Of a DNA stretch of 64,000 nt, positions 1 to 64,000 are shown piece by piece. The notes beneath the pieces were generated by a model. It had not been told where the DNA came from, did no database searches, and worked only from the letters and a program-made list of their open reading frames with translations. Source of the DNA: Eubacterium nodatum ATCC 33099. GTDB lineage: Bacteria; Bacillota; Clostridia; Peptostreptococcales; Anaerovoracaceae. The stretch is from assembly GCA_000510425.1 (NCBI GenBank), contig AZKM01000029.1, positions 1-64,000 on the forward strand, in the 5' to 3' direction. The first letter of the stretch is position 1, and each line of letters opens with the position of its first letter. A program made the translations under genes and the position numbers.

Positions 1-1
1 A

Positions 2-430
2 TTTTTCGACATCAAGAGTAGTTTTAACGAGAATGACATAGCTTTCCCGGATATTGTTCCGCTGGTTTTAACTGATAACGGTGGAGAGTTTTCAAATGCT
101 GATGCAATAGAACAAAACTTAAATGGGGATAAAGAAACCTCTCTCTTCTTCTGCCGTCCAATGAAATCATGTGACAAGCCCCATGTTGAAAAGAACCATA
201 CCCTTTTTAGAGATATATGTCCAAAGGGAACTTCCTTTGATAACTTTACACAAGAAACCGTCGACTTGATTTTTTCTCATGTAAATTCGGTAGCCAGAAA
301 AAAGTTAAATGGTAAAACACCGTATGAATTATTTGATTTTACTTTTGGAGAAAAAATCACTTCCCTATTTGGAATCAAAAAGATACCGCCTAGGGAAGTA
401 ATACAAAGCCCACTACTTTTAAAAAAATAG
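2..430 (+). pseudogene. IS30-family transposase, C-terminal part (5' end outside window)
   Basis: The open frame runs in from the window edge and gives about 142 residues before the TAG. It carries the second half of an IS30-type DDE integrase core: VLTDNGGEFS (second catalytic Asp) and, about 40 residues later, KPHVEKNH (catalytic Glu), then a family-like C-terminus containing NGKTPYELF. The start lies outside, so I cannot tell whether the full gene is intact; I call it partial. A 150-bp sequence that recurs 3 kb away begins 40 bp downstream, which suggests this is the right-hand end of an insertion sequence or a relic of one. Confidence 0.8.
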
Positions 431-470
431 TGGCAAACACCAATTACATATTACACTAAAATTACTCATA

Positions 471-623
471 ACGGGCAAAAATATTTCTCAAACTAAAATC
501 ATCTATACCGGAAGTTACCTTGAGAAACATCTTCAATAGGTTTTTTTGTCATGCAATCAATCAGAAAAAGAGGCTGTTAAACTATATAAAACAGCTTAAT
601 TCACCTCTTTCCTTAGACTTAAT
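471..623. repeat. 150-bp direct repeat, copy 1
   Basis: Nearly identical to 3528-3679 in the same orientation, with a few mismatches and single-base gaps. It contains two potential hairpins: TTTCTCAA (483-490) with TTGAGAAA (518-525), and AAAGAGG/CCTCTTT around 570-611. It follows the IS30 transposase gene and may be an IS end or a small MITE-like element. Confidence 0.85.
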
Positions 624-661
624 TCCGTTTATTTCTCAGGCTAAATGCAATTTCCACTCGT

Positions 662-686
662 ACTGGAAGTTACTTTGCGAATTTAC
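662..686 (+). repeat. 25-bp inverted repeat, left arm
   Basis: The reverse complement of 3406-3430 matches this stretch at 23 of 25 positions; the core TTACTTTGCGAATTTAC shows a single mismatch. The pair encloses the lipoprotein, amidase and 27-residue peptide genes, like the ends of a mobile cassette without its own transposase. Confidence 0.7.
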
Positions 687-760
687 GGAAATTTACAATG
701 CAAAATCACCTTAAGAAAGAGGCACATACAAGAAGAGTTAGAGAGTAAGCATTAAAAAAG

Positions 761-837
761 CACTTCAGGCTGCACCAACTCCAAAAGTCAGACTAAAATT
801 CTAACGATTGGAGGTCGGTATTTTTATGCCTGAAGTG
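761..837. repeat. Large hairpin with 10-bp perfect stem
   Basis: CACTTCAGGC at 761-770 pairs perfectly with GCCTGAAGTG at 828-837. Inside, CCAACTCC can pair partly with GGAGGTCGG. No gene or T-tract follows directly. It could be an IS end structure or an RNA fold; function unknown. Confidence 0.5.
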
Positions 838-950
838 ATCTTAAATTTCCTTGGTACCCACACAATAATTTAGAGTACCTTTTTAATTAAGTTCATTTTG
901 TTCGCCTACCCTTTAGTGATAAAAATTCAAAATTTCAATAGATAGATATT

Positions 951-1543
951 TTATTTAAAGATTCTATAATGCTTATGATCATAGTTTGATTTATAAAGCA
1001 GATTCTTTGGACAACTTTGGTTATCACCAACATAAACCCAACGTTTAGATAGCTTTACACTTTTTGAATTAATCTTGTCAAGTTCTCCTTGGGTAAATTT
1101 GTTTTCTTTCTTCTGTACTGTATTATCCTTAATATCATATACGTACATATATTTGGTTGGCTTCATAATATTAAGTATTGTAATTTTTGATTTGCCGGTA
1201 TCTATAAATGAACCGTGAGCATCGTCACCTTGTGTATTGATTGGGATCTGTTTGCCATCATCTTTTATAATGACTGATTTTGTGATTTCTTTTTTTCTTT
1301 GTCATACATTATAATACTTGAATGAATTCCAGATACAATCATGATTTTTTCTGTTTCATATAATGTATTTGGAATTAGAGGCTCCACAAGGTTCTTGTCG
1401 ATTTTAATATTTTCTACAGATAATTTTGATGGTGTATCGGATGGTTCTGTTTTTTTAGTGTTTCCACATCCTGATAGTAGAACCAATGAAACGATAGATA
1501 TTATCAGTAACAAAAAGCATCGGGATGAATTTTTTAGCAACAT
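951..1543 (-). pseudogene. Small lipoprotein gene with a one-base frameshift in a poly-A tract
   Basis: The gene starts at 1543 behind AGGAGG. It opens with a lipoprotein signal peptide (basic N-terminus, hydrophobic run, lipobox LLSGC with Cys26). Frame one continues to residue 92 and stops. The remaining ~100 residues lie in another frame ending at 951. The shift falls at an A7 run (T7 at 1290-1296 on the plus strand): eight A would join the two parts into a protein of about 197 residues. The second part reads naturally (KDDGKQIPINTQGDDAHGSF then the 951-1166 frame). No family recognised. It may be a pseudogene, a slippage-controlled gene or a homopolymer sequencing error. It lies downstream of the amidase gene inside the repeat-bounded cassette. 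Confidence 0.7.
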
Positions 1544-1687
1544 ATTATCCTCCTGTGATTTGTTATATTGTTAAGTTCTCACGAATATATGCACGAATAG
1601 TTTGTTGGTGCATATATAGCTAATATCTTAGAAAGGTGTCTATTATAATTATTAGGTTATAAAAAAGTACAACTTAATAATTATTCT

Positions 1688-2884
1688 TCAATAGTAATAT
1701 TCTAAAACCATAATTTTTGTCAAATTTGAAGTCCCATATTTTTTCTTTAGCGTACCCTTGTAGTGTGCTGTATGTGAGGTAATTATTGGATTAGAACTAC
1801 CACCTTTATATACTGTAATCGCATGCTTATTACGCCATACAATTAAATCACCGCAAGTCAATTTCGATAATTTGTTTGTTTTTTTACCAAAAGGTCCTTT
1901 GATTGTATTATTTAAAAGGAAGTCTCGTAATCCTATAACATTAATCCAGCCGTAGTCATATGGAAACCACTTAAACTGTCCTGATTTTCTAAAAGGAGCT
2001 CCACCAGAATGTAAAACCTGTGAGACATAGTTGGCACAATCATTTCCTTTATAGTATTTATATTTTGGATTATACTTTTTCCACCATCTGTCCTGATAAG
2101 CTCTCATTGGACCAGCTTTTTGCTTGCCGCATTTTTTTGAAGTAGCATATGCTGTGAAATCAGAAGACTTTTTTGTTTCGGAATATTCGTCGTTGAAAAT
2201 GCCTGATTGCCTTTCGTCAATATCTTCTTTTCCTATAATAGTCCTTTCGGATTTTATGGATTTTAAGTTATATTGCTGTGCTGTGGATTTTGCCTTTGAA
2301 CGCATTTTATATGGATCGAAAATTTCGGGATAAGTAGGGACATCTTGTGATGCTACCTCCGGAAACATTAATCCTGCTGTTAGGTCATTCGATTGAACTC
2401 CATATACTTTCCAGTCATCTTCTTTAATAAGATAAACGATATATGTTACTACAATTCCAGAATCACTGACTTTTTTGTTTCCGTTTTTCCCGACAAACAT
2501 TTCATCATACATATACTCCGCATCAATTTGAAGAGTTAGGTAATTTGAATTGCTTTTTAGAACTATTGGGGTGCTATAATGCTGAGATTTTAAGACTTCT
2601 TTTGATGAAAAGGCTTTGTCATCAAAAGACTTTAAATCTTTTTTGTCTTTTAGAAGTTGCGTAAGGCTATCACTATTATTTGAAACATATTTAGTTACGT
2701 TTCTATCAAAGTTTTTGTTATCGTCCTCACTTCTAAAATCAGAATACACATGCTTTATAAAGTTTAAAGCAAGACTTTCCGGTTTTTTTGAATTACTTTC
2801 AAGTCCATTTGAGCACACTGGAATTAGGGAAAGTGATACGGTTAACAATAATGTTAATAATATTTGGTTTCTAATTCTTCTCAT
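1688..2884 (-). CDS. Secreted amidase-domain protein (Amidase_6 type)
   Basis: I take the ATG at 2884, ten codons inside the longest frame, because AAGGAGGG sits 7 bases before it; this gives 398 residues. The N-terminus is a signal peptide (MRRIRNQ then a hydrophobic stretch ending near VCSNG). The middle region (~40-190) resembles no domain I can name. The C-terminal third matches the putative amidase fold seen in clostridial exported proteins: YQDRWWKKYN, then GNDCANYVSQVLHSGG with the likely catalytic Cys, a W-rich segment, and WRNKHAITVYKG with a likely catalytic His. The family is thought to act on peptide or amide bonds at the cell surface; the substrate here is unknown. It lies in the accessory cassette, with a frameshifted lipoprotein gene downstream. 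Confidence 0.75.
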   Translation of the reverse strand: MRRIRNQILLTLLLTVSLSLIPVCSNGLESNSKKPESLALNFIKHVYSDFRSEDDNKNFDRNVTKYVSNNSDSLTQLLKDKKDLKSFDDKAFSSKEVLKSQHYSTPIVLKSNSNYLTLQIDAEYMYDEMFVGKNGNKKVSDSGIVVTYIVYLIKEDDWKVYGVQSNDLTAGLMFPEVASQDVPTYPEIFDPYKMRSKAKSTAQQYNLKSIKSERTIIGKEDIDERQSGIFNDEYSETKKSSDFTAYATSKKCGKQKAGPMRAYQDRWWKKYNPKYKYYKGNDCANYVSQVLHSGGAPFRKSGQFKWFPYDYGWINVIGLRDFLLNNTIKGPFGKKTNKLSKLTCGDLIVWRNKHAITVYKGGSSNPIITSHTAHYKGTLKKKYGTSNLTKIMVLEYYY

Positions 2885-2887
2885 TTG

Positions 2888-2895
2888 ATACCCTC
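2888..2895 (-). promoter_or_regulatory. Ribosome binding site fixing the amidase start
   Basis: AAGGAGGG on the minus strand, about 7 bases before ATG at 2884. The upstream in-frame ATG at 2914 has no such site, so the shorter protein with an exposed signal peptide is preferred. Confidence 0.6.
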
Positions 2896-3053
2896 CTTGT
2901 ATTATTAAATTCATAGCAGCAACAACATACGCATCTGTGCTTAGTTGCTATCTTGCTGCACCTACTAACAAAGTTAAATTCTTTTCAAGTAGCAGCAATT
3001 TTCTTGCCTTTGTATCAATATCATTATTACATATTTCCAATCTTATTTTTGGA

Positions 3054-3137
3054 TTAAATTTGATAGAATAAATATAAAGCAGATACTATAAATGCTATAA
3101 TAATAGCTAAAATTATCAAAAAAATTTCTGCGTTCAT
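3054..3137 (-). CDS. 27-residue hydrophobic membrane peptide
   Basis: Too short for normal gene callers, but well formed: GGAGG lies 8 bases before the ATG at 3137. The 27 residues (MNAEIFLI...YLFYQI) form one membrane helix with a single charged residue (Glu4). No homologue recognised. Such single-helix peptides occur as type I toxins, transporter subunits or stress peptides; nothing here chooses between these. It lies between the amidase gene and the right end of the repeat-bounded cassette, in the same orientation. A candidate promoter lies about 200 bases upstream. Confidence 0.55.
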   Translation of the reverse strand: MNAEIFLIILAIIIAFIVSALYLFYQI

Positions 3138-3340
3138 GCATTAAGCCTCCGTATTAATAAAATAGTATCAGTATGTTTTTCTCACCGCCTTCCTTTTGGT
3201 TCCTTATTTACATTATATATCTACCATACATAGTTCCAGCTTGAGTATTTGTTTTTTATTTCTATTTAATTTCTAATCATACACTTGATTTGTGCACGAA
3301 ATAGTATAGATTTTATTTATTAAGCTCATTTGACAAGTTT

Positions 3341-3369
3341 ATCGTATCATCTCAAATATGATATGTCAA
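3341..3369 (-). promoter_or_regulatory. Candidate promoter for the 27-residue peptide gene
   Basis: On the minus strand TTGACA (3364-3369) is followed after 17 bases by TACGAT (3341-3346). TTGACAA also occurs on the plus strand at 3330-3336, so the box lies in a dyad that could be an operator. Confidence 0.35.
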
Positions 3370-3405
3370 GAATAATGTGACTTATATTGTTATTCTGTGA
3401 TAATA

Positions 3406-3430
3406 GTAAATTCGCAAAGTAAATTTCAGT
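3406..3430 (-). repeat. 25-bp inverted repeat, right arm
   Basis: Inverted partner of 662-686 with two mismatches over 25 bases. Confidence 0.7.
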
Positions 3431-3527
3431 TTCAAAGAAACAAGTGATTTTAGTCTGAGAAGCTTTTGGTGATAGACTTTACTATGAGAAATGTTTCTGC
3501 CGGAAAGGATTTGTCGTGATAAAAAAT

Positions 3528-3679
3528 ACGGGCAAAAATATTTCTCAAACTAAAATCATCTATACCGGAAGTTACCTTGAGAAACATCTTCAATAGATTC
3601 TTTTGTCATGAATCAATCAGAAAAAGAGGCTATTAAACTATATAAAACAGCTTAATTCACCTCTTTCCTTAGACTTAAT
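3528..3679. repeat. 150-bp direct repeat, copy 2
   Basis: Direct copy of 471-623, ending 35 bp after the rapZ stop codon. The two copies bracket a 2.9-kb accessory segment and could recombine to delete it. Confidence 0.85.
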
Positions 3680-3714
3680 GTTGAAAATCATTTTGTTTTC
3701 TATCGTTTTTTCTA

Positions 3715-4593
3715 TTAAAGTTTTCTTTCTCTATGGGAAAGTGTAACTCTGTAACCATCCTCTTTAAAAATTCTTGCCATTTCATTTGCAATAGTTACAG
3801 ATCTGTGCTGCCCTCCGGTACAGCCAAAAGCTATGTTCAAGTGATTTTTTCCTTCTTTTACATAACATGGGGCGATGGTTGAAATCATGGTTCTAAGCTG
3901 GGTGATAAAATCTTTCGCAACCTGATGCTTTAACACATAGTGCTGAACCTTCTTATTATTTCCTGTAAGTTTTTTCAGGCTATTGACATAATAAGGATTT
4001 GGAATGAATCTAACATCAAATGTCATATCTGTTTCCTGAGGTACACCATACTTGAATCCAAAAGAAATCACATTTATGGCAAAAGCGCTGATCCTGTCAT
4101 TTCCTTCTCCAAAGATTTTTTCCATCTCGGCATTAAAATTAGCAACCTTCAAACTTGTCGTATCAATAACGAAACTTGCTCTGGATTTCAGGTCTGCCAG
4201 CATATCTCGCTCTCTCTGTATAATCTCTTCGTCTGTCTTTCCACAGGTCAATGGATGATGCCTTCTGGATTCATTGTATCTCTTAATCAGTGTAGCATCT
4301 GAAGCTTCCATAAATAATATGGTAAATTCAATGTCATCTCTTATTTTCAAATAATCTATGGTATCGTTCAGACCGCTGAAAAACTCATCACTTCTTATAT
4401 CCACAACAAAAGCGGCCTTCATACTCTTGCTGTATCTGAAGGTTGATAATTCTAAAAAGCTCTTTATCAAAGCCGGAGGCATATTATCAATGCAGTAATA
4501 TCCCTGATCTTCAAACCAATCTGCAGCATGGGTTTTTCCTGCTCCGGACATTCCTGAAACGAGAACAACCTTTATTTTTTTCCCTGCTTTCAT
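3715..4593 (-). CDS. rapZ: RNase adapter / nucleotide-binding protein RapZ (YvcJ)
   Basis: 292 residues, the usual length for RapZ. Walker A GMSGAGKT lies at 14-21, and the family's C-terminal signature CTGGQHRSV starts at residue 258. In E. coli RapZ binds small RNAs and controls glucosamine-6-phosphate synthase; in Firmicutes YvcJ is a GTP/ATP-binding protein linked to UDP-sugar sensing and competence. The start has a GGGGGA site in front. It is the last gene of the murB-PHP-rapZ run. The usual next partners (yvcK, whiA) are absent: the accessory block abuts the 3' end. Confidence 0.93.
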   Translation of the reverse strand: MKAGKKIKVVLVSGMSGAGKTHAADWFEDQGYYCIDNMPPALIKSFLELSTFRYSKSMKAAFVVDIRSDEFFSGLNDTIDYLKIRDDIEFTILFMEASDATLIKRYNESRRHHPLTCGKTDEEIIQRERDMLADLKSRASFVIDTTSLKVANFNAEMEKIFGEGNDRISAFAINVISFGFKYGVPQETDMTFDVRFIPNPYYVNSLKKLTGNNKKVQHYVLKHQVAKDFITQLRTMISTIAPCYVKEGKNHLNIAFGCTGGQHRSVTIANEMARIFKEDGYRVTLSHRERKL

Positions 4594-4620
4594 AAAATCC
4601 CCCTTATCTCTTCAGCTGAT

Positions 4621-5397
4621 TTACCTTTCCACTATATTTACAATTCTATCCACAGATAAACCTGCTTCAAAAGCCCTTGCTAAACCTTTTTCAAAGGTTC
4701 CTACCCATTCCGGCGAATGAGCATCACTTCCTATCACAAACTTTACATCCTTTTCCTTCATGGCTATCTTAATCTCATCTACACTCATATGCTTATGGCT
4801 GTTATTGATTTCCATCCAAGTTTCCCTCTCCGCACAGGTTTTCGCAATGAGCTGAATATCGAACATTCCCTTATCACCCGGATGGGTCAAAATTTTTATA
4901 TTATTTTCTCTCAGAGCTTTCAGAGTCATCCATGTATTTTCTCTAAGAAGCCTTCTCTTTTCGTTAGGAAAAGTCAGTCTGTGATTATCACTCCAGTTGC
5001 CTATCATATTGCTTCTTATCGTCCCCAGATGATACCCTGCCGATATAAAATCAAAATACTCTGTCTCATCGTAACTCAAATCAAGACAGTTTCCCTTTTT
5101 TCTGAATAAAACATTCGCCTCAACACTAAAGTAAATCTTAATCTGTGGATATTTCTCCCTTAAGCGAAAAACTTCATCCTGCATTTCACTTATCTTACTT
5201 TTTTTCATTCCATAAAACATGTGTCCCGGACCATGGTCGGATATTGCAATTTCATCAAGTCCCTTAGCTATTGCCGCCTTAACATTTTCCTCCATGGTAC
5301 CCTTTCCATGGGGGAAAAATTTTGTAATTCCCGGGGAATAAATCGTATGCGTATGATAATCAAAAGTCATTCTATATTTACTGAAATCAATCTCCAA
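4621..5397 (-). CDS. PHP-domain metal-dependent phosphoesterase
   Basis: 258 residues. PHP metal-binding motifs are in order: HTH (15-17), ISDHGPGH (~52-59), a TH-P-GDKG motif (~174-180) and GSDAHSPE (~223-230). This composition fits the PHP hydrolases of the YcdX / histidinol-phosphatase-like group that often sit between murB and rapZ in Clostridia; the substrate is unknown. It starts at a TTG (5397) preceded by GGAGG and overlaps the end of murB by 11 bases, so translation is probably coupled. Confidence 0.85.
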   Translation of the reverse strand: MEIDFSKYRMTFDYHTHTIYSPGITKFFPHGKGTMEENVKAAIAKGLDEIAISDHGPGHMFYGMKKSKISEMQDEVFRLREKYPQIKIYFSVEANVLFRKKGNCLDLSYDETEYFDFISAGYHLGTIRSNMIGNWSDNHRLTFPNEKRRLLRENTWMTLKALRENNIKILTHPGDKGMFDIQLIAKTCAERETWMEINNSHKHMSVDEIKIAMKEKDVKFVIGSDAHSPEWVGTFEKGLARAFEAGLSVDRIVNIVER

Positions 5398-6253
5398 TTA
5401 TCCTTACCTCCGGCTCCAGACTCACACCAAATTTCTCGTATACTTTTTTCTGAACAAGCTCCATAAGCTGAATTATATCAGTTGCCGTAGCATTCCCTTT
5501 GTTTACAATGAACCCGCTGTGAAGCTCGGATACCTGGGCACCTCCTACTGATACACCTTTCATTCCCGAATCCTGAATCAGTTTGCCTGCAAAATGACCT
5601 TCCGGCCTCTTGAAAAAACTTCCTGCACTTGGAAACTGAACTGGCTGTTTTGAATTTCTTTTCTTTGCCAAATCCTTCATGGTGCTTTCAATTTCAGACT
5701 TATTACCTTCTTCAAGGGATAGCTCCACTGACAAAATAATATCTCCATTTTCCTGAAAAGCACTATGCCTGTAAGATAACCCCATATCAGAAAGTCCTAC
5801 CTCTTTAAGCTCCAGTGTATCACGAGAAATAATCTTTGCTGATTTTGCAATATCTTTAATTTCTCCACCGTAGGCTCCGGCATTCATAAAAAATGCTCCT
5901 CCTATGCTTCCCGGAATACCGCTGGCGAATTCAAATCCCGTCAAACCTTCTCTAAGAGCATATTTGGCAACTACAGACATCAGTGTATTTCCGCCACATA
6001 CCAAATTATTGCCCGTTCTTATAATTTTAGAAAAGGAATCCCCCAGTTTTATCACCGTACCACTGAATCCCGAATCTTTAACGAGTGTATTAGAGCCGTT
6101 TCCAAGCATTATATACTTTTCATTTTTCTCTTTAATTTCTCTCAGGGTTTCTATAACTTCATCTTCCCTTTCGCAAATGACCATTTTATTTGCTTTTCCA
6201 CCGGCTTTAAAAGATGTATAATCTTTCATTTCAACATCCTTTATTATCTTCAT
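5387..6253 (-). CDS. murB: UDP-N-acetylenolpyruvoylglucosamine reductase MurB
   Basis: 288 residues, type II (short) MurB. It reduces enolpyruvyl-UDP-GlcNAc to UDP-N-acetylmuramate with NADPH and FAD in the cytoplasm. The FAD-binding domain shows MLGNGSNTLVKD (49-60) and ASGIPGSIGG (110-119). The substrate-side motif SYRHS lies at 160-164, and PSAGSFFKRP with the proton-donor Ser lies at 208-217. Its ATG overlaps the stop of the upstream transporter by 4 bases. It forms a tight operon with the PHP protein and rapZ. Confidence 0.95.
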   Translation of the reverse strand: MKIIKDVEMKDYTSFKAGGKANKMVICEREDEVIETLREIKEKNEKYIMLGNGSNTLVKDSGFSGTVIKLGDSFSKIIRTGNNLVCGGNTLMSVVAKYALREGLTGFEFASGIPGSIGGAFFMNAGAYGGEIKDIAKSAKIISRDTLELKEVGLSDMGLSYRHSAFQENGDIILSVELSLEEGNKSEIESTMKDLAKKRNSKQPVQFPSAGSFFKRPEGHFAGKLIQDSGMKGVSVGGAQVSELHSGFIVNKGNATATDIIQLMELVQKKVYEKFGVSLEPEVRIIGD

Positions 6254-7482
6254 AAAATATCCTTCCTGTTTATATCATAATTGTTAAATTCTATATAGTC
6301 ATTAGTGTCGGGCGACATTTCCTTGTATATAAGTTTCTTTTCTATTCCTTTCTTAAAGTAATAATAGATTAGAGCAAAAACCGGAACCCCAAGGAGCATT
6401 CCGAGGAATCCGAAAAGCCCTCCACCTAAGATAATTGCAAACATAACCCAGAAGCTGGACAGTCCTGTAGTTTCTCCTAAAATTTTAGGTCCAAGCACAT
6501 TACCGTCAAACTGCTGAAGCACAAATATCAAAACTACGAATTCCGCCGCTTTGACGGGATCACTGACCGCTATGATTATTACAGACGGAACTGCACCTAT
6601 AAAAGGACCAAAAAATGGAATAACATTGGTAACACCGACGATCACACTGCAAAGAGGTGCATAAGGCATACTAAAAATAATCATTGCAACATAACAGATA
6701 AATCCTATAATGATTGAGTCTATAATCTTTCCGTTGATAAATCCTCCAAAAGTTCTGTTTGTAAAATGCCCAAAATTAAATATTTCTTCAGCTTTATCTC
6801 TGCTAAAAACTCCATATATCAACTTCGTCAACTGTGCCTTAAACTTTTCTTTTCCATTTAAAAAATAAAGTGCTGCTACGATACCTATCAAAAAATCCAG
6901 AAAAGTTCTGATGGTAACCATAACGCCCTTTGATATAACCTGAAAATAACTGCCCATTCCTTTCATAAGATAGGCTTTCATGAATTTGATTGCATAATCA
7001 GTTATATTACTGACACTATTTTGTATAAAGTTAAGAAGTTTTGTATCTGTTTTATTTCCTATTAAATCGGTAAGCCATCCATTGAAATACTCAATCCGCC
7101 CGGGCATTACATCTATCAGTGAAAAAATACTTGTGGCAAGTTTCGGAACAAGCAAAATCGCAACTGCTGCAATAATAGAAAAAACCACAACTACAGAAAC
7201 AACAGAAGCTAAAATCTTTGCTACTGAAAACGCTCTTCTTGTGGGCATATGTTTTGATAAATAATGATATGCCTTCCTCGTTACTAAATTAAAAATAGGA
7301 CAAAGCAGATATGCCATTACAAAACCATATATGAAAGGCATTATTATTCTTATAATTGTGGATATTTCTTTCTCCAATCCCGAAAGGTTTTTAACGAAGA
7401 AGAAAAAAAGTATTATAAAAACCCCCGCAAACACCAGAGAAACACCCAGCTTAAAATACCTTTTACCCATCTTCTCTAACAT
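6250..7482 (-). CDS. AI-2E family transporter (PerM-like membrane protein)
   Basis: 410 residues with about eight membrane helices. The first two are near 10-30 and 35-60, a long extracytoplasmic segment covers ~110-190, and the rest are C-terminal. Typical family segments are GGFINGKIIDSIIIG, NVIPFFGPFIGAVP and LGPKILGETTGLSSFWV. The family was named for AI-2 export but contains transporters of varied or unknown substrate, including Na+/H+ antiporters. First gene of the murB operon; GGGAG lies before the ATG. A second, diverged member lies at 42110-43321. Confidence 0.9.
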   Translation of the reverse strand: MLEKMGKRYFKLGVSLVFAGVFIILFFFFVKNLSGLEKEISTIIRIIMPFIYGFVMAYLLCPIFNLVTRKAYHYLSKHMPTRRAFSVAKILASVVSVVVVFSIIAAVAILLVPKLATSIFSLIDVMPGRIEYFNGWLTDLIGNKTDTKLLNFIQNSVSNITDYAIKFMKAYLMKGMGSYFQVISKGVMVTIRTFLDFLIGIVAALYFLNGKEKFKAQLTKLIYGVFSRDKAEEIFNFGHFTNRTFGGFINGKIIDSIIIGFICYVAMIIFSMPYAPLCSVIVGVTNVIPFFGPFIGAVPSVIIIAVSDPVKAAEFVVLIFVLQQFDGNVLGPKILGETTGLSSFWVMFAIILGGGLFGFLGMLLGVPVFALIYYYFKKGIEKKLIYKEMSPDTNDYIEFNNYDINRKDIL

Positions 7483-7637
7483 AGCACTCTCCCTTCACTT
7501 TTCCCTGTTGAATATATAGTACCACAAAAAAGACATATTACCAAAACTATTTGTAAAGAGTTATAGTTTATTCAGAGAAAACTCCTTTGTCTATTATTAT
7601 ATTTTTCCGTCTTCAGTATTTTATAATAGTAAGATAC

Positions 7638-7666
7638 TAAAAAAGGGACTACTATAAACCGTCCCT
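7638..7666 (-). terminator. Rho-independent terminator after the 7719-8445 gene pair
   Basis: On the minus strand AGGGAC (7661-7666) and GTCCCT (7644-7649) form a stem, followed by TTTTTT (7638-7643). Confidence 0.75.
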
Positions 7667-7718
7667 GTCTTGTACAATCATATATTCTATTTTTCAGTAA
7701 ATAAATTTGAAATCAATA

Positions 7719-7937
7719 TTACTTATTATTTTCGTTTATATTCTTCCAATACAATCTATACATCAATATATTATGTATGAACATAATTGAAGATATTCTT
7801 TCAACTATTTTCAATATAAAATTAAATTTATCCGGTATATGGAACATAAGTTCAGATGATATAATTATAATTGAAATTATGAAAGTAATAAGTAACCATG
7901 TTCTTATACTCTTTTTATATAACTTTACATAACACAT
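7719..7937 (-). CDS. Small membrane protein of unknown function
   Basis: 72 residues with two hydrophobic segments (about 14-32 and 40-62, the second amphipathic) and a basic N-terminus. No family recognised. It starts one base after the stop of the upstream gene, with AGGTGG at the end of that gene acting as the probable ribosome binding site, so the two are one operon ending at the terminator at 7638. Secreted protein followed by a small membrane protein is a layout common in bacteriocin/immunity or toxin/immunity pairs; that is inference only. Confidence 0.55.
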   Translation of the reverse strand: MCYVKLYKKSIRTWLLITFIISIIIISSELMFHIPDKFNFILKIVERISSIMFIHNILMYRLYWKNINENNK

Positions 7938-7938
7938 A

Positions 7939-8445
7939 CTAATAGTCCACCTTTACTCTCAAAAGCTTGTAATCATATGTTGGCTCACCATGATTTAAAT
8001 TATTATTGTGGCATCGAGCGTACAATTTAAAATATCCTTTAGCTTTTTTGCTCCTGAGAAATTCTTTTAATTGAATCCTTAATGCATCAGTGCCACCTGC
8101 AGCTCCAAAAATTTTCTCAATACCCAAGCCATCTAAATACATTTTTGACAGAATCCATTTCACAAATTTTCTTACTTTGGAAGTTTCAAAATTCATTTTT
8201 TTAAGATATTTTTTTGCAGCTTTCCTTGAAAAAGTTTTATAGAATGTTTTATATTTCGATTTACACCGACCTATTCCAGCATTCCAATATAATTCTGGCG
8301 AATCATTTTTTTCTGAAATCACAAGTGTGTCTTGCTCCGAATCATAATAAATTTTTATATTGTCTGATAAGGGTATCATATCATCATCTATCTTTTTATC
8401 ATTCCTAGGTATAGCGAAACTTGGAACGCATAACAGCATGAGCAT
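7939..8445 (-). CDS. Probable exported protein of unknown function, start uncertain
   Basis: 168 residues from the only ATG. The N-terminus (MLMLLCVPSFAIPRND) looks like the tail of a signal peptide. In the same frame upstream, hydrophobic codons (TIFTVIIVYG) run to a stop at about 8512, with no ATG/GTG/TTG and no ribosome binding site before 8445. Either the true start codon was lost or a rare codon is used. The mature part is Lys/Tyr-rich (KSKYKTFYKTF...KKYLKKM) and unlike known families. The gene is translationally coupled to a small membrane protein. Confidence 0.5.
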   Translation of the reverse strand: MLMLLCVPSFAIPRNDKKIDDDMIPLSDNIKIYYDSEQDTLVISEKNDSPELYWNAGIGRCKSKYKTFYKTFSRKAAKKYLKKMNFETSKVRKFVKWILSKMYLDGLGIEKIFGAAGGTDALRIQLKEFLRSKKAKGYFKLYARCHNNNLNHGEPTYDYKLLRVKVDY

Positions 8446-8590
8446 ATCTGTGTTTTTTAATATACCATAAACAATAATTACTGTAAATATAGTTTTTTGT
8501 ATCTGTTGTTAATCTATGATAATTTCACCCTATGAACTAATCAGTGAAAATTTCATCCCCCTGGGAATTTAAATCTGTTAAAGTGAAAGG

Positions 8591-8728
8591 ATGAAACTAA
8601 GTATGAGCAAAAAAGAGTTGTTGAAACATTACGTAATAAAGAATTCAGTTGAGGGACAACTAACTGTGAATCAGGCAGCTGAACGTCTTAATCTTTCGAC
8701 AAGACGAATCAAACAGCTTAAAGCTGTA
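8591..8728 (+). pseudogene. N-terminal fragment of an IS1202/ISNCY-type transposase
   Basis: The first ~46 residues (MSKKELLKHYVI..., TVNQAAERLNLSTRRIKQL) are a helix-turn-helix of the kind that begins IS1202-group transposases. After KQLKA the reading frame runs into the antisense of the neighbouring flippase gene and is meaningless, so the IS was cut off there. An AAAGG site precedes the ATG. It is a relic of an insertion at the 3' side of the flippase gene. Confidence 0.7.
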
Positions 8729-8733
8729 CTCAA

Positions 8734-10407
8734 TCATCTATCCATTCTGAGTATATGTGCAAGCTTTGAGCCCTTCGGCAACAATTCAATATCTTCTTTC
8801 GTTACCAGCCCAATTTTTACTGTTAAAAGAAAATATACCACAGCTCCCGCAATAATTGATATGCTCAAAGGAATCAGATATTTCCCAAAGAATCCATAAA
8901 GTAGATAATAAACCACATGTACTATTATGCCCATACCGATAGCGGCAACAAAAGGTTTTATATATATTTTTTTCAGATTAAAAGTGATCCCCGTATAATT
9001 CCGAACTGCAAGAACATCCGTTACAGCTGCAAAAGAATATGCACCGATTGTTCCCACTGCTGCCCCTCGAGCATTGATAAATTCAACACCTGTAAGCCCC
9101 CATGTCAAAATTATTTTAATCACAATTCCAATCATTAAATTTCTAACTGCCACCGTCTGCTTTCCAATCCCCTGTAAAACTGCCGTCGCAACGCTTAACA
9201 ATGCAAGAAAAATAAAAGCTACCGCATAGACCCGCAGTGTGGGTGCCGAATTTAAAGCACTTTCGAGTCGTGTTGGATAAAACACCGCTAAAATAGGAAC
9301 AGCCAAAACAAAGATGCCGATCGAACAAGGGGAAGCCACTAGCATTGATAATTTTAAACCTGACTCCACCGTGGTATTCAACCGGTTAAAATCTTGAGCT
9401 TTTTTTATACTTGAAATTGCCGGGACTATACTCATCATTATCGCCTGAATAATAATCTGAGGAAATCCTATAATAGGTGCTGCAAAAGATGTAAGTTGCC
9501 CAAAAAGTGCTTCCGCTTCTGCTTCCGAACAGTATAACACCAGCCTGTGCTTTACAATTGCCACATCTGCCAAATTAACTAAAGGCATTACAGAGGCTGC
9601 AATTGTAATCGGAACTGCAATACTCAAAATGCTTACCACAAGATCTTTATCTTTTTCAATGGAATTATCGTCACAAGTCACAAAGTGTTCTTCTTGTTTC
9701 TGCACCTTACGATACATAACATAAATAGTAAGTAAACCAAAAAAAGCCCCTGCCGATGCTCCAAAACTTCCTCCCCCTGCACCCAATTCCAGCTTTGATG
9801 CAATGAATAGAGAAACAGATGTATATGATTTCACGAAAAATAGAGCTGCACCAAGTCCAAAACACACCCTAAAAAATTGCTCGACAATTTCTGAAATTGC
9901 TGAAGGCAACATTTGCTGATGTCCCTGAAAATATCCTCGGTATGCAGACATTGCCGGAACCAGTAAAAGTGCAGGTGCAATGGTTTTCATTGCAAACGCT
10001 GAATTTGGAATATTGACTATATGTTTTGCAATAAGGTCTGCTCCAAAAAACAGTATCAGAAATCCTATCATACCAAGTAAAACGGCAATGCGCCTTGACA
10101 CGATGATTACCCTTCGTGCACCCATAAAGTCGCAAACTGCACATCGTTCTGCAACCATTCGTGAAATTGCAACTGGAATTCCGCTTGTAGAAATAACAAG
10201 CAAAAATGTATATATATCATAGGCAGGGGCATAGTATGCCATTCCCCTGTCACCTAACAGATTCGTTAACGGTACTCGAAATAAAAATCCCAAAGCTTTT
10301 ACGATGATTCCTGCTACCGTAAGAATCACCGCACTGACAAATACCGTTCTGATATTATCATTACGCTGCACATTTGCGTGTGCATTTGTAGCATTATTTC
10401 TGTTCAT
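8734..10407 (-). CDS. SpoVB/MurJ-type lipid flippase (MOP superfamily polysaccharide transporter)
   Basis: 557 residues with about 14 membrane helices. The N-terminus (AGIIVKALGFLFRVPLTNLLG) and the segment YRGYFQGHQQMLPSAISE are typical of the clostridial SpoVB / putative lipid II flippase group of the MOP superfamily. Its likely job is moving lipid-linked cell-wall or polysaccharide precursors across the membrane. It is slightly longer than usual, owing to an Asn-rich N-terminal extension and a charged loop near 230-245. The gene lies between two broken genes: an IS1202-type fragment at its 3' side and an ABC-ATPase relic at its 5' side. It is therefore in a remodelled region. Confidence 0.85.
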   Translation of the reverse strand: MNRNNATNAHANVQRNDNIRTVFVSAVILTVAGIIVKALGFLFRVPLTNLLGDRGMAYYAPAYDIYTFLLVISTSGIPVAISRMVAERCAVCDFMGARRVIIVSRRIAVLLGMIGFLILFFGADLIAKHIVNIPNSAFAMKTIAPALLLVPAMSAYRGYFQGHQQMLPSAISEIVEQFFRVCFGLGAALFFVKSYTSVSLFIASKLELGAGGGSFGASAGAFFGLLTIYVMYRKVQKQEEHFVTCDDNSIEKDKDLVVSILSIAVPITIAASVMPLVNLADVAIVKHRLVLYCSEAEAEALFGQLTSFAAPIIGFPQIIIQAIMMSIVPAISSIKKAQDFNRLNTTVESGLKLSMLVASPCSIGIFVLAVPILAVFYPTRLESALNSAPTLRVYAVAFIFLALLSVATAVLQGIGKQTVAVRNLMIGIVIKIILTWGLTGVEFINARGAAVGTIGAYSFAAVTDVLAVRNYTGITFNLKKIYIKPFVAAIGMGIIVHVVYYLLYGFFGKYLIPLSISIIAGAVVYFLLTVKIGLVTKEDIELLPKGSKLAHILRMDR

Positions 10408-10411
10408 TATA

Positions 10412-10666
10412 TCATTGCACCATTGAGTATTGCTTTACTCTACCCTTGTTAATGTATATTGTATCATCAAAAGATAAATCGTCAATTACGTTATGACTGA
10501 TTAGTATAACTGATATGTTTTCATTTTTTAACAAATTATTATAAATCAGAACTTGTGTTTCTAAAGTTTTATTGCTAATGTCCTTCTTTCCACAAGTAAT
10601 ATTGTTTTTTATCGTATCCGAAAAGAAATACGATTCATTGGAAATATATTTTACCTTGTCTCGCAA
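10412..10666 (-). pseudogene. Relic of an ABC transporter ATPase domain
   Basis: The 84-residue frame resembles the second half of an ABC exporter ATPase. A Q-loop-like segment (VKYISNESYFFSDTIKNNI) comes first; then, after an apparent deletion, the switch His region (ENISVILISHNVIDDL) and a C-terminal beta-strand (DTIYINKGRVKQ). The LSGGQ signature and Walker B are missing between them and Walker A is absent. It cannot be a working ATPase. It ends 5 bases before the flippase start. Confidence 0.65.
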
Positions 10667-10717
10667 TAATTTTATATCATATGACTTGACAATTCAAGAT
10701 ACAATGTCCGGTTTTAT

Positions 10718-10740
10718 GTATTTATGATATTCATAAATAC
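10718..10740. promoter_or_regulatory. Perfect 23-bp palindrome, candidate operator
   Basis: GTATTTATGA, TAT, TCATAAATAC: both 10-base arms match perfectly. It lies 51 bases before the phosphoesterase start codon. A second short dyad (CTTGA/TCAAG, 10685-10698) is next to it. Confidence 0.5.
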
Positions 10741-10791
10741 TTCTGTAGTTTCACATAAGATTATGATAAAATACGCTCTAGGAGGTGGTTT

Positions 10792-11364
10792 ATGAATTTT
10801 CTGGTAATCAGTGACACCCACGGTCACTTAGAAAAAGTTTACGATATGTATGAAAGACTAAATGATATGACTCCTGACGGTAAAAAGATAGATGAGATAA
10901 TTCATTGTGGTGATTTCAGCAGAGATGCTCAGTCCATCGGGGATTATTTAGGTATTTCCGTGACTTTTGCGGAGGGGAACTGCGATGGATGCAGTTCAAG
11001 AAATTTTAAAGTAAAAAAAACTCCTTACGGGAATATACTGATAACCCATGGACACATGGAAAGGGTTGATTACGGTACAGACATTCTATCATATCTTGCA
11101 ATGGAAAATAACTGCATTGCAGTCTGCTTCGGACACACCCATGTTCCTCTATTTAAAATTGAGTCCGGTATACTCATGCTTAATCCCGGCAGTCTAACAT
11201 ATCCCAGAGATAATACCGATGGCTCTTGTGCAGTTTTAAATCTAACGGATAAGGGCGTTGATGGCGGTATATTTTATTACCACCATATATTGGGTTCATG
11301 CCGTAAGAAAAAATCTCAAGGGGGACTTCTTCGCAGCATGATCAACTATAGCGACAGATTTTGA
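10792..11364 (+). CDS. YfcE/MJ0936-family metallophosphoesterase
   Basis: 190 residues, the standard length. All calcineurin-like metal motifs are present in order: ISDTHG (7-12), HCGDFS (~42-47), EGNCDG (~64-69), ITHGHMER (~84-91), CFGHTHVP (~113-120) and the family-typical LNPGS. The family consists of Mn2+-dependent phosphodiesterases active on model substrates, with unclear physiological targets. The ATG follows AGGAGG. It stands alone on the plus strand, with a perfect palindrome upstream. Confidence 0.9.
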   Translation: MNFLVISDTHGHLEKVYDMYERLNDMTPDGKKIDEIIHCGDFSRDAQSIGDYLGISVTFAEGNCDGCSSRNFKVKKTPYGNILITHGHMERVDYGTDILSYLAMENNCIAVCFGHTHVPLFKIESGILMLNPGSLTYPRDNTDGSCAVLNLTDKGVDGGIFYYHHILGSCRKKKSQGGLLRSMINYSDRF

Positions 11365-11446
11365 AAGTTTGAATGCAGGATCACGGTTTTAACTATTTTT
11401 TATTCATATAAATTCTTATACCTTCCATTTCCTGCATTCCCATATT

Positions 11447-13528
11447 TTATAATCCGTGCTTCAATTTTTTCCTCGCAAGGGTTGTCTGAGGCAAGCCTAA
11501 AAGTGCAGCTGCCTTCCTTGTAGTCTTTTCTTTTTTTAGGGCATATTCAATAATATGTCTTTCTTGTTCGTCCATCAATTTATGGAAGTCCAACCTGTCC
11601 GTTCTTTGGAAGGAAGTCTTAACGCTTTTTACAAGATCGCCGTAAGCATTTCCGTTAAGGAGCTCCTCCACCTTTTCAGAGTGAATTACATTTTGTTGAC
11701 TGCTTATAATAAGTCTATGAATAATATTCTCCAGTTCCCTTACATTTCCCGGCCAATAGTAACTGTGAAGTACATTCAAAGCTCTTGGAGAAAGTTCTTT
11801 TTCCACGCCGTATTTTCTGTTATATTTTGCTACAAAAGCTTCAGATAATGCAATTATGTCGGCAGAGCGCTCTCTCAGAGGCGGAACCTCCAGTGTGCAT
11901 ATATTAAGTCTATAGTATAGGTCTTCTCTGAATTTTCCTCTGTCAACCAATTCCCTTATTGAGATGTTATTTGCACAGATAACTCTGACATTTACATTTA
12001 TCTGCTTCGTACCTCCCACTCTGTAAAATTGATTTTCCTGGAGGACTCTCAAAAGTTTGGACTGCATTGACATTGAAAGAGTTCCTATTTCATCCAGAAA
12101 AAGAATTCCATCATTTGCAAGTTCAAAATATCCGGCTTTTCCTGTGGACTGTGCTCCTGTAAAAGCCCCTTTCTCATACCCGAAAAATTCGGATTCTGCA
12201 AGGGATTCTGCGATTGTGGCACAGTTTATCTTAACACATGGTTTATTGTACCTTGCACTGTTTTGATGAATCAGCTCCAAAACCTTCTCTTTTCCCACTC
12301 CGGTCTCGCCTTGAATTATAACATTACAATCGTATCCGGCTACATTCATAACTTCATCAACCAGATTTTCCGTAACTATGTCCCGGTATACAAAACCATC
12401 AGATCTGCCGGTATTTTCAAGAGCCATACTTTTTGCCACCGTCTTTGTTATCTTATTTTTTCCGGAATATGATTTATATAGCTTATCCACATCTTCAAGT
12501 TTAGGTCTCAAAACCTGCAAAATCTGTCTTGTAAATTCTAAATAACCATCTATATACTGGTCAAAGGCATAGGTCGTAATCACCTTATTGATAGCTTCGG
12601 CACAGAGAACAGCAATACTGTAATTGCTCTCAGAAGAAGTAAAATATATTGCACCGTTCTGCTTTACAATCTGGACTGCAACAGTTTCTGTACCCGATAC
12701 ATCATCTGTTACTATCACAAGATCCACATCCCCTATATTTTTTAAAACCGGCTTCAACTTATTATAGGAATCTATCGGTTCGCCGAAATTGATAAAATAT
12801 ATGTCTTTAAACAAGGGAGAAAGCAAATCTGCTATCTCTTTTCTCGGAATAAAGTCATTATAATATTTGTCCATAAGACCGGTGACTCTATAAGAAGGAC
12901 CGATTGCCTCTCTCATTGCAGCTGCATACATCAGCATTGTATGCGGATTACTTCCAAGTATCACAACATTTTTACAGTTATTTTTCTTCGTTACCGTATA
13001 TGTTCCGTATATATTCCCTGCCTCGTCCAAAGCTGCCAGTATGTAGTTAGGATTAAAATCAGGAAGCTGGGGATATATCGGAGAGCTTTCAAATATTATC
13101 ATATAGCCTTTACACCTGATTTGCCCATAGTTATAATCTATCTCCGCAATTTCATCTATGTGCATTGGGAGACAGCCTAAAGATGTTATGCAGTAAATCT
13201 TATCACCCGTTGATATTGGCATGGTTCCATCGAAAGATTCATGGACTGCTTCTATTTCCCCCATCATCAGCCCACCGGTATGGGTAAATGGATTTTGAAA
13301 CTTGCCTCGTTTATCCACTATATCAAGGATTCTTGCCTTTATCTTATCTTCTTTGTATCCACAGCTATTACAAATCTGCTGAAAGCTGTCCCATTCCACA
13401 TTGATTCTATCCAATGAAACTCTTGCCTCACCGGGTCTTATTTCCCAACTGTTGTCCAATTTCCATGCAACCGGCGGAAATACGCCTGGCGGCTCAAGCA
13501 CTCTATCCAAGCCAAAATTTTTTTCCAT
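11447..13528 (-). CDS. Sigma-54-dependent transcriptional activator with a 3,5-diaminohexanoate dehydrogenase-like sensor domain
   Basis: 693 residues. The AAA+ domain carries Walker A GETGVGKE (407-414), the sigma-54 contact loop GAFTGA (454-459) and Walker B GILFLDEIG (474-482). A Fis-type helix-turn-helix ends the protein (TRKAAALLGLPQTTLARKKL). The first ~345 residues are not a PAS, GAF or receiver domain. From GLDRVLEPPGVFPP through FQNPFTHTGG and PNYILAALDEAG to the Rossmann-like VVILGSNPHT, they follow the sequence of L-erythro-3,5-diaminohexanoate dehydrogenase (Kdd), an enzyme of clostridial lysine fermentation. The glycine-rich NAD loop is degenerate (LGSNPHT), so the domain is probably a sensor. 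By inference the protein senses a lysine-pathway intermediate; no lysine-fermentation genes lie in the window. A terminator (13583-13619) separates it from the PFOR gene. Confidence 0.88.
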   Translation of the reverse strand: MEKNFGLDRVLEPPGVFPPVAWKLDNSWEIRPGEARVSLDRINVEWDSFQQICNSCGYKEDKIKARILDIVDKRGKFQNPFTHTGGLMMGEIEAVHESFDGTMPISTGDKIYCITSLGCLPMHIDEIAEIDYNYGQIRCKGYMIIFESSPIYPQLPDFNPNYILAALDEAGNIYGTYTVTKKNNCKNVVILGSNPHTMLMYAAAMREAIGPSYRVTGLMDKYYNDFIPRKEIADLLSPLFKDIYFINFGEPIDSYNKLKPVLKNIGDVDLVIVTDDVSGTETVAVQIVKQNGAIYFTSSESNYSIAVLCAEAINKVITTYAFDQYIDGYLEFTRQILQVLRPKLEDVDKLYKSYSGKNKITKTVAKSMALENTGRSDGFVYRDIVTENLVDEVMNVAGYDCNVIIQGETGVGKEKVLELIHQNSARYNKPCVKINCATIAESLAESEFFGYEKGAFTGAQSTGKAGYFELANDGILFLDEIGTLSMSMQSKLLRVLQENQFYRVGGTKQINVNVRVICANNISIRELVDRGKFREDLYYRLNICTLEVPPLRERSADIIALSEAFVAKYNRKYGVEKELSPRALNVLHSYYWPGNVRELENIIHRLIISSQQNVIHSEKVEELLNGNAYGDLVKSVKTSFQRTDRLDFHKLMDEQERHIIEYALKKEKTTRKAAALLGLPQTTLARKKLKHGL

Positions 13529-13582
13529 ATCTACACCCCAATAATCTCCTCAAATCCTTTCCTCAATCGTCCTCATTATACC

Positions 13583-13619
13583 ATAAAAACCCGAGATAGA
13601 CAGTTCCATCCCGGGTTTA
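13583..13619 (-). terminator. Terminator downstream of the PFOR gene
   Basis: On the minus strand an imperfect stem AAACCCGGGAT / ATCTCGGGTTT is followed by a T-run. It lies between the PFOR stop and the sigma-54 activator start. Confidence 0.7.
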
Positions 13620-13656
13620 ATTCGGCTTCTATGAAGTTTTTGCAATAAACCGATGC

Positions 13657-16600
13657 TTACAGCATTTCATCATAGGTTTTCTTTTCACTGACCAGGCGTG
13701 TGTAGTTTTCTTTAGCCTGTTTTTCTGCCTCAGCAAATAACTTTTCAGCCCTTTCAGGGAATTTAATCTTAAGTGACTTGTAACGCTCTTCGCCCATAAT
13801 GAAGTCTCTGAAGCTCTCTGTCGGTTCTTTACTATCAACTGAAAGTGGATTTTTTCCTTCTGCCGCCAAGCTTGGATTGAAACGCATCATTGTCCAGTAA
13901 CCGGACTTAACTGCATCTTTCATCTCCTCCATGGACTTGTTCATGCCCTTCTTTATACCGTGGTTGATACATGGAGCATATGCAATAATCAGGGAAGGTC
14001 CATCATAGGCTTCGGCTTCTCTTAACGCTTTCAGTGTCTGGTTAGGATCTGCACCCATAGCAATTTTAGCTACGTATACATATCCGTATGCCATTGCAAT
14101 CTGAGCAAGGTCTTTTTTCTTCACCGACTTACCTGATGCAGCAAACTTAGCTACAGCTCCTGTTGGAGTTGACTTAGACGACTGCCCGCCTGTATTTGAA
14201 TAAACTTCCGTATCAAATACCATAATATTTACATTTTCACCAGAGGCAATTACATGATCAAGCCCACCATATCCAATATCGTAAGCCCAACCGTCGCCAC
14301 CGAAAATCCACATTGAAGGTTTGCTCAACATATCTTTGTTATCTATTACGAACTGAGCATCTTCATTTGTATCTGCAATCTTTTCACATTCTTCTGCCAG
14401 TTTATCCCCTGCAGTTCTTGCAATTTCAGGATCCTGCATTCCATCCAGCCAAGCCTTTGCTGTGTCACCTAAGGTGTCAAGAAGCCTTGTAACTGCTGAT
14501 TTTAGTCCGTTTCTTCTCGCCTGAACGGAAGTAGCCATACCCAAACCAAATTCCGCATTGTCTTCAAATAAGGAGTTTGACCAAGCAGGACCGCGACCTT
14601 CTCTATTTACTGTATAAGGAGTGCTCGGTGCACTGTGTCCCCAAATCGATGAGCATCCTGTGGCATTTGCAATATACATTCTGTCACCAAACAGCTGTGT
14701 GATAAGTTTAGCATATGGGGATTCTCCACATCCGGGACATGCTCCTGAAAACTCAAGAAGCGGCTGCTTAAACTGCGAGCCCTTAATTGTATTTTCTTTG
14801 AATGGCACCTCTTTGGATTCGACTTTATTAAACATATAATCGAATCTTTCCTGGTTATACTTGGTATTCTCATTTTCTGACTGCTCCATAACCAGTGCCT
14901 TTGTCTTTGCAGGACAAACATCCACACAGGAACCGCATCCTACACAGTCAAGTGCGGAAATGCCTATAGCAAAATAGTTTTCTTCCATTCCCTTGCCCAT
15001 CATTTTAACGCAGTCATCCTTTGCTCCTGCCTTTTCCTTTTCTGATAGTACAAAAGGTCTGATGACTCCATGAGGACAAACATATGAACACATATTACAC
15101 TGTATGCAGTTTTCTTTAATCCACTTAGGAATATCTGTTGCGATACCTCTCTTTTCAAACGCTGCCGTGCCTGAAGGTTCCTGACCGTCAGCAGTTGTTA
15201 CATATGCAGACACAGGAATATTGTCCCCATTCATGGTTGCCATAGGAACAAGAATATCATTCAGGAATGCTGACATTTCTTCTGTGCGTCCAACCAGTTT
15301 TTCAGGTTCCGCATCGTCTTTGGCATCCAACCATGAAGCCGGAACTTCCACTTTGTGAACATTCTTGATTCCTGCATCTACTGCAGCCCAGTTCATGTCA
15401 ACAACATCCTGTCCTTTTTTCCCATAGCTCTTCTGGATCATTTCCTTCATGTATTTTTCTGCATCAGCAATTGGGATAATGTCAGCCAGTTTGAAGAATG
15501 CAGCTTGAAGAATAGAATTGGTTCTTCTTGCACCAAGACCGATTTCTTTTGCAATAGAAACAGCATCACATGTATAGAACTGGATGTTATTCTTCGCAAT
15601 ATATCTCTTGACTTTTCCCGGCAGCTGTTCTTCCAGTTCCGCATCACTCCACACACAGTTCAGCAGGAAGAATCCACCCGGTTTAACATCTTCCACCATA
15701 TTATATTTCTTAATGTATGCCGCATTGTGGCAAGCTACAAAATTAGCCTGTTTAACATAGTATGTGGACCGGATAGGTTTATCACCGAATCTCAGGTGAG
15801 AAATCGTAACACCGCCGGATTTCTTTGAGTCATATTGGAAGTATGCCTGTACTTTCTTGTCCGTATGGTCACCTATAATCTTGACACTGTTCTTATTGGC
15901 ACCTACCGTTCCGTCAGCACCTAATCCCCAGAACTTACATGCCTTAGTCCCTTCCGGAGCCGTGTCAGGATAATGGCTTGGAGTAATCGACAGATGTGTA
16001 ACATCATCGTTAATTGAAAGCGTAAATTCAGGTTTTCCGTCTGCAGCTTCCATATTTTCAAATACGGCAAGAATGTCTCCCGGCTGCACATCCTTTGAAC
16101 CGAGACCGTAACGACCTCTGTACATCTTAGCTGTTTCAAACTTACTTCCCTTAAGAGCTGTAACAACATCAAGATACAAAGGCTCCGCAATCGAACCCGG
16201 TTCTTTGGTTCTGTCAAGAACAGAAATTTTTTCGACAGTTTCAGGCAATACTGAAAGCATATATTTTGTTGAGAACGGTCTGTATAGATGAACTTCCAGC
16301 ACACCTACCTTCTTGCCCTCCTTAACCATCACATCGACAAGTTCTTCTGCTGTATCACAGACAGAACCCATTGCAACAACAATACTTGTGGCATCAGGAG
16401 CACCGTAATAGTTAAATGGTTTATAATCAGTTCCGATTTTTTCATTAATCATTCCCATATATCTGTTTACGATGTCCGGAGTTTCATCATAAACTGTGTT
16501 ACATGCTTCTCTATGCTGGAAGAACGCTTCCGGCTGTTCCGCAGAACCCATTGCATAAGGATGATTTGGGTTAAGAGCATTATTCTTGAATGCTCTTACT

Positions 16601-17193
16601 GCATCCATGTTCATCATTGATTTAAGCTCGTCATAATCCCAGGTTTCAATCTTCTGCTGTTCGTGGGAAGTTCTAAATCCGTCGAAGAAATGAAGCATTG
16701 GAACATGTCCGTCAATCGTCGCAAGATGTGCCACTGCCGCAAGATCCATAACCTGCTGAACACTGTTGGATGCAAGCATCGCAAAACCTGTCTGACGACA
16801 TGCCATAACGTCTGAGTGATCACCGAAAATCGATAAAGCATGTGTAGATACCGCACGAGCTGCCACATGAAATACTGTTGGTGTCTGTTCTGCAGCAATC
16901 TTGTACATATTAGGAATCATCAACAAAAGACCCTGAGATGCTGTGAAAGTAGATGTATAAGCACCGGCAACAATAGAGCCGTGGACTGCACCTGCCGCAC
17001 CTCCTTCAGATTCCATTTCAATAATCTTTACTTTCTCACCGAACACATTAGTGCGGTCCTGAGAAACCCATTCGTCCATATTTTCTGCCATTGGGGATGA
17101 TGGAGTAATAGGGTAAATAGCCGCTACTTCAGAAAATGCGTATGCAACATGAGCTGCAGCAGCGTTCCCATCCATTGTCTTAAGTTTTCTCAC
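13657..17193 (-). CDS. nifJ: Pyruvate:ferredoxin (flavodoxin) oxidoreductase
   Basis: 1178 residues, single-chain homodimeric PFOR. It oxidises pyruvate to acetyl-CoA and CO2 and passes electrons to ferredoxin, the central energy step of anaerobic fermentation. Order seen: thiamine/pyruvate domain starting MDGNAAAAHVAYAFSEVAA with YPITPSSPMAE (~29-39); gamma domain; two [4Fe-4S] motifs CIQCNMCSYVCP and CVGCGSCVDVCP; proximal cluster motif CPGCGESPY; and TPP-binding GGDGWAYDIGYGG. The start is GTG at 17193 with GGAG nine bases before. Monocistronic, with its own terminator. Confidence 0.96.
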   Translation of the reverse strand: MRKLKTMDGNAAAAHVAYAFSEVAAIYPITPSSPMAENMDEWVSQDRTNVFGEKVKIIEMESEGGAAGAVHGSIVAGAYTSTFTASQGLLLMIPNMYKIAAEQTPTVFHVAARAVSTHALSIFGDHSDVMACRQTGFAMLASNSVQQVMDLAAVAHLATIDGHVPMLHFFDGFRTSHEQQKIETWDYDELKSMMNMDAVRAFKNNALNPNHPYAMGSAEQPEAFFQHREACNTVYDETPDIVNRYMGMINEKIGTDYKPFNYYGAPDATSIVVAMGSVCDTAEELVDVMVKEGKKVGVLEVHLYRPFSTKYMLSVLPETVEKISVLDRTKEPGSIAEPLYLDVVTALKGSKFETAKMYRGRYGLGSKDVQPGDILAVFENMEAADGKPEFTLSINDDVTHLSITPSHYPDTAPEGTKACKFWGLGADGTVGANKNSVKIIGDHTDKKVQAYFQYDSKKSGGVTISHLRFGDKPIRSTYYVKQANFVACHNAAYIKKYNMVEDVKPGGFFLLNCVWSDAELEEQLPGKVKRYIAKNNIQFYTCDAVSIAKEIGLGARRTNSILQAAFFKLADIIPIADAEKYMKEMIQKSYGKKGQDVVDMNWAAVDAGIKNVHKVEVPASWLDAKDDAEPEKLVGRTEEMSAFLNDILVPMATMNGDNIPVSAYVTTADGQEPSGTAAFEKRGIATDIPKWIKENCIQCNMCSYVCPHGVIRPFVLSEKEKAGAKDDCVKMMGKGMEENYFAIGISALDCVGCGSCVDVCPAKTKALVMEQSENENTKYNQERFDYMFNKVESKEVPFKENTIKGSQFKQPLLEFSGACPGCGESPYAKLITQLFGDRMYIANATGCSSIWGHSAPSTPYTVNREGRGPAWSNSLFEDNAEFGLGMATSVQARRNGLKSAVTRLLDTLGDTAKAWLDGMQDPEIARTAGDKLAEECEKIADTNEDAQFVIDNKDMLSKPSMWIFGGDGWAYDIGYGGLDHVIASGENVNIMVFDTEVYSNTGGQSSKSTPTGAVAKFAASGKSVKKKDLAQIAMAYGYVYVAKIAMGADPNQTLKALREAEAYDGPSLIIAYAPCINHGIKKGMNKSMEEMKDAVKSGYWTMMRFNPSLAAEGKNPLSVDSKEPTESFRDFIMGEERYKSLKIKFPERAEKLFAEAEKQAKENYTRLVSEKKTYDEML

Positions 17194-17453
17194 CTTAAAT
17201 CTCTCCTTCCGTTAGTCTGAATTGCAGTCATTTTCTCACAATCTCACTCAGTGACTAAAAAATCAGACCATACCAGTTTTAAAGTATATAAATCTACTCT
17301 CAGTTTACTCCCCGAAAACATCAAAGTCAACGGATAGCCGGGTATTTTTTAACATTACAAATGTTTTTTTTCATGCACAAACTAAAAATTTGCCATTTTG
17401 GACGGTTCCGTATTTCCACTGCAATTGCAATGATTTAAGTTAGCTATTTCTAA

Positions 17454-18014
17454 CTACGCCTCTATTCTTTTTATAATCGGAGTCAATCTTTGACCCACAT
17501 ATGTACAAACCAAGGCTTTGGCTATATCTCCCGGAATAAAGATAATACATCCTACCATCAATGCCTTCCAAACGGTTATCGGATTTCCCATTACATTATG
17601 AATGATGAAATACATATATGGAACTCCTATTATATGGCAGGAAAGCATTCCCAAAATCACTATTAAAAAATTCACAACAAAACTTTTGGGCTCGTATTTT
17701 CTCATAAGTAATCCTATTATAACAGGAACAAATATAAATCCCAATAAGAATCCGAAGCTTGGACTATATATATACGATATGCCTCCTCCCCCTGTGAAAA
17801 TAGGAAGTCCGGCAAGCCCCAACGCCACATATAAAACCTGTGACAGTGCTCCCCAATAAGGACCGAGAATCATTCCTGCCAGTGCTATAAATAAAAGCTG
17901 TGCCGATATCGGTGTAGGACCGACCGGAATTTTAATAAATGCACCTACTGCTGTTAAGGCTGTAAACAGTGCCGTTAAAATAATATACTGTAAATTCGTT
18001 CTGTTACTATTCAT
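17454..18014 (-). CDS. bioY: Biotin transporter S-component BioY
   Basis: 186 residues, six membrane helices, with the BioY features PVGPTPISAQLLFIALAGMI near residue 28 and GYIYSPSFGFLLG-like GGISYIYSPSFGFLLGF in the middle. It is the substrate-binding subunit of an ECF biotin transporter; no ECF ATPases or transmembrane partner are nearby, so it presumably uses shared energising modules. AGGAGG-type site before the ATG. A consensus promoter overlaps a dyad upstream. Confidence 0.92.
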   Translation of the reverse strand: MNSNRTNLQYIILTALFTALTAVGAFIKIPVGPTPISAQLLFIALAGMILGPYWGALSQVLYVALGLAGLPIFTGGGGISYIYSPSFGFLLGFIFVPVIIGLLMRKYEPKSFVVNFLIVILGMLSCHIIGVPYMYFIIHNVMGNPITVWKALMVGCIIFIPGDIAKALVCTYVGQRLTPIIKRIEA

Positions 18015-18185
18015 TCTGTTTCCTCCATATCCGAATTAGTTATTGCTACATCCTGCATAAAAAATTATCATCTGTTTTAATGATGCCGGGCAGACTTGGA
18101 AAGCAGGGCCTACAATTGATTAAAGGCTATAATTCAGATTCGAGAATAAATCGCCCCCCTTAGTCACCCTTTATTAAATATTAAA

Positions 18186-18211
18186 GGCTAACAATAATTA
18201 TATAGTTAACC
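18186..18211. promoter_or_regulatory. Dyad over the bioY -10 box, candidate biotin-repressor operator
   Basis: GGCTAAC (18186-18192) and GTTAACC (18205-18211) form a 7-base dyad with one mismatch across a 12-base spacer that contains the -10 box. The GTTAAC core recalls BirA half-sites, but their order and spacing differ from the classical box, so the regulator is uncertain. Confidence 0.4.
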
Positions 18212-18225
18212 CCTCCGGCTGTCAA
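18197..18225 (-). promoter_or_regulatory. Consensus sigma-A promoter of bioY
   Basis: On the minus strand TTGACA (18220-18225), 17 bases, TATAAT (18197-18202): a perfect match to the consensus. The leader before the ATG is about 175 bases. Confidence 0.8.
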
Positions 18226-18284
18226 GATTTAATTCAAACAATATATCTTCAGAGTGGTTAGTATTGGTGAAAACTTTTATTTTC

Positions 18285-18352
18285 AAATTTAAATACAGCC
18301 ACGCTTCATCTGAAAATCTACTATTATTAGAATTTCAATAATGCACGGCTGT
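18285..18352 (-). terminator. Probable terminator after the PurF-like gene
   Basis: ACAGCC (minus strand, 18347-18352) and GGCTGT (18295-18300) close a long hairpin. A T-rich run follows toward 18285. The loop is long, so this is a moderate call. Confidence 0.45.
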
Positions 18353-18381
18353 AATAAAAATTTTTCGCTTCATCTATCCCT

Positions 18382-19788
18382 TTATTCTTTACCGTTCCAG
18401 CAATATGTACATAGCCTGCATGCCTCCATGCCTGTGGCTTCGATCAAGTCATCTAATCTTTGGAACGCAAGAGTATCAACATTCAAATTCTTGCGAATTT
18501 CTTCTACCATTTCCTTGTAATTTTTGCTGTTCGGATCGGCATAGTCTTCAATCACCGCCTTTGATATACTTTCTCCTTCTCTTGCTCTTATGATCCTTCT
18601 CGTTATGTAATCATATTCAGATCTGGATCTGGAGAAATTCAAATATTTACAACCGTACATCAGTGGAGGACATGCTGTTCTTATATTTACAGACTTTGCT
18701 CCATTATTATAAAGATACTGTACCGTCTGTCCGAGCTGTGTCCCCCGTACAATAGAATCATCTATCAAAAGCAGCTTTTTATTTTCAATCAACGACTGAA
18801 CCGGTATTAATTTCATATGAGCAATCAGCTCCCTCTGGCTTTGTCTTGTGGGCATGAAAGAACGGGGCCAGGTAGGCGTATACTTAATGAAAGGTCTTGA
18901 ATAAGGTTTCTTGGATTCATTGGAATACCCTATCGCATGGGCAATTCCACTATCCGGAACACCTGCCACCACATCCACATCTGCATTATCTCGCCTTGCC
19001 AGCATTCTGCCACACTGATATCTCATGCTTTCAACATTGATACCCTCATAACAGGATGTGGGATAGCCAAAATAAACCCACAGAAATGTACATATTTTCA
19101 TTTCTTTCTCAGGTTTGCTCAAGACTTCGTAACCCTCTGAAGTCAGATATACAATTTCTCCCGGTCCAAGCTCATAGCAATCTTCATAACCCAGATTGAT
19201 ATATGCCGAACTTTCAAAAGTCACACAATAGGCACCATCTTTCTTGCCTATAATAGCAGGAGTTCTCCCAAATCTGTCCCTCATCACATAAATCCCCTCT
19301 GAGGTCATTAATAAAAGTGACATAGAGCCATCTACGGACTCCTGGACATGCTTGAATCCCTCTACGAAATTGCCCGCCTGATCTATTAAAACACCTACCA
19401 GCTCAGTATCATTAACCTTGCCTCCGCTCATTTCCATAAAATGAGAATTGCCTCGTTCATAGACTTTTCGAACGAGTTCATCGACATTATTGATCTTGCC
19501 GACAGTGGTTAAAGCGTAACTTCCATGGTGAGATCTGATTAAAAGTGGCTGGGGATCCATATCTGAAATACAGCCTATACCCAAATTGCCCTCAAGCTCA
19601 TCAAGGTCGCCGTCAAATTTCGTTCTAAAAGGAGAGTTCTCAATATTATGAATCGACCTATGAAAACCATCTTCACCGTATACTGCCATGCCGCCTCTTC
19701 TGGTTCCTAAATGAGAATGATAATCTATTCCAAAAAACAAATCATTTGTACAACTGGCCTTTGAGGCAACTCCAAAAAATCCACCCAT
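18382..19788 (-). CDS. PurF-like amidophosphoribosyltransferase homologue lacking the N-terminal catalytic Cys
   Basis: 468 residues with the architecture of glutamine PRPP amidotransferase. An N-terminal Ntn-glutaminase-like half includes DRFGRTPAIIGKK (171-183) and ELGPGEIVYL (206-215). A PRTase half has the PRPP loop LLLIDDSIVRGT (339-350). However, the protein begins MGGFFGVAS, whereas PurF needs a Cys at position 1 after processing (CGIFG). The canonical cysteine is replaced by Gly, so glutamine hydrolysis by the known mechanism is not possible. The C-terminus has a Cys cluster (CRLCTYC). It may use ammonia or have a regulatory role beside a canonical PurF elsewhere. AAGGAAG precedes the ATG. 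No other pur genes lie nearby. Confidence 0.85.
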   Translation of the reverse strand: MGGFFGVASKASCTNDLFFGIDYHSHLGTRRGGMAVYGEDGFHRSIHNIENSPFRTKFDGDLDELEGNLGIGCISDMDPQPLLIRSHHGSYALTTVGKINNVDELVRKVYERGNSHFMEMSGGKVNDTELVGVLIDQAGNFVEGFKHVQESVDGSMSLLLMTSEGIYVMRDRFGRTPAIIGKKDGAYCVTFESSAYINLGYEDCYELGPGEIVYLTSEGYEVLSKPEKEMKICTFLWVYFGYPTSCYEGINVESMRYQCGRMLARRDNADVDVVAGVPDSGIAHAIGYSNESKKPYSRPFIKYTPTWPRSFMPTRQSQRELIAHMKLIPVQSLIENKKLLLIDDSIVRGTQLGQTVQYLYNNGAKSVNIRTACPPLMYGCKYLNFSRSRSEYDYITRRIIRAREGESISKAVIEDYADPNSKNYKEMVEEIRKNLNVDTLAFQRLDDLIEATGMEACRLCTYCWNGKE

Positions 19789-19908
19789 GATTTACTTCCT
19801 TTCCCCGTATCTTTATATAAAAATAATGTCACCATTATATCATTTATTACAAAAACAATAATTTTTATTAAAGAATTATATTGACATTTTTATAATTGCA
19901 CGGAGTTA

Positions 19909-19926
19909 ATTCGCCTTATTGCGAAT
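19909..19926. promoter_or_regulatory. Dyad upstream of the PurF-like gene
   Basis: ATTCGC, six bases, GCGAAT: a perfect 6-base dyad about 120 bases before the start codon. The CGAA cores resemble PurR box halves (CCGAAC), but the match is short. Confidence 0.3.
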
Positions 19927-19976
19927 ATTTTTTAATATTTATATTTCTTCGTACGGAAATATTCTGCGTATAAAAC

Positions 19977-21038
19977 TTATAGTAAAATTTCAGTAAGCCT
20001 TTCAATTAAATATTGATTTTCGTTTGCAGTCCTAACGGCAATGCGGTAATAATACCTCTCACTTATTTCAGATTGAAAAACGCCTTCATAATTACTGCAA
20101 TTTCTTACCATGATTCCTTTCTTTAAAAGCGCTTCATCAAGTTTGATCCTGCTTCTGAAGAAAATATAATTTGCCCTTGAGTCATAAAGCTTCAGTCCCA
20201 ACGACAACAATCCCGCAATCATTTTTTCTCTTTCAACTGCAATGAAAGCTTTTGCTCTATCCACATAATCTTCTGCCTTCAAAGCTGTAATTCCCACCTT
20301 AGAAGCAACTGTGGAAACCGGCCATCTTGTCAGACACTCTCGTATTTTTTTTGCCAGAGCAGAATCACCACAAACACAGTAACCAAGCCTTATGCCTGCC
20401 ATTGCATACATCTTCGTAAATGATTTCAACACTATCACATCCGGCAATAAAGATATTTCCTCCATTACGGAGTATGACTCACAGTCTAAAACAAATTCCA
20501 TAAAGCACTCGTCTATTACCAGCTTTGCACCGGTTCTATGACATGCATATATTATTGACATAACAGATTTCTGCCCTGCCGTAATCCCCGTCGGATTATT
20601 AGGATTGCACAAAAAAACCAAATCGTACTCCCCTGTATCTATATCGGTCAAAACCCTGTCGTTTAAAACAAAATCCTCCTCATCCCGGAGATAAAAATAG
20701 TTTATCTCACAGCCAAAGGTTTCAAGAGCCTCTTCATATTCAGAAAATGTCGGAACGATGAGCAGAGCTTTTTTAGGCTTTAATGCACACACTACTCTGT
20801 AGATTACATCCTCTGCACCATTGCCGCATGTTACTTGCTCAGGTGAAACTTCATGATATTCAGCCAATGCTTCGCAAATCTCTCTGTTGTAAGGATCCGG
20901 ATATGGTTCATAGCTGTCAAGATTAGCCACAATAGCCTTTTTCAGTTCTCTCGGCATGCCTAAAGGATTCAAATTTGCCGAAAAGTCATACATACGTTCT
21001 TTGTATTTATATATATTTCCACCGTGTTCACTTTTCAA
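19977..21038 (-). CDS. CobD-like / histidinol-phosphate-type PLP aminotransferase
   Basis: 353 residues, fold-type I PLP enzyme. HGGNIY (5-10) and DFSANLNPLG (18-27) are typical of L-threonine-O-3-phosphate decarboxylase (CobD), which supplies the aminopropanol linker of cobalamin. CNPNNPTG (144-151), DECFMEF (176-182), and SFTKMYAMAGIRLGY with the PLP Lys at ~209 complete the active site. No cobalamin genes are nearby, so a HisC-like or other decarboxylase role is possible. It starts at TTG with AGGAGG in front. It stands alone between the PurF-like and PrsW genes. Confidence 0.75.
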   Translation of the reverse strand: MKSEHGGNIYKYKERMYDFSANLNPLGMPRELKKAIVANLDSYEPYPDPYNREICEALAEYHEVSPEQVTCGNGAEDVIYRVVCALKPKKALLIVPTFSEYEEALETFGCEINYFYLRDEEDFVLNDRVLTDIDTGEYDLVFLCNPNNPTGITAGQKSVMSIIYACHRTGAKLVIDECFMEFVLDCESYSVMEEISLLPDVIVLKSFTKMYAMAGIRLGYCVCGDSALAKKIRECLTRWPVSTVASKVGITALKAEDYVDRAKAFIAVEREKMIAGLLSLGLKLYDSRANYIFFRSRIKLDEALLKKGIMVRNCSNYEGVFQSEISERYYYRIAVRTANENQYLIERLTEILL

Positions 21039-21180
21039 AAGCCACCTCCTAAAATGCCTTTTAATATCAATTGTTTTTATATATCATATTCAGTCATATA
21101 AAAAATCAATTCAAAGGGCCTGTATTATATTTGAAAAACTTGCAACATATTCTTTACTACAGACTTCTAAGCCTTCAAAA

Positions 21181-21903
21181 TCAACTCAAATGATTTACAT
21201 CATGTTCTCTTAATCTTGTGTCGTTTTTTGATATTCGCAAAACCATAACATATGCGATTATGTCCATAACTATTATATATGCGAAAAAAATCATAGAAAG
21301 ACTGTTTCCCGTTGATGTGGCTGCAAAATCATAAAAGCCGTGCATCAAAAGAGGAATAAACAGGCTTAAAAATTGGTAGAAGCTCTCTCTTCTCCATGCC
21401 TTTCTCACTGCGTAATATTTTGCCATTCCATAATAGTATCCCATGAATATACCGAATATACAGTGTGCCGGAATTGCCGTAAGTGCCCTGCCAAGTGCGT
21501 TGCCGAAGCCGTAACTGAATACATAACCTATGTTTTCAAATGCAGCAAAACCAAGAGTAACAGCCACTGAATATACTATGGCATCAAATCTGTAGTCGAA
21601 GGCTGTATGCCTCCAACTCCCCCTTTTCAGAGCGAAGTGTTTAAGCCCCTCCTCAGCCCATGCCACGATAAAAAAGTTTGAAATAAAACGATAAGCAAAA
21701 GATTTTTCTGACAATACTGTTCCTATGATACCCTCAAAAAATCTCTCGATATATCCTGCGGGAAGTGTAATCAACATTCCGAATAAAAAAAGTTTAAGTA
21801 TCAGCCCTATAGGTTCCCTTTCAACTCTATCTATCTTATATATTTTGTACATCAAAAAAACAGGTGGGATTACCGCAGCAAGCAAGAGTAATGTCCTCAT
21901 CAA
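21181..21903 (-). CDS. PrsW-family intramembrane metalloprotease
   Basis: 240 residues with about seven membrane helices. The PrsW/Abi-like motifs are seen: WAEEGLKH with Glu84-Glu85, HCIFGIFMGYYYG in the middle, and HGFYDFAA near residue 175. In B. subtilis PrsW performs site-1 cleavage of the anti-sigma factor RsiW; this protein's target is unknown. GGAGG precedes the ATG. Confidence 0.85.
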   Translation of the reverse strand: MMRTLLLLAAVIPPVFLMYKIYKIDRVEREPIGLILKLFLFGMLITLPAGYIERFFEGIIGTVLSEKSFAYRFISNFFIVAWAEEGLKHFALKRGSWRHTAFDYRFDAIVYSVAVTLGFAAFENIGYVFSYGFGNALGRALTAIPAHCIFGIFMGYYYGMAKYYAVRKAWRRESFYQFLSLFIPLLMHGFYDFAATSTGNSLSMIFFAYIIVMDIIAYVMVLRISKNDTRLREHDVNHLS

Positions 21904-22027
21904 TGAACACCTCCTATTAATGATATTGGCTATTATAACATATTTATACTGAAATCCTATATAGCTATAGAAATTTTATAAAAACACTTCTTTGGGACTT
22001 TATTAGGAAAGTGCTACATTCCCTAAT

Positions 22028-22052
22028 AAAAAAAGCAGATCCGAAAATCTGC
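22028..22052 (-). terminator. Terminator of the 22148-23214 lipoprotein gene
   Basis: On the minus strand GCAGAT (22047-22052) and ATCTGC (22035-22040) form the stem, followed by seven T (22028-22034). Confidence 0.85.
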
Positions 22053-22147
22053 CTAAATCCCACGATTTGTAAATTACAATTCTACTTTTTCGTAAGCATT
22101 ATATAAAGTAAAAATAATACTTATTCAAAATTCCCGTTACTTTTGTA

Positions 22148-23214
22148 TTAGGGATTTCTCAAAAGAATTGCCGAAGTATAGGAATCGTCCTTATCTTTTA
22201 AAGGGATTTTTTTTACCAACTTAAAGTCCTTTATATCATGAATCTGTATGATTTCATCATTTGCAACAATGAAATACTCCTTAAAAATATATGACAATGA
22301 AATCGGAGTTTTCAAATCAATAATTTTCTTTTTACCGTCAGGTCTTAATCTCATTACCCTTGTTCCTGTGCCATCAACCTGATCATGATCCGTTATCAGA
22401 AATTCTCCATTATGAATATATATTCTGTCAGGCTTTATTTCAGGTACACTGATTTCTTCTATATTAAAATTTTTTTTGTTTATCTTTAAGATTTTACCGG
22501 TACTCTTGTTTTCAGATGTAAAAGCTACAGGCAAATAAAAAAAATGCTTATCTTCACAATAATCTTCTCCCGGGAAGCCGTAACCGGTTATGTCTTTAGT
22601 GTATTTAAGTTTCAAATCTCTGTTATAAATTTCCATGAAAATAACTGTATCCTTAGGATTTTCATTTTCCTCATTTCTAAAACCGACAATCTTATTATCA
22701 ATAGGTATGATAGAAGGTATATGCGAATTTTTTCTTACGATATGTCTGTTTTTCTTTGATTTTCTGTCATAGAACTCCAAATATGTGTCATTGTTAAGAG
22801 TATTTACTGCATATACCCTCTTTCCTATTACTGTTGTATGATTTAAAGCAATATTTGAAAAAGGGTATTCTTCAATCTCCAAGCTCTTTAAATTCATCCT
22901 TATTACTTTTTTCGTATCTCGCTTATTACCAAGACCTTCAGGAATGAGGTAAACATCATCTTTGATTCTTTGAGGAGAATAAAAAGACGATCCTAAATTG
23001 GCATACTTCAGATCCATCTCACCAACTTTTTCTCCATTAAAACCATACCAATGAATACAGCTTTCATACTTGCTGTCTTTGGTTTCGATAATCCCAATAC
23101 TGGGTTTATTATACTCTTTCACTGCAGACTGAGATTTTTTTTACAGGCAGACAGCAATGCGATAAGTGATAACGATAACAATAACAACAATAAAAAATAT
23201 AATGCTCTTTTCAT
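22148..23214 (-). pseudogene. Beta-propeller-like lipoprotein gene, frameshifted in an A-tract just after the lipobox
   Basis: ATG at 23214 opens a lipoprotein signal peptide (MKRALYFLL..., lipobox LLSAC) that stops ten codons after the lipobox. The mature part of 324 residues continues in another frame from 23122 to 22148. The junction is an A8 run (T8 at 23135-23142 on the plus strand); nine A would give CKKKSQSAVKEYNKPS and one protein of about 355 residues. The body has repeated short beta-rich blocks (GFNGEKVGEM, LEFYDRKSKK, EFLITDHDQVDG, IIQIHDIKD), suggesting a propeller fold; function unknown. No clear ribosome binding site precedes 23214, though GGAGG lies about 60 bases upstream. 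It may be switched by slippage, dead, or a sequencing artefact. Confidence 0.65.
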
Positions 23215-23590
23215 AAAAATCAGAGGAAGATGTGAAAATACACATCTCCCTTTACCTCCTCTATTTTTTGTATACAGTCCTTGTCTTACTTGTTGAAACC
23301 AATTCCAACGGATGAACAGCTCTCCCAAAGGCAGAAGTATTTAAATCAATCTTATACTTATCTTTAAAAGAAGCCCAAACCAAATGTGAACAATAAAACT
23401 TCGCTCTCGTTTCAACATAAGCACCTCTATTTAGTTATCCTTATTTAACTCCCTGAATTTACTCTACTAAAGTCTTGATGATATGTCAATACTTTTTTAT
23501 TTAAATTTCCGCAAATGAAAATAAATTGGATTTGTTTTAACAATTCTGTTATACATTATCTCCTATATTTATGATATAATAAGCTTGCAA
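23215..23590. other. Non-coding stretch between the lipoprotein gene and yhhQ
   Basis: No gene recognised. It holds the divergent promoters; a TATAAT at 23575-23580 is the likely -10 box for the riboswitch transcript, with a poor -35. Confidence 0.4.
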
Positions 23591-23632
23591 AGACAGTTCG
23601 AGACCATCCTGTCTATAAATAAAACTAGGAGG
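23591..23632 (+). ncRNA. preQ1-I riboswitch
   Basis: P1 stem GACAG (23592-23596) with CTGTC (23609-23613) encloses the loop TTCGAGACCATC. It is followed by an A-rich tail ending AAAACTAGGAGG, in which the pseudoknot strand overlaps the Shine-Dalgarno sequence. Stem length, the TTCG...ACCATCC loop and the AACTAGG tail fit the small preQ1 class I aptamer. It lies immediately before a queuosine-precursor transporter gene, as known for this class. Control would be at translation initiation. Confidence 0.75.
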
Positions 23633-23640
23633 AAAATTTA

Positions 23641-24348
23641 ATGACAAACGAAATTTTATTGGTTATTACTCTTTTGGTGGAATACTCTGCCGTAATTCTG
23701 CTACATCAGTATTTTGGCAAAAAAGGTCTGTTTATGTGGACAAGTATCGCAACTATTGCCGCAAATATTGAAGTTCTCATGCTTGTAAAAGCCTTCGGTA
23801 TGGAGATGACCCTGGGCAACATACTATTTGCATCTACTTTCCTGGTTACAGATATTGTCAGCGAATTGTATGGAAAAGAAGAATCGAAGAAGGCGGTAAA
23901 AATAGGAATTGCCACTTCCATTTCTTTCGTTTTAATTTCATCATCATGGCTGCTTTATCAGCCAAGTTCAGGAGATTTTGCAACGCCGTCAATCAGAACT
24001 ATTTTCTCAAATACACCAAGGTTGATGTTTGCCTCACTTGCAGTTTATGTGATTGTTCAATTCTTCGATGTATGGTTATACCACAAATGGTGGGCATTCA
24101 CCGATAAACTCTTCGAAAATCATGACAAATATCTCTGGGTCAGAAATAACGGATCCACAATTCTATCCCAATTTCTGAATTCCCTGCTGTTTAATGTCTT
24201 TGCCTTTTATGGGACTTATGACAATATCACAATTTGGAATATCATTGTATCATCATTTGTTATATTCCTGATAACAAGTTTGGCAGATACTCCATTTGTT
24301 TATATTTGCAGACACCTTTACAGAAAAAAACAGACTAAACTTGATTAG
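23641..24348 (+). CDS. yhhQ: Queuosine precursor transporter (YhhQ/VUT family)
   Basis: 235 residues with six or seven membrane helices. The family landmarks are LASTFLVTDIVSELYGK-like FASTFLVTDIVSELYGKEE (~60-80), VQFFDVWLYHKW (~140-150), WVRNNGSTILSQFLNSLLF (~170-188) and SLADTPFVYI near the end. YhhQ imports preQ0/preQ1 for tRNA queuosine synthesis. The preQ1 riboswitch directly upstream supports this assignment. GGAGG of the riboswitch tail is the ribosome binding site. Confidence 0.92.
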   Translation: MTNEILLVITLLVEYSAVILLHQYFGKKGLFMWTSIATIAANIEVLMLVKAFGMEMTLGNILFASTFLVTDIVSELYGKEESKKAVKIGIATSISFVLISSSWLLYQPSSGDFATPSIRTIFSNTPRLMFASLAVYVIVQFFDVWLYHKWWAFTDKLFENHDKYLWVRNNGSTILSQFLNSLLFNVFAFYGTYDNITIWNIIVSSFVIFLITSLADTPFVYICRHLYRKKQTKLD

Positions 24349-24392
24349 TCACTCTCCACGCTTTGTGTACTGAGCTGACTACACCGTAAATC

Positions 24393-24424
24393 AAAATCCC
24401 TCGTAACCAAATACGGGGGATTTT
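24393..24424. terminator. Bidirectional terminator between yhhQ and pnp
   Basis: AAAATCCC...CGTA pairs with TACG...GGGATTTT, with a bulge. Runs of T follow on both strands, so it can serve yhhQ (plus) and pnp (minus). Confidence 0.75.
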
Positions 24425-24489
24425 AAAATTCTCTAACACGCTAATTTGTGTCAATCAAGTCCGAGGATGACTTGTTAAACAACCACTAC

Positions 24490-26598
24490 TTATTTAAGAT
24501 CTGTTCTTATCAAATTTATTCTATTCTGACTGTCAATTTCATCAACTTTAACCATAACTTTGTCTCCGATGTTCATAGCATCTTCAACTTTTTCTACTCT
24601 GCCCTTTGCCATCTTTGAAATATGAAGCAGACCTTCTTTGCCCGGAAGTACCTCTATGAAAGCTCCAAATGTCATAATTCTCGTTACCGTTCCCTTGTAA
24701 GTTTCACCTACTTCTACTTCCTTTGTCAAAAGTTCAATTTGTTCCTTCGCAATTTCGGCACTTTCCATGTTGTTTGAATAAATAGTTACAAGTCCCAAGT
24801 CTTCTTCTGAAATATCAATTTTAACGCCGGTATCTTCAACTATTTTATTGATAGTCTTTCCTCCCGGTCCTATTACAATCCTAATCTTATCAGGATCGAT
24901 TCTCATTGCAATGCAGCGAGGTGCCCACTTGGACAATTCTTCACGAGGCTGGGCAATTTCCTCAATCATATGCTTCATGATATGCATTCTTCCTTCACGA
25001 GCCTGTCTAAGTGCCTGCTCCATGATTTCTCTCGAAAGCCCATGCACCTTGATATCCATCTGTATAGCAGTTACGCCGACTTCTGTTCCCGTAACCTTGA
25101 AGTCCATGTCACCCATAAAGTCTTCCATACCTTGAATGTCGCTGAGAATTGCCATTTTGCTCGTTCCATCTTCTTCCACTCTTTCAATAAGCCCCATAGC
25201 AATCCCTGCAACAGGTCTTTTAATCGGAACACCTGCATCCATGAGTGCAAGGCATGAACCACAAGTCGATGCCATTGAGGTAGAACCATTTGAAGATAGA
25301 ATATCTGAAACTACACGAATAGCATAAGGGAATTCTTCCTTACTTGGAATTACAGGAAGGAGTGCTCTTTCTGCAAGTGCGCCATGACCAATCTCACGAC
25401 GTCCCGGACTTCTTGGCGGTCTTGGTTCTCCTGTAGAATATCCCGGGAAGTTATAATGGTGCATATATCTCTTCTCTGTCTGTTCTGTTAATCCGTCAAT
25501 TCTCTGAGCCTCTGACAACGGAGCGAGAGTTGTTGCTGACAGTGCCTGTGTCTGACCTCTCTTAAACAGTCCTGTCCCGTGAACCCTTGGAAGAAGTCCT
25601 GTTTCGCACCAGATAGGTCTAATCTCATCCAGTTTTCTATCATCGATACGAACTCCTTCATCAAGGATCATTGCTCGCATGCATTCTTTAGTTATTGAAA
25701 AAAGGAGATTTGCAATATCCTTCTCCATTTCCGGAAAACTCTCTGCGAAACGCTCCTGTGTTTCCACCTCTACTGCATCAATTTTATCAAGTCTTTCCAG
25801 TTTATCTGCGGTATGAAGTGCAGCTCTCATCTTTGGCATTGCAAACTCTCTAACAGCCTCTTCCAAATCCTCCGGAGCCTTTACAAAATTTATATCCATC
25901 TTTGGTTTTCCAACTTCCGCAACGATTTCATTTATAAATCTTACTATCTTCTTAATCTCTTCGTGAGCATAGAAAATAGCATCAAGCATAACACCTTCCG
26001 GAACTTCATCGGCTCCTGCTTCAACCATCATAATAGCTTCTTCCGTACCGGCAACAGTCAAATTTATATCAGAGACCTCTCTCTGTGCCAAGTCCGGGTT
26101 AATCACGAAATTACCGTCAATCCTGCCTACCCTGACAGAACCGGTAGGACCTTCCCATGGGATATCGGATGTTGCAATTGCAACGGATGAGCCTATAAGT
26201 GCCATAATATCCGTTTCACAATCCGGGTCAACAGACATAACTGTGGCCACAACACTGACATCATTGTAAAAACCCTTTGGAAAAAGCGGGCGTAAAGGTC
26301 TGTCCATAAGGCGGCAGCTCAAAATAGCCTTTTCACTGGGCCTTCCTTCTCTTCTAATAAATCCTCCCGGGATTTTTCCGCCTGCATACATTCTCTCTTC
26401 AAAATCACATGTCAGAGGAAAAAAATCAATTCCGTCTTTAGGCTCTTTGGATGCACAAACAGTCACATTAACTACGGAATCACCGTATCTAACCATAACC
26501 TGCCCATTTGCCTGCTCACAAACCTTTCCGATCTCTAACTGAAGCAATCTTCCTCCGATTGCCGTTTTAAACGTTCTGTAATCTGTAAATCTTGCCAT
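24490..26598 (-). CDS. pnp: Polyribonucleotide nucleotidyltransferase (PNPase)
   Basis: 702 residues. Two RNase PH domains (about 1-230 and 300-540) are joined by a helical linker. The family segment FPLTCDFEERMYAGGKIPGG is near residue 60 and the second core has GHGALAERALLP. A KH domain follows (VIGPGGKTINKIVEDTG, ~555-571), then an S1 domain ending the protein (GTVTRIMTFGAFIEVLPGKEGLLH). It degrades RNA from the 3' end by phosphorolysis and is part of the RNA-decay machinery. It lies 72 bases downstream of rpsO, past a terminator hairpin that probably limits read-through. Confidence 0.97.
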   Translation of the reverse strand: MARFTDYRTFKTAIGGRLLQLEIGKVCEQANGQVMVRYGDSVVNVTVCASKEPKDGIDFFPLTCDFEERMYAGGKIPGGFIRREGRPSEKAILSCRLMDRPLRPLFPKGFYNDVSVVATVMSVDPDCETDIMALIGSSVAIATSDIPWEGPTGSVRVGRIDGNFVINPDLAQREVSDINLTVAGTEEAIMMVEAGADEVPEGVMLDAIFYAHEEIKKIVRFINEIVAEVGKPKMDINFVKAPEDLEEAVREFAMPKMRAALHTADKLERLDKIDAVEVETQERFAESFPEMEKDIANLLFSITKECMRAMILDEGVRIDDRKLDEIRPIWCETGLLPRVHGTGLFKRGQTQALSATTLAPLSEAQRIDGLTEQTEKRYMHHYNFPGYSTGEPRPPRSPGRREIGHGALAERALLPVIPSKEEFPYAIRVVSDILSSNGSTSMASTCGSCLALMDAGVPIKRPVAGIAMGLIERVEEDGTSKMAILSDIQGMEDFMGDMDFKVTGTEVGVTAIQMDIKVHGLSREIMEQALRQAREGRMHIMKHMIEEIAQPREELSKWAPRCIAMRIDPDKIRIVIGPGGKTINKIVEDTGVKIDISEEDLGLVTIYSNNMESAEIAKEQIELLTKEVEVGETYKGTVTRIMTFGAFIEVLPGKEGLLHISKMAKGRVEKVEDAMNIGDKVMVKVDEIDSQNRINLIRTDLK

Positions 26599-26631
26599 TT
26601 CTAATAAACAACTCCTTCCTGTTTATTAATA

Positions 26632-26660
26632 CAAAAACAGGCGAGGTTGGTAACCTCGCC
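26632..26660 (-). terminator. Terminator/attenuator between rpsO and pnp
   Basis: A strong stem GGCGAGGTT / AACCTCGCC with a short loop is followed on the minus strand by TGTTTTTG. In other bacteria a similar hairpin separates rpsO and pnp and is processed by RNase III; here that is inference. Confidence 0.8.
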
Positions 26661-26670
26661 AAATTCAATA

Positions 26671-26937
26671 CTATTTTCTCAATCCTAAACGAGCAATAAG
26701 ACTTCTGTACCTTTCAATATCCTTAGCCTTAACATAGTTAAGAAGATTTCTCCTTCTACCTACCATTTTCAAAAGGCCTCTTCTTGAATGATGGTCATGC
26801 TTATGTTCTTTCAAGTGTTCATTCAGTTCATTGATTCTCGCTGTTAAAATAGCAACCTGTACCTCAGGAGAGCCTGTATCTCCCTCTTTAGTAGCGTATT
26901 CCGCCATAATAGCCTGTTTTTTGTCCTTTGTAATCAT
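26671..26937 (-). CDS. rpsO: Small-subunit ribosomal protein S15
   Basis: 88 residues, full length. Typical S15 sequence: [21 protein letters not shown], then [20 protein letters not shown], ending RLGLRK. It binds 16S rRNA in the platform of the 30S subunit. AAAGGAG precedes the ATG. It has its own promoter and a folded leader, and is followed by pnp. Confidence 0.97.
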
Positions 26938-26970
26938 TTTATAAATCTCCTTTTAACTTAGTTCACCCGC

Positions 26971-27054
26971 ACTGAGTTACTGCCGGAGTCAGCATATAGC
27001 TAAGTGAGGGTATATCCTTAAAATTGAAGCTGTTGCTCCATTTCTTAACTCAGT
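26971..27054 (-). ncRNA. Folded 5' leader of rpsO, candidate S15 autoregulatory element
   Basis: On the minus strand ACTGAGTT (27047-27054) pairs perfectly with AACTCAGT (26971-26978). Inside, GGAG...ACAGC can pair with GCTG.CTCC, giving a two-tier stem just upstream of the rpsO ribosome binding site. S15 is known to repress its own mRNA through leader structures in several bacterial groups. This one I infer from position and pairing; the class is not assigned. Confidence 0.5.
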
Positions 27055-27055
27055 A

Positions 27056-27084
27056 AGTATAACATTGATTACGAATCGTTGCAA
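27056..27084 (-). promoter_or_regulatory. Promoter of rpsO-pnp
   Basis: On the minus strand TTGCAA (27079-27084), 17 bases, TATACT (27056-27061). It lies just before the folded leader. Confidence 0.6.
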
Positions 27085-27140
27085 GAAATTTATTTTGCAA
27101 CTCATATACAATTCACCTACAACTCGCCCATACAACTTGC

Positions 27141-28085
27141 CTACAACTTCCCCCTCTTTTTTAGGTTATTATGGAATTCCTTTGCTTCCTTACAGTCTCT
27201 TACAATTTGGTCTGAAAGCTCCTGAAAATCATCAAATTTTACTTCATCTCTGGTTTTCTTTAGAAATTCCACTATTATTCTTTTGCCATAAAGTTCCTTG
27301 TCAAAATCGAAGATATGAGTTTCAACATTTTTCTCATACTCTCCTACGGTTGGTTTTGTTCCTACATTGGTAACACTTGGGTAACGCTTACCGTTGTAGT
27401 CAACATAAGTTACATAAACTCCGTTTGGCGGAGTCACCATCGTCTCATCAATAACAAGGTTTGAAGTGGGAAAGCCCAATTTTCTTCCCAGTCTGTTCCC
27501 GACAACAACTTCTCCGCCGATTTCATAGTTCCTGCCCATATAGGTTTCACATCTTTCAACTTGTCCGGAAGCTATGAGGGTTCTTATCATTGATGAACTC
27601 ACAATATTGTCCTTTATCTTAAAAGGTTCCATTTCCGATACCGTAAAACCATCCTTTCTTCCAAACTCTCTGAGCACATCAGGATTGCCTGCAGCCTTTA
27701 GACCAAACCTGTAATTAAAGCCACAAAATGCTGCTTTCATGTTGAACTTGTCTAAAAGAATTTTTTCAATAAAGTCTTTGGGTATCATCGTCATAATTTC
27801 ATGGGTAAAAGGAATGTTAACTAAATAATCCACACCCAGAGACTTGACAATCTCTGCCTTTTCATTTTGATAGAGAATATTCTTCACCTTGGCCACACCG
27901 GGAAGTAAATCCTTTGGATGATTTGAAAATGTGAAGACCAAAGATTTAAGTCTCCTTGACTTTGCACAATCAACCATTTTCTTTATCAGCTTCTGATGCC
28001 CAAGGTGTACGCCGTCGAAGTTTCCCAGGGCAACTGCGGTTTCACCTATCTTCTTAACATCTTCTAAGCTTTCATATATAATCAA
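27141..28085 (-). CDS. ribF: Bifunctional riboflavin kinase / FAD synthetase
   Basis: 314 residues. The N-terminal adenylyltransferase domain shows ALGNFDGVHLGHQKLI (~20-35, with HLGH nucleotidyl-transfer motif) and later SSSMIR (~148). The C-terminal kinase domain shows GRKLGFPTSNL and PPNGVYVTYV (~195-215). It makes FMN and FAD from riboflavin in the cytoplasm. TTG start with GGAGG. It follows truB, as is common in Firmicutes. Confidence 0.95.
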   Translation of the reverse strand: MIIYESLEDVKKIGETAVALGNFDGVHLGHQKLIKKMVDCAKSRRLKSLVFTFSNHPKDLLPGVAKVKNILYQNEKAEIVKSLGVDYLVNIPFTHEIMTMIPKDFIEKILLDKFNMKAAFCGFNYRFGLKAAGNPDVLREFGRKDGFTVSEMEPFKIKDNIVSSSMIRTLIASGQVERCETYMGRNYEIGGEVVVGNRLGRKLGFPTSNLVIDETMVTPPNGVYVTYVDYNGKRYPSVTNVGTKPTVGEYEKNVETHIFDFDKELYGKRIIVEFLKKTRDEVKFDDFQELSDQIVRDCKEAKEFHNNLKKRGKL

Positions 28086-28169
28086 CTTATGCCTCCATAA
28101 TTTCTAAACTTTCAAAGTATGACAGTTTTCACCTTTGTAATTCAAAATGGGACAGTTTTTTAATTTTCA

Positions 28170-29150
28170 TCATTTATACTGATAAAAAACTTTATCTGCC
28201 TTAATATTTTCACCGTCTTTATCCATAAAAGAGATTCCTAAAAAGGTCTTTACTCCTCTGACTCTTCCATAGGTTATATATGCCCTGGAAAATTCATCTC
28301 GAACAGGCAAAACAAAATTCCTGTCTTTATATTTAGGCTCCCTGACGATTTTACATCGGTGGGACCAAACTCTCATGCCGTTGGTAAACCTTTTGATATC
28401 ATAATCTTCCAGGATAATCTCCCCAAAGTCACTTATAAGAGATTCAACTGCCAAAAACTTTTCTCTAATTTCAGCTTCGTCCATTTCAGCAAGCTCATCA
28501 AGTTTTATGGAATTTTCCAAATTTGCATTTCCACTTTGAGTCCTCTCTAAAGACTTCATGAAGCCAAAAGTCCCCAGTTCAATTCCCACATCATGACAAA
28601 TTGCCCTTATATATGTACCCTTTGAACATGTTACTGTAAATGAAATATTTGAATCATAACCTTTACCAAGCTCCATAGCATCTATAGTAATACTCTTTAT
28701 AAAAATATCTCTGCTCTTTATCTCTACCGTTTCACCGGCTCTTGCATATTCATACAGCTTTTTTCCATTCACTTTCAATGCAGAATATATAGGTGGCTTT
28801 TGATTCACAAGTCCATTAAATTTAGACAGGGCTTCTTTCACCATTGTCTCGTCAACAGCATTGATTTTCTTCTCAGTAACTCTGCTAATTTCCTTTCCCC
28901 ATGCATCCTGTGTATCCATATTTTTTCCAAGAGCCATAGTACACCTGTAGGTTTTAAAGTCCATATCAAGGTATTCAATTATTCTGGTAGCCTTTCCTAC
29001 ACAAATGGGAAGGACACCTGTCGCCATAGGGTCCAGCGTTCCTGTATGCCCTATCTTCCCGGTTCCCAAAATTCTCCTCATTTTTCCCACTACATCGTGG
29101 GAAGTCATATTTTTCTCTTTATTGATAATAATTATTCCGTCAACCTGCAT
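28170..29150 (-). CDS. truB: tRNA pseudouridine(55) synthase TruB
   Basis: 326 residues. It converts U55 in the T-loop of tRNA to pseudouridine. The N-terminus has IIINKEKNMTSHDVVG and GHTGTLDPMATGVLP (~34-48) with the catalytic Asp. KPPIYSALKVNGKKLYEYAR (~117-136) and CSKGTYIRAICHDVG (~185-199) are also present. The C-terminal extension beyond residue 230 is a PUA-like tail. It overlaps the end of nrnA by 11 bases. Confidence 0.95.
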   Translation of the reverse strand: MQVDGIIIINKEKNMTSHDVVGKMRRILGTGKIGHTGTLDPMATGVLPICVGKATRIIEYLDMDFKTYRCTMALGKNMDTQDAWGKEISRVTEKKINAVDETMVKEALSKFNGLVNQKPPIYSALKVNGKKLYEYARAGETVEIKSRDIFIKSITIDAMELGKGYDSNISFTVTCSKGTYIRAICHDVGIELGTFGFMKSLERTQSGNANLENSIKLDELAEMDEAEIREKFLAVESLISDFGEIILEDYDIKRFTNGMRVWSHRCKIVREPKYKDRNFVLPVRDEFSRAYITYGRVRGVKTFLGISFMDKDGENIKADKVFYQYK

Positions 29151-30120
29151 ATTCAGCTAAAATCTCCAATGCCTTTTTTTCTATAGCTCCGATTGCTTCA
29201 TCCAAAGCCATGTGAAGAGTACATCCGGCAGCTTTTGTATGCCCGCCGCCCTGATAAGCTTCTGCAATCTTCGATACATCGGCATAATGCTTTCCTCTAA
29301 GACTTGCCTTACATAAAAAATCTTCCTTTTCCTTAATCAGAACAGCTATTTCCACACCGTCTATACTCCTGATTTGAGAAACCGTACCTTCACTGTCTTC
29401 CGGCTTTGCACCTGTTTCACCCAGCATTTTTCTTGAAACGAATCCGATTGCAAGCTTGCCATCATCAGAGATTTTAAGATTGGATAGGATTTCACTCTCC
29501 AACTTGATTTTTTCCGGGCTGACTCTCTCATAAAGTTCCACACTCACTCCGTTTGCATCAATACCCGTATCATATAGCTTTGCCACTATTTCGTGGGTTT
29601 CCTTCGTGGTGTTTGAATACTGAAAATTCCCTGTATCCATAGTAATTGCCGCAAACAAAGCCTCACCGATTTCTTTGTCGAACTCGATTTCCATTGCGAC
29701 TAAAAGTCTGTAAATAAGCTCCCCTGTGGCTGCTGCCTTCGGATCTATGTAGTTATAGTCGCAAAATGGTTCAGATGTTCTATGATGGTCTATGCAAACC
29801 TTCAGCTTTCCGGATAAAAACTTGCCCTTTCTTTTCGGAAAACGGGAAAAGTCTCCACAATCAACACATACACATATGTCAGGGTTTTCTACAGCACTAA
29901 AATCTTCTGTAACATAATCTTTAATAAGAAATTGTAAGTTCTGTGGAATTTTATCTTCTGTCAATATATAGGATGTTTTCCCCATTTTTCTTAAAGCTCT
30001 GCAAAGGGCAACCGCAGATCCTATGGCATCCCCGTCCCCGTTTATATGGGGAAAAATCAGAATTGAATTCCCCTCATTCAGCACATTTCCAATTTTCTTA
30101 AAGCTATCGTTACTCATCAT
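29140..30120 (-). CDS. nrnA: DHH/DHHA1 oligoribonuclease / pAp phosphatase NrnA
   Basis: 326 residues. DHH motifs: PHINGDGDAIGSA (~24-36), CVDCGDFSRFP (~84-94), CIDHHRTSEPF (~107-117) and AAITMDTGNFQYSNTT (~155-170). The C-terminal DHHA1 has the GGGHTKAAG motif near residue 290. It degrades nano-RNAs and 3',5'-pAp. It overlaps rbfA and truB by about 11 bases on each side, so translation is coupled within the operon. Confidence 0.93.
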   Translation of the reverse strand: MMSNDSFKKIGNVLNEGNSILIFPHINGDGDAIGSAVALCRALRKMGKTSYILTEDKIPQNLQFLIKDYVTEDFSAVENPDICVCVDCGDFSRFPKRKGKFLSGKLKVCIDHHRTSEPFCDYNYIDPKAAATGELIYRLLVAMEIEFDKEIGEALFAAITMDTGNFQYSNTTKETHEIVAKLYDTGIDANGVSVELYERVSPEKIKLESEILSNLKISDDGKLAIGFVSRKMLGETGAKPEDSEGTVSQIRSIDGVEIAVLIKEKEDFLCKASLRGKHYADVSKIAEAYQGGGHTKAAGCTLHMALDEAIGAIEKKALEILAEYAG

Positions 30121-30490
30121 CTTTTCCTAAATTCTTAATCACTTCATCTATTCTTCTTCCGTATTCCAGGGATTCGTCTATTTTAAAAATCAGTTCAGGA
30201 ACATGACGAAGTTTTATCCGTTTCCCCACTTCCTTTCTAATCAGTCCCCCGGCATTATTAAAGCCTTCAATAATCTCGGACTTCTGCCGCTTTGCATTTT
30301 CATCGCTGCCCGTTATATCTAAAGCCGTGATGTAGCAGGTGGCATAGCTATTATCCTTAGTTACATCAACTGCCGAAACACTTATCATTCTACCCTCAAA
30401 CCTGGGGTCCTTTAAATCTTTAAGAAGCATCCTACTGATGATTTTGCGAATTTCTTCACCTAATCTGCCTTGTCTATATCCTTTTCCCAT
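30110..30490 (-). CDS. rbfA: 30S ribosome-binding factor RbfA
   Basis: 126 residues, a single KH-like domain. Family landmarks are the N-terminal GRLGEEIRKIISRMLLKDL, the KDPR motif and VTKDNSYATCYI, with HVPELIF near residue 98. It assists late 16S rRNA maturation and cold adaptation. It starts two bases after infB ends. Confidence 0.95.
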   Translation of the reverse strand: MGKGYRQGRLGEEIRKIISRMLLKDLKDPRFEGRMISVSAVDVTKDNSYATCYITALDITGSDENAKRQKSEIIEGFNNAGGLIRKEVGKRIKLRHVPELIFKIDESLEYGRRIDEVIKNLGKDDE

Positions 30491-30492
30491 GG

Positions 30493-33372
30493 CTATGCCC
30501 TTTCAATTTCCACCATTGTGAAGCATTCAATAACATCCTCTTCCTTAATATCGTTATATGCTTCAATGCCGATTCCACATTCATAACCCTGTGCAACTTC
30601 TTTAGCATCATCTTTGAAACGCTTAAGTGATGAAATTTTGCCTTCGTGAATCACAATTCCATCTCTAACCAGACGAATTGACTCATTCCTAACGACTTTA
30701 CCTTCTGTTATGTATGCCCCTCCAATGATTCCGACACCCGGAACCTTGAATGTATTTCTAATCTGAGCCTTGCCCAGAACTTCTTCTTTAAATTCAGGAT
30801 CAAGCATACCACGCATAGCTGCCTCAATATCATTAATTACATCGTAAATCACTCTGTACAGGCGCATTTCAACTCCATGGCGATCTGCCATAGTTGATAT
30901 GGCAGTGCTCGGTCTGACATTAAATCCTACTATAACAGCGTTAGATGTTTCTGCAAGCATAATATCCGATTCAATTACCGTACCTACGCCTGAATGAACG
31001 ATATTTACTTTTACATCTTCATTATTAAGTTTTTCAAGGGATGAAATCAAAGCACCTACAGAACCCTGAACATCTCCCTTAATAATAAGATTCAGTTCTT
31101 TTACTTCTCCCTCTTGTATCTGACTGAAAAGTTTATCCAAAGTCATACTGGAGTTCTTTGCAAGAACCTCTTCTCGCAGTTTTTCCTGTCTTCTTCCTGC
31201 AATTTCTCTCGCAGTTTTGTCATCTCTCACTGCATTGAATTCATCTCCTGCCTGTGGAACATCTGTCAATCCCAGAATTTCAACGGCGGTTGCAGGACCT
31301 GCTTTCTTTATCTGCCTGCCTCTGTAGTCCGTCATCAAGCGAATCCTACCCGAGCAGGTTCCCGCCACAATGCTCTGACCTGCCTGCAGGGTACCGTTAA
31401 GTACGAGAAGTGATGCAACAGGACCTCTGGACTTATCAAGCTTTGCTTCTATTATCGAACCAAGTGCAAGTCTGTTAGGGTTTGCCTTTAGCTCCATAAC
31501 TTCTGCTTGAAGAAGAATCATCTCCAGAAGATTTTGGATTCCGTCTCCATTCTTTGCTGAAACGGGAACTGAAATAACATCACCACCCCAATCCTCAACT
31601 AAAACTTCATTGTCTGCCAAATCCTTCTTAACTCTATCCGGATTTGCCCCGGGCTTATCCATCTTGTTAATTGCAACTATAATCGGAACTCCTGCCGCTT
31701 TGGCATGACTTATGGACTCGATAGTCTGAGGCTTAACACTATCATCAGCTGCAACTACTAAAACGGCGATATCCGTAATATGAGCACCTCGGGCACGCAT
31801 TGCGGTAAAAGCTTCATGACCCGGAGTATCAAGGAATACAATCTTCTGTCCGTTAACACTGACTTCGGATGCACCTATATGCTGAGTAATTCCGCCGGAC
31901 TCGCTCTTTGTCACATTAGTTGATCTTATGGCATCCAAAAGAGATGTCTTACCATGATCTACATGACCCATTACTGTAATTATCGGAGGTCTGTCCTTCA
32001 AATCCTTTTCTCTGTCTGTAAAATCCTCAATTCCTTCTTCAACAGCTTCTTCCTTCACAGTTCCTGCAATTACATTGATTCCCAGTTCTTCTGCAAGCAC
32101 CATCATGGTATCTTCATCGATATTCTGGTTTATATTAGCCATTATTCCAAGCTTCATCAAGCTCATTATTACCTTTGAAGTGGAAATTTCAGTTTGCTCA
32201 CAGAAACCTGCAACAGTTATTGGAAGATCTACCTTGAAAGTTCCCTCAGGTAATATTTCTTCTACAACTTCAGGGGTCACCTCCTGCTTTGGCTTAACAT
32301 ATTTCTTTCTTTCCTTCTTTTCCAGAGATTTTCTTTCAAGCTTTGAGAACTTATTGTGCTCTTCTTTTCTGCCATAAGTTCTTCGGTCATCTCTTCTATT
32401 TCTGCCACCTTTACCCTCTGAACCCGGTGCTGCCGATCCACCGCTTCTATTTTGGGGTGCTCCACTTCGTTGCGCTCTGTTTCCGTTGCGGTCACCTCTA
32501 TTGAACTCTTTACCTTCTCCCCGGTCATTTCTTCTGCGATCATTTCTGTTGTTCCTGCCGCTTTTACCTTCTGCACCTTGTCGTGTATCTTTTCTATCGC
32601 TGCGACTGTTTCTGTTATTTCCGCTTCTGCCATCTCTCTGACCGTTTGCACCCTCACCCCTGCGATTTCCATTTTTCTTATCATTTTTTCGGTCACCTGA
32701 AGTTTTACGGTCAGACTTATTTTCTCCTGATTTTCTTTCCGCTTCTTTCTTTACTCTTTCTGCTCTCGCCGCTTTTCTTGCCGCTTCCTCCTGAACTACA
32801 TCTTCAGCTTTTGCAACTATTTTAATCCTCGGCATGTTTTCTTTTTCCGAAGCAAGCTTTCTTACGGTCTTAGAATCTTCTTTTTTGACTTCTTCCGGCT
32901 CAATATTTTTAGCTTCTTTGGACTCGGTATTTTTAATTTCTTTAGGCTCAGCTATTTTAGGGCCTTCCTTATTTTCTTTCCTATTTGCTCTTTGAGTTTC
33001 CTTTTTAGGCATCTTTTCTTTCTTTTCGACAGACTTTGTACTATTCCTGACTTCTTTTTCAGTCTTTACATCTGTATTGTCCTTTTTCTCTGCTTTATCA
33101 CGATTTGCAAAGATGGATTCATCTACAATAGGTTTTCCAACCGGCGGCTTTGGTTTATTTGCCAAGTATTCATTATCAACGATGGGTTTTCCAACCGGTG
33201 GCTTTTTTCCCATCTTTTTTTCTTTACTGCTTCCCTTAATTTTATCAATGTCTGCCTCTGTTAAGGCACTCATATGGCTCTTTACTTCTATTCCAAGGGC
33301 GCCTGCTTTTGCGATAAGGTCCTTGCTCTGTATACCCATTTCCTTTGCAAGTTCATATACCTTTTTCTTCAT
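30493..33372 (-). CDS. infB: Translation initiation factor IF-2
   Basis: 959 residues. The N-terminal IF2-N helical motif (VYELAKEMGIQSKDLIAKA) is followed by a long, low-complexity, highly charged region (~50-380, rich in Lys, Glu, Arg, Asn, Gly). That region has a duplicated KPPVGKPIVD block near residues 57-85. The GTPase core has GHVDHGKT, DTPGHEAF and NKMDKP, then domains II-IV. It brings fMet-tRNA to the 30S subunit. It overlaps ylxQ by 4 bases. Confidence 0.97.
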   Translation of the reverse strand: MKKKVYELAKEMGIQSKDLIAKAGALGIEVKSHMSALTEADIDKIKGSSKEKKMGKKPPVGKPIVDNEYLANKPKPPVGKPIVDESIFANRDKAEKKDNTDVKTEKEVRNSTKSVEKKEKMPKKETQRANRKENKEGPKIAEPKEIKNTESKEAKNIEPEEVKKEDSKTVRKLASEKENMPRIKIVAKAEDVVQEEAARKAARAERVKKEAERKSGENKSDRKTSGDRKNDKKNGNRRGEGANGQRDGRSGNNRNSRSDRKDTRQGAEGKSGRNNRNDRRRNDRGEGKEFNRGDRNGNRAQRSGAPQNRSGGSAAPGSEGKGGRNRRDDRRTYGRKEEHNKFSKLERKSLEKKERKKYVKPKQEVTPEVVEEILPEGTFKVDLPITVAGFCEQTEISTSKVIMSLMKLGIMANINQNIDEDTMMVLAEELGINVIAGTVKEEAVEEGIEDFTDREKDLKDRPPIITVMGHVDHGKTSLLDAIRSTNVTKSESGGITQHIGASEVSVNGQKIVFLDTPGHEAFTAMRARGAHITDIAVLVVAADDSVKPQTIESISHAKAAGVPIIVAINKMDKPGANPDRVKKDLADNEVLVEDWGGDVISVPVSAKNGDGIQNLLEMILLQAEVMELKANPNRLALGSIIEAKLDKSRGPVASLLVLNGTLQAGQSIVAGTCSGRIRLMTDYRGRQIKKAGPATAVEILGLTDVPQAGDEFNAVRDDKTAREIAGRRQEKLREEVLAKNSSMTLDKLFSQIQEGEVKELNLIIKGDVQGSVGALISSLEKLNNEDVKVNIVHSGVGTVIESDIMLAETSNAVIVGFNVRPSTAISTMADRHGVEMRLYRVIYDVINDIEAAMRGMLDPEFKEEVLGKAQIRNTFKVPGVGIIGGAYITEGKVVRNESIRLVRDGIVIHEGKISSLKRFKDDAKEVAQGYECGIGIEAYNDIKEEDVIECFTMVEIERA

Positions 33373-33704
33373 AAGAACACCTCTCTTTCTGATTGTATGC
33401 TGTCAATTTCATCTTTAATTACTTTGGAAAAATTATCATCTGTAATTGCAAAGGTACTGCTTTCCCTTCTTCCTGTAATCTGTGACAAATCTTCCTTTTT
33501 TCCAAATATTCTATAATCTATTTCTTTCACTTTGCACTTTTGAGTCATCTTCTTTTTTGTGTTTTGAGAAGCGTCTTCAGCAACAATCAATAATTTAACC
33601 CTTCTCTTTTCTATTAACAGCAGATTCGTATTATACCCGGTCTGCAATTTCCTGGACTTTGCGGCAAAACCTAAGTATCCGGATAATTTATTGCTGAGCA
33701 TCAT
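33369..33704 (-). CDS. ylxQ: L7Ae-type RNA-binding protein YlxQ
   Basis: I take the ATG at 33704 (GTGAGG six bases before); a GTG 12 bases upstream is the alternative. About 111 residues: LSNKLSGYLGFAAKSRKLQTGYN followed by LLIVAEDASQNTKKKM, the L7Ae/L30e/Gadd45 fold that binds kink-turn RNA. The C-terminus after residue 85 is an unusual acidic/serine tail. It overlaps both rnpM and infB, as normal for this operon. Confidence 0.85.
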   Translation of the reverse strand: MMLSNKLSGYLGFAAKSRKLQTGYNTNLLLIEKRRVKLLIVAEDASQNTKKKMTQKCKVKEIDYRIFGKKEDLSQITGRRESSTFAITDDNFSKVIKDEIDSIQSEREVFL

Positions 33705-33981
33705 TACATTCCTCACTTATTTTCTCAAAAATATCATCCGTCATTTCTACCTGAAAGTTACGCCTAAAACCTCGCTGTAATCCATTTTTTTTCTTTGCTT
33801 TCTCTATACAGTCCTTATCTTTGCAGATATATACGCCTCTTCCTATAGCTTTTCCGTCTTTATCGAGGGTTAATTCGCCGTTTTTCAGTGCAATTCTGTA
33901 CATACCGGATTTGGCCTTAGATTCCATACAGCCTATACATCGTCTCATTGGCTCTGTGGCATTACTCCTGTGTCTGCTCAA
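33688..33981 (-). CDS. rnpM: RNase P modulator RnpM (YlxR)
   Basis: 97 residues. YlxR signature: MRRCIGCMESKAKSGMYRI then GRGVYICKDKDCIEKAKKK. YlxR was shown in B. subtilis to bind and modulate RNase P. It is usually 90 residues; the start here is a TTG inside the end of nusA (20-base overlap) without a clear ribosome binding site, so an internal start (ATG at 33948) remains possible. Confidence 0.88.
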   Translation of the reverse strand: MSRHRSNATEPMRRCIGCMESKAKSGMYRIALKNGELTLDKDGKAIGRGVYICKDKDCIEKAKKKNGLQRGFRRNFQVEMTDDIFEKISEECNDAQQ

Positions 33982-35191
33982 CGGCTTCGTCCCCTTCCAT
34001 AGTGTCTTCGCTATCAGATGCCTCAGCCATATTTATTTCTTCCTGAGTATCGCTGTCTTTACAATCATTCTCAACTTGAATATCTTCTCGGCTTTCTTCA
34101 TCTGCTGCAATTTCTTCCGTATCTATTATCTCATCTTCTTCGTTCTCACTGTAATACTGACTGTTACTCTTAATATCTATTTTCCAACCACTCACCTTTG
34201 CTGCCAGTCGAACATTCTGTCCCTGTTTTCCTATGGCAAGTGACAGTTGATAATCCGGTACTACTACTGTCGCAATCTGTTCTTCATAATCCTCCACGAT
34301 TACTTCTTCAACAGTTGCCGGACTTAAGACATTGCTTATAAGCTCCACCGGATCTTCACTCCATGAGATAATATCAATTTTCTCCCCATTGAGTTCATCA
34401 ACTATATTCTGCACTCGGGTTCCCCTAGGACCGACACATGCTCCTACCGGATCGATATTCTCATCCTCTGCGTACACAGCCATCTTGGTTCTGGAGCCGG
34501 CTTCTCTTGCAATACCTTTTACTTCCACTGTTCCATCCTGAATTTCAGGAACTTCCAGCTCGAATAACATTTTCACAAGGCCCGGATGAGTTCTTGACAG
34601 AAACACCTGCGGTCCCTTTGTAGTCTTTTTAACGTCCATGATATAAACCTTCAATCTGTCATGCACATTAAACCTTTCTCCGGGAACCTGTTCGTTAGCA
34701 AGTAAGATGCCTTCTGCCCCTCCTACTGTAACAAACATCGTGCTTCCACTCTTTCTCTGCACAATGCCGGTCATGATTTCGCCCTGTCTGGTAATGAATT
34801 GGTCATATACCATATTTCGCTCTGCTTCTCTAATTCTCTGAATAACAACCTGTTTAGCAGTCTGTGCCGCAATTCTTCCAAAGTCTCTTGGAGCAACAGC
34901 AAATTCGATGGCATCTCCGATTTCATATCTGACATCAATTTCATGGGCTTCTTCCAGTGTCATCTGAGTCATATTATCAAAGTATTCCTCATCGGGTACA
35001 ATGTCTTTTTTCATCAACACTGCAATATCCCCGTTAACAGGGTCTATTGAAACCCTAACATTCTCTGATGTACCATAATTCTTCTTATACGCTGACACCA
35101 GTGCTGACTCAATGGTTTCAAGCAAAACATCTTTTGATATATGTTTTTCTTTCTCCAAAGTCTCCATAGCATCGATAAATTCTTTATTCAT
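33962..35191 (-). CDS. nusA: Transcription termination/antitermination protein NusA
   Basis: 409 residues. N-terminal RNAP-binding domain (1-~125), S1 domain (~130-200, GIVQRKSGSTMFVTVGGAEG), then KH1 and KH2 with GACVGPRGTRVQNIVDEL (~252-269) and AIGKQGQNVRLAAKVSGWKID (~318-338). An acidic tail of about 60 residues (Glu/Asp-rich) follows, longer than in B. subtilis. GGAGG precedes the ATG. Second gene of the operon after rimP. Confidence 0.96.
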   Translation of the reverse strand: MNKEFIDAMETLEKEKHISKDVLLETIESALVSAYKKNYGTSENVRVSIDPVNGDIAVLMKKDIVPDEEYFDNMTQMTLEEAHEIDVRYEIGDAIEFAVAPRDFGRIAAQTAKQVVIQRIREAERNMVYDQFITRQGEIMTGIVQRKSGSTMFVTVGGAEGILLANEQVPGERFNVHDRLKVYIMDVKKTTKGPQVFLSRTHPGLVKMLFELEVPEIQDGTVEVKGIAREAGSRTKMAVYAEDENIDPVGACVGPRGTRVQNIVDELNGEKIDIISWSEDPVELISNVLSPATVEEVIVEDYEEQIATVVVPDYQLSLAIGKQGQNVRLAAKVSGWKIDIKSNSQYYSENEEDEIIDTEEIAADEESREDIQVENDCKDSDTQEEINMAEASDSEDTMEGDEAVEQTQE

Positions 35192-35217
35192 CTATATTTC
35201 CTCCATTATCTAACTGA

Positions 35218-35697
35218 TTAAAAGACGACGGCAAGGCTTGTTTTAGCCACTTCTTCAAGGTCAAAACTATAACATTCATTCTCTGTTATTTCAATCTCAA
35301 TCTTATTATCTGAAATTCCCTTTAAAATTCCCTGAAATTCTTTCTTCCCATCAATGCTCTTATAAAGCTTTACATCAACCATATCTCCTGTAAATCTTTC
35401 ATAATCCCTGACCTGAAAAAGTTGCCTATCTATACCCGGCGAACTCACTTCAAGGGTATAATTTTGAGGAATGGGATCATCTTTGTCAAGGCATTCAGAC
35501 AAAAATCTGCTCACTTTCTCACAGTCATCAGTGCCGACATACTCATCTTTTTCTGCATTCTTCTTATCAATATAAACCCTCAAATACCAATCTTTTCCTT
35601 CTTTTTTGAATTCAGAATTATATAATTCCAAATCATTTTCATCAAGGAATCCTTTTAAATATTTTGATACCAATTCTTTTATATGCTCTTTCGCCAT
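35218..35697 (-). CDS. rimP: Ribosome maturation factor RimP
   Basis: 159 residues. Family features are LYNSEFKKEGKDWYLRVYID in the N-terminal domain and YTLEVSSPGIDRQL (~80-93), followed by an SH3-like C-terminal domain. It is needed for 30S maturation. First gene of the rimP-nusA operon; GGAG precedes the ATG. A promoter and a hairpin lie in the leader. Confidence 0.94.
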   Translation of the reverse strand: MAKEHIKELVSKYLKGFLDENDLELYNSEFKKEGKDWYLRVYIDKKNAEKDEYVGTDDCEKVSRFLSECLDKDDPIPQNYTLEVSSPGIDRQLFQVRDYERFTGDMVDVKLYKSIDGKKEFQGILKGISDNKIEIEITENECYSFDLEEVAKTSLAVVF

Positions 35698-35790
35698 GAA
35701 TTCTCCTTATGTAATCAAGTACTAATTTATTAAAAATTTAAGGTTCTAAACCTTTATATTAAAATATCATTTCAAATGTTTTCTACACAT

Positions 35791-35820
35791 AAAACCGAAA
35801 GAGTGGGACAACCCACTCTT
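35791..35820 (-). terminator. Hairpin with T-tract in the rimP-nusA leader, candidate attenuator
   Basis: On the minus strand AAGAGTGGG (35812-35820), loop TTGT, CCCACTCTT (35799-35807), then TTTCGGTTTT. It lies between the promoter at 35847-35875 and the rimP start, so it would interrupt the operon's own transcript. NusA is encoded in this operon, and control by termination is plausible but not shown. Confidence 0.6.
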
Positions 35821-35846
35821 CTAGTCCAACCTATTAACTTGCGTAC

Positions 35847-35875
35847 ATTCTAACATAGGTATGTACCGATGTCAA
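35847..35875 (-). promoter_or_regulatory. Promoter of the rimP-nusA-infB operon
   Basis: On the minus strand TTGACA (35870-35875), 17 bases, TAGAAT (35847-35852). A dyad GTACAT/ATGTAC (35843-35865) lies across the spacer and -10 box. Confidence 0.75.
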
Positions 35876-35904
35876 ACCTGTCACTGTCGTAAAAGTCTTT
35901 TCTG

Positions 35905-35933
35905 TTGCAAAAACAGGTATTTAAGAGTATAAT
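35905..35933 (+). promoter_or_regulatory. Promoter of the uracil permease gene
   Basis: TTGCAA (35905-35910), 17 bases, TATAAT (35928-35933), giving a short leader of about 35 bases. That leaves no room for a PyrR-type attenuator on this transcript. Confidence 0.65.
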
Positions 35934-35973
35934 TTTTCAGAATGAATTTTAATGAATTGGTGAAGGGGGAAGT

Positions 35974-37242
35974 ATGAAAAATAAAAACATAGTACAAGTC
36001 CAAGAAAGAGTTCCGTTGAGCAGAGGTATTCCTCTCAGTATACAACATACCTTTGCAATGTTTTCTGCATCTGTTCTCGTTCCATATATTTTAGGAATAA
36101 ATCCTGCCATTGCCTTGCTGATGAACGGCATCGGCACACTTATCTTTATTTTTGTCACAAAAGGAAAATCGCCTGCATACCTTGGTTCAAGTTTCGCGTT
36201 TATCGCACCTGCCCTTACCGTAATCAATAACCTCGGTTATGAATACGCTTTGGGGGGTTTTGTTATAACCGGTATAATATTCATGCTGGTCGCTCTGATA
36301 ATAAAATTTGCAGGGGTTAAATGGATCGATATTGTTCTCCCCCCTGCCGCCATGGGACCTGTCGTTGCACTTATCGGTCTTGAACTTGCGGGAAATGCCG
36401 CACAAAATGGCGGAATAGTTCTTACAGATACATACAAGACTATTGATCCGAAATTGGTTGTAGCGTTTGTTATAACACTGCTTGTTGCAGTATTCGGACA
36501 GGTTTTGTTCAGAGGATTTGCTTCTGCAATAGCAATTCTGATTTCAATCATAATTGGATATGTGGCAGCACTGGCACTTGGAATCGTTGATTTCGAAACG
36601 GTTCACAGTGCAACATGGCTTGCAATGCCAAACTTCTTAATGCCTAAGTTTAATCTGCAGTCTATTTTAATTATAATACCTGCTTCACTTGTAGTAATTT
36701 CAGAGCACATCGGACATCAGGTTGTAACATCTGAAATCGTAGGCTCTGATCTCCTCGAAGATCCGGGACTTCATAGAAGTCTTTTCTCAGACGGCATTTC
36801 CACAACTCTTTCCGGGCTTTGTGGTTCCGTACCTACTACAACCTATGGAGAAAACATCGGTGTAATGGCAATAACCAAAGTTTACAGTGTCTGGGTGATC
36901 GGCGGTGCTGCCGTATTTTCAATCTTACTGTCCTTCATCGGAAAGGCCTCCGGTTTAATTCAATCAATTCCTGCCCCTGTAATGGGTGGCGTCAGCTTTT
37001 TACTGTACGGAATGATTGCAGCCTCCGGAATAAGATTGATGGTAGACGAAAAAGTGGATTATTCAAAATCAAGAAATCTTGCAATGACGTCGGTAATCTT
37101 CATTGTAGGGCTTTCCGGTGCATTTATCAAACTTGGAGATGTTAAGCTCACAGGAATGTGTCTTGCAACAATTGTCGGCATCGCAATGGGACTGACCTTC
37201 TATGTATTTGACAAACTTAAACTGACAAATGACCATGAATAA
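35974..37242 (+). CDS. uraA: Uracil/xanthine permease (NCS2 family)
   Basis: 422 residues with about 14 membrane segments. NCS2 landmarks: QHTFAMFSASVLVPYI (~21-36), GSSFAFIAP (~72-80), GPVVALIGLELAGNAA (~128-143) with the substrate Glu, and SEHIGHQVVTSEIVG (~243-257) with the second substrate motif. A PTTTYGENIGVMA segment (~286-298) is also present. The closest match is uracil-type transport (UraA/PyrP). GGGGGAAG precedes the ATG. Gene orientation is opposite to its neighbours. Confidence 0.9.
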   Translation: MKNKNIVQVQERVPLSRGIPLSIQHTFAMFSASVLVPYILGINPAIALLMNGIGTLIFIFVTKGKSPAYLGSSFAFIAPALTVINNLGYEYALGGFVITGIIFMLVALIIKFAGVKWIDIVLPPAAMGPVVALIGLELAGNAAQNGGIVLTDTYKTIDPKLVVAFVITLLVAVFGQVLFRGFASAIAILISIIIGYVAALALGIVDFETVHSATWLAMPNFLMPKFNLQSILIIIPASLVVISEHIGHQVVTSEIVGSDLLEDPGLHRSLFSDGISTTLSGLCGSVPTTTYGENIGVMAITKVYSVWVIGGAAVFSILLSFIGKASGLIQSIPAPVMGGVSFLLYGMIAASGIRLMVDEKVDYSKSRNLAMTSVIFIVGLSGAFIKLGDVKLTGMCLATIVGIAMGLTFYVFDKLKLTNDHE

Positions 37243-37340
37243 TCTCCTGTTTTACCCATGAAAATCAATGTTGTTGTGGTAACAAATTATATTCTTACAA
37301 AAATATATTTTTTAAGAATATAAAACAGCAAAAAATATAT

Positions 37341-37390
37341 GGTGAAAAATATACCTGTAAAGATTTCAGATATATTTTTCACCATTTTGA
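37341..37390. terminator. Bidirectional terminator between uraA and the rubrerythrin gene
   Basis: GGTGAAAAATATA (37341-37353) and TATATTTTTCACC (37371-37383) form a 13-base perfect stem. T-rich sequence follows on the plus strand. A weaker 8-base stem TATTCTTA/TAAGAATA lies at 37290-37320. Confidence 0.65.
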
Positions 37391-37488
37391 TTATTTTATG
37401 GGGTTTTGTCTACAAGATATATTTTGTGCAATATATTTTGCAAATCAACATGATTTTCAAATCGTATCTATTATCTATCTAATGATTT

Positions 37489-38139
37489 TTAATAGTTCTC
37501 CGCATGAACTTCAAAATAGCTCAATGGATGATTACAGGTTGGACATACCTCAGGAGCCTTTATTCCTGTAACAATATGTCCACAGTTTCTGCATTCCCAA
37601 ACCTTAACTTCACTCTTTTCAAAAACTTTCGCAGTTTCTACATTATTCAAAAGTGCTCTGTAGCGTTCTTCATGATGCTTCTCAATTTCACCAACCATGC
37701 GGAATCTTGCAGCTAATTCAGGGAAACCCTCCTCTTCAGCGGTCTTTGCAAATCCATCATACATATCTGTCCATTCGTAATTTTCACCGTCTGCAGCTCC
37801 TGCCAGATTTGCGGCTGTATCTCCAATGCCATTAAGTTCTTTAAACCATAATTTAGCATGTTCCTTTTCGTTATCAGCAGTCTTTTGGAATAGTGCGGCA
37901 ATCTGCTCATAACCTTCCTTCTTTGCAACTGAAGCAAAGTAAGTATACTTATTTCTTGCCTGTGACTCCCCTGCAAATGCAGTCTCCAAGTTCTTTTCTG
38001 TCTGAGTTCCCGCATATTTGTTTGCTGCTTCTTTGATAACTTCCAGTTTGTCACCCTTGACACCGCAAACAGGACATACCGCTTCTTCTCCTGCGTTAAC
38101 TTCAAAATCTTTTCCACATACTGTGCAATGATACTTCAT
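37489..38139 (-). CDS. rbr: Rubrerythrin with rubredoxin-like Cys4 sites at both ends
   Basis: 216 residues; classical rubrerythrin is about 190. A short N-terminal Cys4 domain (C5, C8, C22, C25) precedes the ferritin-like di-iron domain ([18 protein letters not shown] at ~48; [20 protein letters not shown]). The usual C-terminal rubredoxin is present (C183, C186, C199, C202). Rubrerythrin reduces hydrogen peroxide in anaerobes using rubredoxin or NADH-linked donors. The additional N-terminal site marks it as a two-centre variant. GGAGG precedes the ATG. It is followed on the same strand by a flavodiiron protein gene. Confidence 0.93.
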
Positions 38140-38378
38140 AATTATTTTCCTCCTTGATTTTCAAAATGAATCTTTTTAATCTTTCTTGGCAATAACTTAT
38201 AGAATCCTTTTTATATAAAGACCATATTCTGAATAGAAAAGGTCAGAATATCAATATTTCCTTTGGCAATAAACCATAACTTAACCATAGCATTATATCA
38301 AAATCCGATATACACCGACATTTCAATTCTCAATAAACTGTAACTGAGATACCCTGCTCTTGATATCAGTATCTTAAT

Positions 38379-39770
38379 TTAAACTTCTTCAAATTTTGTC
38401 TTTGGAACCTTGCAAACGCCACAGCGAAAATCTTCAGGAAGGTCTTCCCACTTGGTTCCCGGCTTGATTCCCATGTCAGGTGCGCCATCATCCTCACTAT
38501 AAGTCCAACCACAAACCGTACATCTGAAGGTTCTTCCTCCTGCTGCAGATTTTGAAACGACCTCCACTTCATCGTCTTCTGCAATAAGTTCTTTTACCAG
38601 CTCCGGGATTTTGGCAAAGTCGCTTTCATCCGGATTCCAGTTTGTCTTAACCTTCTGACTGATAACCTCAAATCCTGCAGCTGTCAGTTCTTTCTCAATA
38701 ATACCCACAGATTCTCCGCTCCAGCCGTAACAACCGAAGGCTGCACCTTTTTTATTCTTAAATTTGAGTTCTTTCAGAAAGGACAGCCAGCCTGCGACAC
38801 TAGTAAGTACATCGTTAACACAGGTAGGTGATCCCACACATATAGCCTTGGATTTGAATACTTCTGTCATAATATCGTTTTTATCAACCTTTGAAATATT
38901 CATAACTTTAACGATTGTATCAGGGCTCTGTTTATTGATTTCATTTGCAATGGCATGGGCAAGCTTTTTGGTTCCATCCCACATTGTATCATAGACAATG
39001 CTTATCTGATTTTCTTTGTAGGCATCTGCCCATTTTTTATAAGTTTCAACGATCTGCATCGGGTTTTCCACCCACATAACCCCGTGTGATGGTGCAATCA
39101 CATCAATAGGCAACTTCAAGTCTTCAATCTCTTTAAGCTTAGGATTAACAAAAGCTGCAAATGGGTTTATGATGTTGGCAAAATACTTCATGGCTTCTTT
39201 TTCCAGCAAACTCCGGTCTGCCAAGTCATTAGTCAACTCTTCCACTGCAAAGTGCTGACCGAATGCATCCATGGAGAATAAAATGTTATCCCCCGTTAAA
39301 TATGAAGCCATCGAATCCGGCCAATGAAGCATTTTCATTTCTATAAATATAAGTTTTTTGCCGTTTCCCACTTCCAGTTCATCTCCGGTCTTGACTGTGT
39401 GAAAATTCCAACCGTTCTTTCCATACTGACCTTCTATGCTTTTAACTGCCATTGGCGTACAGTATATCGGAGTCTCCGGAATTTCTCTCATAAGAGCCGG
39501 AAGGGAACCTGAATGATCCTGCTCGCCGTGGTTCATTACTATATAATCAATTTTGCTTAAATCCCCACCCAAAATTTCTTTTAAGTTATCGATAAAATCA
39601 TCTCTGTGGGGAGTCCATACCGTGTCCAGGAGCACCACTTTTTCTTCTTCTATCAAATATGCGTTCTGACTTGAACCATTATTAATTGAATACTCATCAC
39701 CGTGAAAGGTTTCCAACTCCCAGTCTATATATCCGACCCAACTTACATTACCCTTTACATGCTTTTTCAT
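38379..39770 (-). CDS. Flavodiiron protein fused to rubredoxin (flavorubredoxin type)
   Basis: Start at ATG 39770, with AGAGGA in front; an upstream in-frame TTG is unlikely. 463 residues. The beta-lactamase-like di-iron domain has HGEQDH (81-86), later HWPDSM, MDAFGQHF and PSHGVMW. The flavodoxin domain spans ~250-395 (IVYDTMWDGTKKLAHAI). A C-terminal rubredoxin has FRCTVCGWTYSEDDG ... FRCGVCKVPK. It reduces O2 (or NO) to water without releasing reactive species. With rubrerythrin next door this forms an oxygen-defence pair. Confidence 0.94.
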   Translation of the reverse strand: MKKHVKGNVSWVGYIDWELETFHGDEYSINNGSSQNAYLIEEEKVVLLDTVWTPHRDDFIDNLKEILGGDLSKIDYIVMNHGEQDHSGSLPALMREIPETPIYCTPMAVKSIEGQYGKNGWNFHTVKTGDELEVGNGKKLIFIEMKMLHWPDSMASYLTGDNILFSMDAFGQHFAVEELTNDLADRSLLEKEAMKYFANIINPFAAFVNPKLKEIEDLKLPIDVIAPSHGVMWVENPMQIVETYKKWADAYKENQISIVYDTMWDGTKKLAHAIANEINKQSPDTIVKVMNISKVDKNDIMTEVFKSKAICVGSPTCVNDVLTSVAGWLSFLKELKFKNKKGAAFGCYGWSGESVGIIEKELTAAGFEVISQKVKTNWNPDESDFAKIPELVKELIAEDDEVEVVSKSAAGGRTFRCTVCGWTYSEDDGAPDMGIKPGTKWEDLPEDFRCGVCKVPKTKFEEV

Positions 39771-39949
39771 TTTAGTTCCTCTCAATTTTCATATTTCTTT
39801 TTACTTTAATTGCTATATTTTATAAAAAGGTCTCAACTCAATCAATATGTTTTATGGATTAAACCCGGAAAGTTAAAATAGCATCTTATACTTTTTAAAA
39901 ATATGTTTTGCACAATCATGTTTTGTAATGTATACCCCTCGGTATCACT

Positions 39950-41290
39950 TTAAAACAATTTTGTAGCCAAATATTCATCCCAGATTTTTTCCGGAACCAG
40001 CCTTCCGCCTGTCGCCCAACAGATTTGAGTTGTATTGTCTAATATTTGTTCAGTAAAACCTTTTTCATTCAGGTATTTCAGCGAATTTTCATGGTGAAGA
40101 AGCATTCCCGGTCCGATGAAGGAAGCGCAGCTTGAGGGCTCGATTCTAATATTTTCTGAAGCTATTAACATCCTCATATAATCATAAAGCCGTCTATCCT
40201 CACAAGTAAAATCTCCTGAGACAATGTTATTATCTATTCTTGTAACAAACCCTGACGGAGAGGCACAGGCAAGACCATCTGCATGGGTTTGTCCACTCAA
40301 GCCAAAGTCCTTTACATTTGCAAGTTCGTATCTCTGAGAAGCATATCCCACAAGAAGAGACGGACACATAACCGGTTCCGTAAAGAAAATATGGACATTA
40401 TCACCATACAGTCTCTTTAAACCATAAGCAACTCCTCCCGGAGCACCTCCCACTCCTGCCGGAATATAGACAATAAGCGGGTTGTCAGCATCAACTTTGA
40501 TGTTCATTTCCTTAAGCTGCCTATCCATTCGCTTTGCCGCCACCGCATATCCCAGGAAAAGATCAACTGAATACTCATCATCAATAAAATAGCTGGTATG
40601 ATCTGCGTCTGAGTTTCGCCTTCCCTCTGCAACTGCTTTGGAATAATCTTCTTCGTATTCTATCACTTCAACGCCCCTGCTTCTCAGCATGTCCTTCTTC
40701 CACTGCTTCGCATCTGAAGACATGTGAACCTTCACTTTAAAGCCGATAAAGGCACTCATGATTCCTATTGAAAGTCCTAAATTCCCTGTAGAACCCACCT
40801 GTATGGTATACTCGCTGAAAAAGTCTTTCATATCTGCAATTTTACGGTAGTCATCCCTCTCCGACAACTTACCTTTCTCAATTGCAAGAGTTTCTGCATA
40901 TTTCAAAACTTCATAGATTCCACCTCTCGCCTTAACTGAACCTGCTATCGCAAGGTGAGAATCCATTTTCAAAAGAAGTCTTCCCGGGATTTTCGCTCCT
41001 TCATTCTCCAAAGCACTTTTCATAGAAGAAATTTCTCTCAAAGGAGATTCTATTAAGCCACCTGTCTCTTCCGTTTCCGGAAAGCACATTTTTATATAAG
41101 GTGCAAACCGATTGAGTCTTTCTTCCGCTTTACTTATATCTTCATCTGAAACCACAAGCTGGCAAAGTCCGTCAATAATGTCAAAATTAAGAAGCCTTTC
41201 ATTGATCCATACCGTTTCCTTTCCCGATATAACATCTCGAATCACCGGATTCGCCTCAGCCAAAGCCTTTGCATATTCCTTAATTCCCAT
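39950..41290 (-). CDS. dsdA: D-serine ammonia-lyase
   Basis: 446 residues, standard DsdA length. PLP-binding motif SHLAIAGSVKARGGIYEVL (111-129) with Lys120; glycine loop VGSTGNLGLSIG (~166-177); AGVGGAPGGVAYGLK (~278-292). It deaminates D-serine to pyruvate and ammonia, feeding the PFOR gene in this fermentative setting. GGAG precedes the ATG. No DsdC or transporter lies next to it. Confidence 0.95.
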   Translation of the reverse strand: MGIKEYAKALAEANPVIRDVISGKETVWINERLLNFDIIDGLCQLVVSDEDISKAEERLNRFAPYIKMCFPETEETGGLIESPLREISSMKSALENEGAKIPGRLLLKMDSHLAIAGSVKARGGIYEVLKYAETLAIEKGKLSERDDYRKIADMKDFFSEYTIQVGSTGNLGLSIGIMSAFIGFKVKVHMSSDAKQWKKDMLRSRGVEVIEYEEDYSKAVAEGRRNSDADHTSYFIDDEYSVDLFLGYAVAAKRMDRQLKEMNIKVDADNPLIVYIPAGVGGAPGGVAYGLKRLYGDNVHIFFTEPVMCPSLLVGYASQRYELANVKDFGLSGQTHADGLACASPSGFVTRIDNNIVSGDFTCEDRRLYDYMRMLIASENIRIEPSSCASFIGPGMLLHHENSLKYLNEKGFTEQILDNTTQICWATGGRLVPEKIWDEYLATKLF

Positions 41291-41337
41291 AGGCTTGCTC
41301 CTTTCATTTTAAAATAAAATATTCTTAGTATATATGA

Positions 41338-42159
41338 TTAATTCTCCATCACATATGAAATGATATACTCTATATCATTTTGCACAGTTATGCCGGGAAC
41401 CTTTACTATAAATTCTCCCTTTATACCTTCCTCTTTTGCTGTAAGATCAAAATGACATAAAGCTATTCCCATATCCACCTTCTGTATATCACCGTATGAT
41501 TTGTTAAATCCCTTATCCGCCTTTTGGTAGAAGTGGACATACTTTCCTTTAACAACAACTCGCCAAGGCTGCTTATTCATTGCCGATGGTGCAAGTCTTA
41601 CCATTTTTAGCGGATTTAAAAACTTTTCAGCAGCATCCTCCGTTAGCGGAACATCAAAGTTTTCATTAAAGAACATTTTACTAAATTTATTTCTGCTGTC
41701 CGATCCGGCACCTTTTCTCATTAAGATTTCCCTTATCGACATCTTATTTGCAGGTACTCCGACGGGCATGACACATGGCATAATCTCGTTCTCTCTTATT
41801 CCGACAGCGTCATGAAAATGATCTCTGTTAAAAGTTCCCCCGAGCCAAACCGTACCAAGACCGATGCTTTTCGCAAACAAAACAACCTTTTCTAAAGTGT
41901 AACCATAGGCAATTTCCGCAAAATGTACAGACGGTACTAATCCCATTATGTATGATGGTTCTCCTATAATTACCGGACTTGACAGGCTATATTTCTCAGC
42001 ATCAAACATCTTAAGAAGTACATCAACTTTGAATGGATTACTTACTCCTTCAATGTATTCTTTCATCTGCTTCATTCTTTTCTCATCAATAGATTTTCCG
42101 TCAAAGGTTCTAACACTTCTTCTGGATTCTATCATCCTTATCCAACTGTCCACGTCCAC
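41338..42159 (-). CDS. Nitroreductase-family protein
   Basis: 273 residues. The N-terminus IESRRSVRTFDGK is the family's FMN-binding start, followed by a tandem half-nitroreductase layout (GLGTVWLGGTFNRDHF in the middle, LAPSAMNKQPWRVVV near ~195). This resembles the TM1586-type nitroreductase group. It is a flavin-dependent reductase; substrate unknown. The longest frame begins with GTG and overlaps the upstream transporter by 50 bases; an ATG at 42135 (residue 9) is also possible. Confidence 0.8.
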   Translation of the reverse strand: MDVDSWIRMIESRRSVRTFDGKSIDEKRMKQMKEYIEGVSNPFKVDVLLKMFDAEKYSLSSPVIIGEPSYIMGLVPSVHFAEIAYGYTLEKVVLFAKSIGLGTVWLGGTFNRDHFHDAVGIRENEIMPCVMPVGVPANKMSIREILMRKGAGSDSRNKFSKMFFNENFDVPLTEDAAEKFLNPLKMVRLAPSAMNKQPWRVVVKGKYVHFYQKADKGFNKSYGDIQKVDMGIALCHFDLTAKEEGIKGEFIVKVPGITVQNDIEYIISYVMEN

Positions 42160-43321
42160 ACCTTTCCTTTCGTTTCGTTTCTACAAAACGCTCAAACCAA
42201 ACTTTTACCAGGGCTGCCACAGGAACTGCAGCAATCATCCCGATAAAACCTCCAACTTTATTTCCTGCAAGGAGTGCAACAATAACGAGCATAGGATGTA
42301 TCTCTACGCTGTTTGATAAGAGTTTCGGGTTGATAACAGCACCGTCAAGAACCTGAATTACTGCAATTATAATAAGTGCAACTATCATGGTTTCTATCTG
42401 TCCTGTTACAAGTCCTGCTATTACGGTCAACCCATAACCAACGACAGGTCCCATATACGGAATTAAATTCGCAATTCCCACCACCACTCCAATCATCACG
42501 CCATATGGCATTTTTATAATTGCAAAGGCCATGCTTATTATAACTGCCATAACCAAGGCATCTGTCATCTCACCTCTGAAATAACCGCTGAATACTTCAT
42601 CTATATCTTTACAAATATAGCTAATGCTGTCATTGGCACGCTGAGACCAAAAAACCCTTATGATGCCTTTCCAGTAGTTTTTCAAATTGGGACCGTCCAA
42701 TAAAAAATATGCAGCAAATAGAATAGAAAACAGCATTGTACTTGCACCTGCCGCAATCCCTGTAAACAGCGACGGTAATCCCTTCGTGCTATGAAGAATT
42801 TCCATCACCTTACCGACCAATGTTTTCTCGATTTTAAGAAGGTAACCTTCTTCTATATTCAAATTGCCAAGCCATGATTTAAAACTGCTTTCAAAGGCTT
42901 CCGCCTGATTGATTATGCTGTTTACAAGGGTGTTTATGCTGTTTCCGTTTATTCCCTGCATCTGCTTTGTTATGGCAAATACCACAGCGGAAACTGCAAT
43001 GAGTAAAATCAAAAAGAATATTATAATAGTAATTACGGCAGAAAACAGATGAGCCTTTTTTTCGTCTTTTATTCCCACGGTATCAAGAAAAACCTTTTTT
43101 TCAATAAGACGACACAAGGGATATAAAATGTATGCAATCACCCCACCTATCATCATGGGTTTTAAAATAGTCCCCACCCACTGAATCGCACCGTATAACC
43201 CCGTTCCTATAACCTTGTACTGTCCTATCAACAGAATCAGAGCATATGCAATTCCTACGGTTAAGACTATATAAGCAGATAATTTTAAGGCTTTCTTATC
43301 TATTTTTTGAAAAAATCTCAT
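42110..43321 (-). CDS. AI-2E family transporter (second copy)
   Basis: 403 residues with the same membrane layout as the gene at 6250-7482, only distantly alike in sequence. Family segments are FSGYFRGEMTDALVMA, GIANLIPYMGPVVGYGL and LDGAVINPKLLSNSVEIHPM. Substrate unknown. It overlaps the nitroreductase gene by about 50 bases, suggesting one transcript. Confidence 0.88.
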   Translation of the reverse strand: MRFFQKIDKKALKLSAYIVLTVGIAYALILLIGQYKVIGTGLYGAIQWVGTILKPMMIGGVIAYILYPLCRLIEKKVFLDTVGIKDEKKAHLFSAVITIIIFFLILLIAVSAVVFAITKQMQGINGNSINTLVNSIINQAEAFESSFKSWLGNLNIEEGYLLKIEKTLVGKVMEILHSTKGLPSLFTGIAAGASTMLFSILFAAYFLLDGPNLKNYWKGIIRVFWSQRANDSISYICKDIDEVFSGYFRGEMTDALVMAVIISMAFAIIKMPYGVMIGVVVGIANLIPYMGPVVGYGLTVIAGLVTGQIETMIVALIIIAVIQVLDGAVINPKLLSNSVEIHPMLVIVALLAGNKVGGFIGMIAAVPVAALVKVWFERFVETKRKERCGRGQLDKDDRIQKKC

Positions 43322-43465
43322 TCATTTCCCCTTTATATTCTTTTATATTGTAAAATACCCTCTACACCGACTATATTTTACTTAAAAAAATCAACTTTTG
43401 CAAGATAAGTATGCTTTTTAAAAATATATTTATCTATGGTTTTTAGTATCAATTTGTTCTTTGTT

Positions 43466-43542
43466 ACAGTTATTTTGCAGAATTCTTAAAAATTTAAAAA
43501 ATTATTGTAAAAAAAATCAGAGTATGTTAAATTTAACTTGAT
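43466..43542 (+). repeat. Upstream direct repeat, copy 1
   Basis: About 77 bases that recur at 45113-45188 at roughly 85-90% identity. Both copies precede remnants of exported-protein genes, so they are duplicated promoter/leader regions. Confidence 0.75.
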
Positions 43543-43546
43543 AAAC

Positions 43547-43976
43547 AATGAAAGTGCAAGTAAACGCTATTCTTTTAGATATAATCTGCCCGAGGGGTAT
43601 AAACTTGTGACAGATAAAGAATATGGTCGGAAAAGCAAAATAGACCAGATTTAGAAGCAAAGGTGGGTTTTATTATAGTTCATCAGGAGGTCCATCGTAC
43701 TCTGCTAATGTCAGTTTAGGTATGGGTTATGGTTATGGCATGGTAAGTGTTAACATTGGTGTGGCATCAAACAAATCAGGTTCAGGACATTTTTTATTAG
43801 CACCAAACACTAAAAATTATTTTAGACCGTGGGCTAAAAAGAGAATTAAATATAGAGTTTATTCTGTGCAACACAGGACTAGAAGAAAAGGGAAATGGAC
43901 ACATTGGAGAACAATAGATCAAAGAATAAAGTCGTATGGCTGGAATAAGAAAGATGTATGGCTAAAGAAATTGTAA
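43547..43976 (+). pseudogene. Decayed gene for a Gly/Ser-rich exported-type protein
   Basis: Two frames read sensibly. KRYSFRYNLPEGYKLVTDKE runs up to about 43650, and then, in another frame, FYYSSSGGPSYSANVSLG continues to the stop at 43976 (C-terminus KSYGWNKKDVWLKKL). There is no start codon for the first part and a frameshift near 43640-43650, so the gene is 5'-truncated and broken. The Ser/Gly/Val-rich middle followed by a basic, Trp-rich tail resembles small exported proteins of unknown function. An intact membrane protein gene follows after 12 bases. Confidence 0.55.
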
Positions 43977-43988
43977 GGGTTAGAATTT

Positions 43989-44474
43989 ATGAATAATTTA
44001 TCGAAAAATAAAAGAAGAATATTTATAATAATTACGATAACTTTGATGAGTTGCTTTGTGTGTTTTCTAATATACTTTAATCATTATAAAGATTCTAAAC
44101 AGATAGAATACAAGTATTTAGGCACTTTCATTTGTGGTTCAGATGTGGGAGATGATGCAACTATTGTTACACTTTATGCTTCAAAGAAACAGACAGAAAA
44201 ATATGATGTGGCAGAAAAATCATTTGAGACTATCCCGGATCTCTATTTTTACTATAACCGTGGAGAGAGGAAATTGTATACCGGAAAAATAATAGAAAAG
44301 AAAAAAGTTGCTTTATTGTACAATAGAAATAATATAATTGGAGAACTGAATAAGAATACACTTGAACTGAAGTTTACAAAATCGAATCTTAAATTTAGAA
44401 AAATAAGCAACACACCGACCTTCATAAAAAGTGATGTTGACGATGGGCAGCTACCTCCGGAGTGGACATATTAA
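43989..44474 (+). CDS. Membrane-anchored protein of unknown function
   Basis: 161 residues. A basic N-terminus (NKNKRR-like, SKNKRRIF) is followed by one transmembrane segment (~11-29), then an extracellular domain rich in Lys and Tyr. No Cys-lipobox and no recognised domain. AAGGG precedes the ATG. It follows the decayed exported gene at 43976, a layout repeated at 45186-45818. Confidence 0.55.
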   Translation: MNNLSKNKRRIFIIITITLMSCFVCFLIYFNHYKDSKQIEYKYLGTFICGSDVGDDATIVTLYASKKQTEKYDVAEKSFETIPDLYFYYNRGERKLYTGKIIEKKKVALLYNRNNIIGELNKNTLELKFTKSNLKFRKISNTPTFIKSDVDDGQLPPEWTY

Positions 44475-44505
44475 AAAAAATATATCGTAAATCTTTCCAG
44501 GTACT

Positions 44506-44562
44506 GCAACAAGCAGGTGGCTTGTGAGAGAATCTGTTTTCTATAAAAATATGAAAAAATAA
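44506..44562 (+). pseudogene. Fragment of a paralogue of the 45348-45818 gene
   Basis: The frame reads ATSRWLVRESVFYKN before a stop. This matches ATSRWLGRKSVFYKK of the intact protein at 45348-45818. It is a small relic of a former second copy. Confidence 0.65.
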
Positions 44563-44699
44563 TGAGTGTAGGGTTTGTAGTGGAACGATTATTATAAGTA
44601 TTCTATAGACATTTATATAGAATTTATAGCCGGATTTTTACAAATGCTCTTTACTTCAGAATACCTTGTATATAATTTATGCAAATAGGAGGTTTCAAA

Positions 44700-44831
44700 A
44701 TTAAGAAGATTGGCGTACTATGAACCGGCACAATGGGTGCAGGAATCGTACAGGTATTGGCTCAGAACGGCTATGAAGTGGTTATGAGAGCCAGACATCA
44801 GGCTTCCGTCGACCTTGTTTTAGTTAAATAG
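44700..44831 (+). pseudogene. N-terminal fragment of 3-hydroxybutyryl-CoA dehydrogenase
   Basis: Behind a GGAGGT site the frame reads KKIGVL, stop, TGTMGAGIVQVLAQNGYEVV and about 15 more residues before TAG. This is the Rossmann NAD-binding start of Hbd. The expected ATG is ATT and the first glycine codon of the nucleotide loop is TGA. The rest of the gene is gone. The ribosome binding site and a TATAAT upstream are still present, so the fragment is recent or copied by recombination from a real hbd gene. Confidence 0.8.
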
Positions 44832-45098
44832 GCATATACATTCTTGTTTGTGTATGGAACAGAGTTTGCCGGATTATCCGATGTAATCTCTAAAGATAAT
44901 ATTTATTATGCACATCCATATTGTTCGCAAGAAAGAGGAAGTAAGAAAAATCATAACAGACTAATTCGCAGACATTTACCTAAAGACTCTAAAAATGCCA
45001 CCTCTGCTGAGGTGGCAAGAATAGAACTTTGGATAAACAAATATCCTAAAAGAATGTTTAATTATTTGACTCCGGAAATTATTTATCATTCTGGCTAA
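44832..45098 (+). pseudogene. C-terminal fragment of an IS30-family transposase
   Basis: The frame continues directly from the hbd fragment stop: YGTEFAGLSDVI (DNGTEFA motif with Asp lost), YYAHPYCSQERGSKKNHNRL (catalytic Glu region), ARIELWINKYPKRMFNY. No start. It differs clearly from the IS30-type transposase at the left edge of the window. Confidence 0.8.
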
Positions 45099-45112
45099 CT
45101 TCATTTTAGATT

Positions 45113-45188
45113 GCAGTTATTTTGCAGAATTCTTAGAAATTCAAAAAATTATTGTAAAAAAATTAAAGTATGTTATGTTTAACCTGAT
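45113..45188 (+). repeat. Upstream direct repeat, copy 2
   Basis: Partner of 43466-43542. It begins 15 bases after the IS30 fragment. Confidence 0.75.
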
Positions 45189-45335
45189 GAATTCTTTAAT
45201 TCACTTGAAGATTACGGGAAGAAAAAATATAAATCAATCAAGTTTATTTACAAAGCAAGAGGAACATGGCAAGGAAAGAACAAAGGCTATGTGTATATTG
45301 AAAGAAATACAAAATACAAACTTATAAAAAAGTAA
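45186..45335 (+). pseudogene. 3' fragment of a small exported-protein gene
   Basis: An open frame of 49 codons without a start (a stop lies just upstream) reads KKKYKSIKFIYKARGTWQG and ends KYKLIKK. It stands in the same place relative to its repeat as the decayed gene at 43547-43976. Confidence 0.45.
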
Positions 45336-45347
45336 AAGGTGAGGTTT

Positions 45348-45818
45348 ATGAACAATATAAAAATAAAGGACATTATAATCGTAATTTTAGCCATAGCATT
45401 GGCATTTTCCGTTTACTGCATTATTAAAGAGAACGAAGCAATAGCTGACGGTATAAAAAGCTCACGCCAAGGTCTTCGAAACGAAATTAACGGCTTTGCA
45501 GATAAGTACGAAAAATCTTGGAATAAGATGAATAACGGAGAGAAAAAAGAGGCTTTGGAAAATTTCCAATCAGAAGCATTGCCTCATATAGCAACCAGCA
45601 GATGGTTAGGCAGAAAATCCGTTTTCTATAAAAAGTATGAGGAAGATGTATTGTATATGTTTATTGAAAATATAGGAGCAACATCAAACAAAAAACTTGA
45701 TACCTCCTTTCTCAAAGTAAAAGAGATTCTCAAGATTATCAAAGATAATGATGATTGGAACGGATTGGAAGACATCTCAAAATCACAAAAATCAATAAAA
45801 AAAGTCCTAGAAGAGTAA
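45348..45818 (+). CDS. Membrane-anchored protein of unknown function
   Basis: ATG at 45348 with AGGTGAGG in front (a GTG nine bases earlier is inside the site). 156 residues: one N-terminal membrane segment (~8-26), then a hydrophilic, mostly helical domain (KYEKSWNKMNNGEKKEAL, IATSRWLGRKSVFYKK). No family recognised. A fragment of a paralogue lies at 44506-44562. The pattern of an exported gene plus a membrane-protein gene behind a shared repeat suggests an amplified cassette. Confidence 0.6.
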   Translation: MNNIKIKDIIIVILAIALAFSVYCIIKENEAIADGIKSSRQGLRNEINGFADKYEKSWNKMNNGEKKEALENFQSEALPHIATSRWLGRKSVFYKKYEEDVLYMFIENIGATSNKKLDTSFLKVKEILKIIKDNDDWNGLEDISKSQKSIKKVLEE

Positions 45819-45843
45819 CGCTCTTTGAGTAACGCTCTTTTTT
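45813..45843 (+). terminator. Tandem 14-bp repeat with T-tract at the gene end
   Basis: GAGTAACGCTCTTT occurs twice in a row (45813-45826, 45827-45840), then TTT. GAG/CTC pairing gives weak stems followed by a T-run. The first copy includes the stop codon of the 45348 gene. Confidence 0.45.
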
Positions 45844-46000
45844 CGGTTATTTCCCATGCTCTTTCTGTAATACTTATTTCCTGTTTCGGCCACTTAAACC
45901 GGAAGTTAACTTTTCACTTCAGCCGGCTCTTTTCCGGCATTTGTTCCGGCTGTTTTCATTGACATTCCGGTCGCCGTTTGATAGGGCATCGTTATATTAA

Positions 46001-46083
46001 GCAGGCAACATCCTCACCTTTCAGGGGAGGCAATAGGCGTGATTACCTTATGTAATGCGACTTAATGAGTTGTCTGCTTTTTT
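46001..46083 (+). ncRNA. Candidate three-stem structured RNA ending in a terminator
   Basis: GCAGGCAAC (46001-46009) pairs with GTTGTCTGC (46069-46077, one G-U), followed by six T. The closed loop holds two more hairpins: CCTC.CC / GG.GAGG around 46012-46030, and ATTAC/GTAAT flanked by CG/CG around 46037-46060. No open frame lies in it. It could be a small RNA or an elaborate terminator; the family is not recognised. Confidence 0.45.
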
Positions 46084-46189
46084 ATGTAATTTTGTATCTT
46101 GATTTATACCTGTTTGTTTTATGTCATCGTGAAAATGATTTTATCGTGAGATTAAAATGTAATAAAAACGGGCATAATATGTTGATACG

Positions 46190-46257
46190 GATAATCAAAA
46201 TCTATGATATTGATAATTAAAATCTAAGAGTATTGACCATTAAAGTCTGAGATAAAC
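46190..46257 (+). repeat. Three imperfect ~22-bp tandem repeats, candidate operator
   Basis: Units start at 46190, 46212 and 46235 and share the pattern GAT(A)ATTAAAATCTNAGA with a few changes each. They end about 30 bases before the aldehyde dehydrogenase start codon. Confidence 0.5.
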
Positions 46258-46289
46258 TGCTGACATAATTTATAATATGGGAGGAAAAT

Positions 46290-47696
46290 ATGGAAACTCT
46301 AAATTCATACGGGATTTCTATACACGACTTGGTTTTAAAGCAAAATGAATACTTTGAAACTCTTGAAACCCGAGATATAAGTTTCAGAACAGAGAAATTG
46401 AAAAAACTTAAAAAAGGGATTTTAAATCGAGAAGATGAGATTTTAACGGCACTTAAAAAAGATTTGGGGAAGAATCCTCAGGAAGCTTATATGATGGAAA
46501 TTCGCTCTGTGATTGAGGGGATCAACTTTTCCTTAAAGCATATTCGCAGGCTGGCAAGAAAAAAATATGTACCCACACCGCTGCTTCAGTTCGGCAAAAG
46601 CAAGATACTCTATGAACCTTACGGCACTGCTTTGATCATTGCCCCTTTTAACTATCCCTTTTCTCTGGCAATAGAACCTTTGACAGCCTGTTTATCGGCA
46701 GGAAACACTGCAATTGTAAAACCAAGCGAGCTTGCACCCAATGTGGCAAAGGTTGTTTCCACTCTGCTTTCTGAAGTTTTTGAATACAAATATGTTGCCT
46801 CAATTGAAGGAGATGCCTGTATAACAGAAGAATTACTGCAAGAGAAATTCGATTATATTTTCTTCACCGGAAGTCAAAGAATCGGAAAATCTGTTATGAC
46901 CGCCGCAGCGAAAAATTTGACGCCGGTAACTCTTGAACTTGGCGGTAAAAGTCCTGTAATCATCGACTCTTCAGCTGATATTCACACTGCCGCAAAGCGA
47001 ATAATTTGGGGAAAGACTGTCAATAACGGTCAAACCTGTATTGCCCCTGACTATGTATTAGTTCCCTCTGAAAAAAAAGAAGAACTGATAAGGGAAATGA
47101 AAAAAGTCATCTCACAGTTTTACGGTACAAACCCCGAAAAGAGCCAAAGCTACGGAAAGATAGTTAATTTAAGACATTGGAAGCGAATAGAAGCACTCAT
47201 GAAGGAAGACGGAAGATTCATCGTACATGGCGGAAATTCAAATGAAAAGTCGTTATATATAGAGCCTACAATTCTTGATATTCCCATGGATAAAATTGCA
47301 GACGCCTCCACTATGCAGGAGGAAATATTTGCCCCTCTTCTTCCCGTAATTTCATATGAAAAATCGGAAGATGCCGTATCAGTGGTGAAAGGCTTTGAAA
47401 AACCTCTTGCGCTTTACATTTTCTCAAAACGAAAAAAAGTTATTAAATGTCTGACAGCTGTAATTCAATCAGGAGGTGTTGCTATAAACGATACTTTAAA
47501 ACATGTTTCCATTCCCGATTTGCCCTTTGGCGGTATCGGAAATTCCGGCATGGGAGCTTATCACGGCGAATACGGTTTTCTGACATTCAGCCATGAAAGA
47601 GCTGTATATCAGAATAAGGTTTCAAGGGACTTGCCTGTGCTTTTTCCGCCTTATAACCGTAAAAATCTTAATATTATAAAGAAAATCAGTCGCTGA
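46290..47696 (+). CDS. NAD(P)-dependent aldehyde dehydrogenase
   Basis: 468 residues, the short ALDH type (like B. subtilis YwdH and fatty-aldehyde dehydrogenases). APFNYPFSLAIEPL (118-131), KPSELAP (144-150), FFTGSQRIGK (191-200), the general-base Glu216 in LELGGKSP, and catalytic Cys250 in GQTCIAPDY are all present. The C-terminus is hydrophobic/basic. It oxidises aldehydes to acids; substrate unknown. GGGAGG precedes the ATG. Tandem repeats upstream may regulate it. Confidence 0.9.
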   Translation: METLNSYGISIHDLVLKQNEYFETLETRDISFRTEKLKKLKKGILNREDEILTALKKDLGKNPQEAYMMEIRSVIEGINFSLKHIRRLARKKYVPTPLLQFGKSKILYEPYGTALIIAPFNYPFSLAIEPLTACLSAGNTAIVKPSELAPNVAKVVSTLLSEVFEYKYVASIEGDACITEELLQEKFDYIFFTGSQRIGKSVMTAAAKNLTPVTLELGGKSPVIIDSSADIHTAAKRIIWGKTVNNGQTCIAPDYVLVPSEKKEELIREMKKVISQFYGTNPEKSQSYGKIVNLRHWKRIEALMKEDGRFIVHGGNSNEKSLYIEPTILDIPMDKIADASTMQEEIFAPLLPVISYEKSEDAVSVVKGFEKPLALYIFSKRKKVIKCLTAVIQSGGVAINDTLKHVSIPDLPFGGIGNSGMGAYHGEYGFLTFSHERAVYQNKVSRDLPVLFPPYNRKNLNIIKKISR

Positions 47697-47769
47697 TATG
47701 CAGGACTTTCAGGGGAAATTTTACAAAAAAATCTGACCCCCGCGACAGTTTATACCGTCAAAATTTAAA

Positions 47770-47817
47770 AGTGCAGCAGATGAAGAAGAATCTCTACTTG
47801 CTGCACTGATTTTTTTA
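47770..47817. terminator. Bidirectional terminator after the aldehyde dehydrogenase gene
   Basis: AGTGCAGCA (47770-47778) pairs with TGCTGCACT (47799-47807). GATTTTTTT follows on the plus strand and TTTTAAATTTT on the minus strand, so it serves the convergent ferredoxin-membrane gene too. Confidence 0.8.
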
Positions 47818-47822
47818 TTTAA

Positions 47823-48782
47823 CTAAAATTTCTTTGTGCTGATTGCATCCTTTGGGCAGACTTCAATACATTTTCCACACCTTATACACTCCGCACTTGT
47901 TGGATTTTCATATATTTTCACTCCCATGTGACATGCCCTGTGGCACCCTCCGCACTTTACACATCTGCTCTCATCAATTTCATATTGATATAGAGAAAAT
48001 TTATTAAAAATACCATATATTGCACCCAGCGGACATAAAAATTTGCAAAACGGTCTATAAATTATTATCGAGCTGAATATAATTACTGACAACAAAATCA
48101 TTTTCCATGAAAACAGCACACCTATAAGATTTTGTAAATCCCGGTTCGAGGCAACCAAAGGAATGCCTGCAGTCAGGCTTCCCGACGGACATACCAGTTT
48201 ACAAAACCATGGAACAGAAGCTCCATAAGGTCCGAGAACTAAAATCGGCATACCTATTACAAATATAATTAAAATCAGGTATTTTAGATATCGTAGCAAT
48301 TTGTCTCCATTAAAGTCCCTGATCTTCTTAGGAAATGGAATTTTAAAAAGTAAATCCTGTATCAGACCAAAAGGACATAACCACCCACATATGAAGCGTC
48401 CCATCAAACTTCCAAATATCATAAGTGTTCCGATTACATAGAATGAAAACCTGTGATTTTGTTTTCCGATCACTGCCTGAAGCGAGCCAATAGGACATGA
48501 ACCTATTGCACCGGGGCAAGAATAACAGTTAAGCCCCGGCACGCAGGTTTGCTTGCTCGCTCCCCTGAAAATCTGTCCCTTGGCAAATCCTGCGGCATAC
48601 CCGTTAGTCAAAGCAGTAAAAATCACCTGAACAGCAGTCCTAAGCCTGTTCTGCCGCCTAATCATATCTGCCCCGGATTTCCGTGGGACTTTACTTGTTG
48701 AATGGGTTGCATCAAACTTATCTACGCTTTTCTCCGGCTTCGCCCCTACAAATCTCTTGAATCTTGGTTTCTCCTTTGCCAT
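47823..48782 (-). CDS. Polyferredoxin membrane protein (NapH/CcoG-like, 4Fe-4S)
   Basis: ATG at 48782 with GGGG nine bases before; a GTG one codon earlier is the alternative. 319 residues. About five membrane helices carry CxxxCP motifs on loops (GLNCYSCPGAIGSCPIG, CGWLCPFGLIQD, CKLVCPSG, CKFLCPLG). Two classical [4Fe-4S] motifs end the protein (CVKCGGCHRACHMGV, CIRCGKCIEVCPKD). This type passes electrons across or along the membrane. It is encoded with a CXXC peptide and a TlpA-like lipoprotein, so it probably powers extracytoplasmic thiol reduction; that link is inference. Confidence 0.88.
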   Translation of the reverse strand: MAKEKPRFKRFVGAKPEKSVDKFDATHSTSKVPRKSGADMIRRQNRLRTAVQVIFTALTNGYAAGFAKGQIFRGASKQTCVPGLNCYSCPGAIGSCPIGSLQAVIGKQNHRFSFYVIGTLMIFGSLMGRFICGWLCPFGLIQDLLFKIPFPKKIRDFNGDKLLRYLKYLILIIFVIGMPILVLGPYGASVPWFCKLVCPSGSLTAGIPLVASNRDLQNLIGVLFSWKMILLSVIIFSSIIIYRPFCKFLCPLGAIYGIFNKFSLYQYEIDESRCVKCGGCHRACHMGVKIYENPTSAECIRCGKCIEVCPKDAISTKKF

Positions 48783-48794
48783 CACAAAATGCCC

Positions 48795-49019
48795 CTAACC
48801 GATTCCTATACACTCAAGGCATACAATGCTTGCCTTTGCAAATACAGTGACCACTTCCCCTCTGCTTATGCCAATTGCAACAAAGGTTCCTCCAATTATA
48901 AGAGCTCCTGTTCCCAAAAGTTTTCGTTTAGCCTTTCTGTTTTTAAAAATTTTATTATTTAAACTGCCTTTATTGAATTTCAAACTAAACCTACGCTTTC
49001 TCCACGCTATAGGACTCAC
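48795..49019 (-). CDS. CD1871A-type small CXXC membrane protein
   Basis: 74 residues. The second half is one membrane helix (KLLGTGALIIGGTFVAIGIS) then RGEV and a C-terminal CLECIGIG with Cys67/Cys70. This matches the small clostridial family named for its CXXC motif in C. difficile (CD1871A). The N-terminal 35 basic residues are unusual and the GTG start has only a weak site (AAGG), so the real start could be downstream. It lies between the TlpA-like and polyferredoxin genes. Confidence 0.75.
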   Translation of the reverse strand: MSPIAWRKRRFSLKFNKGSLNNKIFKNRKAKRKLLGTGALIIGGTFVAIGISRGEVVTVFAKASIVCLECIGIG

Positions 49020-49055
49020 TTTTTTTATGACCTTAAGCCGGAAATTCTACTGAAT

Positions 49056-49622
49056 CTATACCTTCTTCAACGCTTTATTGATTTCATCTTCCCAGCCTTT
49101 TTCATCAGTAGCTCCAACTTTCTGTGTTAAAACTTTTCCCTTTGAATCTACAATAAATGTAGTCGGCAAGTACGAAATTGTTGAAATTTCCTTTGAGTTA
49201 AGCATATCATCAGACATCTTAAGCTGTGTATACTCTGCCTTGGCTTTTTTTAAAATATCCTTTGCCTGATTTACCGGCCCATCTGATGTATCTCTTCCCG
49301 TCTCGTTTACAACACCGATAACACCGATACCCTTTGATTTCATTTTTTCACTGACCTTATTCAGGTGTGGAAGCTCCCTGATACAAGGAGGACAAGTCAC
49401 GCTCCAGACATTTACAACTGTAACCTTATTCTTTGCAAAAATCTTGCTATCCACCTTTTCACCATCAAGAGTTGTGGTCTTCATATTTTCAAATGCAGTT
49501 GCACTGGCTCCTGAACTTGAATCCTGATTATTTTTGTCATCATCCTTTTTTCCACATCCCACTACGGCAAAAGCCAGTGCCATAATCATCATTGCTGCTA
49601 ATATTTTCTTACCCTTTTTCAT
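49056..49622 (-). CDS. TlpA-like thiol-disulfide lipoprotein
   Basis: 188 residues. Signal peptide with lipobox VVGC (Cys23), a Ser/Asp/Asn-rich linker (to ~40), then a thioredoxin fold with VVNVWSVTCPPCIREL; the active-site CPPC is at 77-80. A cis-Pro segment, SYLPTTFIVDSKGKV, lies near 150. It acts outside the membrane as a disulfide reductase or peroxide-linked redoxin. First gene of the three-gene redox module; AGGGG precedes the ATG. Confidence 0.9.
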   Translation of the reverse strand: MKKGKKILAAMMIMALAFAVVGCGKKDDDKNNQDSSSGASATAFENMKTTTLDGEKVDSKIFAKNKVTVVNVWSVTCPPCIRELPHLNKVSEKMKSKGIGVIGVVNETGRDTSDGPVNQAKDILKKAKAEYTQLKMSDDMLNSKEISTISYLPTTFIVDSKGKVLTQKVGATDEKGWEDEINKALKKV

Positions 49623-49902
49623 AAGTTTCCCCTTTCGTTCTATGCCTAATCCCTTTGAGCAGGTAACTTGATTACTTCATAATCTTTCAACATCCTCAAA
49701 CAAATTTCACAGTCAAAGAGATAGATAATTGCATAACATAGTTATTCACTAAATTTTTTCCATTGTAAAATATGATTATAATTACCCTGTGAAGTCTTTA
49801 TGAAACATTTTCATTTAAAATCCCCTTAATGTTCCATAAAAAAATCATAATACATTCTCATATTCTCAAGGTCATCAATTATACGAATTAAATGCAGTTT
49901 CA

Positions 49903-51261
49903 TTACATTCGAAACTTCTCCACAGAAATATCCGCAAAATCAAGCTTTGCTTTTTCTAAAAACATAATCATATATACCGGAAAAAAGGTGATAGAATTTT
50001 CTTCAAATACATTCTCTCTCGTAAAAACTATGGGTTTTTCCAAGTTTTCATCTTGGGAGCGAGAAAATGAAAAAATTGCAGAATGTCTCGGATAATTTTT
50101 ACCTATTCGCACATCAATAGGTATAATCTTTCTGCCATTTTCCACAATAAAATCGATTTCTCCCTTTGATTTATTGCTGTAATAAAAAGTTGTAAATCCA
50201 TGGGACAACAACTCCTGTGCCACTGCATTTTCATGAATTGCGCCGTTACATACATCTTTCTCATTATTTAAAGCAGAAAGCTTTGCATCTTTTCCGCAAA
50301 TACTGCTTAGAATTCCAACATCGTTATAAAACAACTTAAACAAGGTTTCCTTCTTATGGAATTCCAACTTGTTCACAATTTTATTCGCATTAAAAACCGG
50401 AAAAGTCGCACCTGACTTCCAAAGCAAAAGAAAATAATCTTTTATCCTTGCATAGCGCAGGTTTACATTTATATCGGAAATTTTAAATCTCTTGTTTTTT
50501 TTACATAGCTGATAAGGAATCATATCATATACCATCGAAGGTTTAATTTTTCCGTCCATACTGTTTATTTTCCAATATCTTGAAAAATCAAGTTTATTTT
50601 GTTCTACAATCGATTTATGCTCCTCAATAACCTGATTTATATCCTCAAAATTTCTGTAGGTTTCAACCACTCCCGGCATTCCCCCTATTACTAGATAAAG
50701 ATTGAAGATTTCCATCATTCTCTGATGTATAAAAGAATCTACAGGCTTCTTTTCTTTGAATGCATTTTTCACCAAATTCAATACATCTTCAGAAATATGA
50801 AAAACCTGGGTAAATTCTTCAAAATCCAAAGGATATATTCTTATTATTTGGAAAGCGGATGCCAATGATGTTTCTAACTTCTCGAACTTTATTTCAAGCA
50901 AGGCTCCGCTTAAAATAAATCTGTATCGACTATCGTCGGTGAAGGCTTTTATTTTCTCTACAGTAAGATTGGAATGCTGTATTTCATCCAAGAAAATAAT
51001 CGTTTCTCCGGGAACAATTTTTCGTCCGCTTAAAAGACTTAACTTTAAAATCAAATCGTCCATGTCCGCAAAATTATCTACAATTTTTGAAAGTCTGAAA
51101 TCATCGATAAAATTAAACTCCACATACTTAAAATTTGAACGCTTAAGACATTTTCTGATCGTGTAAGTTTTGCCCACCTGACGCCCACCTTGAACAATTA
51201 GTGTCTTTTCTCCGTTTTTAATCCAATTCGCTATATTTTTTTCTATTTTTCTAACTAACAA
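49903..51261 (-). CDS. ATPase with AAA_14 and DUF4143 domains
   Basis: I prefer the TTG at 51261 (GAGGTG 4 bases upstream); the open frame continues 37 codons further to an ATG at 51372, but that extension does not resemble the family. About 452 residues. Walker A GGRQVGKT (~25-32), Walker B TIIFLDEIQHS (~93-103), a middle GGMPGVVETY segment, and a C-terminal DUF4143 nuclease-like part with KGEIDFIVENGRKIIPIDVR (D, E and K typical of PD-(D/E)XK folds). Proteins of this kind are widespread in anaerobes and of unknown function. Orphan gene. Confidence 0.82.
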   Translation of the reverse strand: MLVRKIEKNIANWIKNGEKTLIVQGGRQVGKTYTIRKCLKRSNFKYVEFNFIDDFRLSKIVDNFADMDDLILKLSLLSGRKIVPGETIIFLDEIQHSNLTVEKIKAFTDDSRYRFILSGALLEIKFEKLETSLASAFQIIRIYPLDFEEFTQVFHISEDVLNLVKNAFKEKKPVDSFIHQRMMEIFNLYLVIGGMPGVVETYRNFEDINQVIEEHKSIVEQNKLDFSRYWKINSMDGKIKPSMVYDMIPYQLCKKNKRFKISDINVNLRYARIKDYFLLLWKSGATFPVFNANKIVNKLEFHKKETLFKLFYNDVGILSSICGKDAKLSALNNEKDVCNGAIHENAVAQELLSHGFTTFYYSNKSKGEIDFIVENGRKIIPIDVRIGKNYPRHSAIFSFSRSQDENLEKPIVFTRENVFEENSITFFPVYMIMFLEKAKLDFADISVEKFRM

Positions 51262-51601
51262 AATACACCTCAATCGGCTAAAAATTACCCTTTCGTGCGT
51301 TTTCCAATCAATTTCCGTCACTATTTTGTTCGTTTTCCATTCTCGTTTACTATATTCTACACAACACTTCACATAAAAACAAGCATAAATCCCTATTTTT
51401 CAACGATTACCATCATATACGCTACGCTGATTCATCATTTTACTTTACAAAAGGAAAGAATAATGTATACTTTCTGTTTCTTTGTTCACAAAGGCATACA
51501 TAAGCAATATAATTTATTTAGGCTTGTTGTATTACTTGAACGAAGGCTTAAAAGCCTTAAAATTTCAATCAATTATTGCTCGCTTATACAAGGAGGTTAA
51601 T

Positions 51602-53077
51602 ATGATTTCATTTTTACTCGGTATTGTTCTTCTTATTGTCGGGTACATAACTTACGGCAAAATAGTTGAACGTGTTATCAATCCTGATGACAGGTCTACC
51701 CCTGCTTATGAGTTGCAGGACGGTGTAGACTACATTCCTATGTCATCGCCCAGAGCATTTCTAATACAACTTTTGAATATTGCAGGACTCGGTCCCATAT
51801 TCGGTGCTATTTCCGGTGCAATTTGGGGACCGGTGGTTTACCTGTGGATCGTCTTCGGAACAATATTTGCAGGTGGTGTTCATGACTATCTGTCAGGTAT
51901 GATGTCTGAAAGAAACAACGGTGCTTCTATCTCAGAGATTGTAGGTAAATATCTGGGACCTATAATGGCTAATATTATGAGAATCTTCTCCGTTATACTA
52001 CTTGTCATGGTAGGCGTTGTATTCCTTGTAGGACCTGCACAACTAATCGCTCTGCTGACGCCAAGCTCATTTGGAGTTCAGTTCTGGACAATTGTAATTC
52101 TGGTTTACTACTTCCTTGCCACACTCCTTCCAATCGACAAGATTATAGGCAAAATTTACCCACTCTTTGGTCTTGCACTGATTATTATGGCTATAGGTAT
52201 CGGTGGTGCCACCCTCATATATAGTGGTGAACGCCCAATGCTTGAACTTTGGGATCACTTTGAAAATATGTATCCGGGAGAAAAACAGCTTCCAATCTGG
52301 CCGCTGATGTTCATTACGGTAGCTTGTGGTGCACTTTCCGGATTCCATGCTACTCAGTCACCTATGATTGCAAGGTGTCTTAAGAGTGAAAAGGAAGGCA
52401 GAAAGGTGTTCTACGGCGCTATGGTTGCCGAGGGTATGATTGCCCTGATATGGGCTGCTGCCGGAGTTGCTTTCTACTATGATAAAGCCGGTTCCGGTAC
52501 CGGAATGCAGGCTCTGCTTGCAATGAAAGGTGGAAATTCAGGTACGGTTTATGAAATGTCAACCAGCTTGCTGGGTATTGCAGGTGGTGCACTTGCAATG
52601 GTAGGTGTTATTGCGTGTCCTATTACATCAGGAGATACAGCCTTCCGATCTGCAAGGCTTACAATAGCTGACTGGTTCAAAATCGATCAGAAAGACACAA
52701 AGAAAAGACTTCTCCTTTCTCTGCCATTGCTTTTAATCGGTTACTTCATTTCAACACTTGATTACGCTGTAATCTGGAGATACTTCTCATGGTCAAACCA
52801 GACTTTAGCCATGATGGCTCTGTGGGCAGGTGCAACATATCTATGCAGATATGTTAACAAAAAATCAAGTTGGATTGCTACAATTCCTGCAACATACATG
52901 TCAGCAGTTTCACTGGCTTACATCTTGCAGGCACAGGAAGGTTTCCGCCTGGATCCGGCTGTGTCAGACATTGCCGGTATAGTATTTGCCGCAGCATGCC
53001 TTGTGCTTTATACAGTGAAGGTTTATCTAAAGTCGGGGGATACTCCAATGGCAGATCAACCTCTAACAGTAAAATAG
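51602..53077 (+). CDS. cstA: Carbon starvation protein CstA, peptide/pyruvate transporter
   Basis: Start at ATG 51602 behind AAGGAGG; the frame open from 51482 is not needed. 491 residues with about 13 membrane segments. CstA motifs: DYIPMSSPRAFLIQLLNIAGLGPIFGAI, WGPVVYLWIVFGTIFAGGVHDY, SGFHATQSPMIARC and CPITSGDTAFRSARL. E. coli CstA/BtsT import peptides or pyruvate. A peptide or amino-acid role fits this fermentative context. It has its own terminator. Confidence 0.93.
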   Translation: MISFLLGIVLLIVGYITYGKIVERVINPDDRSTPAYELQDGVDYIPMSSPRAFLIQLLNIAGLGPIFGAISGAIWGPVVYLWIVFGTIFAGGVHDYLSGMMSERNNGASISEIVGKYLGPIMANIMRIFSVILLVMVGVVFLVGPAQLIALLTPSSFGVQFWTIVILVYYFLATLLPIDKIIGKIYPLFGLALIIMAIGIGGATLIYSGERPMLELWDHFENMYPGEKQLPIWPLMFITVACGALSGFHATQSPMIARCLKSEKEGRKVFYGAMVAEGMIALIWAAAGVAFYYDKAGSGTGMQALLAMKGGNSGTVYEMSTSLLGIAGGALAMVGVIACPITSGDTAFRSARLTIADWFKIDQKDTKKRLLLSLPLLLIGYFISTLDYAVIWRYFSWSNQTLAMMALWAGATYLCRYVNKKSSWIATIPATYMSAVSLAYILQAQEGFRLDPAVSDIAGIVFAAACLVLYTVKVYLKSGDTPMADQPLTVK

Positions 53078-53120
53078 CCTAAAAATATACTATACAAAAA
53101 TTACAGGCAAAAAATAAAAT

Positions 53121-53151
53121 CGGAAGGCTTTTACCTTCCGGTTTTATTTTT
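53121..53151 (+). terminator. Terminator of cstA
   Basis: CGGAAGG (53121-53127), loop, CCTTCCG (53134-53140), then GTTTTATTTTT. Confidence 0.85.
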
Positions 53152-53248
53152 GTAAATCTATCACAATACCATAGCTTTCTTTTAACAGCGTTGTTATGGT
53201 GGAAAGTATCCATAAAAGATTCCAAAAATTTAAATTCTCAGGCTCTCA

Positions 53249-54124
53249 TCATTTACCTCTTTCCGCCATGATCACCTGAATTTCATCTTCATTTATTCCA
53301 ACCATGGCTTCACCTAGATTTTCTGAAAGCTCTGCAATCATCTTGGCATCTGTAAAATTTGCAACGGTTTTCACGATGGCAGCTGCACGCTTTTCAGGAT
53401 TTTCCGATTTAAAAATTCCTGATCCCACAAATACGCCTTCTGCTCCAAGCTGCATCATAAGAGCTGCATCCGCCGGAGTCGCTACACCGCCTGCGGCAAA
53501 GTTAACAACCGGAAGTCTCCCATTATCATAAACATATTTTATCAGCTCGTAGGGTACTTTGAGTTCTTTTGCTGCATTAAATATCTCATCTTCTCTCATA
53601 GAAATAAGTCCTGCGATTTCTCTGTTTATCATTCTCATGTGAGTAACTGCCTGAACAATATCTCCTGTTCCCGCTTCACCCTTTGTTCTGATCATAGATG
53701 CCCCCTCATTAATTCGACGAAGGGCTTCCCCCAGATTACGAGCACCGCAAACAAAAGGAACTTTAAACTTAGTTTTATCTATATGATAAACATTATCCGC
53801 AGGTGACAAAACTTCACTTTCATCAACATAGTCAATTTCTATTGCTTCTAAAATCTGAGCTTCAGCAAAATGTCCAATTCTGCATTTTGCCATAACAGGA
53901 ATTGAAACTGCTTCCTTAATTCCCTTTATCATGTTTGGATCGCTCATTCTGGAAACCCCACCGGCAGCTCTGATATCTGCAGGAATTCTTTCAAGAGCCA
54001 TAACTGCACACGCTCCGGCAGCCTCTGCAATCTTTGCCTGCTGAGGTGTAGTTACATCCATTATTACCCCACCTTTAAACATGCCGGCTGTGTCTTTATT
54101 CAACTTATATTTTTCATTTGTCAT
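53249..54124 (-). CDS. pdxS: Pyridoxal 5'-phosphate synthase lyase subunit PdxS
   Basis: ATG at 54124 with GGAGG seven bases before; a TTG further up is part of that site. 291 residues. PdxS landmarks are [22 protein letters not shown], the catalytic-Lys segment [35 protein letters not shown] and [19 protein letters not shown]. It makes PLP from ribose-5-phosphate, glyceraldehyde-3-phosphate and ammonia. The usual partner pdxT (glutaminase) is not next to it on either side. The divergent gene is its MocR-type regulator. Confidence 0.95.
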
Positions 54125-54176
54125 TTCTGTCACCTCCAAAATTTTACATTAAACTCAAATATAGACAAATAATCCT

Positions 54177-54205
54177 ATCTGTATTATAATCAAATCTGGT
54201 TATAG
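54177..54205. promoter_or_regulatory. Direct repeats between pdxS and its regulator, candidate PdxR operator
   Basis: ATCTGTATTATA (54177-54188) and ATCTGGTTATAG (54194-54205) are direct repeats 17 bases apart, inside the divergent promoter region. Regulators of the MocR/PdxR family bind direct repeats; the assignment is by position. Confidence 0.4.
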
Positions 54206-54260
54206 TAAAATAATCAGTTTAAATGTATTCAAACAGGTCAGATACGAGGTTTATCAACAA

Positions 54261-55670
54261 ATGCTTACATATTCTTTTACCAATATAGGATCAGATTCTC
54301 TGTATATACATCTTTATAAATGCCTTAAAAACGATATACTTTCCGGCGTTTTAACCCCCGGAGCAAAGCTGCCCTCCAAAAGGAGTTTTGCAAAAAATCT
54401 GGGTATAAGTGTAATTACCGTGGAAAATGCCTATGAGCAACTAATTGCAGAAGGTTATGTCTATTCAATTCCAAAAAAAGGGTTTTTCGTAGTCGATATG
54501 AAAAAGAATTCAAATGTGTCTCGGATACTCATTCAAGATACTCAAAATAATCATAGGGTTGTTGAAGATAAACATATTGCGGATTTCACCAGTAATACAA
54601 CCTTGAGCAGTCACTTTCCATTTTCTATATGGTCAAAGCTTCTTAGAGATGTTCTCAGTGATTTTCAAAATGAAATTATGGACAGTACTCCAAGTGGAGG
54701 TGCACTTGAGCTAAGGCAAAGTATTTCTAAGCATCTTCATGACTTTAGGGGAATGAATGTAACACCTTCTCAAATTATAATAGGCGCCGGTACCGAAAAT
54801 CTGTACAGTCAGCTGGTTCAACTTCTGGGTCACGATAAATGCTACGGAGTTGAAGACCCCGGCTACATAAAGATTTCTAAAATATATAAAAGTAATGCCG
54901 CAAAGTGCAGGTTCATTCACTTTGGTAAAGAAGGAATAGATATATCCGACCTGGAAAGACAAGATGTAAATGTCGCCCATATATCTCCATCCCATCACTT
55001 TCCAACCGGTATAGTAACTTCCATAAGCAAAAGATACGAACTGTTGGGCTGGGCATCTAAATCAAAGAACAGATATATTATCGAAGACGACTACGACAGT
55101 GAATTCAGACTGGTCGGAAAGCCTATTCCCACACTTCAGAGTATTGACACTACAGAAAAGGTCATCTACATGAACACTTTTACCAAATCACTATCATCAA
55201 CAATGCGTATAAGTTATATGGTTCTGCCTAAAACCCTTGTAAAAGAGTATTATGAAAAGCTTTCTTTCTACACATGTCCGGTTACCACGCTGACGCAATA
55301 TACCCTCGCCAGATTCATCAGCCGTGGCTACTTTGAAAAACACATAAATCGCATGCGAACTTTCTACAGAAGACAGCGTGATTTTTTGGTATCCCAAATA
55401 AAAAACAGTAAAATCAACGATTTTACTTCTATCTCCGAAGAAGATGCAGGTCTTCATTTTATACTGAAGCTGAAAATAAAATGCGATGACAAAGAATTTA
55501 TCCGACGCATGGAAAGAAGAAAAGTTAAAATTTCCGCTCTTTCCGAATTTTATCAAAATGAAAATTACAAAAGTAAGAACTGTTTTATCATGAACTATTC
55601 TTCCCTGACTGCTGAACAAATTACCTCTGCCATTTCAGAAATTGTGGAAGAAGTTAATAATCTGGTTTAA
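54261..55670 (+). CDS. pdxR: MocR/GntR-type regulator with aminotransferase domain (PdxR)
   Basis: 469 residues. N-terminal GntR winged helix (~12-80: GAKLPSKRSFAKNLGISVITVENAYEQL), linker, then a fold-type I aminotransferase-like domain: GAGTENLYSQLVQLLG, EDPGYIKI, EDDYDSEF and FTKSLSSTMRISYMVL with the PLP-binding Lys. The protein probably senses PLP and controls the divergent pdxS. AGG precedes the ATG. Confidence 0.9.
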   Translation: MLTYSFTNIGSDSLYIHLYKCLKNDILSGVLTPGAKLPSKRSFAKNLGISVITVENAYEQLIAEGYVYSIPKKGFFVVDMKKNSNVSRILIQDTQNNHRVVEDKHIADFTSNTTLSSHFPFSIWSKLLRDVLSDFQNEIMDSTPSGGALELRQSISKHLHDFRGMNVTPSQIIIGAGTENLYSQLVQLLGHDKCYGVEDPGYIKISKIYKSNAAKCRFIHFGKEGIDISDLERQDVNVAHISPSHHFPTGIVTSISKRYELLGWASKSKNRYIIEDDYDSEFRLVGKPIPTLQSIDTTEKVIYMNTFTKSLSSTMRISYMVLPKTLVKEYYEKLSFYTCPVTTLTQYTLARFISRGYFEKHINRMRTFYRRQRDFLVSQIKNSKINDFTSISEEDAGLHFILKLKIKCDDKEFIRRMERRKVKISALSEFYQNENYKSKNCFIMNYSSLTAEQITSAISEIVEEVNNLV

Positions 55671-55885
55671 GACCGGTTTTCTCAAAAGAATCTAAGTCTC
55701 ATCCGTCAACTCAATATCAAATGCTGAGGGTCATTCTCAAAAAAACTTGTAGTATTAACATGGAAATATACGCTGACATAGTGCTTTACAAAGTATGCCT
55801 TTGCAGAATGTCATTGGGAAGAATATAAATTAGCAAAAAACAACCGATGAACTTTAGGTGAAAATTCAAACGGCTGCATAGAATC

Positions 55886-55973
55886 TGGCGGAGAGTCAGG
55901 GATTCGAACCCTGGGTCCGGTTACGGACACAGCATTTCGAGTGCTGCACGATCGACCACTCTGACAACTCTCC
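55886..55973 (-). tRNA. tRNA-Ser (anticodon CGA)
   Basis: Acceptor stem GGAGAGU/ACUCUCC with discriminator G and an encoded CCA; anticodon loop CUCGAAA giving CGA, read as Ser (UCG). A long variable arm (UGUCCGUAACCGGAC region) and T-loop GGUUCGAAUCCC are typical of tRNA-Ser. 88 bases including CCA. Confidence 0.93.
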
Positions 55974-56197
55974 GAACATTAAATTATTAAATAAATATAC
56001 ACTGTCAGTTATTCTACCATATTTAAAAAGTTTCAGCAATACATTAACCTATGTCTTTTGGAAGAAATATCTTATAATCTGAAGCTGAAGGGTAATCTCT
56101 ATTTAGTGAATGCCGAATCAGCAATATTTTACAGTGCGATCATAAATGCAAAGCATAAAATAAACATGAATAAAAAGATTATTGCCAACCTTGCTAA

Positions 56198-59100
56198 TCA
56201 CTTCAAAAGCAGTTCCACTCCCATTTCTTCCATGTAGTGCTTTGAAAATTTTTTAAGAAAATGATCAGCTCTATCTTTTTGTCCCGACTTATTGTAGGTT
56301 TCAACCAAAAGCTTACAGCACTCTTCATCCAAAGGTTCAAATTTCAATCCCTTCATAAGCTGCTTTTCTGCGCATAAAAATCTGTCATCGGCAATTAGCT
56401 CCTGTGCAAAACGGTAGAGTGCCTCAAAATACATTGAAGAATAGTGTTCACGAAGCACAGTTGCCCAATCATCATAAAACTCTCCCTGAAGGAACTCTCC
56501 ATCGTATATTTTGCATATAGCTTCGAGAACCCTTTTCCTCTTTTTTTCTCCATTTGCATCTTTAAGAGATGTGCGGTACTCCTCATATAACTTTTCAAGT
56601 TTATCTGTATCTTTCTCTATCATTATATTTGGATTTACCGTAAAACCTTCCTTTTTTTCAATGAGCAGTGCATTTTCACTTTCAAAGCTCATATCTGTCA
56701 TTGCAAGGGTCTTTCTCAGTTCATACAGGGCAACCCTTAGAGAGGCAAATGCGGATTTGTTGTCGGCATCAGGCCAGAATACGGCAGCAATCCTTTCCCG
56801 TGGGACTACACTTCCTTTATCTAGCGTAAGCAAGTATTTAAGTATGCCACTAACTTTACGTGTTTTAAAATCACTCTCTATCAAACATTTTTTTCCGCAC
56901 GATATTGAAAAGTTTCCAAGAAGTCTACATGAGATCTTTATATGTTGATATATTGTTTTTCTATTCTCGGCAGAATCACCGCAGCCATACATATCGGATA
57001 CTATCCTGAATAAAGATTTCTTGCGTACTTTTTCCGGCAACAGGGCATATACCGAACGAATAGAGGAAATATCCGCTTCTCGCCAATACATATAATTTCC
57101 CTGTTCAGTAAGTTCAGCAAAGGAAATTGCACAATTTTTCGCATTGTTTTCCTCCCCTTTACGACTCAATAAGTCGGTGAGTTGAAGGAGAATTCCGCAT
57201 ATGCTTTGTTTTGCACCCATCCTTTTTACCGATGCCAGTGCCTCCGTGAGCATAACATACCCACTGTCAAATTTTCCCATGCGTTTATACAACACACCGA
57301 GCACTACCATAGCAAGCTCTTTGAGACCATGTCCCGGCTTTTCAAACTTTAGTGCATCATATATGGCTTGAATTTCATGAAGAGTTTTCTCCTCAGGAAT
57401 CACATCATCCCAAAGTGCACGGATAATCTTACTTTCTTTCACAAGAAGGTCTCCGCCGTACTCCGTAAATGACTCAACAGAATTGTCAATAGACTTTATA
57501 GCACCTACCATGTCACATTTTCCGTATTTCAAATACGCAAGCATAAAATGACCATATCCCGAGGCAAACGGAGAATCATATTTTTCACCTAAAAGAAAAA
57601 ACTCATTGATAAAGTATTGCATAAGGTCAAAATCCATACAAAGGAACGGAATGTTACAGCAGGAAACAAGACCAATTATCTTCCACTGATCATTAGAATG
57701 TAAAACCGGATGAGCTATAATCCGTTCTAAAACCGAAGCCGCTTCATTGAGGTTACCGCATCTGTAGAAATATATACCGCGAATCATTGTATAGCTGAAA
57801 TCCCACATATCGTTATTGATACTTCTACGGTCAAGAAGACGACGCATAATCCTTGCGGTCCTAAGACAATCCTGCCCCGTAAGAGCGATGAAAACTGATA
57901 TTATAAATTTCTGTCTGGCATCACTTCCTGCCGTAAACAGCGATACAACAGGCAGCTTCTTGTATGCCTGCTTAATGAAAGAAAATCCGTTATTTTGATA
58001 TGCAACTACAAGAAGCATACCGAATGTATTCATAAGGAATGAAAAATTTTTTATCCTTTTAAATCCGTCCATAACAGACATAAAGGTGTTCAATGCAAAT
58101 TCCCTGTCCGAATTCATACGAAACATCCCCTTGTACAGGAGCAAATACGGGTTGGAATTAATCAATTCATCGGAAAATTCACTTATGATCAAAAACATCT
58201 TCTCAGGTGTTCCTGCATCAAAAAAATCCTTACCGTATTTTTCAGCAACGAAAATAGCATCTTTCGAGAAACCTCCTCGGAGATAAAACCGTATAGAGAG
58301 CTGAGGATCTTTTTCACGATAATATTCGCCCACTGATTTCAAAAAATCACATCTTTCTTCTCCATGAATGGAATCATCAAACAACTTGTTCAGTTCGTCT
58401 CTAAAAAGTGCATGAAAGCGATACCTTACAGAGCTCGTAGATATTTTTTGAATATAAAAGTTTCCGCTCTGGAGCCACGTGATAAAAACTTTAGGATCTT
58501 TTACAGACAAAATTGCAGAGAGCTCCTCACATGAAAAATCTTCCAACAAGGATAATTTTATAAGAATTTTTTTGCGTTGATCATCGATGTCCCGTAAGTA
58601 TTTTGATAAAAACAGCGAGAACATCTCTTCACCTTTTTTCCCCGTACCTATTATTTCGATATCCTCATCGGAAATTTTTTTGTTTCCGCAAAGAAGGTAA
58701 AGCCCTGCAGCCCAGCCCTCTGTTCTTTTGTAGATTGCATCAATGCACCTGATGCTCATGTTAAGTTCATAAATATCCTCTATGAGACTATATGCTTCAC
58801 TTTTAGTAAAAAGGAGATCTTTTGCACTTATTTTTCGCACATCACTGCGCAAAGCTATTCGCCCTGAGATTATTTTCGGATCCCGCCGAGAGGTAACAAC
58901 AATAGAAATATGCTGCGGAAAATTTTCCACAAAGTACTGGATCGTATCAATTATAACTTCACTATCCACTGCAAAGTGAAAATCATCAAATACCAAAAAT
59001 ATATGTTCATCGCTATTTTCACACATGGCATATGCGTCCTGAACTATCTGTGCATTAAGGAGAGGGTAATCATCCTCTATGTCGCCTATGCCTGCCAACA

Positions 59101-59404
59101 TACCCATACTGCCTGTATCAGAGGCAGATGTCGTATCATCACCGGAAAAAAGTACTTTTATCAGCCTTGAGTACCAGACCTGGAGTATGGAATCCTCACG
59201 ATTCATATGATACCACCTGATATCATCTCTGTAATTGCTCAACGAAAGAAGGACTGCTGTAGTCTTTCCGAACCCGGCAGGAGCGGCAAAAACAGACAGT
59301 CTATTTTTCTCCACATCAAAACTATGTATACGCTGTGAATACAAACTTTTTTGCGGAATGTCAGGGACAGAAAAATTCGATTTATAAAAGGGCACTTTCT
59401 TCAT
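56198..59404 (-). CDS. MalT-like STAND ATPase with C-terminal OmpR-type/BTAD transcriptional activator domain
   Basis: I choose ATG 59404 (AAAGG nine bases before); the frame opens at 59431. About 1068 residues. The N-terminal P-loop NTPase of the MalT/STAND class has APAGFGKTTAVLL and Walker B HIFLVFDDFHFA. A winged-helix and TPR-like superhelix region follows (~330-800). The C-terminus is a DNA-binding wHTH (LLGNFSISCGKKC ... FKTRKVSGILKYLLT) plus BTAD domain (LREHYSSMYFEALYRFAQEL). Such proteins bind a small ligand and activate nearby genes. Its target may be the membrane protein gene upstream at 59736-60203. Confidence 0.85.
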   Translation of the reverse strand: MKKVPFYKSNFSVPDIPQKSLYSQRIHSFDVEKNRLSVFAAPAGFGKTTAVLLSLSNYRDDIRWYHMNREDSILQVWYSRLIKVLFSGDDTTSASDTGSMGMLAGIGDIEDDYPLLNAQIVQDAYAMCENSDEHIFLVFDDFHFAVDSEVIIDTIQYFVENFPQHISIVVTSRRDPKIISGRIALRSDVRKISAKDLLFTKSEAYSLIEDIYELNMSIRCIDAIYKRTEGWAAGLYLLCGNKKISDEDIEIIGTGKKGEEMFSLFLSKYLRDIDDQRKKILIKLSLLEDFSCEELSAILSVKDPKVFITWLQSGNFYIQKISTSSVRYRFHALFRDELNKLFDDSIHGEERCDFLKSVGEYYREKDPQLSIRFYLRGGFSKDAIFVAEKYGKDFFDAGTPEKMFLIISEFSDELINSNPYLLLYKGMFRMNSDREFALNTFMSVMDGFKRIKNFSFLMNTFGMLLVVAYQNNGFSFIKQAYKKLPVVSLFTAGSDARQKFIISVFIALTGQDCLRTARIMRRLLDRRSINNDMWDFSYTMIRGIYFYRCGNLNEAASVLERIIAHPVLHSNDQWKIIGLVSCCNIPFLCMDFDLMQYFINEFFLLGEKYDSPFASGYGHFMLAYLKYGKCDMVGAIKSIDNSVESFTEYGGDLLVKESKIIRALWDDVIPEEKTLHEIQAIYDALKFEKPGHGLKELAMVVLGVLYKRMGKFDSGYVMLTEALASVKRMGAKQSICGILLQLTDLLSRKGEENNAKNCAISFAELTEQGNYMYWREADISSIRSVYALLPEKVRKKSLFRIVSDMYGCGDSAENRKTIYQHIKISCRLLGNFSISCGKKCLIESDFKTRKVSGILKYLLTLDKGSVVPRERIAAVFWPDADNKSAFASLRVALYELRKTLAMTDMSFESENALLIEKKEGFTVNPNIMIEKDTDKLEKLYEEYRTSLKDANGEKKRKRVLEAICKIYDGEFLQGEFYDDWATVLREHYSSMYFEALYRFAQELIADDRFLCAEKQLMKGLKFEPLDEECCKLLVETYNKSGQKDRADHFLKKFSKHYMEEMGVELLLK

Positions 59405-59735
59405 CAACATTATCCTTTCCCATAGAGCCATGGAATTTGATATTTTTTCACAATATCAACACTAATATTAATATTCTCTTATTATACATGAAAACAGTAT
59501 GTTTGAACAGATGATGGTTACTAATCGTTGTTAATCTCCATGATTGTCATACTGTGGTTTTAATGATTACTTTGAAGTTTTCATACAAGAAAAGAACCTC
59601 CGGCTTACCGGAAGCTCCTTTCTTTGAGATATTTTTTTATAGCACCCTTTTATTAGATTTTTTACCAGGACTATATGTTATACGGTTTATTTCTGCACAG
59701 GCTTCCGCCCTGCTTCCCGCTTTTCCGCATGCACT
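59405..59735. other. Non-coding stretch between the MalT-like and 59736 genes
   Basis: No gene. It contains the terminator of the 59736 gene (59586-59614) and the presumed promoter of the MalT-like gene. Confidence 0.5.
59586..59614 (-). terminator. Terminator of the 59736-60203 gene
   Basis: On the minus strand CTTCCGG, loop TAAG, CCGGAG, followed by TTCTTTTCTT. It lies 120 bases beyond the stop codon. Confidence 0.65.
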
Positions 59736-60203
59736 TTATTCTTCAATAAAGTATTCTCGCGTCTGTGCAAGCAGATACATGGATACTGCAAAACTTAAAA
59801 TATCAGAAAATATCCTGCTGAATGTATTGGATGTAATATCATATATAAGCGAAAATATAAGCTGAAAACAAACCACGCAGAAAGCGATATACCACCCCTT
59901 ATAGAGGCGCTGCTTCAAAGGCTTTATTGCGAAAAGCTCTGCAATCAAAGCTATCCCCATACCGACAACTCCTGTGATTATCATAATCCACAGTTTAACC
60001 GAAGCAAGACCTAAGCCTGCAGAAAACAGAAGCAAATTCGTTAAAGCACCTATACTTAATATCGTTACAATACCTATTATGTATATAACGACTGCAACAA
60101 GGGCACCTACCCAAAGCCATTTGGCGATTACGGCTTTAGCCTTTTCCGGCAGTGCAGGAAGCTTTGTGTTAAGCTCCATGATTTTACTTTCTAACTGTTT
60201 CAT
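59736..60203 (-). CDS. Four-helix membrane protein of unknown function
   Basis: ATG at 60203 with AAAGGAG about 10 bases before. 155 residues: a short soluble start (KQLESKIMELNTKLPALPEK), then four membrane helices (~30-50, 60-80, 100-120, 125-145). No family recognised. It is transcribed toward the MalT-like regulator and could be its regulated target or partner. Confidence 0.6.
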   Translation of the reverse strand: MKQLESKIMELNTKLPALPEKAKAVIAKWLWVGALVAVVIYIIGIVTILSIGALTNLLLFSAGLGLASVKLWIMIITGVVGMGIALIAELFAIKPLKQRLYKGWYIAFCVVCFQLIFSLIYDITSNTFSRIFSDILSFAVSMYLLAQTREYFIEE

Positions 60204-60320
60204 ATCTAACCATCTCCTTTTATCATTATATGTGTATCTGCCCACCTGTTTAGCGAAATTCTATTATATCGGCGTTAAATAAGCGTTAAATTCGGAAAAT
60301 ATGCAAAAAACAAAATATGC

Positions 60321-60356
60321 AAAAAAATAATAGCCCTATTCTTAAAAAAGGCTATT
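60321..60356 (-). terminator. Terminator of the gpx-marR-CDF-crp operon
   Basis: On the minus strand AATAGCC (60350-60356) and GGCTATT (60329-60335) form the stem, followed by ATTTTTTT. Confidence 0.75.
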
Positions 60357-60428
60357 CAAATATCAGTAAGAATGGAATTGAGGAACAGCAATCCTTTCCA
60401 TTAGTTTACTTTATTTACATAAGGCAAA

Positions 60429-61094
60429 CTATAACCACTTTTCCAGTGCTTCTTGATTGACAACTTTTAAAATTTTTCCATTTAAAGACAAAATACCCTC
60501 TTCAATCATGGCTCCCATTTCTCTTGAAAGAGAAGGACGAGTAACATTTAGAAAATCCGCCATCTGCTCTCGGCTCATGTTTATTTTTATATTCTTCTTT
60601 TTCTCTTCAACCTGCCTGTCAACGATAAATCTAGCCAACTTTCCCCTTATACCGGTTGCTCCGAGAACTCTAAGCCTGCGATTCATCGTATATGCTTTTT
60701 GTGCAAATATGAATAACAGATTTTCTCTGATTTTCTCTGATTCAGTTAGAAAATTTACATCCAGAATCAAGATTTGGGAATATCTTTTGGCTTCGACATA
60801 CATGTCATACTGTTCCACTCCAATAAAGGGATATACTTCGCCAAACATATCTCCGGGAGAACTTATTGTGGTTATTATCAATCTTTTCCCTGAAAAAGTA
60901 TCTTTACAAACCATCAGTTCGCCTGACAGTAAAATTAAAAGTCCATCAGGTTTATCCGTGTCCTGAAAAACCAGTTCACCCTTTTCAAAAGTCTTAATTA
61001 TACTGCTGTTCAAAATTTCCTGCAGTTCTTTTTCTTCAATGTCTTTAAATAAAGGACTTTTGGAAATAATTTCAACCATTTTCTTATCTACCAT
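60429..61094 (-). CDS. Crp/Fnr-family transcriptional regulator
   Basis: 221 residues. Cyclic-nucleotide-binding-like beta-roll (~15-125, PDGLLILLSGEL, GDMFGEVYPFIG) and a C-terminal helix-turn-helix (SREQMADFLNVTRPSLSREM). No Cys cluster for Fe-S sensing; the effector is unknown. Such clostridial regulators often govern redox or nitrosative stress genes. It is the last gene of the run starting at the glutathione peroxidase gene, 18 bases after the CDF gene. Confidence 0.88.
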   Translation of the reverse strand: MVDKKMVEIISKSPLFKDIEEKELQEILNSSIIKTFEKGELVFQDTDKPDGLLILLSGELMVCKDTFSGKRLIITTISSPGDMFGEVYPFIGVEQYDMYVEAKRYSQILILDVNFLTESEKIRENLLFIFAQKAYTMNRRLRVLGATGIRGKLARFIVDRQVEEKKKNIKINMSREQMADFLNVTRPSLSREMGAMIEEGILSLNGKILKVVNQEALEKWL

Positions 61095-61112
61095 ACATTC
61101 CCCTTCGTCAGA

Positions 61113-62234
61113 TTAAATATCTAAATCAAGTGTAACTTCAACTTCAAAATCGGGATAAATTTTTTTTGTACCTTCAACAATATCATTACACGCCTTTTGT
61201 CTATCTTCAATTTCAAAGTCCAGAATCACATCAAAGTTCACATATTTTCTTTGCAGATCTATGAAAAAACCGTGAATTTGAAGAACTCCGGGTTGTTCCA
61301 TTACAAACTCTGTTATTTTCGTTCGCATAGCAACTGCAACATCATCACCGTGATTTTGGGAATATACCCCTATCGCCTCTAAAATCACGCCATGCCTTTT
61401 ATATACTGCCTCCATCAATCTTCTGGTCATAGAGTCTATTTCCTTTGCCGAAATATTTTCATCAATTTCAACATGTACAGATCCCAGGAATCTATCCGGT
61501 CCATAGTTGTGCAATATAAGGTCGTAGGCTCCATTAACCATGCCTTCTTCGCAAATCGTTTCTTTGATAGAATGAATAAGGTCCCTGTCAACTCGTCTTC
61601 CGAGAATATCGCTCACAGTATCTTTAATCATATTATAGCCCGCTTTTACTATCATTACTGCAATCAATAATCCAACATATGCTTCTATATTCACACCTGC
61701 AAAAATATAAACTAAGGCAGAAATCAATACAGAAATTGATAAAATTGCATCAAAAAGGGCATCTGAACCCGAGGCAACAAGGGCAGAAGAATTTACCTCT
61801 AGACCTTTCTTTTTCACATAATTTCCAAGGATCAGTTTAACAACTACCGCCATAACAATAATCGCCAAAGACAGCTTTGAATAATCACTCACTGAAGGAT
61901 TGATTATTTTCTTCACGGACTCAACTGCCGCAGTAATTCCTGCATAGATTATAATAGCTGCAACCACAAGTCCGCTTATATATTCAATTCTGCCGTGACC
62001 CAGGGGATGAGCTTTGTCAGGCTTCTTATTTGCCAATTTATTGCCTATAATCGTAACAAAAGACGACATAGCATCGCTGAGATTATTTACACCGTCTAAT
62101 ACAATAGCAATAGAATTTACAACGGTTCCGATAATAACTTTAACAGCTGCCAAAATTACATTGACAACTATACCGATTATACCGGTTGTCATAATCACTT
62201 GATTACGATTTAAAGCTCCGGAATCCTTTTCCAT
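61113..62234 (-). CDS. Cation diffusion facilitator (metal efflux) transporter
   Basis: 373 residues. Six membrane helices with metal-site motifs LDGVNNLSDAMSSFV (helix II, ~42-57) and AHPLGHGRIEYISG (~76-89). A SGSDALFDAILS motif (helix V) and a cytoplasmic C-terminal domain with HVEIDENISAKEIDSM complete it. It exports divalent metals (Fe, Mn, Zn or Co) by proton antiport. Its position next to peroxide genes suggests metal control under oxidative stress; that is inference. Confidence 0.9.
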   Translation of the reverse strand: MEKDSGALNRNQVIMTTGIIGIVVNVILAAVKVIIGTVVNSIAIVLDGVNNLSDAMSSFVTIIGNKLANKKPDKAHPLGHGRIEYISGLVVAAIIIYAGITAAVESVKKIINPSVSDYSKLSLAIIVMAVVVKLILGNYVKKKGLEVNSSALVASGSDALFDAILSISVLISALVYIFAGVNIEAYVGLLIAVMIVKAGYNMIKDTVSDILGRRVDRDLIHSIKETICEEGMVNGAYDLILHNYGPDRFLGSVHVEIDENISAKEIDSMTRRLMEAVYKRHGVILEAIGVYSQNHGDDVAVAMRTKITEFVMEQPGVLQIHGFFIDLQRKYVNFDVILDFEIEDRQKACNDIVEGTKKIYPDFEVEVTLDLDI

Positions 62235-62244
62235 TTTCTACTCC

Positions 62245-62679
62245 TTAATCCTGATTTAAAATTTTATATAACATCCTTTTGAATTCTTCTGCTTCCTTAC
62301 TTTCAAAGGATATGCATGCTCCCATTTTAAGGGGAATATTTCTTGCCTCTTCCTTCTTATCTCTACCTTTATCTGTCAGATGGATATTAACTATTCTTTC
62401 ATCTTTTTGGCTTCTCTCCCTGATTAGATAACCCATCGCTTCCATTTTCTTGAGAACCGGGGTCAGCGTTCCCGAATCAAGTCTCAGCCTGGAGCCCAAA
62501 TCACCTACAGTTATACCATCCTGTTCCCATAATACCATAAAAACAATATACTGAGTATAAGTAATCCCAAGTGGTTTCAAAAGCGGCGTATATGCACCTA
62601 TTATTTTTCTTGAAGCGGCATAAAGCGGGAAGCACAGCTGACTGTCTAATTTTAATGCTTCATTTGAATCGTAACTCAT
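62245..62679 (-). CDS. MarR-family regulator, OhrR-like
   Basis: 144 residues. Winged helix with ITVGDLGSRLRLDSGTLTPVL and KDERIVNIHLTDKG (wing). DSQLCFPLYAASRKI puts a Cys at residue 16, the position of the peroxide-sensing Cys in OhrR. The start overlaps the stop of the glutathione peroxidase gene by 4 bases. By inference it represses that gene until the Cys is oxidised. Confidence 0.88.
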   Translation of the reverse strand: MSYDSNEALKLDSQLCFPLYAASRKIIGAYTPLLKPLGITYTQYIVFMVLWEQDGITVGDLGSRLRLDSGTLTPVLKKMEAMGYLIRERSQKDERIVNIHLTDKGRDKKEEARNIPLKMGACISFESKEAEEFKRMLYKILNQD

Positions 62680-63218
62680 ATTAATTCTCCAATTTCTTCT
62701 CTAACTTTTTTCATGGAATATGTCGGCTCAAATCTTTTTATGACATTCCCCTCTCTATCAACTAAAAATTTAGTAAAATTCCATTTAATTTCCGGATTAT
62801 TTTTGTAATCTCTATCTATTGTCTTCAGCATAGCTGCCATTGCAAGTGCCTTAGGAGATTTTCCAAAGCCTCCAAAACTTTTTTGGCTCTTCAAATATTT
62901 ATATATCGGCAAAGCATTTTCCCCGTTCACTTCGGATTTCTTAAACTGTGAAAACTGAGTGTTATACTTATGTGAGCAAAAATTTGCAATTTCCTCATCG
63001 GACTCAGGTGCCTGCCCTGCAAATTGATTGCAGGGAATATCTATAATTTCCAATCCCCCGTCATGAAATTCCTCGTAAATTTTTTCCAGGTCTTTGTACT
63101 GAGGAGTAAATCCGCATCCTGTTGCCGTATTAACAATCAACATTACCTTACCCTCATATTCCTTTAATGATACTTCCGTCCCGTCTGCCTTTGGCAAATA
63201 ATATTCATATATGCCCAT
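62676..63218 (-). CDS. Glutathione peroxidase (thiol peroxidase family)
   Basis: I choose ATG 63218 (GGAGG nine bases before); ATG 63224 is nearly as good, and the frame opens at 63257. 180 residues. Peroxidatic Cys35 in NTATGCGFTPQY, Gln in IPCNQF, and Trp-Asn in WNFTKFLVDREG: the Cys-Gln-Trp-Asn set of the GPx family, with Cys rather than selenocysteine. In anaerobes such enzymes usually accept thioredoxin. First gene of a peroxide-response operon with a consensus promoter. Confidence 0.93.
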   Translation of the reverse strand: MGIYEYYLPKADGTEVSLKEYEGKVMLIVNTATGCGFTPQYKDLEKIYEEFHDGGLEIIDIPCNQFAGQAPESDEEIANFCSHKYNTQFSQFKKSEVNGENALPIYKYLKSQKSFGGFGKSPKALAMAAMLKTIDRDYKNNPEIKWNFTKFLVDREGNVIKRFEPTYSMKKVREEIGELI

Positions 63219-63280
63219 TTTCATTCTCCTCCCCTTTATGAAGTTCTCTGTTGACACTTATCAATATATTATTTCAATAA

Positions 63281-63309
63281 ATTATATTGTGTAAAATATA
63301 ATTTGTCAA
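63281..63309 (-). promoter_or_regulatory. Consensus promoter of the gpx-marR operon
   Basis: On the minus strand TTGACA (63304-63309), 17 bases, TATAAT (63281-63286): perfect consensus. An AT-rich imperfect dyad (AATATAATTTATT / AATAATATATT) just downstream is a plausible MarR site. Confidence 0.8.
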
Positions 63310-63341
63310 GTCGCATTTTTTGAAAATTTTCTTAAAATTCG

Positions 63342-64000
63342 TCAGGACAGAGCCACATCAAGTGCCATCATTACAGTAAATCCTATCGAAAAAAATATTA
63401 CTCCCAGGTTTGAATGTCCTCTCACAGACATCTCAGGGATCAAGTCCTCTACCACCACATAGAGCATAGCACCTGCCGCAAAACTCAAAAGATAAGGAAG
63501 TACAGGCAGGATAAAAACTGAAGCAGCTATTGTCAAGCTCATTCCCAATGGCTCCACAGCACCGGACAATGCTCCCAGAAAAAATGCTCTTCCTTTAGGA
63601 ACGCCCTCACTCCTAAGGGGCATGGAAATTATGGCTCCCTCAGGAAAATTTTGAATTGCAATTCCCACGGCCAAAGCAAGTGCCGCCCCCTCTGTAATCC
63701 CCTTTTGACCTGACAAAAGACCTGCATAAACGATACCTACGGCCATTCCCTCAGGAATATTATGAAGTGTAACTGCCAAAACAAGCATGGTTGTTCTCTT
63801 AAGCTTCCAGGACGGTCCTTCAACCTCATTACTCAATCTATGAAGATGCGGGATTATGTGATCTAACAGTAAAAGAAACATTACACCTGCCCAAAATCCT
63901 ATAACTGCAGGTAAAAATGCAAATTTTCCCATAGTACTTGATTGCTCTATGGCAGGTATAATTAAGCTCCAGATAGATGCAGCCACCATTACACCTGCCG
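63342..64000 (-). CDS. ZIP-family metal transporter (5' end beyond window)
   Basis: 219 codons are visible; the frame stays open to the window end, so about 50 N-terminal residues are missing. ZIP metal-site helices: TLHNIPEGMAVGIVYAG (IV) and IQNFPEGAIISMPLR (V). The GufA-type C-terminus GAMLYVVVEDLIPEM is present. It imports divalent cations such as zinc. It is transcribed toward the gpx operon. Confidence 0.92.
   Translation of the reverse strand, partial: AGVMVAASIWSLIIPAIEQSSTMGKFAFLPAVIGFWAGVMFLLLLDHIIPHLHRLSNEVEGPSWKLKRTTMLVLAVTLHNIPEGMAVGIVYAGLLSGQKGITEGAALALAVGIAIQNFPEGAIISMPLRSEGVPKGRAFFLGALSGAVEPLGMSLTIAASVFILPVLPYLLSFAAGAMLYVVVEDLIPEMSVRGHSNLGVIFFSIGFTVMMALDVALS

Follow-up and report, generated by a model that had tools for sequence, protein, structure and literature searches.

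A sigma-54 activator whose predicted sensor has the fold of a lysine-pathway dehydrogenase, and its relatives in Clostridia

Positions 11,447 to 13,528 of the window, by which we mean the whole 64-kb stretch of DNA analysed, hold a reverse-strand gene for a protein in which a region resembling L-erythro-3,5-diaminohexanoate dehydrogenase (Kdd) precedes a sigma-54 activator. Its features are as follows.

11447..13528, (-) strand: whole gene, Kdd-like sensor and sigma-54 activator, 693 aa, a single open frame
12530..13516, (-) strand: Kdd-like sensor, residues 5-333, with GroES-like and Rossmann parts (alignment to solved Kdd, fold match of the model)
12935..12955, (-) strand: degenerate NAD(P) loop, residues 192-198, GSNPHTM where the reference enzyme has GGGGKSG (alignment)
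12596..12598, (-) strand: E311, counterpart of the Kdd substrate-scope glutamate E310 (alignment)
11891..12376, (-) strand: sigma-54 interaction AAA+ domain, residues 385-546 (PF00158, E 8.7e-64)
12287..12310, (-) strand: Walker A, GETGVGKE, residues 407-414, motif intact
12152..12169, (-) strand: GAFTGA loop, residues 454-459, motif intact
11654..11875, (-) strand: AAA+ lid domain, residues 552-625 (domain model)
11453..11581, (-) strand: Fis-type HTH_50, residues 650-692 (25.2 bits against a cut-off of 27 bits)

A first-pass annotation, made from the letters alone, had read the gene as a sigma-54 activator with a Kdd-type sensor, and the searches bear this out. The AAA+ domain scores 214.7 bits with PF00158 in a profile search, against a cut-off of 20.2, and the HTH_50 match (E 1.3e-5) lies slightly below its curated cut-off; the AlphaFold model of the protein (mean pLDDT 82.9, pTM 0.53) has three C-terminal helices. 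For the sensor part, the profile search against Kdd proposed in that annotation returned the NCBIfam Kdd model NF052381 (178 positions), which matches residues 6-172 with an E-value of 1.1e-38 and a score of 132.9 bits, under the family cut-off of 200 bits. That the first ~345 residues follow Kdd along their length is likewise upheld: residues 5-331/333 align to the solved 3,5-DAHDH structures 7dl3/7dl1 (E 1e-27 and 5.9e-27), and a fold comparison of the model with 7dl0_B gives a target TM of 0.84 across 362 columns. Because the model matches 7dl0_B, the Rossmann half is also present. The PDB titles of the Kdd structure matches name mutants. For the first ~345 residues Pfam gave nothing beyond chance-level matches, with no PAS match to the protein at E 1 or better, and the relatives listed carry a precomputed PF26370.1 annotation. 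The PrdR model NF041552 covers residues 345-687 only, with 321.8 bits against an equivalog cut-off of 795. The protein is confirmed to combine a complete Kdd fold with an intact sigma-54 activator.

Around the gene, the order regulator, phosphoesterase gene, AI-2E-type gene, murB, PHP gene and rapZ is conserved in clusters shared with relatives. A BKACE gene follows rapZ in seven relatives (a true kce above cut-off in both of those tested), and in its place the window has other genes and a piece of IS30 beyond rapZ. This IS30 transposase piece lies at the window edge, at 2-430, where synteny with relatives breaks. A tblastn search with 24 proteins from the kam, ato, kce, transporter and dsdA clusters of five loci found no kam or kdd genes in the window, as first annotated, and matched only the regulator (with four Kdd queries) and dsdA at about 40.4-41.3 kb. 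With no convincing target promoter in the 64 kb either, the earlier placement of the regulon outside the window stands. We also considered as a target the gene upstream of the regulator, which we take to be a pyruvate:ferredoxin oxidoreductase gene, and set it aside when the scan gave no -24/-12 site for it. The dsdA homologue (39950-41290, reverse strand; 58% identical over 302 aa to that of L010) is about 26 kb from the regulator; in relatives dsdA adjoins it.

A scan of species genomes yielded 60 GTDB loci with the fusion. Their architecture is near-uniform, with a frame of at least 632 aa in 57; contig ends cut two of the others and one is interrupted. Hornefia, Emergencia, Aminicella, Anaerovorax, Sinanaerobacter, Acidaminobacter and Clostridium aminobutyricum are among the named hosts. 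Nearest to the window protein is L001, of genome G001, with a sensor 87% identical; the start of the L001 protein is identical to that of P0002, which its source labels Hornefia sp. Viral contigs gave two pattern matches and no relative of the fusion.

The association of the fusion with lysine fermentation was followed in 43 genomes reached through 44 of the 60 loci (L023 was left out), so that all were chosen as fusion carriers. Kdd is above cut-off in 41 of them, the two others (G003 and G029) being assemblies of 1.5 and 1.8 Mb. In at least 38 of the 43, counted by eye, kdd has a fusion gene immediately ahead of it, in the same orientation and within about 3.6 kb; among the rows listed, the exceptions are G003, G027, G029, G031 and G042, and in G030 kdd is cut by the contig end. 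Around these kdd-linked copies we find a divergent kal, then one or two copies of kdd, kamA, kamB, kamC, kamD, kamE and CoA-transferase genes, with kal and kamA-kamE named by curated NCBIfam models on one representative each. Tandem kdd pairs occur in many kam operons (L100, L101, L094 and others), the two copies falling in separate enzyme clades. Of 291 genomes drawn evenly from the class and searched for Kdd and the fusion, 23 have Kdd above cut-off and six have the fusion, all six with Kdd; leaving out the already known G001 and G017, the four fusion genomes are all among the 21 of 289 with Kdd (about 2e-5, kinship ignored). Sigma-54 itself is present in 14 of 15 genomes. Since sister switches directly precede lysine-fermentation genes, it looks as if the cell uses a captured enzyme to sense the chemistry of its own pathway.

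Sensors and enzymes were compared in an alignment of 42 Kdd enzymes and 93 fusion sensors. We call a position invariant in enzymes at 97% or more, kept if at least 97% of sensors retain it, and lost if 10% or less do. Of 113 enzyme-invariant positions, 13 are kept and 32 lost. Those kept are concentrated N-terminally, with 11 of 54 up to residue 155 and 2 of 59 beyond (Fisher 0.0065, a rough value given related rows), and in the window clade the counts are 20 of 54 against 7 of 59 (0.002, rough on the same account). The first-pass annotation had called the NAD loop degenerate, rightly: the enzyme-invariant G198, K199 and G201 read P195, H196 and M198 in the window protein, with G195 kept as G192. 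This loss is general, G198 being kept in 2, K199 in 4 and G201 in 6 of the 93 sensors; the four rows of a TRAP-linked clade keep K199 and mostly G201. Quite different is the position equivalent to E310, with E in 72 sensors, D in 19, G in one and N in one, and E in all 17 sensors of the window clade and all 24 of the kam clade. In the part of PMC9902596 covered here, the E310G variant of Kdd is reported to have a strong effect on substrate scope. The pattern of conservation looks like that of a domain keeping its binding site and dropping the redox step, and we infer that the sensor may bind Kdd's ligand.

A tree built with a quick method, leaving out L118_9523, L055 and the fragments L016 and L030, splits enzymes from sensors (SH-aLRT 99). 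Kam-linked sensors form one clade (98), as do EamA-linked sensors (100); those linked to CoA-transferase, thiolase and aminotransferase genes fall in two places, and a small TRAP-linked group lies nearest the enzymes. This would suggest a single capture of Kdd, and no more than suggest it, because all enzymes in the tree come from fusion-bearing genomes. The TRAP-linked clade may be an intermediate form, or may sense another beta-amino acid. At L106, L110 and L117 the neighbours of the fusion are a further Kdd, a TRAP transporter and a Kce-type gene. The aminotransferase operon recalls, by resemblance only, the Kat of a variant lysine pathway in the part of the source covered (PMC3149608). The window protein sits within a large clade, many members of which lie beside an NhaC/ArcD-type transporter gene, and the HTH sequences of this clade differ from those of the kam clade. 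G001 carries three fusions, one at kdd, one at a CoA-transferase operon and one orthologous to the window protein; this orthologue is separate from the kdd copy, which makes the window protein and the kdd-linked regulator paralogues. The view of the window copy as the kam/kdd regulator, implied by the first-pass annotation, therefore gives way to that of a paralogue in the transporter clade with a different predicted DNA site.

Promoters were counted with one -24/-12 scoring scheme, over distinct genes and with the site within 260 bp; the kdd row leaves out two regulator fragments, which takes it from 31 to 29. Sites of this type precede 21 of 22 transporters beside a regulator, 27 of the 31 distinct genes for a small protein (described below), 22 of 29 first kdd copies, 10 of 20 kal, all eight eamA and three of five atoD, against 15 of 998 control genes. 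They are found at 0 of 19 kamB, 0 of 18 kamD and 2 of 21 kamA. The suggestion that kam/kdd operons would show -24/-12 promoters is upheld in the relatives, whose lysine-fermentation clusters are complete and in most cases bear sigma-54 promoters. We also tried dsdA (D-serine ammonia-lyase), which lies beside the regulator in relatives, as a target and rejected it, with 0 of 13 bearing a site.

The two clades differ in their predicted regulator sites. A GAACC-N6-GGTTC dyad, allowing up to one mismatch, precedes kdd in 20 of 29 cases and kal in 15 of 20, compared with 14 of 998 control genes, and is the predicted site of the kam clade. Between window-type regulators and their transporters the element is TGACCC-N4-6-TGG, with GACCC-N6-GGGTC as its ideal form and the predicted site of the window clade; the motif was first noticed in these transporter regions, so its choice was not blind. 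The loose form occurs at 9 of the 22 transporters and at 5 of the 998 control genes; the sharp form (up to one mismatch) occurs at just 3 of the 22 transporters and 5 of the 31 genes for the small protein, as well as at 4 of 13 dsdA, genes with no sigma-54 site. The window-type site is clear in only part of the clade, and one half is often degenerate. Within the window itself, there is no sigma-54 site or GACCC dyad beyond chance, and neither motif is in excess.

Evidence that the family acts at these promoters comes from its losses. GAFTGA, GSFTGA or GTFTGA is present in 88 of the 93 sensors and missing in L036, L091, L092, L093 and L128. Four of the 24 kam-linked sensors lack GxFTGx (L091:7566, L092:6448, L093:7786 and L128:9002), and L091, L092 and L093 come from the closest relatives of the window that have a kam cluster, G001, G002 and G004 respectively. 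Counting sites that score at least 13.3, over a stretch wider than the 260 bp of the promoter count, none of the four loop-less kam sensors has a -24/-12 site towards kdd or kal; among the 20 that keep the loop, such a site is present in the kdd direction for 19 and in the kal direction for 17. L130, which has the loop and a different layout, has no site in either direction. All four loop-less loci retain GAACC-type sites at up to one mismatch. Loop and promoters were lost together, probably about twice, as L091, L092 and L093 form one clade, and we tie the absence of kdd promoters in L091-L093 to the loss of GAFTGA. This joint disappearance supports the view that the fusion family would act at the kdd and kal promoters. 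A further suggestion is that, in the lineage of the window, kam/kdd no longer depends on sigma-54 and the window-type copy still does; the loop-less kam regulators have perhaps moved to another sigma factor.

The small protein is the other gene product repeatedly found with the regulators. A profile built from the Hornefia-type and related frames, with a unit of about 75 aa, matches at 34 places, 31 of them distinct, in single, double or triple copies (for example L199:8618-8857 on the forward strand, and L198:6088-6318 and L052:2307-2546 on the reverse strand). Of the 31 genes, 21 come next after a regulator within 300 bp (17 of these in the opposite orientation), five follow a regulator at a distance of about 7 kb, three are just before one, and two are of the Hornefia type. 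Three helices are predicted, in a model with a pLDDT of 79.4 for which the PDB offered no similar fold at E 0.001 or better, and none of the eight proteins scanned matched a Pfam family above cut-off. Among 57 relatives there are few source names, which read hypothetical, and one automatic holin label. Our guess is that the protein is an uptake partner or a feedback regulator. For the transporter, a PDB sequence search gave no match, and the NhaC and ArcD model scores are far below cut-off.

Candidate targets for the window copy were examined in its two close relatives. In Hornefia butyriciproducens (G002) the transporter gene is 27 kb from the regulator and is preceded by a perfect GACCC dyad and a -24/-12 site, with GACCCGTTTACGGGTC and TGGCACAAGTCTTGCG upstream. 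The 2.4-Mb genome has two perfect GACCC dyads, about the chance number, and a reversed control pattern is commoner than the dyad in both genomes checked, so only the positions are telling. The second perfect dyad led to the small-protein gene, a 79-aa frame between genes that we take to be pyrI and addB; a tRNA-Thr gene separates the dyad from the promoter of the frame, some 0.5 kb away. Closer in, at about 230 bp ahead of the promoter TGGCACGGTATATGCT, there is a one-mismatch site, GACCCATAATTGGTTC. The same gene is found at the same place in G001, with the promoter TGGCACGAGGATTGCT and a two-mismatch site. The -24/-12 site of the small-protein gene is perfect in G001 and near-perfect in G002, whereas the G001 transporter is present without one. 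In the window, no small-protein gene was found at E below 1. For the window species, the small-protein gene is the only predicted target backed in both close relatives.

From the computed fold, motifs, tree, gene linkage, promoters and sites we infer a ligand, a switch mechanism, a transporter substrate and targets in the window's own genome. In Clostridia, a Kdd gene would have been taken over to serve as sensor for a sigma-54 activator, losing its NAD(P) chemistry and keeping the residues at its substrate end. Duplication would then have given separate copies to the kdd/kam core, to the CoA-transferase/aminotransferase end and to uptake, the window protein being the uptake-branch copy. A beta-amino acid of the lysine pathway, with L-erythro-3,5-diaminohexanoate as the best guess, would bind the sensor and release or assemble an AAA+ ring bound at GACCC-N6-GGGTC sites, and the activated ring would open the -24/-12 promoters of the NhaC-type transporter and/or the small helical protein. 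We hold this Kdd-derived uptake switch, gated by a beta-amino acid, to be the probable reading, with moderate confidence.

Direct ligand sensing by the Kdd-like domain, as first proposed, is plausible, and lysine, beta-lysine or another beta-amino acid fits about as well as 3,5-diaminohexanoate. A Kdd-derived sensor that reads one of these, with each paralogue drifted to its own ligand, seems to us rather unlikely on the whole, and is nevertheless the alternative with most to recommend it: the targets of the window clade are uptake-like (a promoter at 21 of 22 transporters), for which an upstream substrate would be a sensible signal, D replaces E at the E310 position in 19 of 93 sensors, and a separate clade goes with a Kdd paralogue, a TRAP transporter and Kce. 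Set against this, the glutamate is invariant in both the window and kam clades. If instead a vestigial Rossmann half bound NAD(P)H, the protein would report the dinucleotide rather than an amino acid; the fold is retained and the TRAP-linked clade keeps K199 and mostly G201, but the loop is lost in the window protein and nearly all other sensors, and we give this idea little credence.

Equally, the regulator in the window's lineage might have lost its targets and be on its way out. The transporter and dsdA adjoin the gene in relatives and not in the window or L001, the G001 transporter has no sigma-54 site, and the kam paralogue in G001, G002 and G004 has lost GAFTGA and promoters. Decay of this kind is nonetheless improbable for a gene with an open frame, intact Walker A, GAFTGA and HTH and an orthologue with an 87% identical sensor, the more so as the small-protein gene keeps its -24/-12 site in G001 and G002 with imperfect window-type sites upstream. 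Returning to the uptake switch, a broader proposal can be made tentatively, although we would lean slightly against it as a whole: a captured dehydrogenase founded a metabolite-gated sigma-54 family whose paralogues split the pathway into uptake, core and CoA-transferase end, each reading its own intermediate and set apart by about one base per half-site (GAACC and GACCC), the most constant output in the window's broad clade being the undescribed three-helix protein.

The reuse of an enzyme fold as a sensor has a parallel in the MocR/GabR regulators, where a catabolic aminotransferase fold serves as ligand sensor on a GntR-type HTH; unlike the fusion described here, these are not sigma-54 activators. 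With Kdd itself (NF052381; PDB 7dl0/7dl1/7dl3/7dl7) the window sensor shares the whole fold, the E310 glutamate and much of the invariant GroES-like core, and differs in its sub-cut-off score (132.9 against 200 bits), its lost NAD loop and its fusion to AAA+ and HTH domains. KamR of Bacillus thuringiensis, as described in the part of the source covered, is a PAS-sensor sigma-54 activator of kamA (PMC4428206). Members of the fusion family are likewise sigma-54 activators at lysine aminomutase loci with a -24/-12 promoter, but with a Kdd fold as sensor and no PAS match. OrdR and other clostridial activators exert one-component sigma-54 control of amino-acid fermentation, including an nhaC gene, from sites mostly 100-250 bp upstream, according to the portion covered of a survey of 57 Clostridiales (PMC6615313). 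The sensors given there are PAS, GAF, PTS-HPr, PrpR_N, ACT, CBS, Fer4, Fe_hyd_lg_C, FeS, V4R and receiver domains; the fusion is of the same one-component type and tied to amino-acid fermentation, but a Kdd sensor is absent from that portion, and the words lysine, kam, kdd and diaminohexanoate are absent from the main text. The literature searched, which took in few subscription journals and mostly titles and abstract openings, contained no Kdd-like sigma-54 activator. We regard the family as a new variant: sigma-54 activators and sigma-54 control of lysine aminomutase were already known, and the captured pathway dehydrogenase as sensor and the pathway-partitioned paralogues are new.

Sensor types listed for sigma-54 activators in the papers covered, such as PAS, GAF, V4R and ACT, do not name their ligands. 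Here the ligand question is directly testable, because the ancestry of the sensor names candidate ligands and the promoters fix the targets. For gut Clostridia, the family would offer a logic by which lysine fermentation is regulated, and it draws attention to a family of small proteins, as yet without a name, that is linked to this pathway.

Two minor observations concern the surroundings of the regulators. Genes for LysO-type lysine exporters, often paired, lie near several of them (for example L058:17805-18818 and its cluster; the family name comes from one representative). Upstream of the regulator in L037, L042, L049 and L058, a site-like GAACCGAAAATGGTACAAT, or a close variant, overlaps by eye an apparent sigma-70 promoter of the regulator itself, suggesting possible autorepression.
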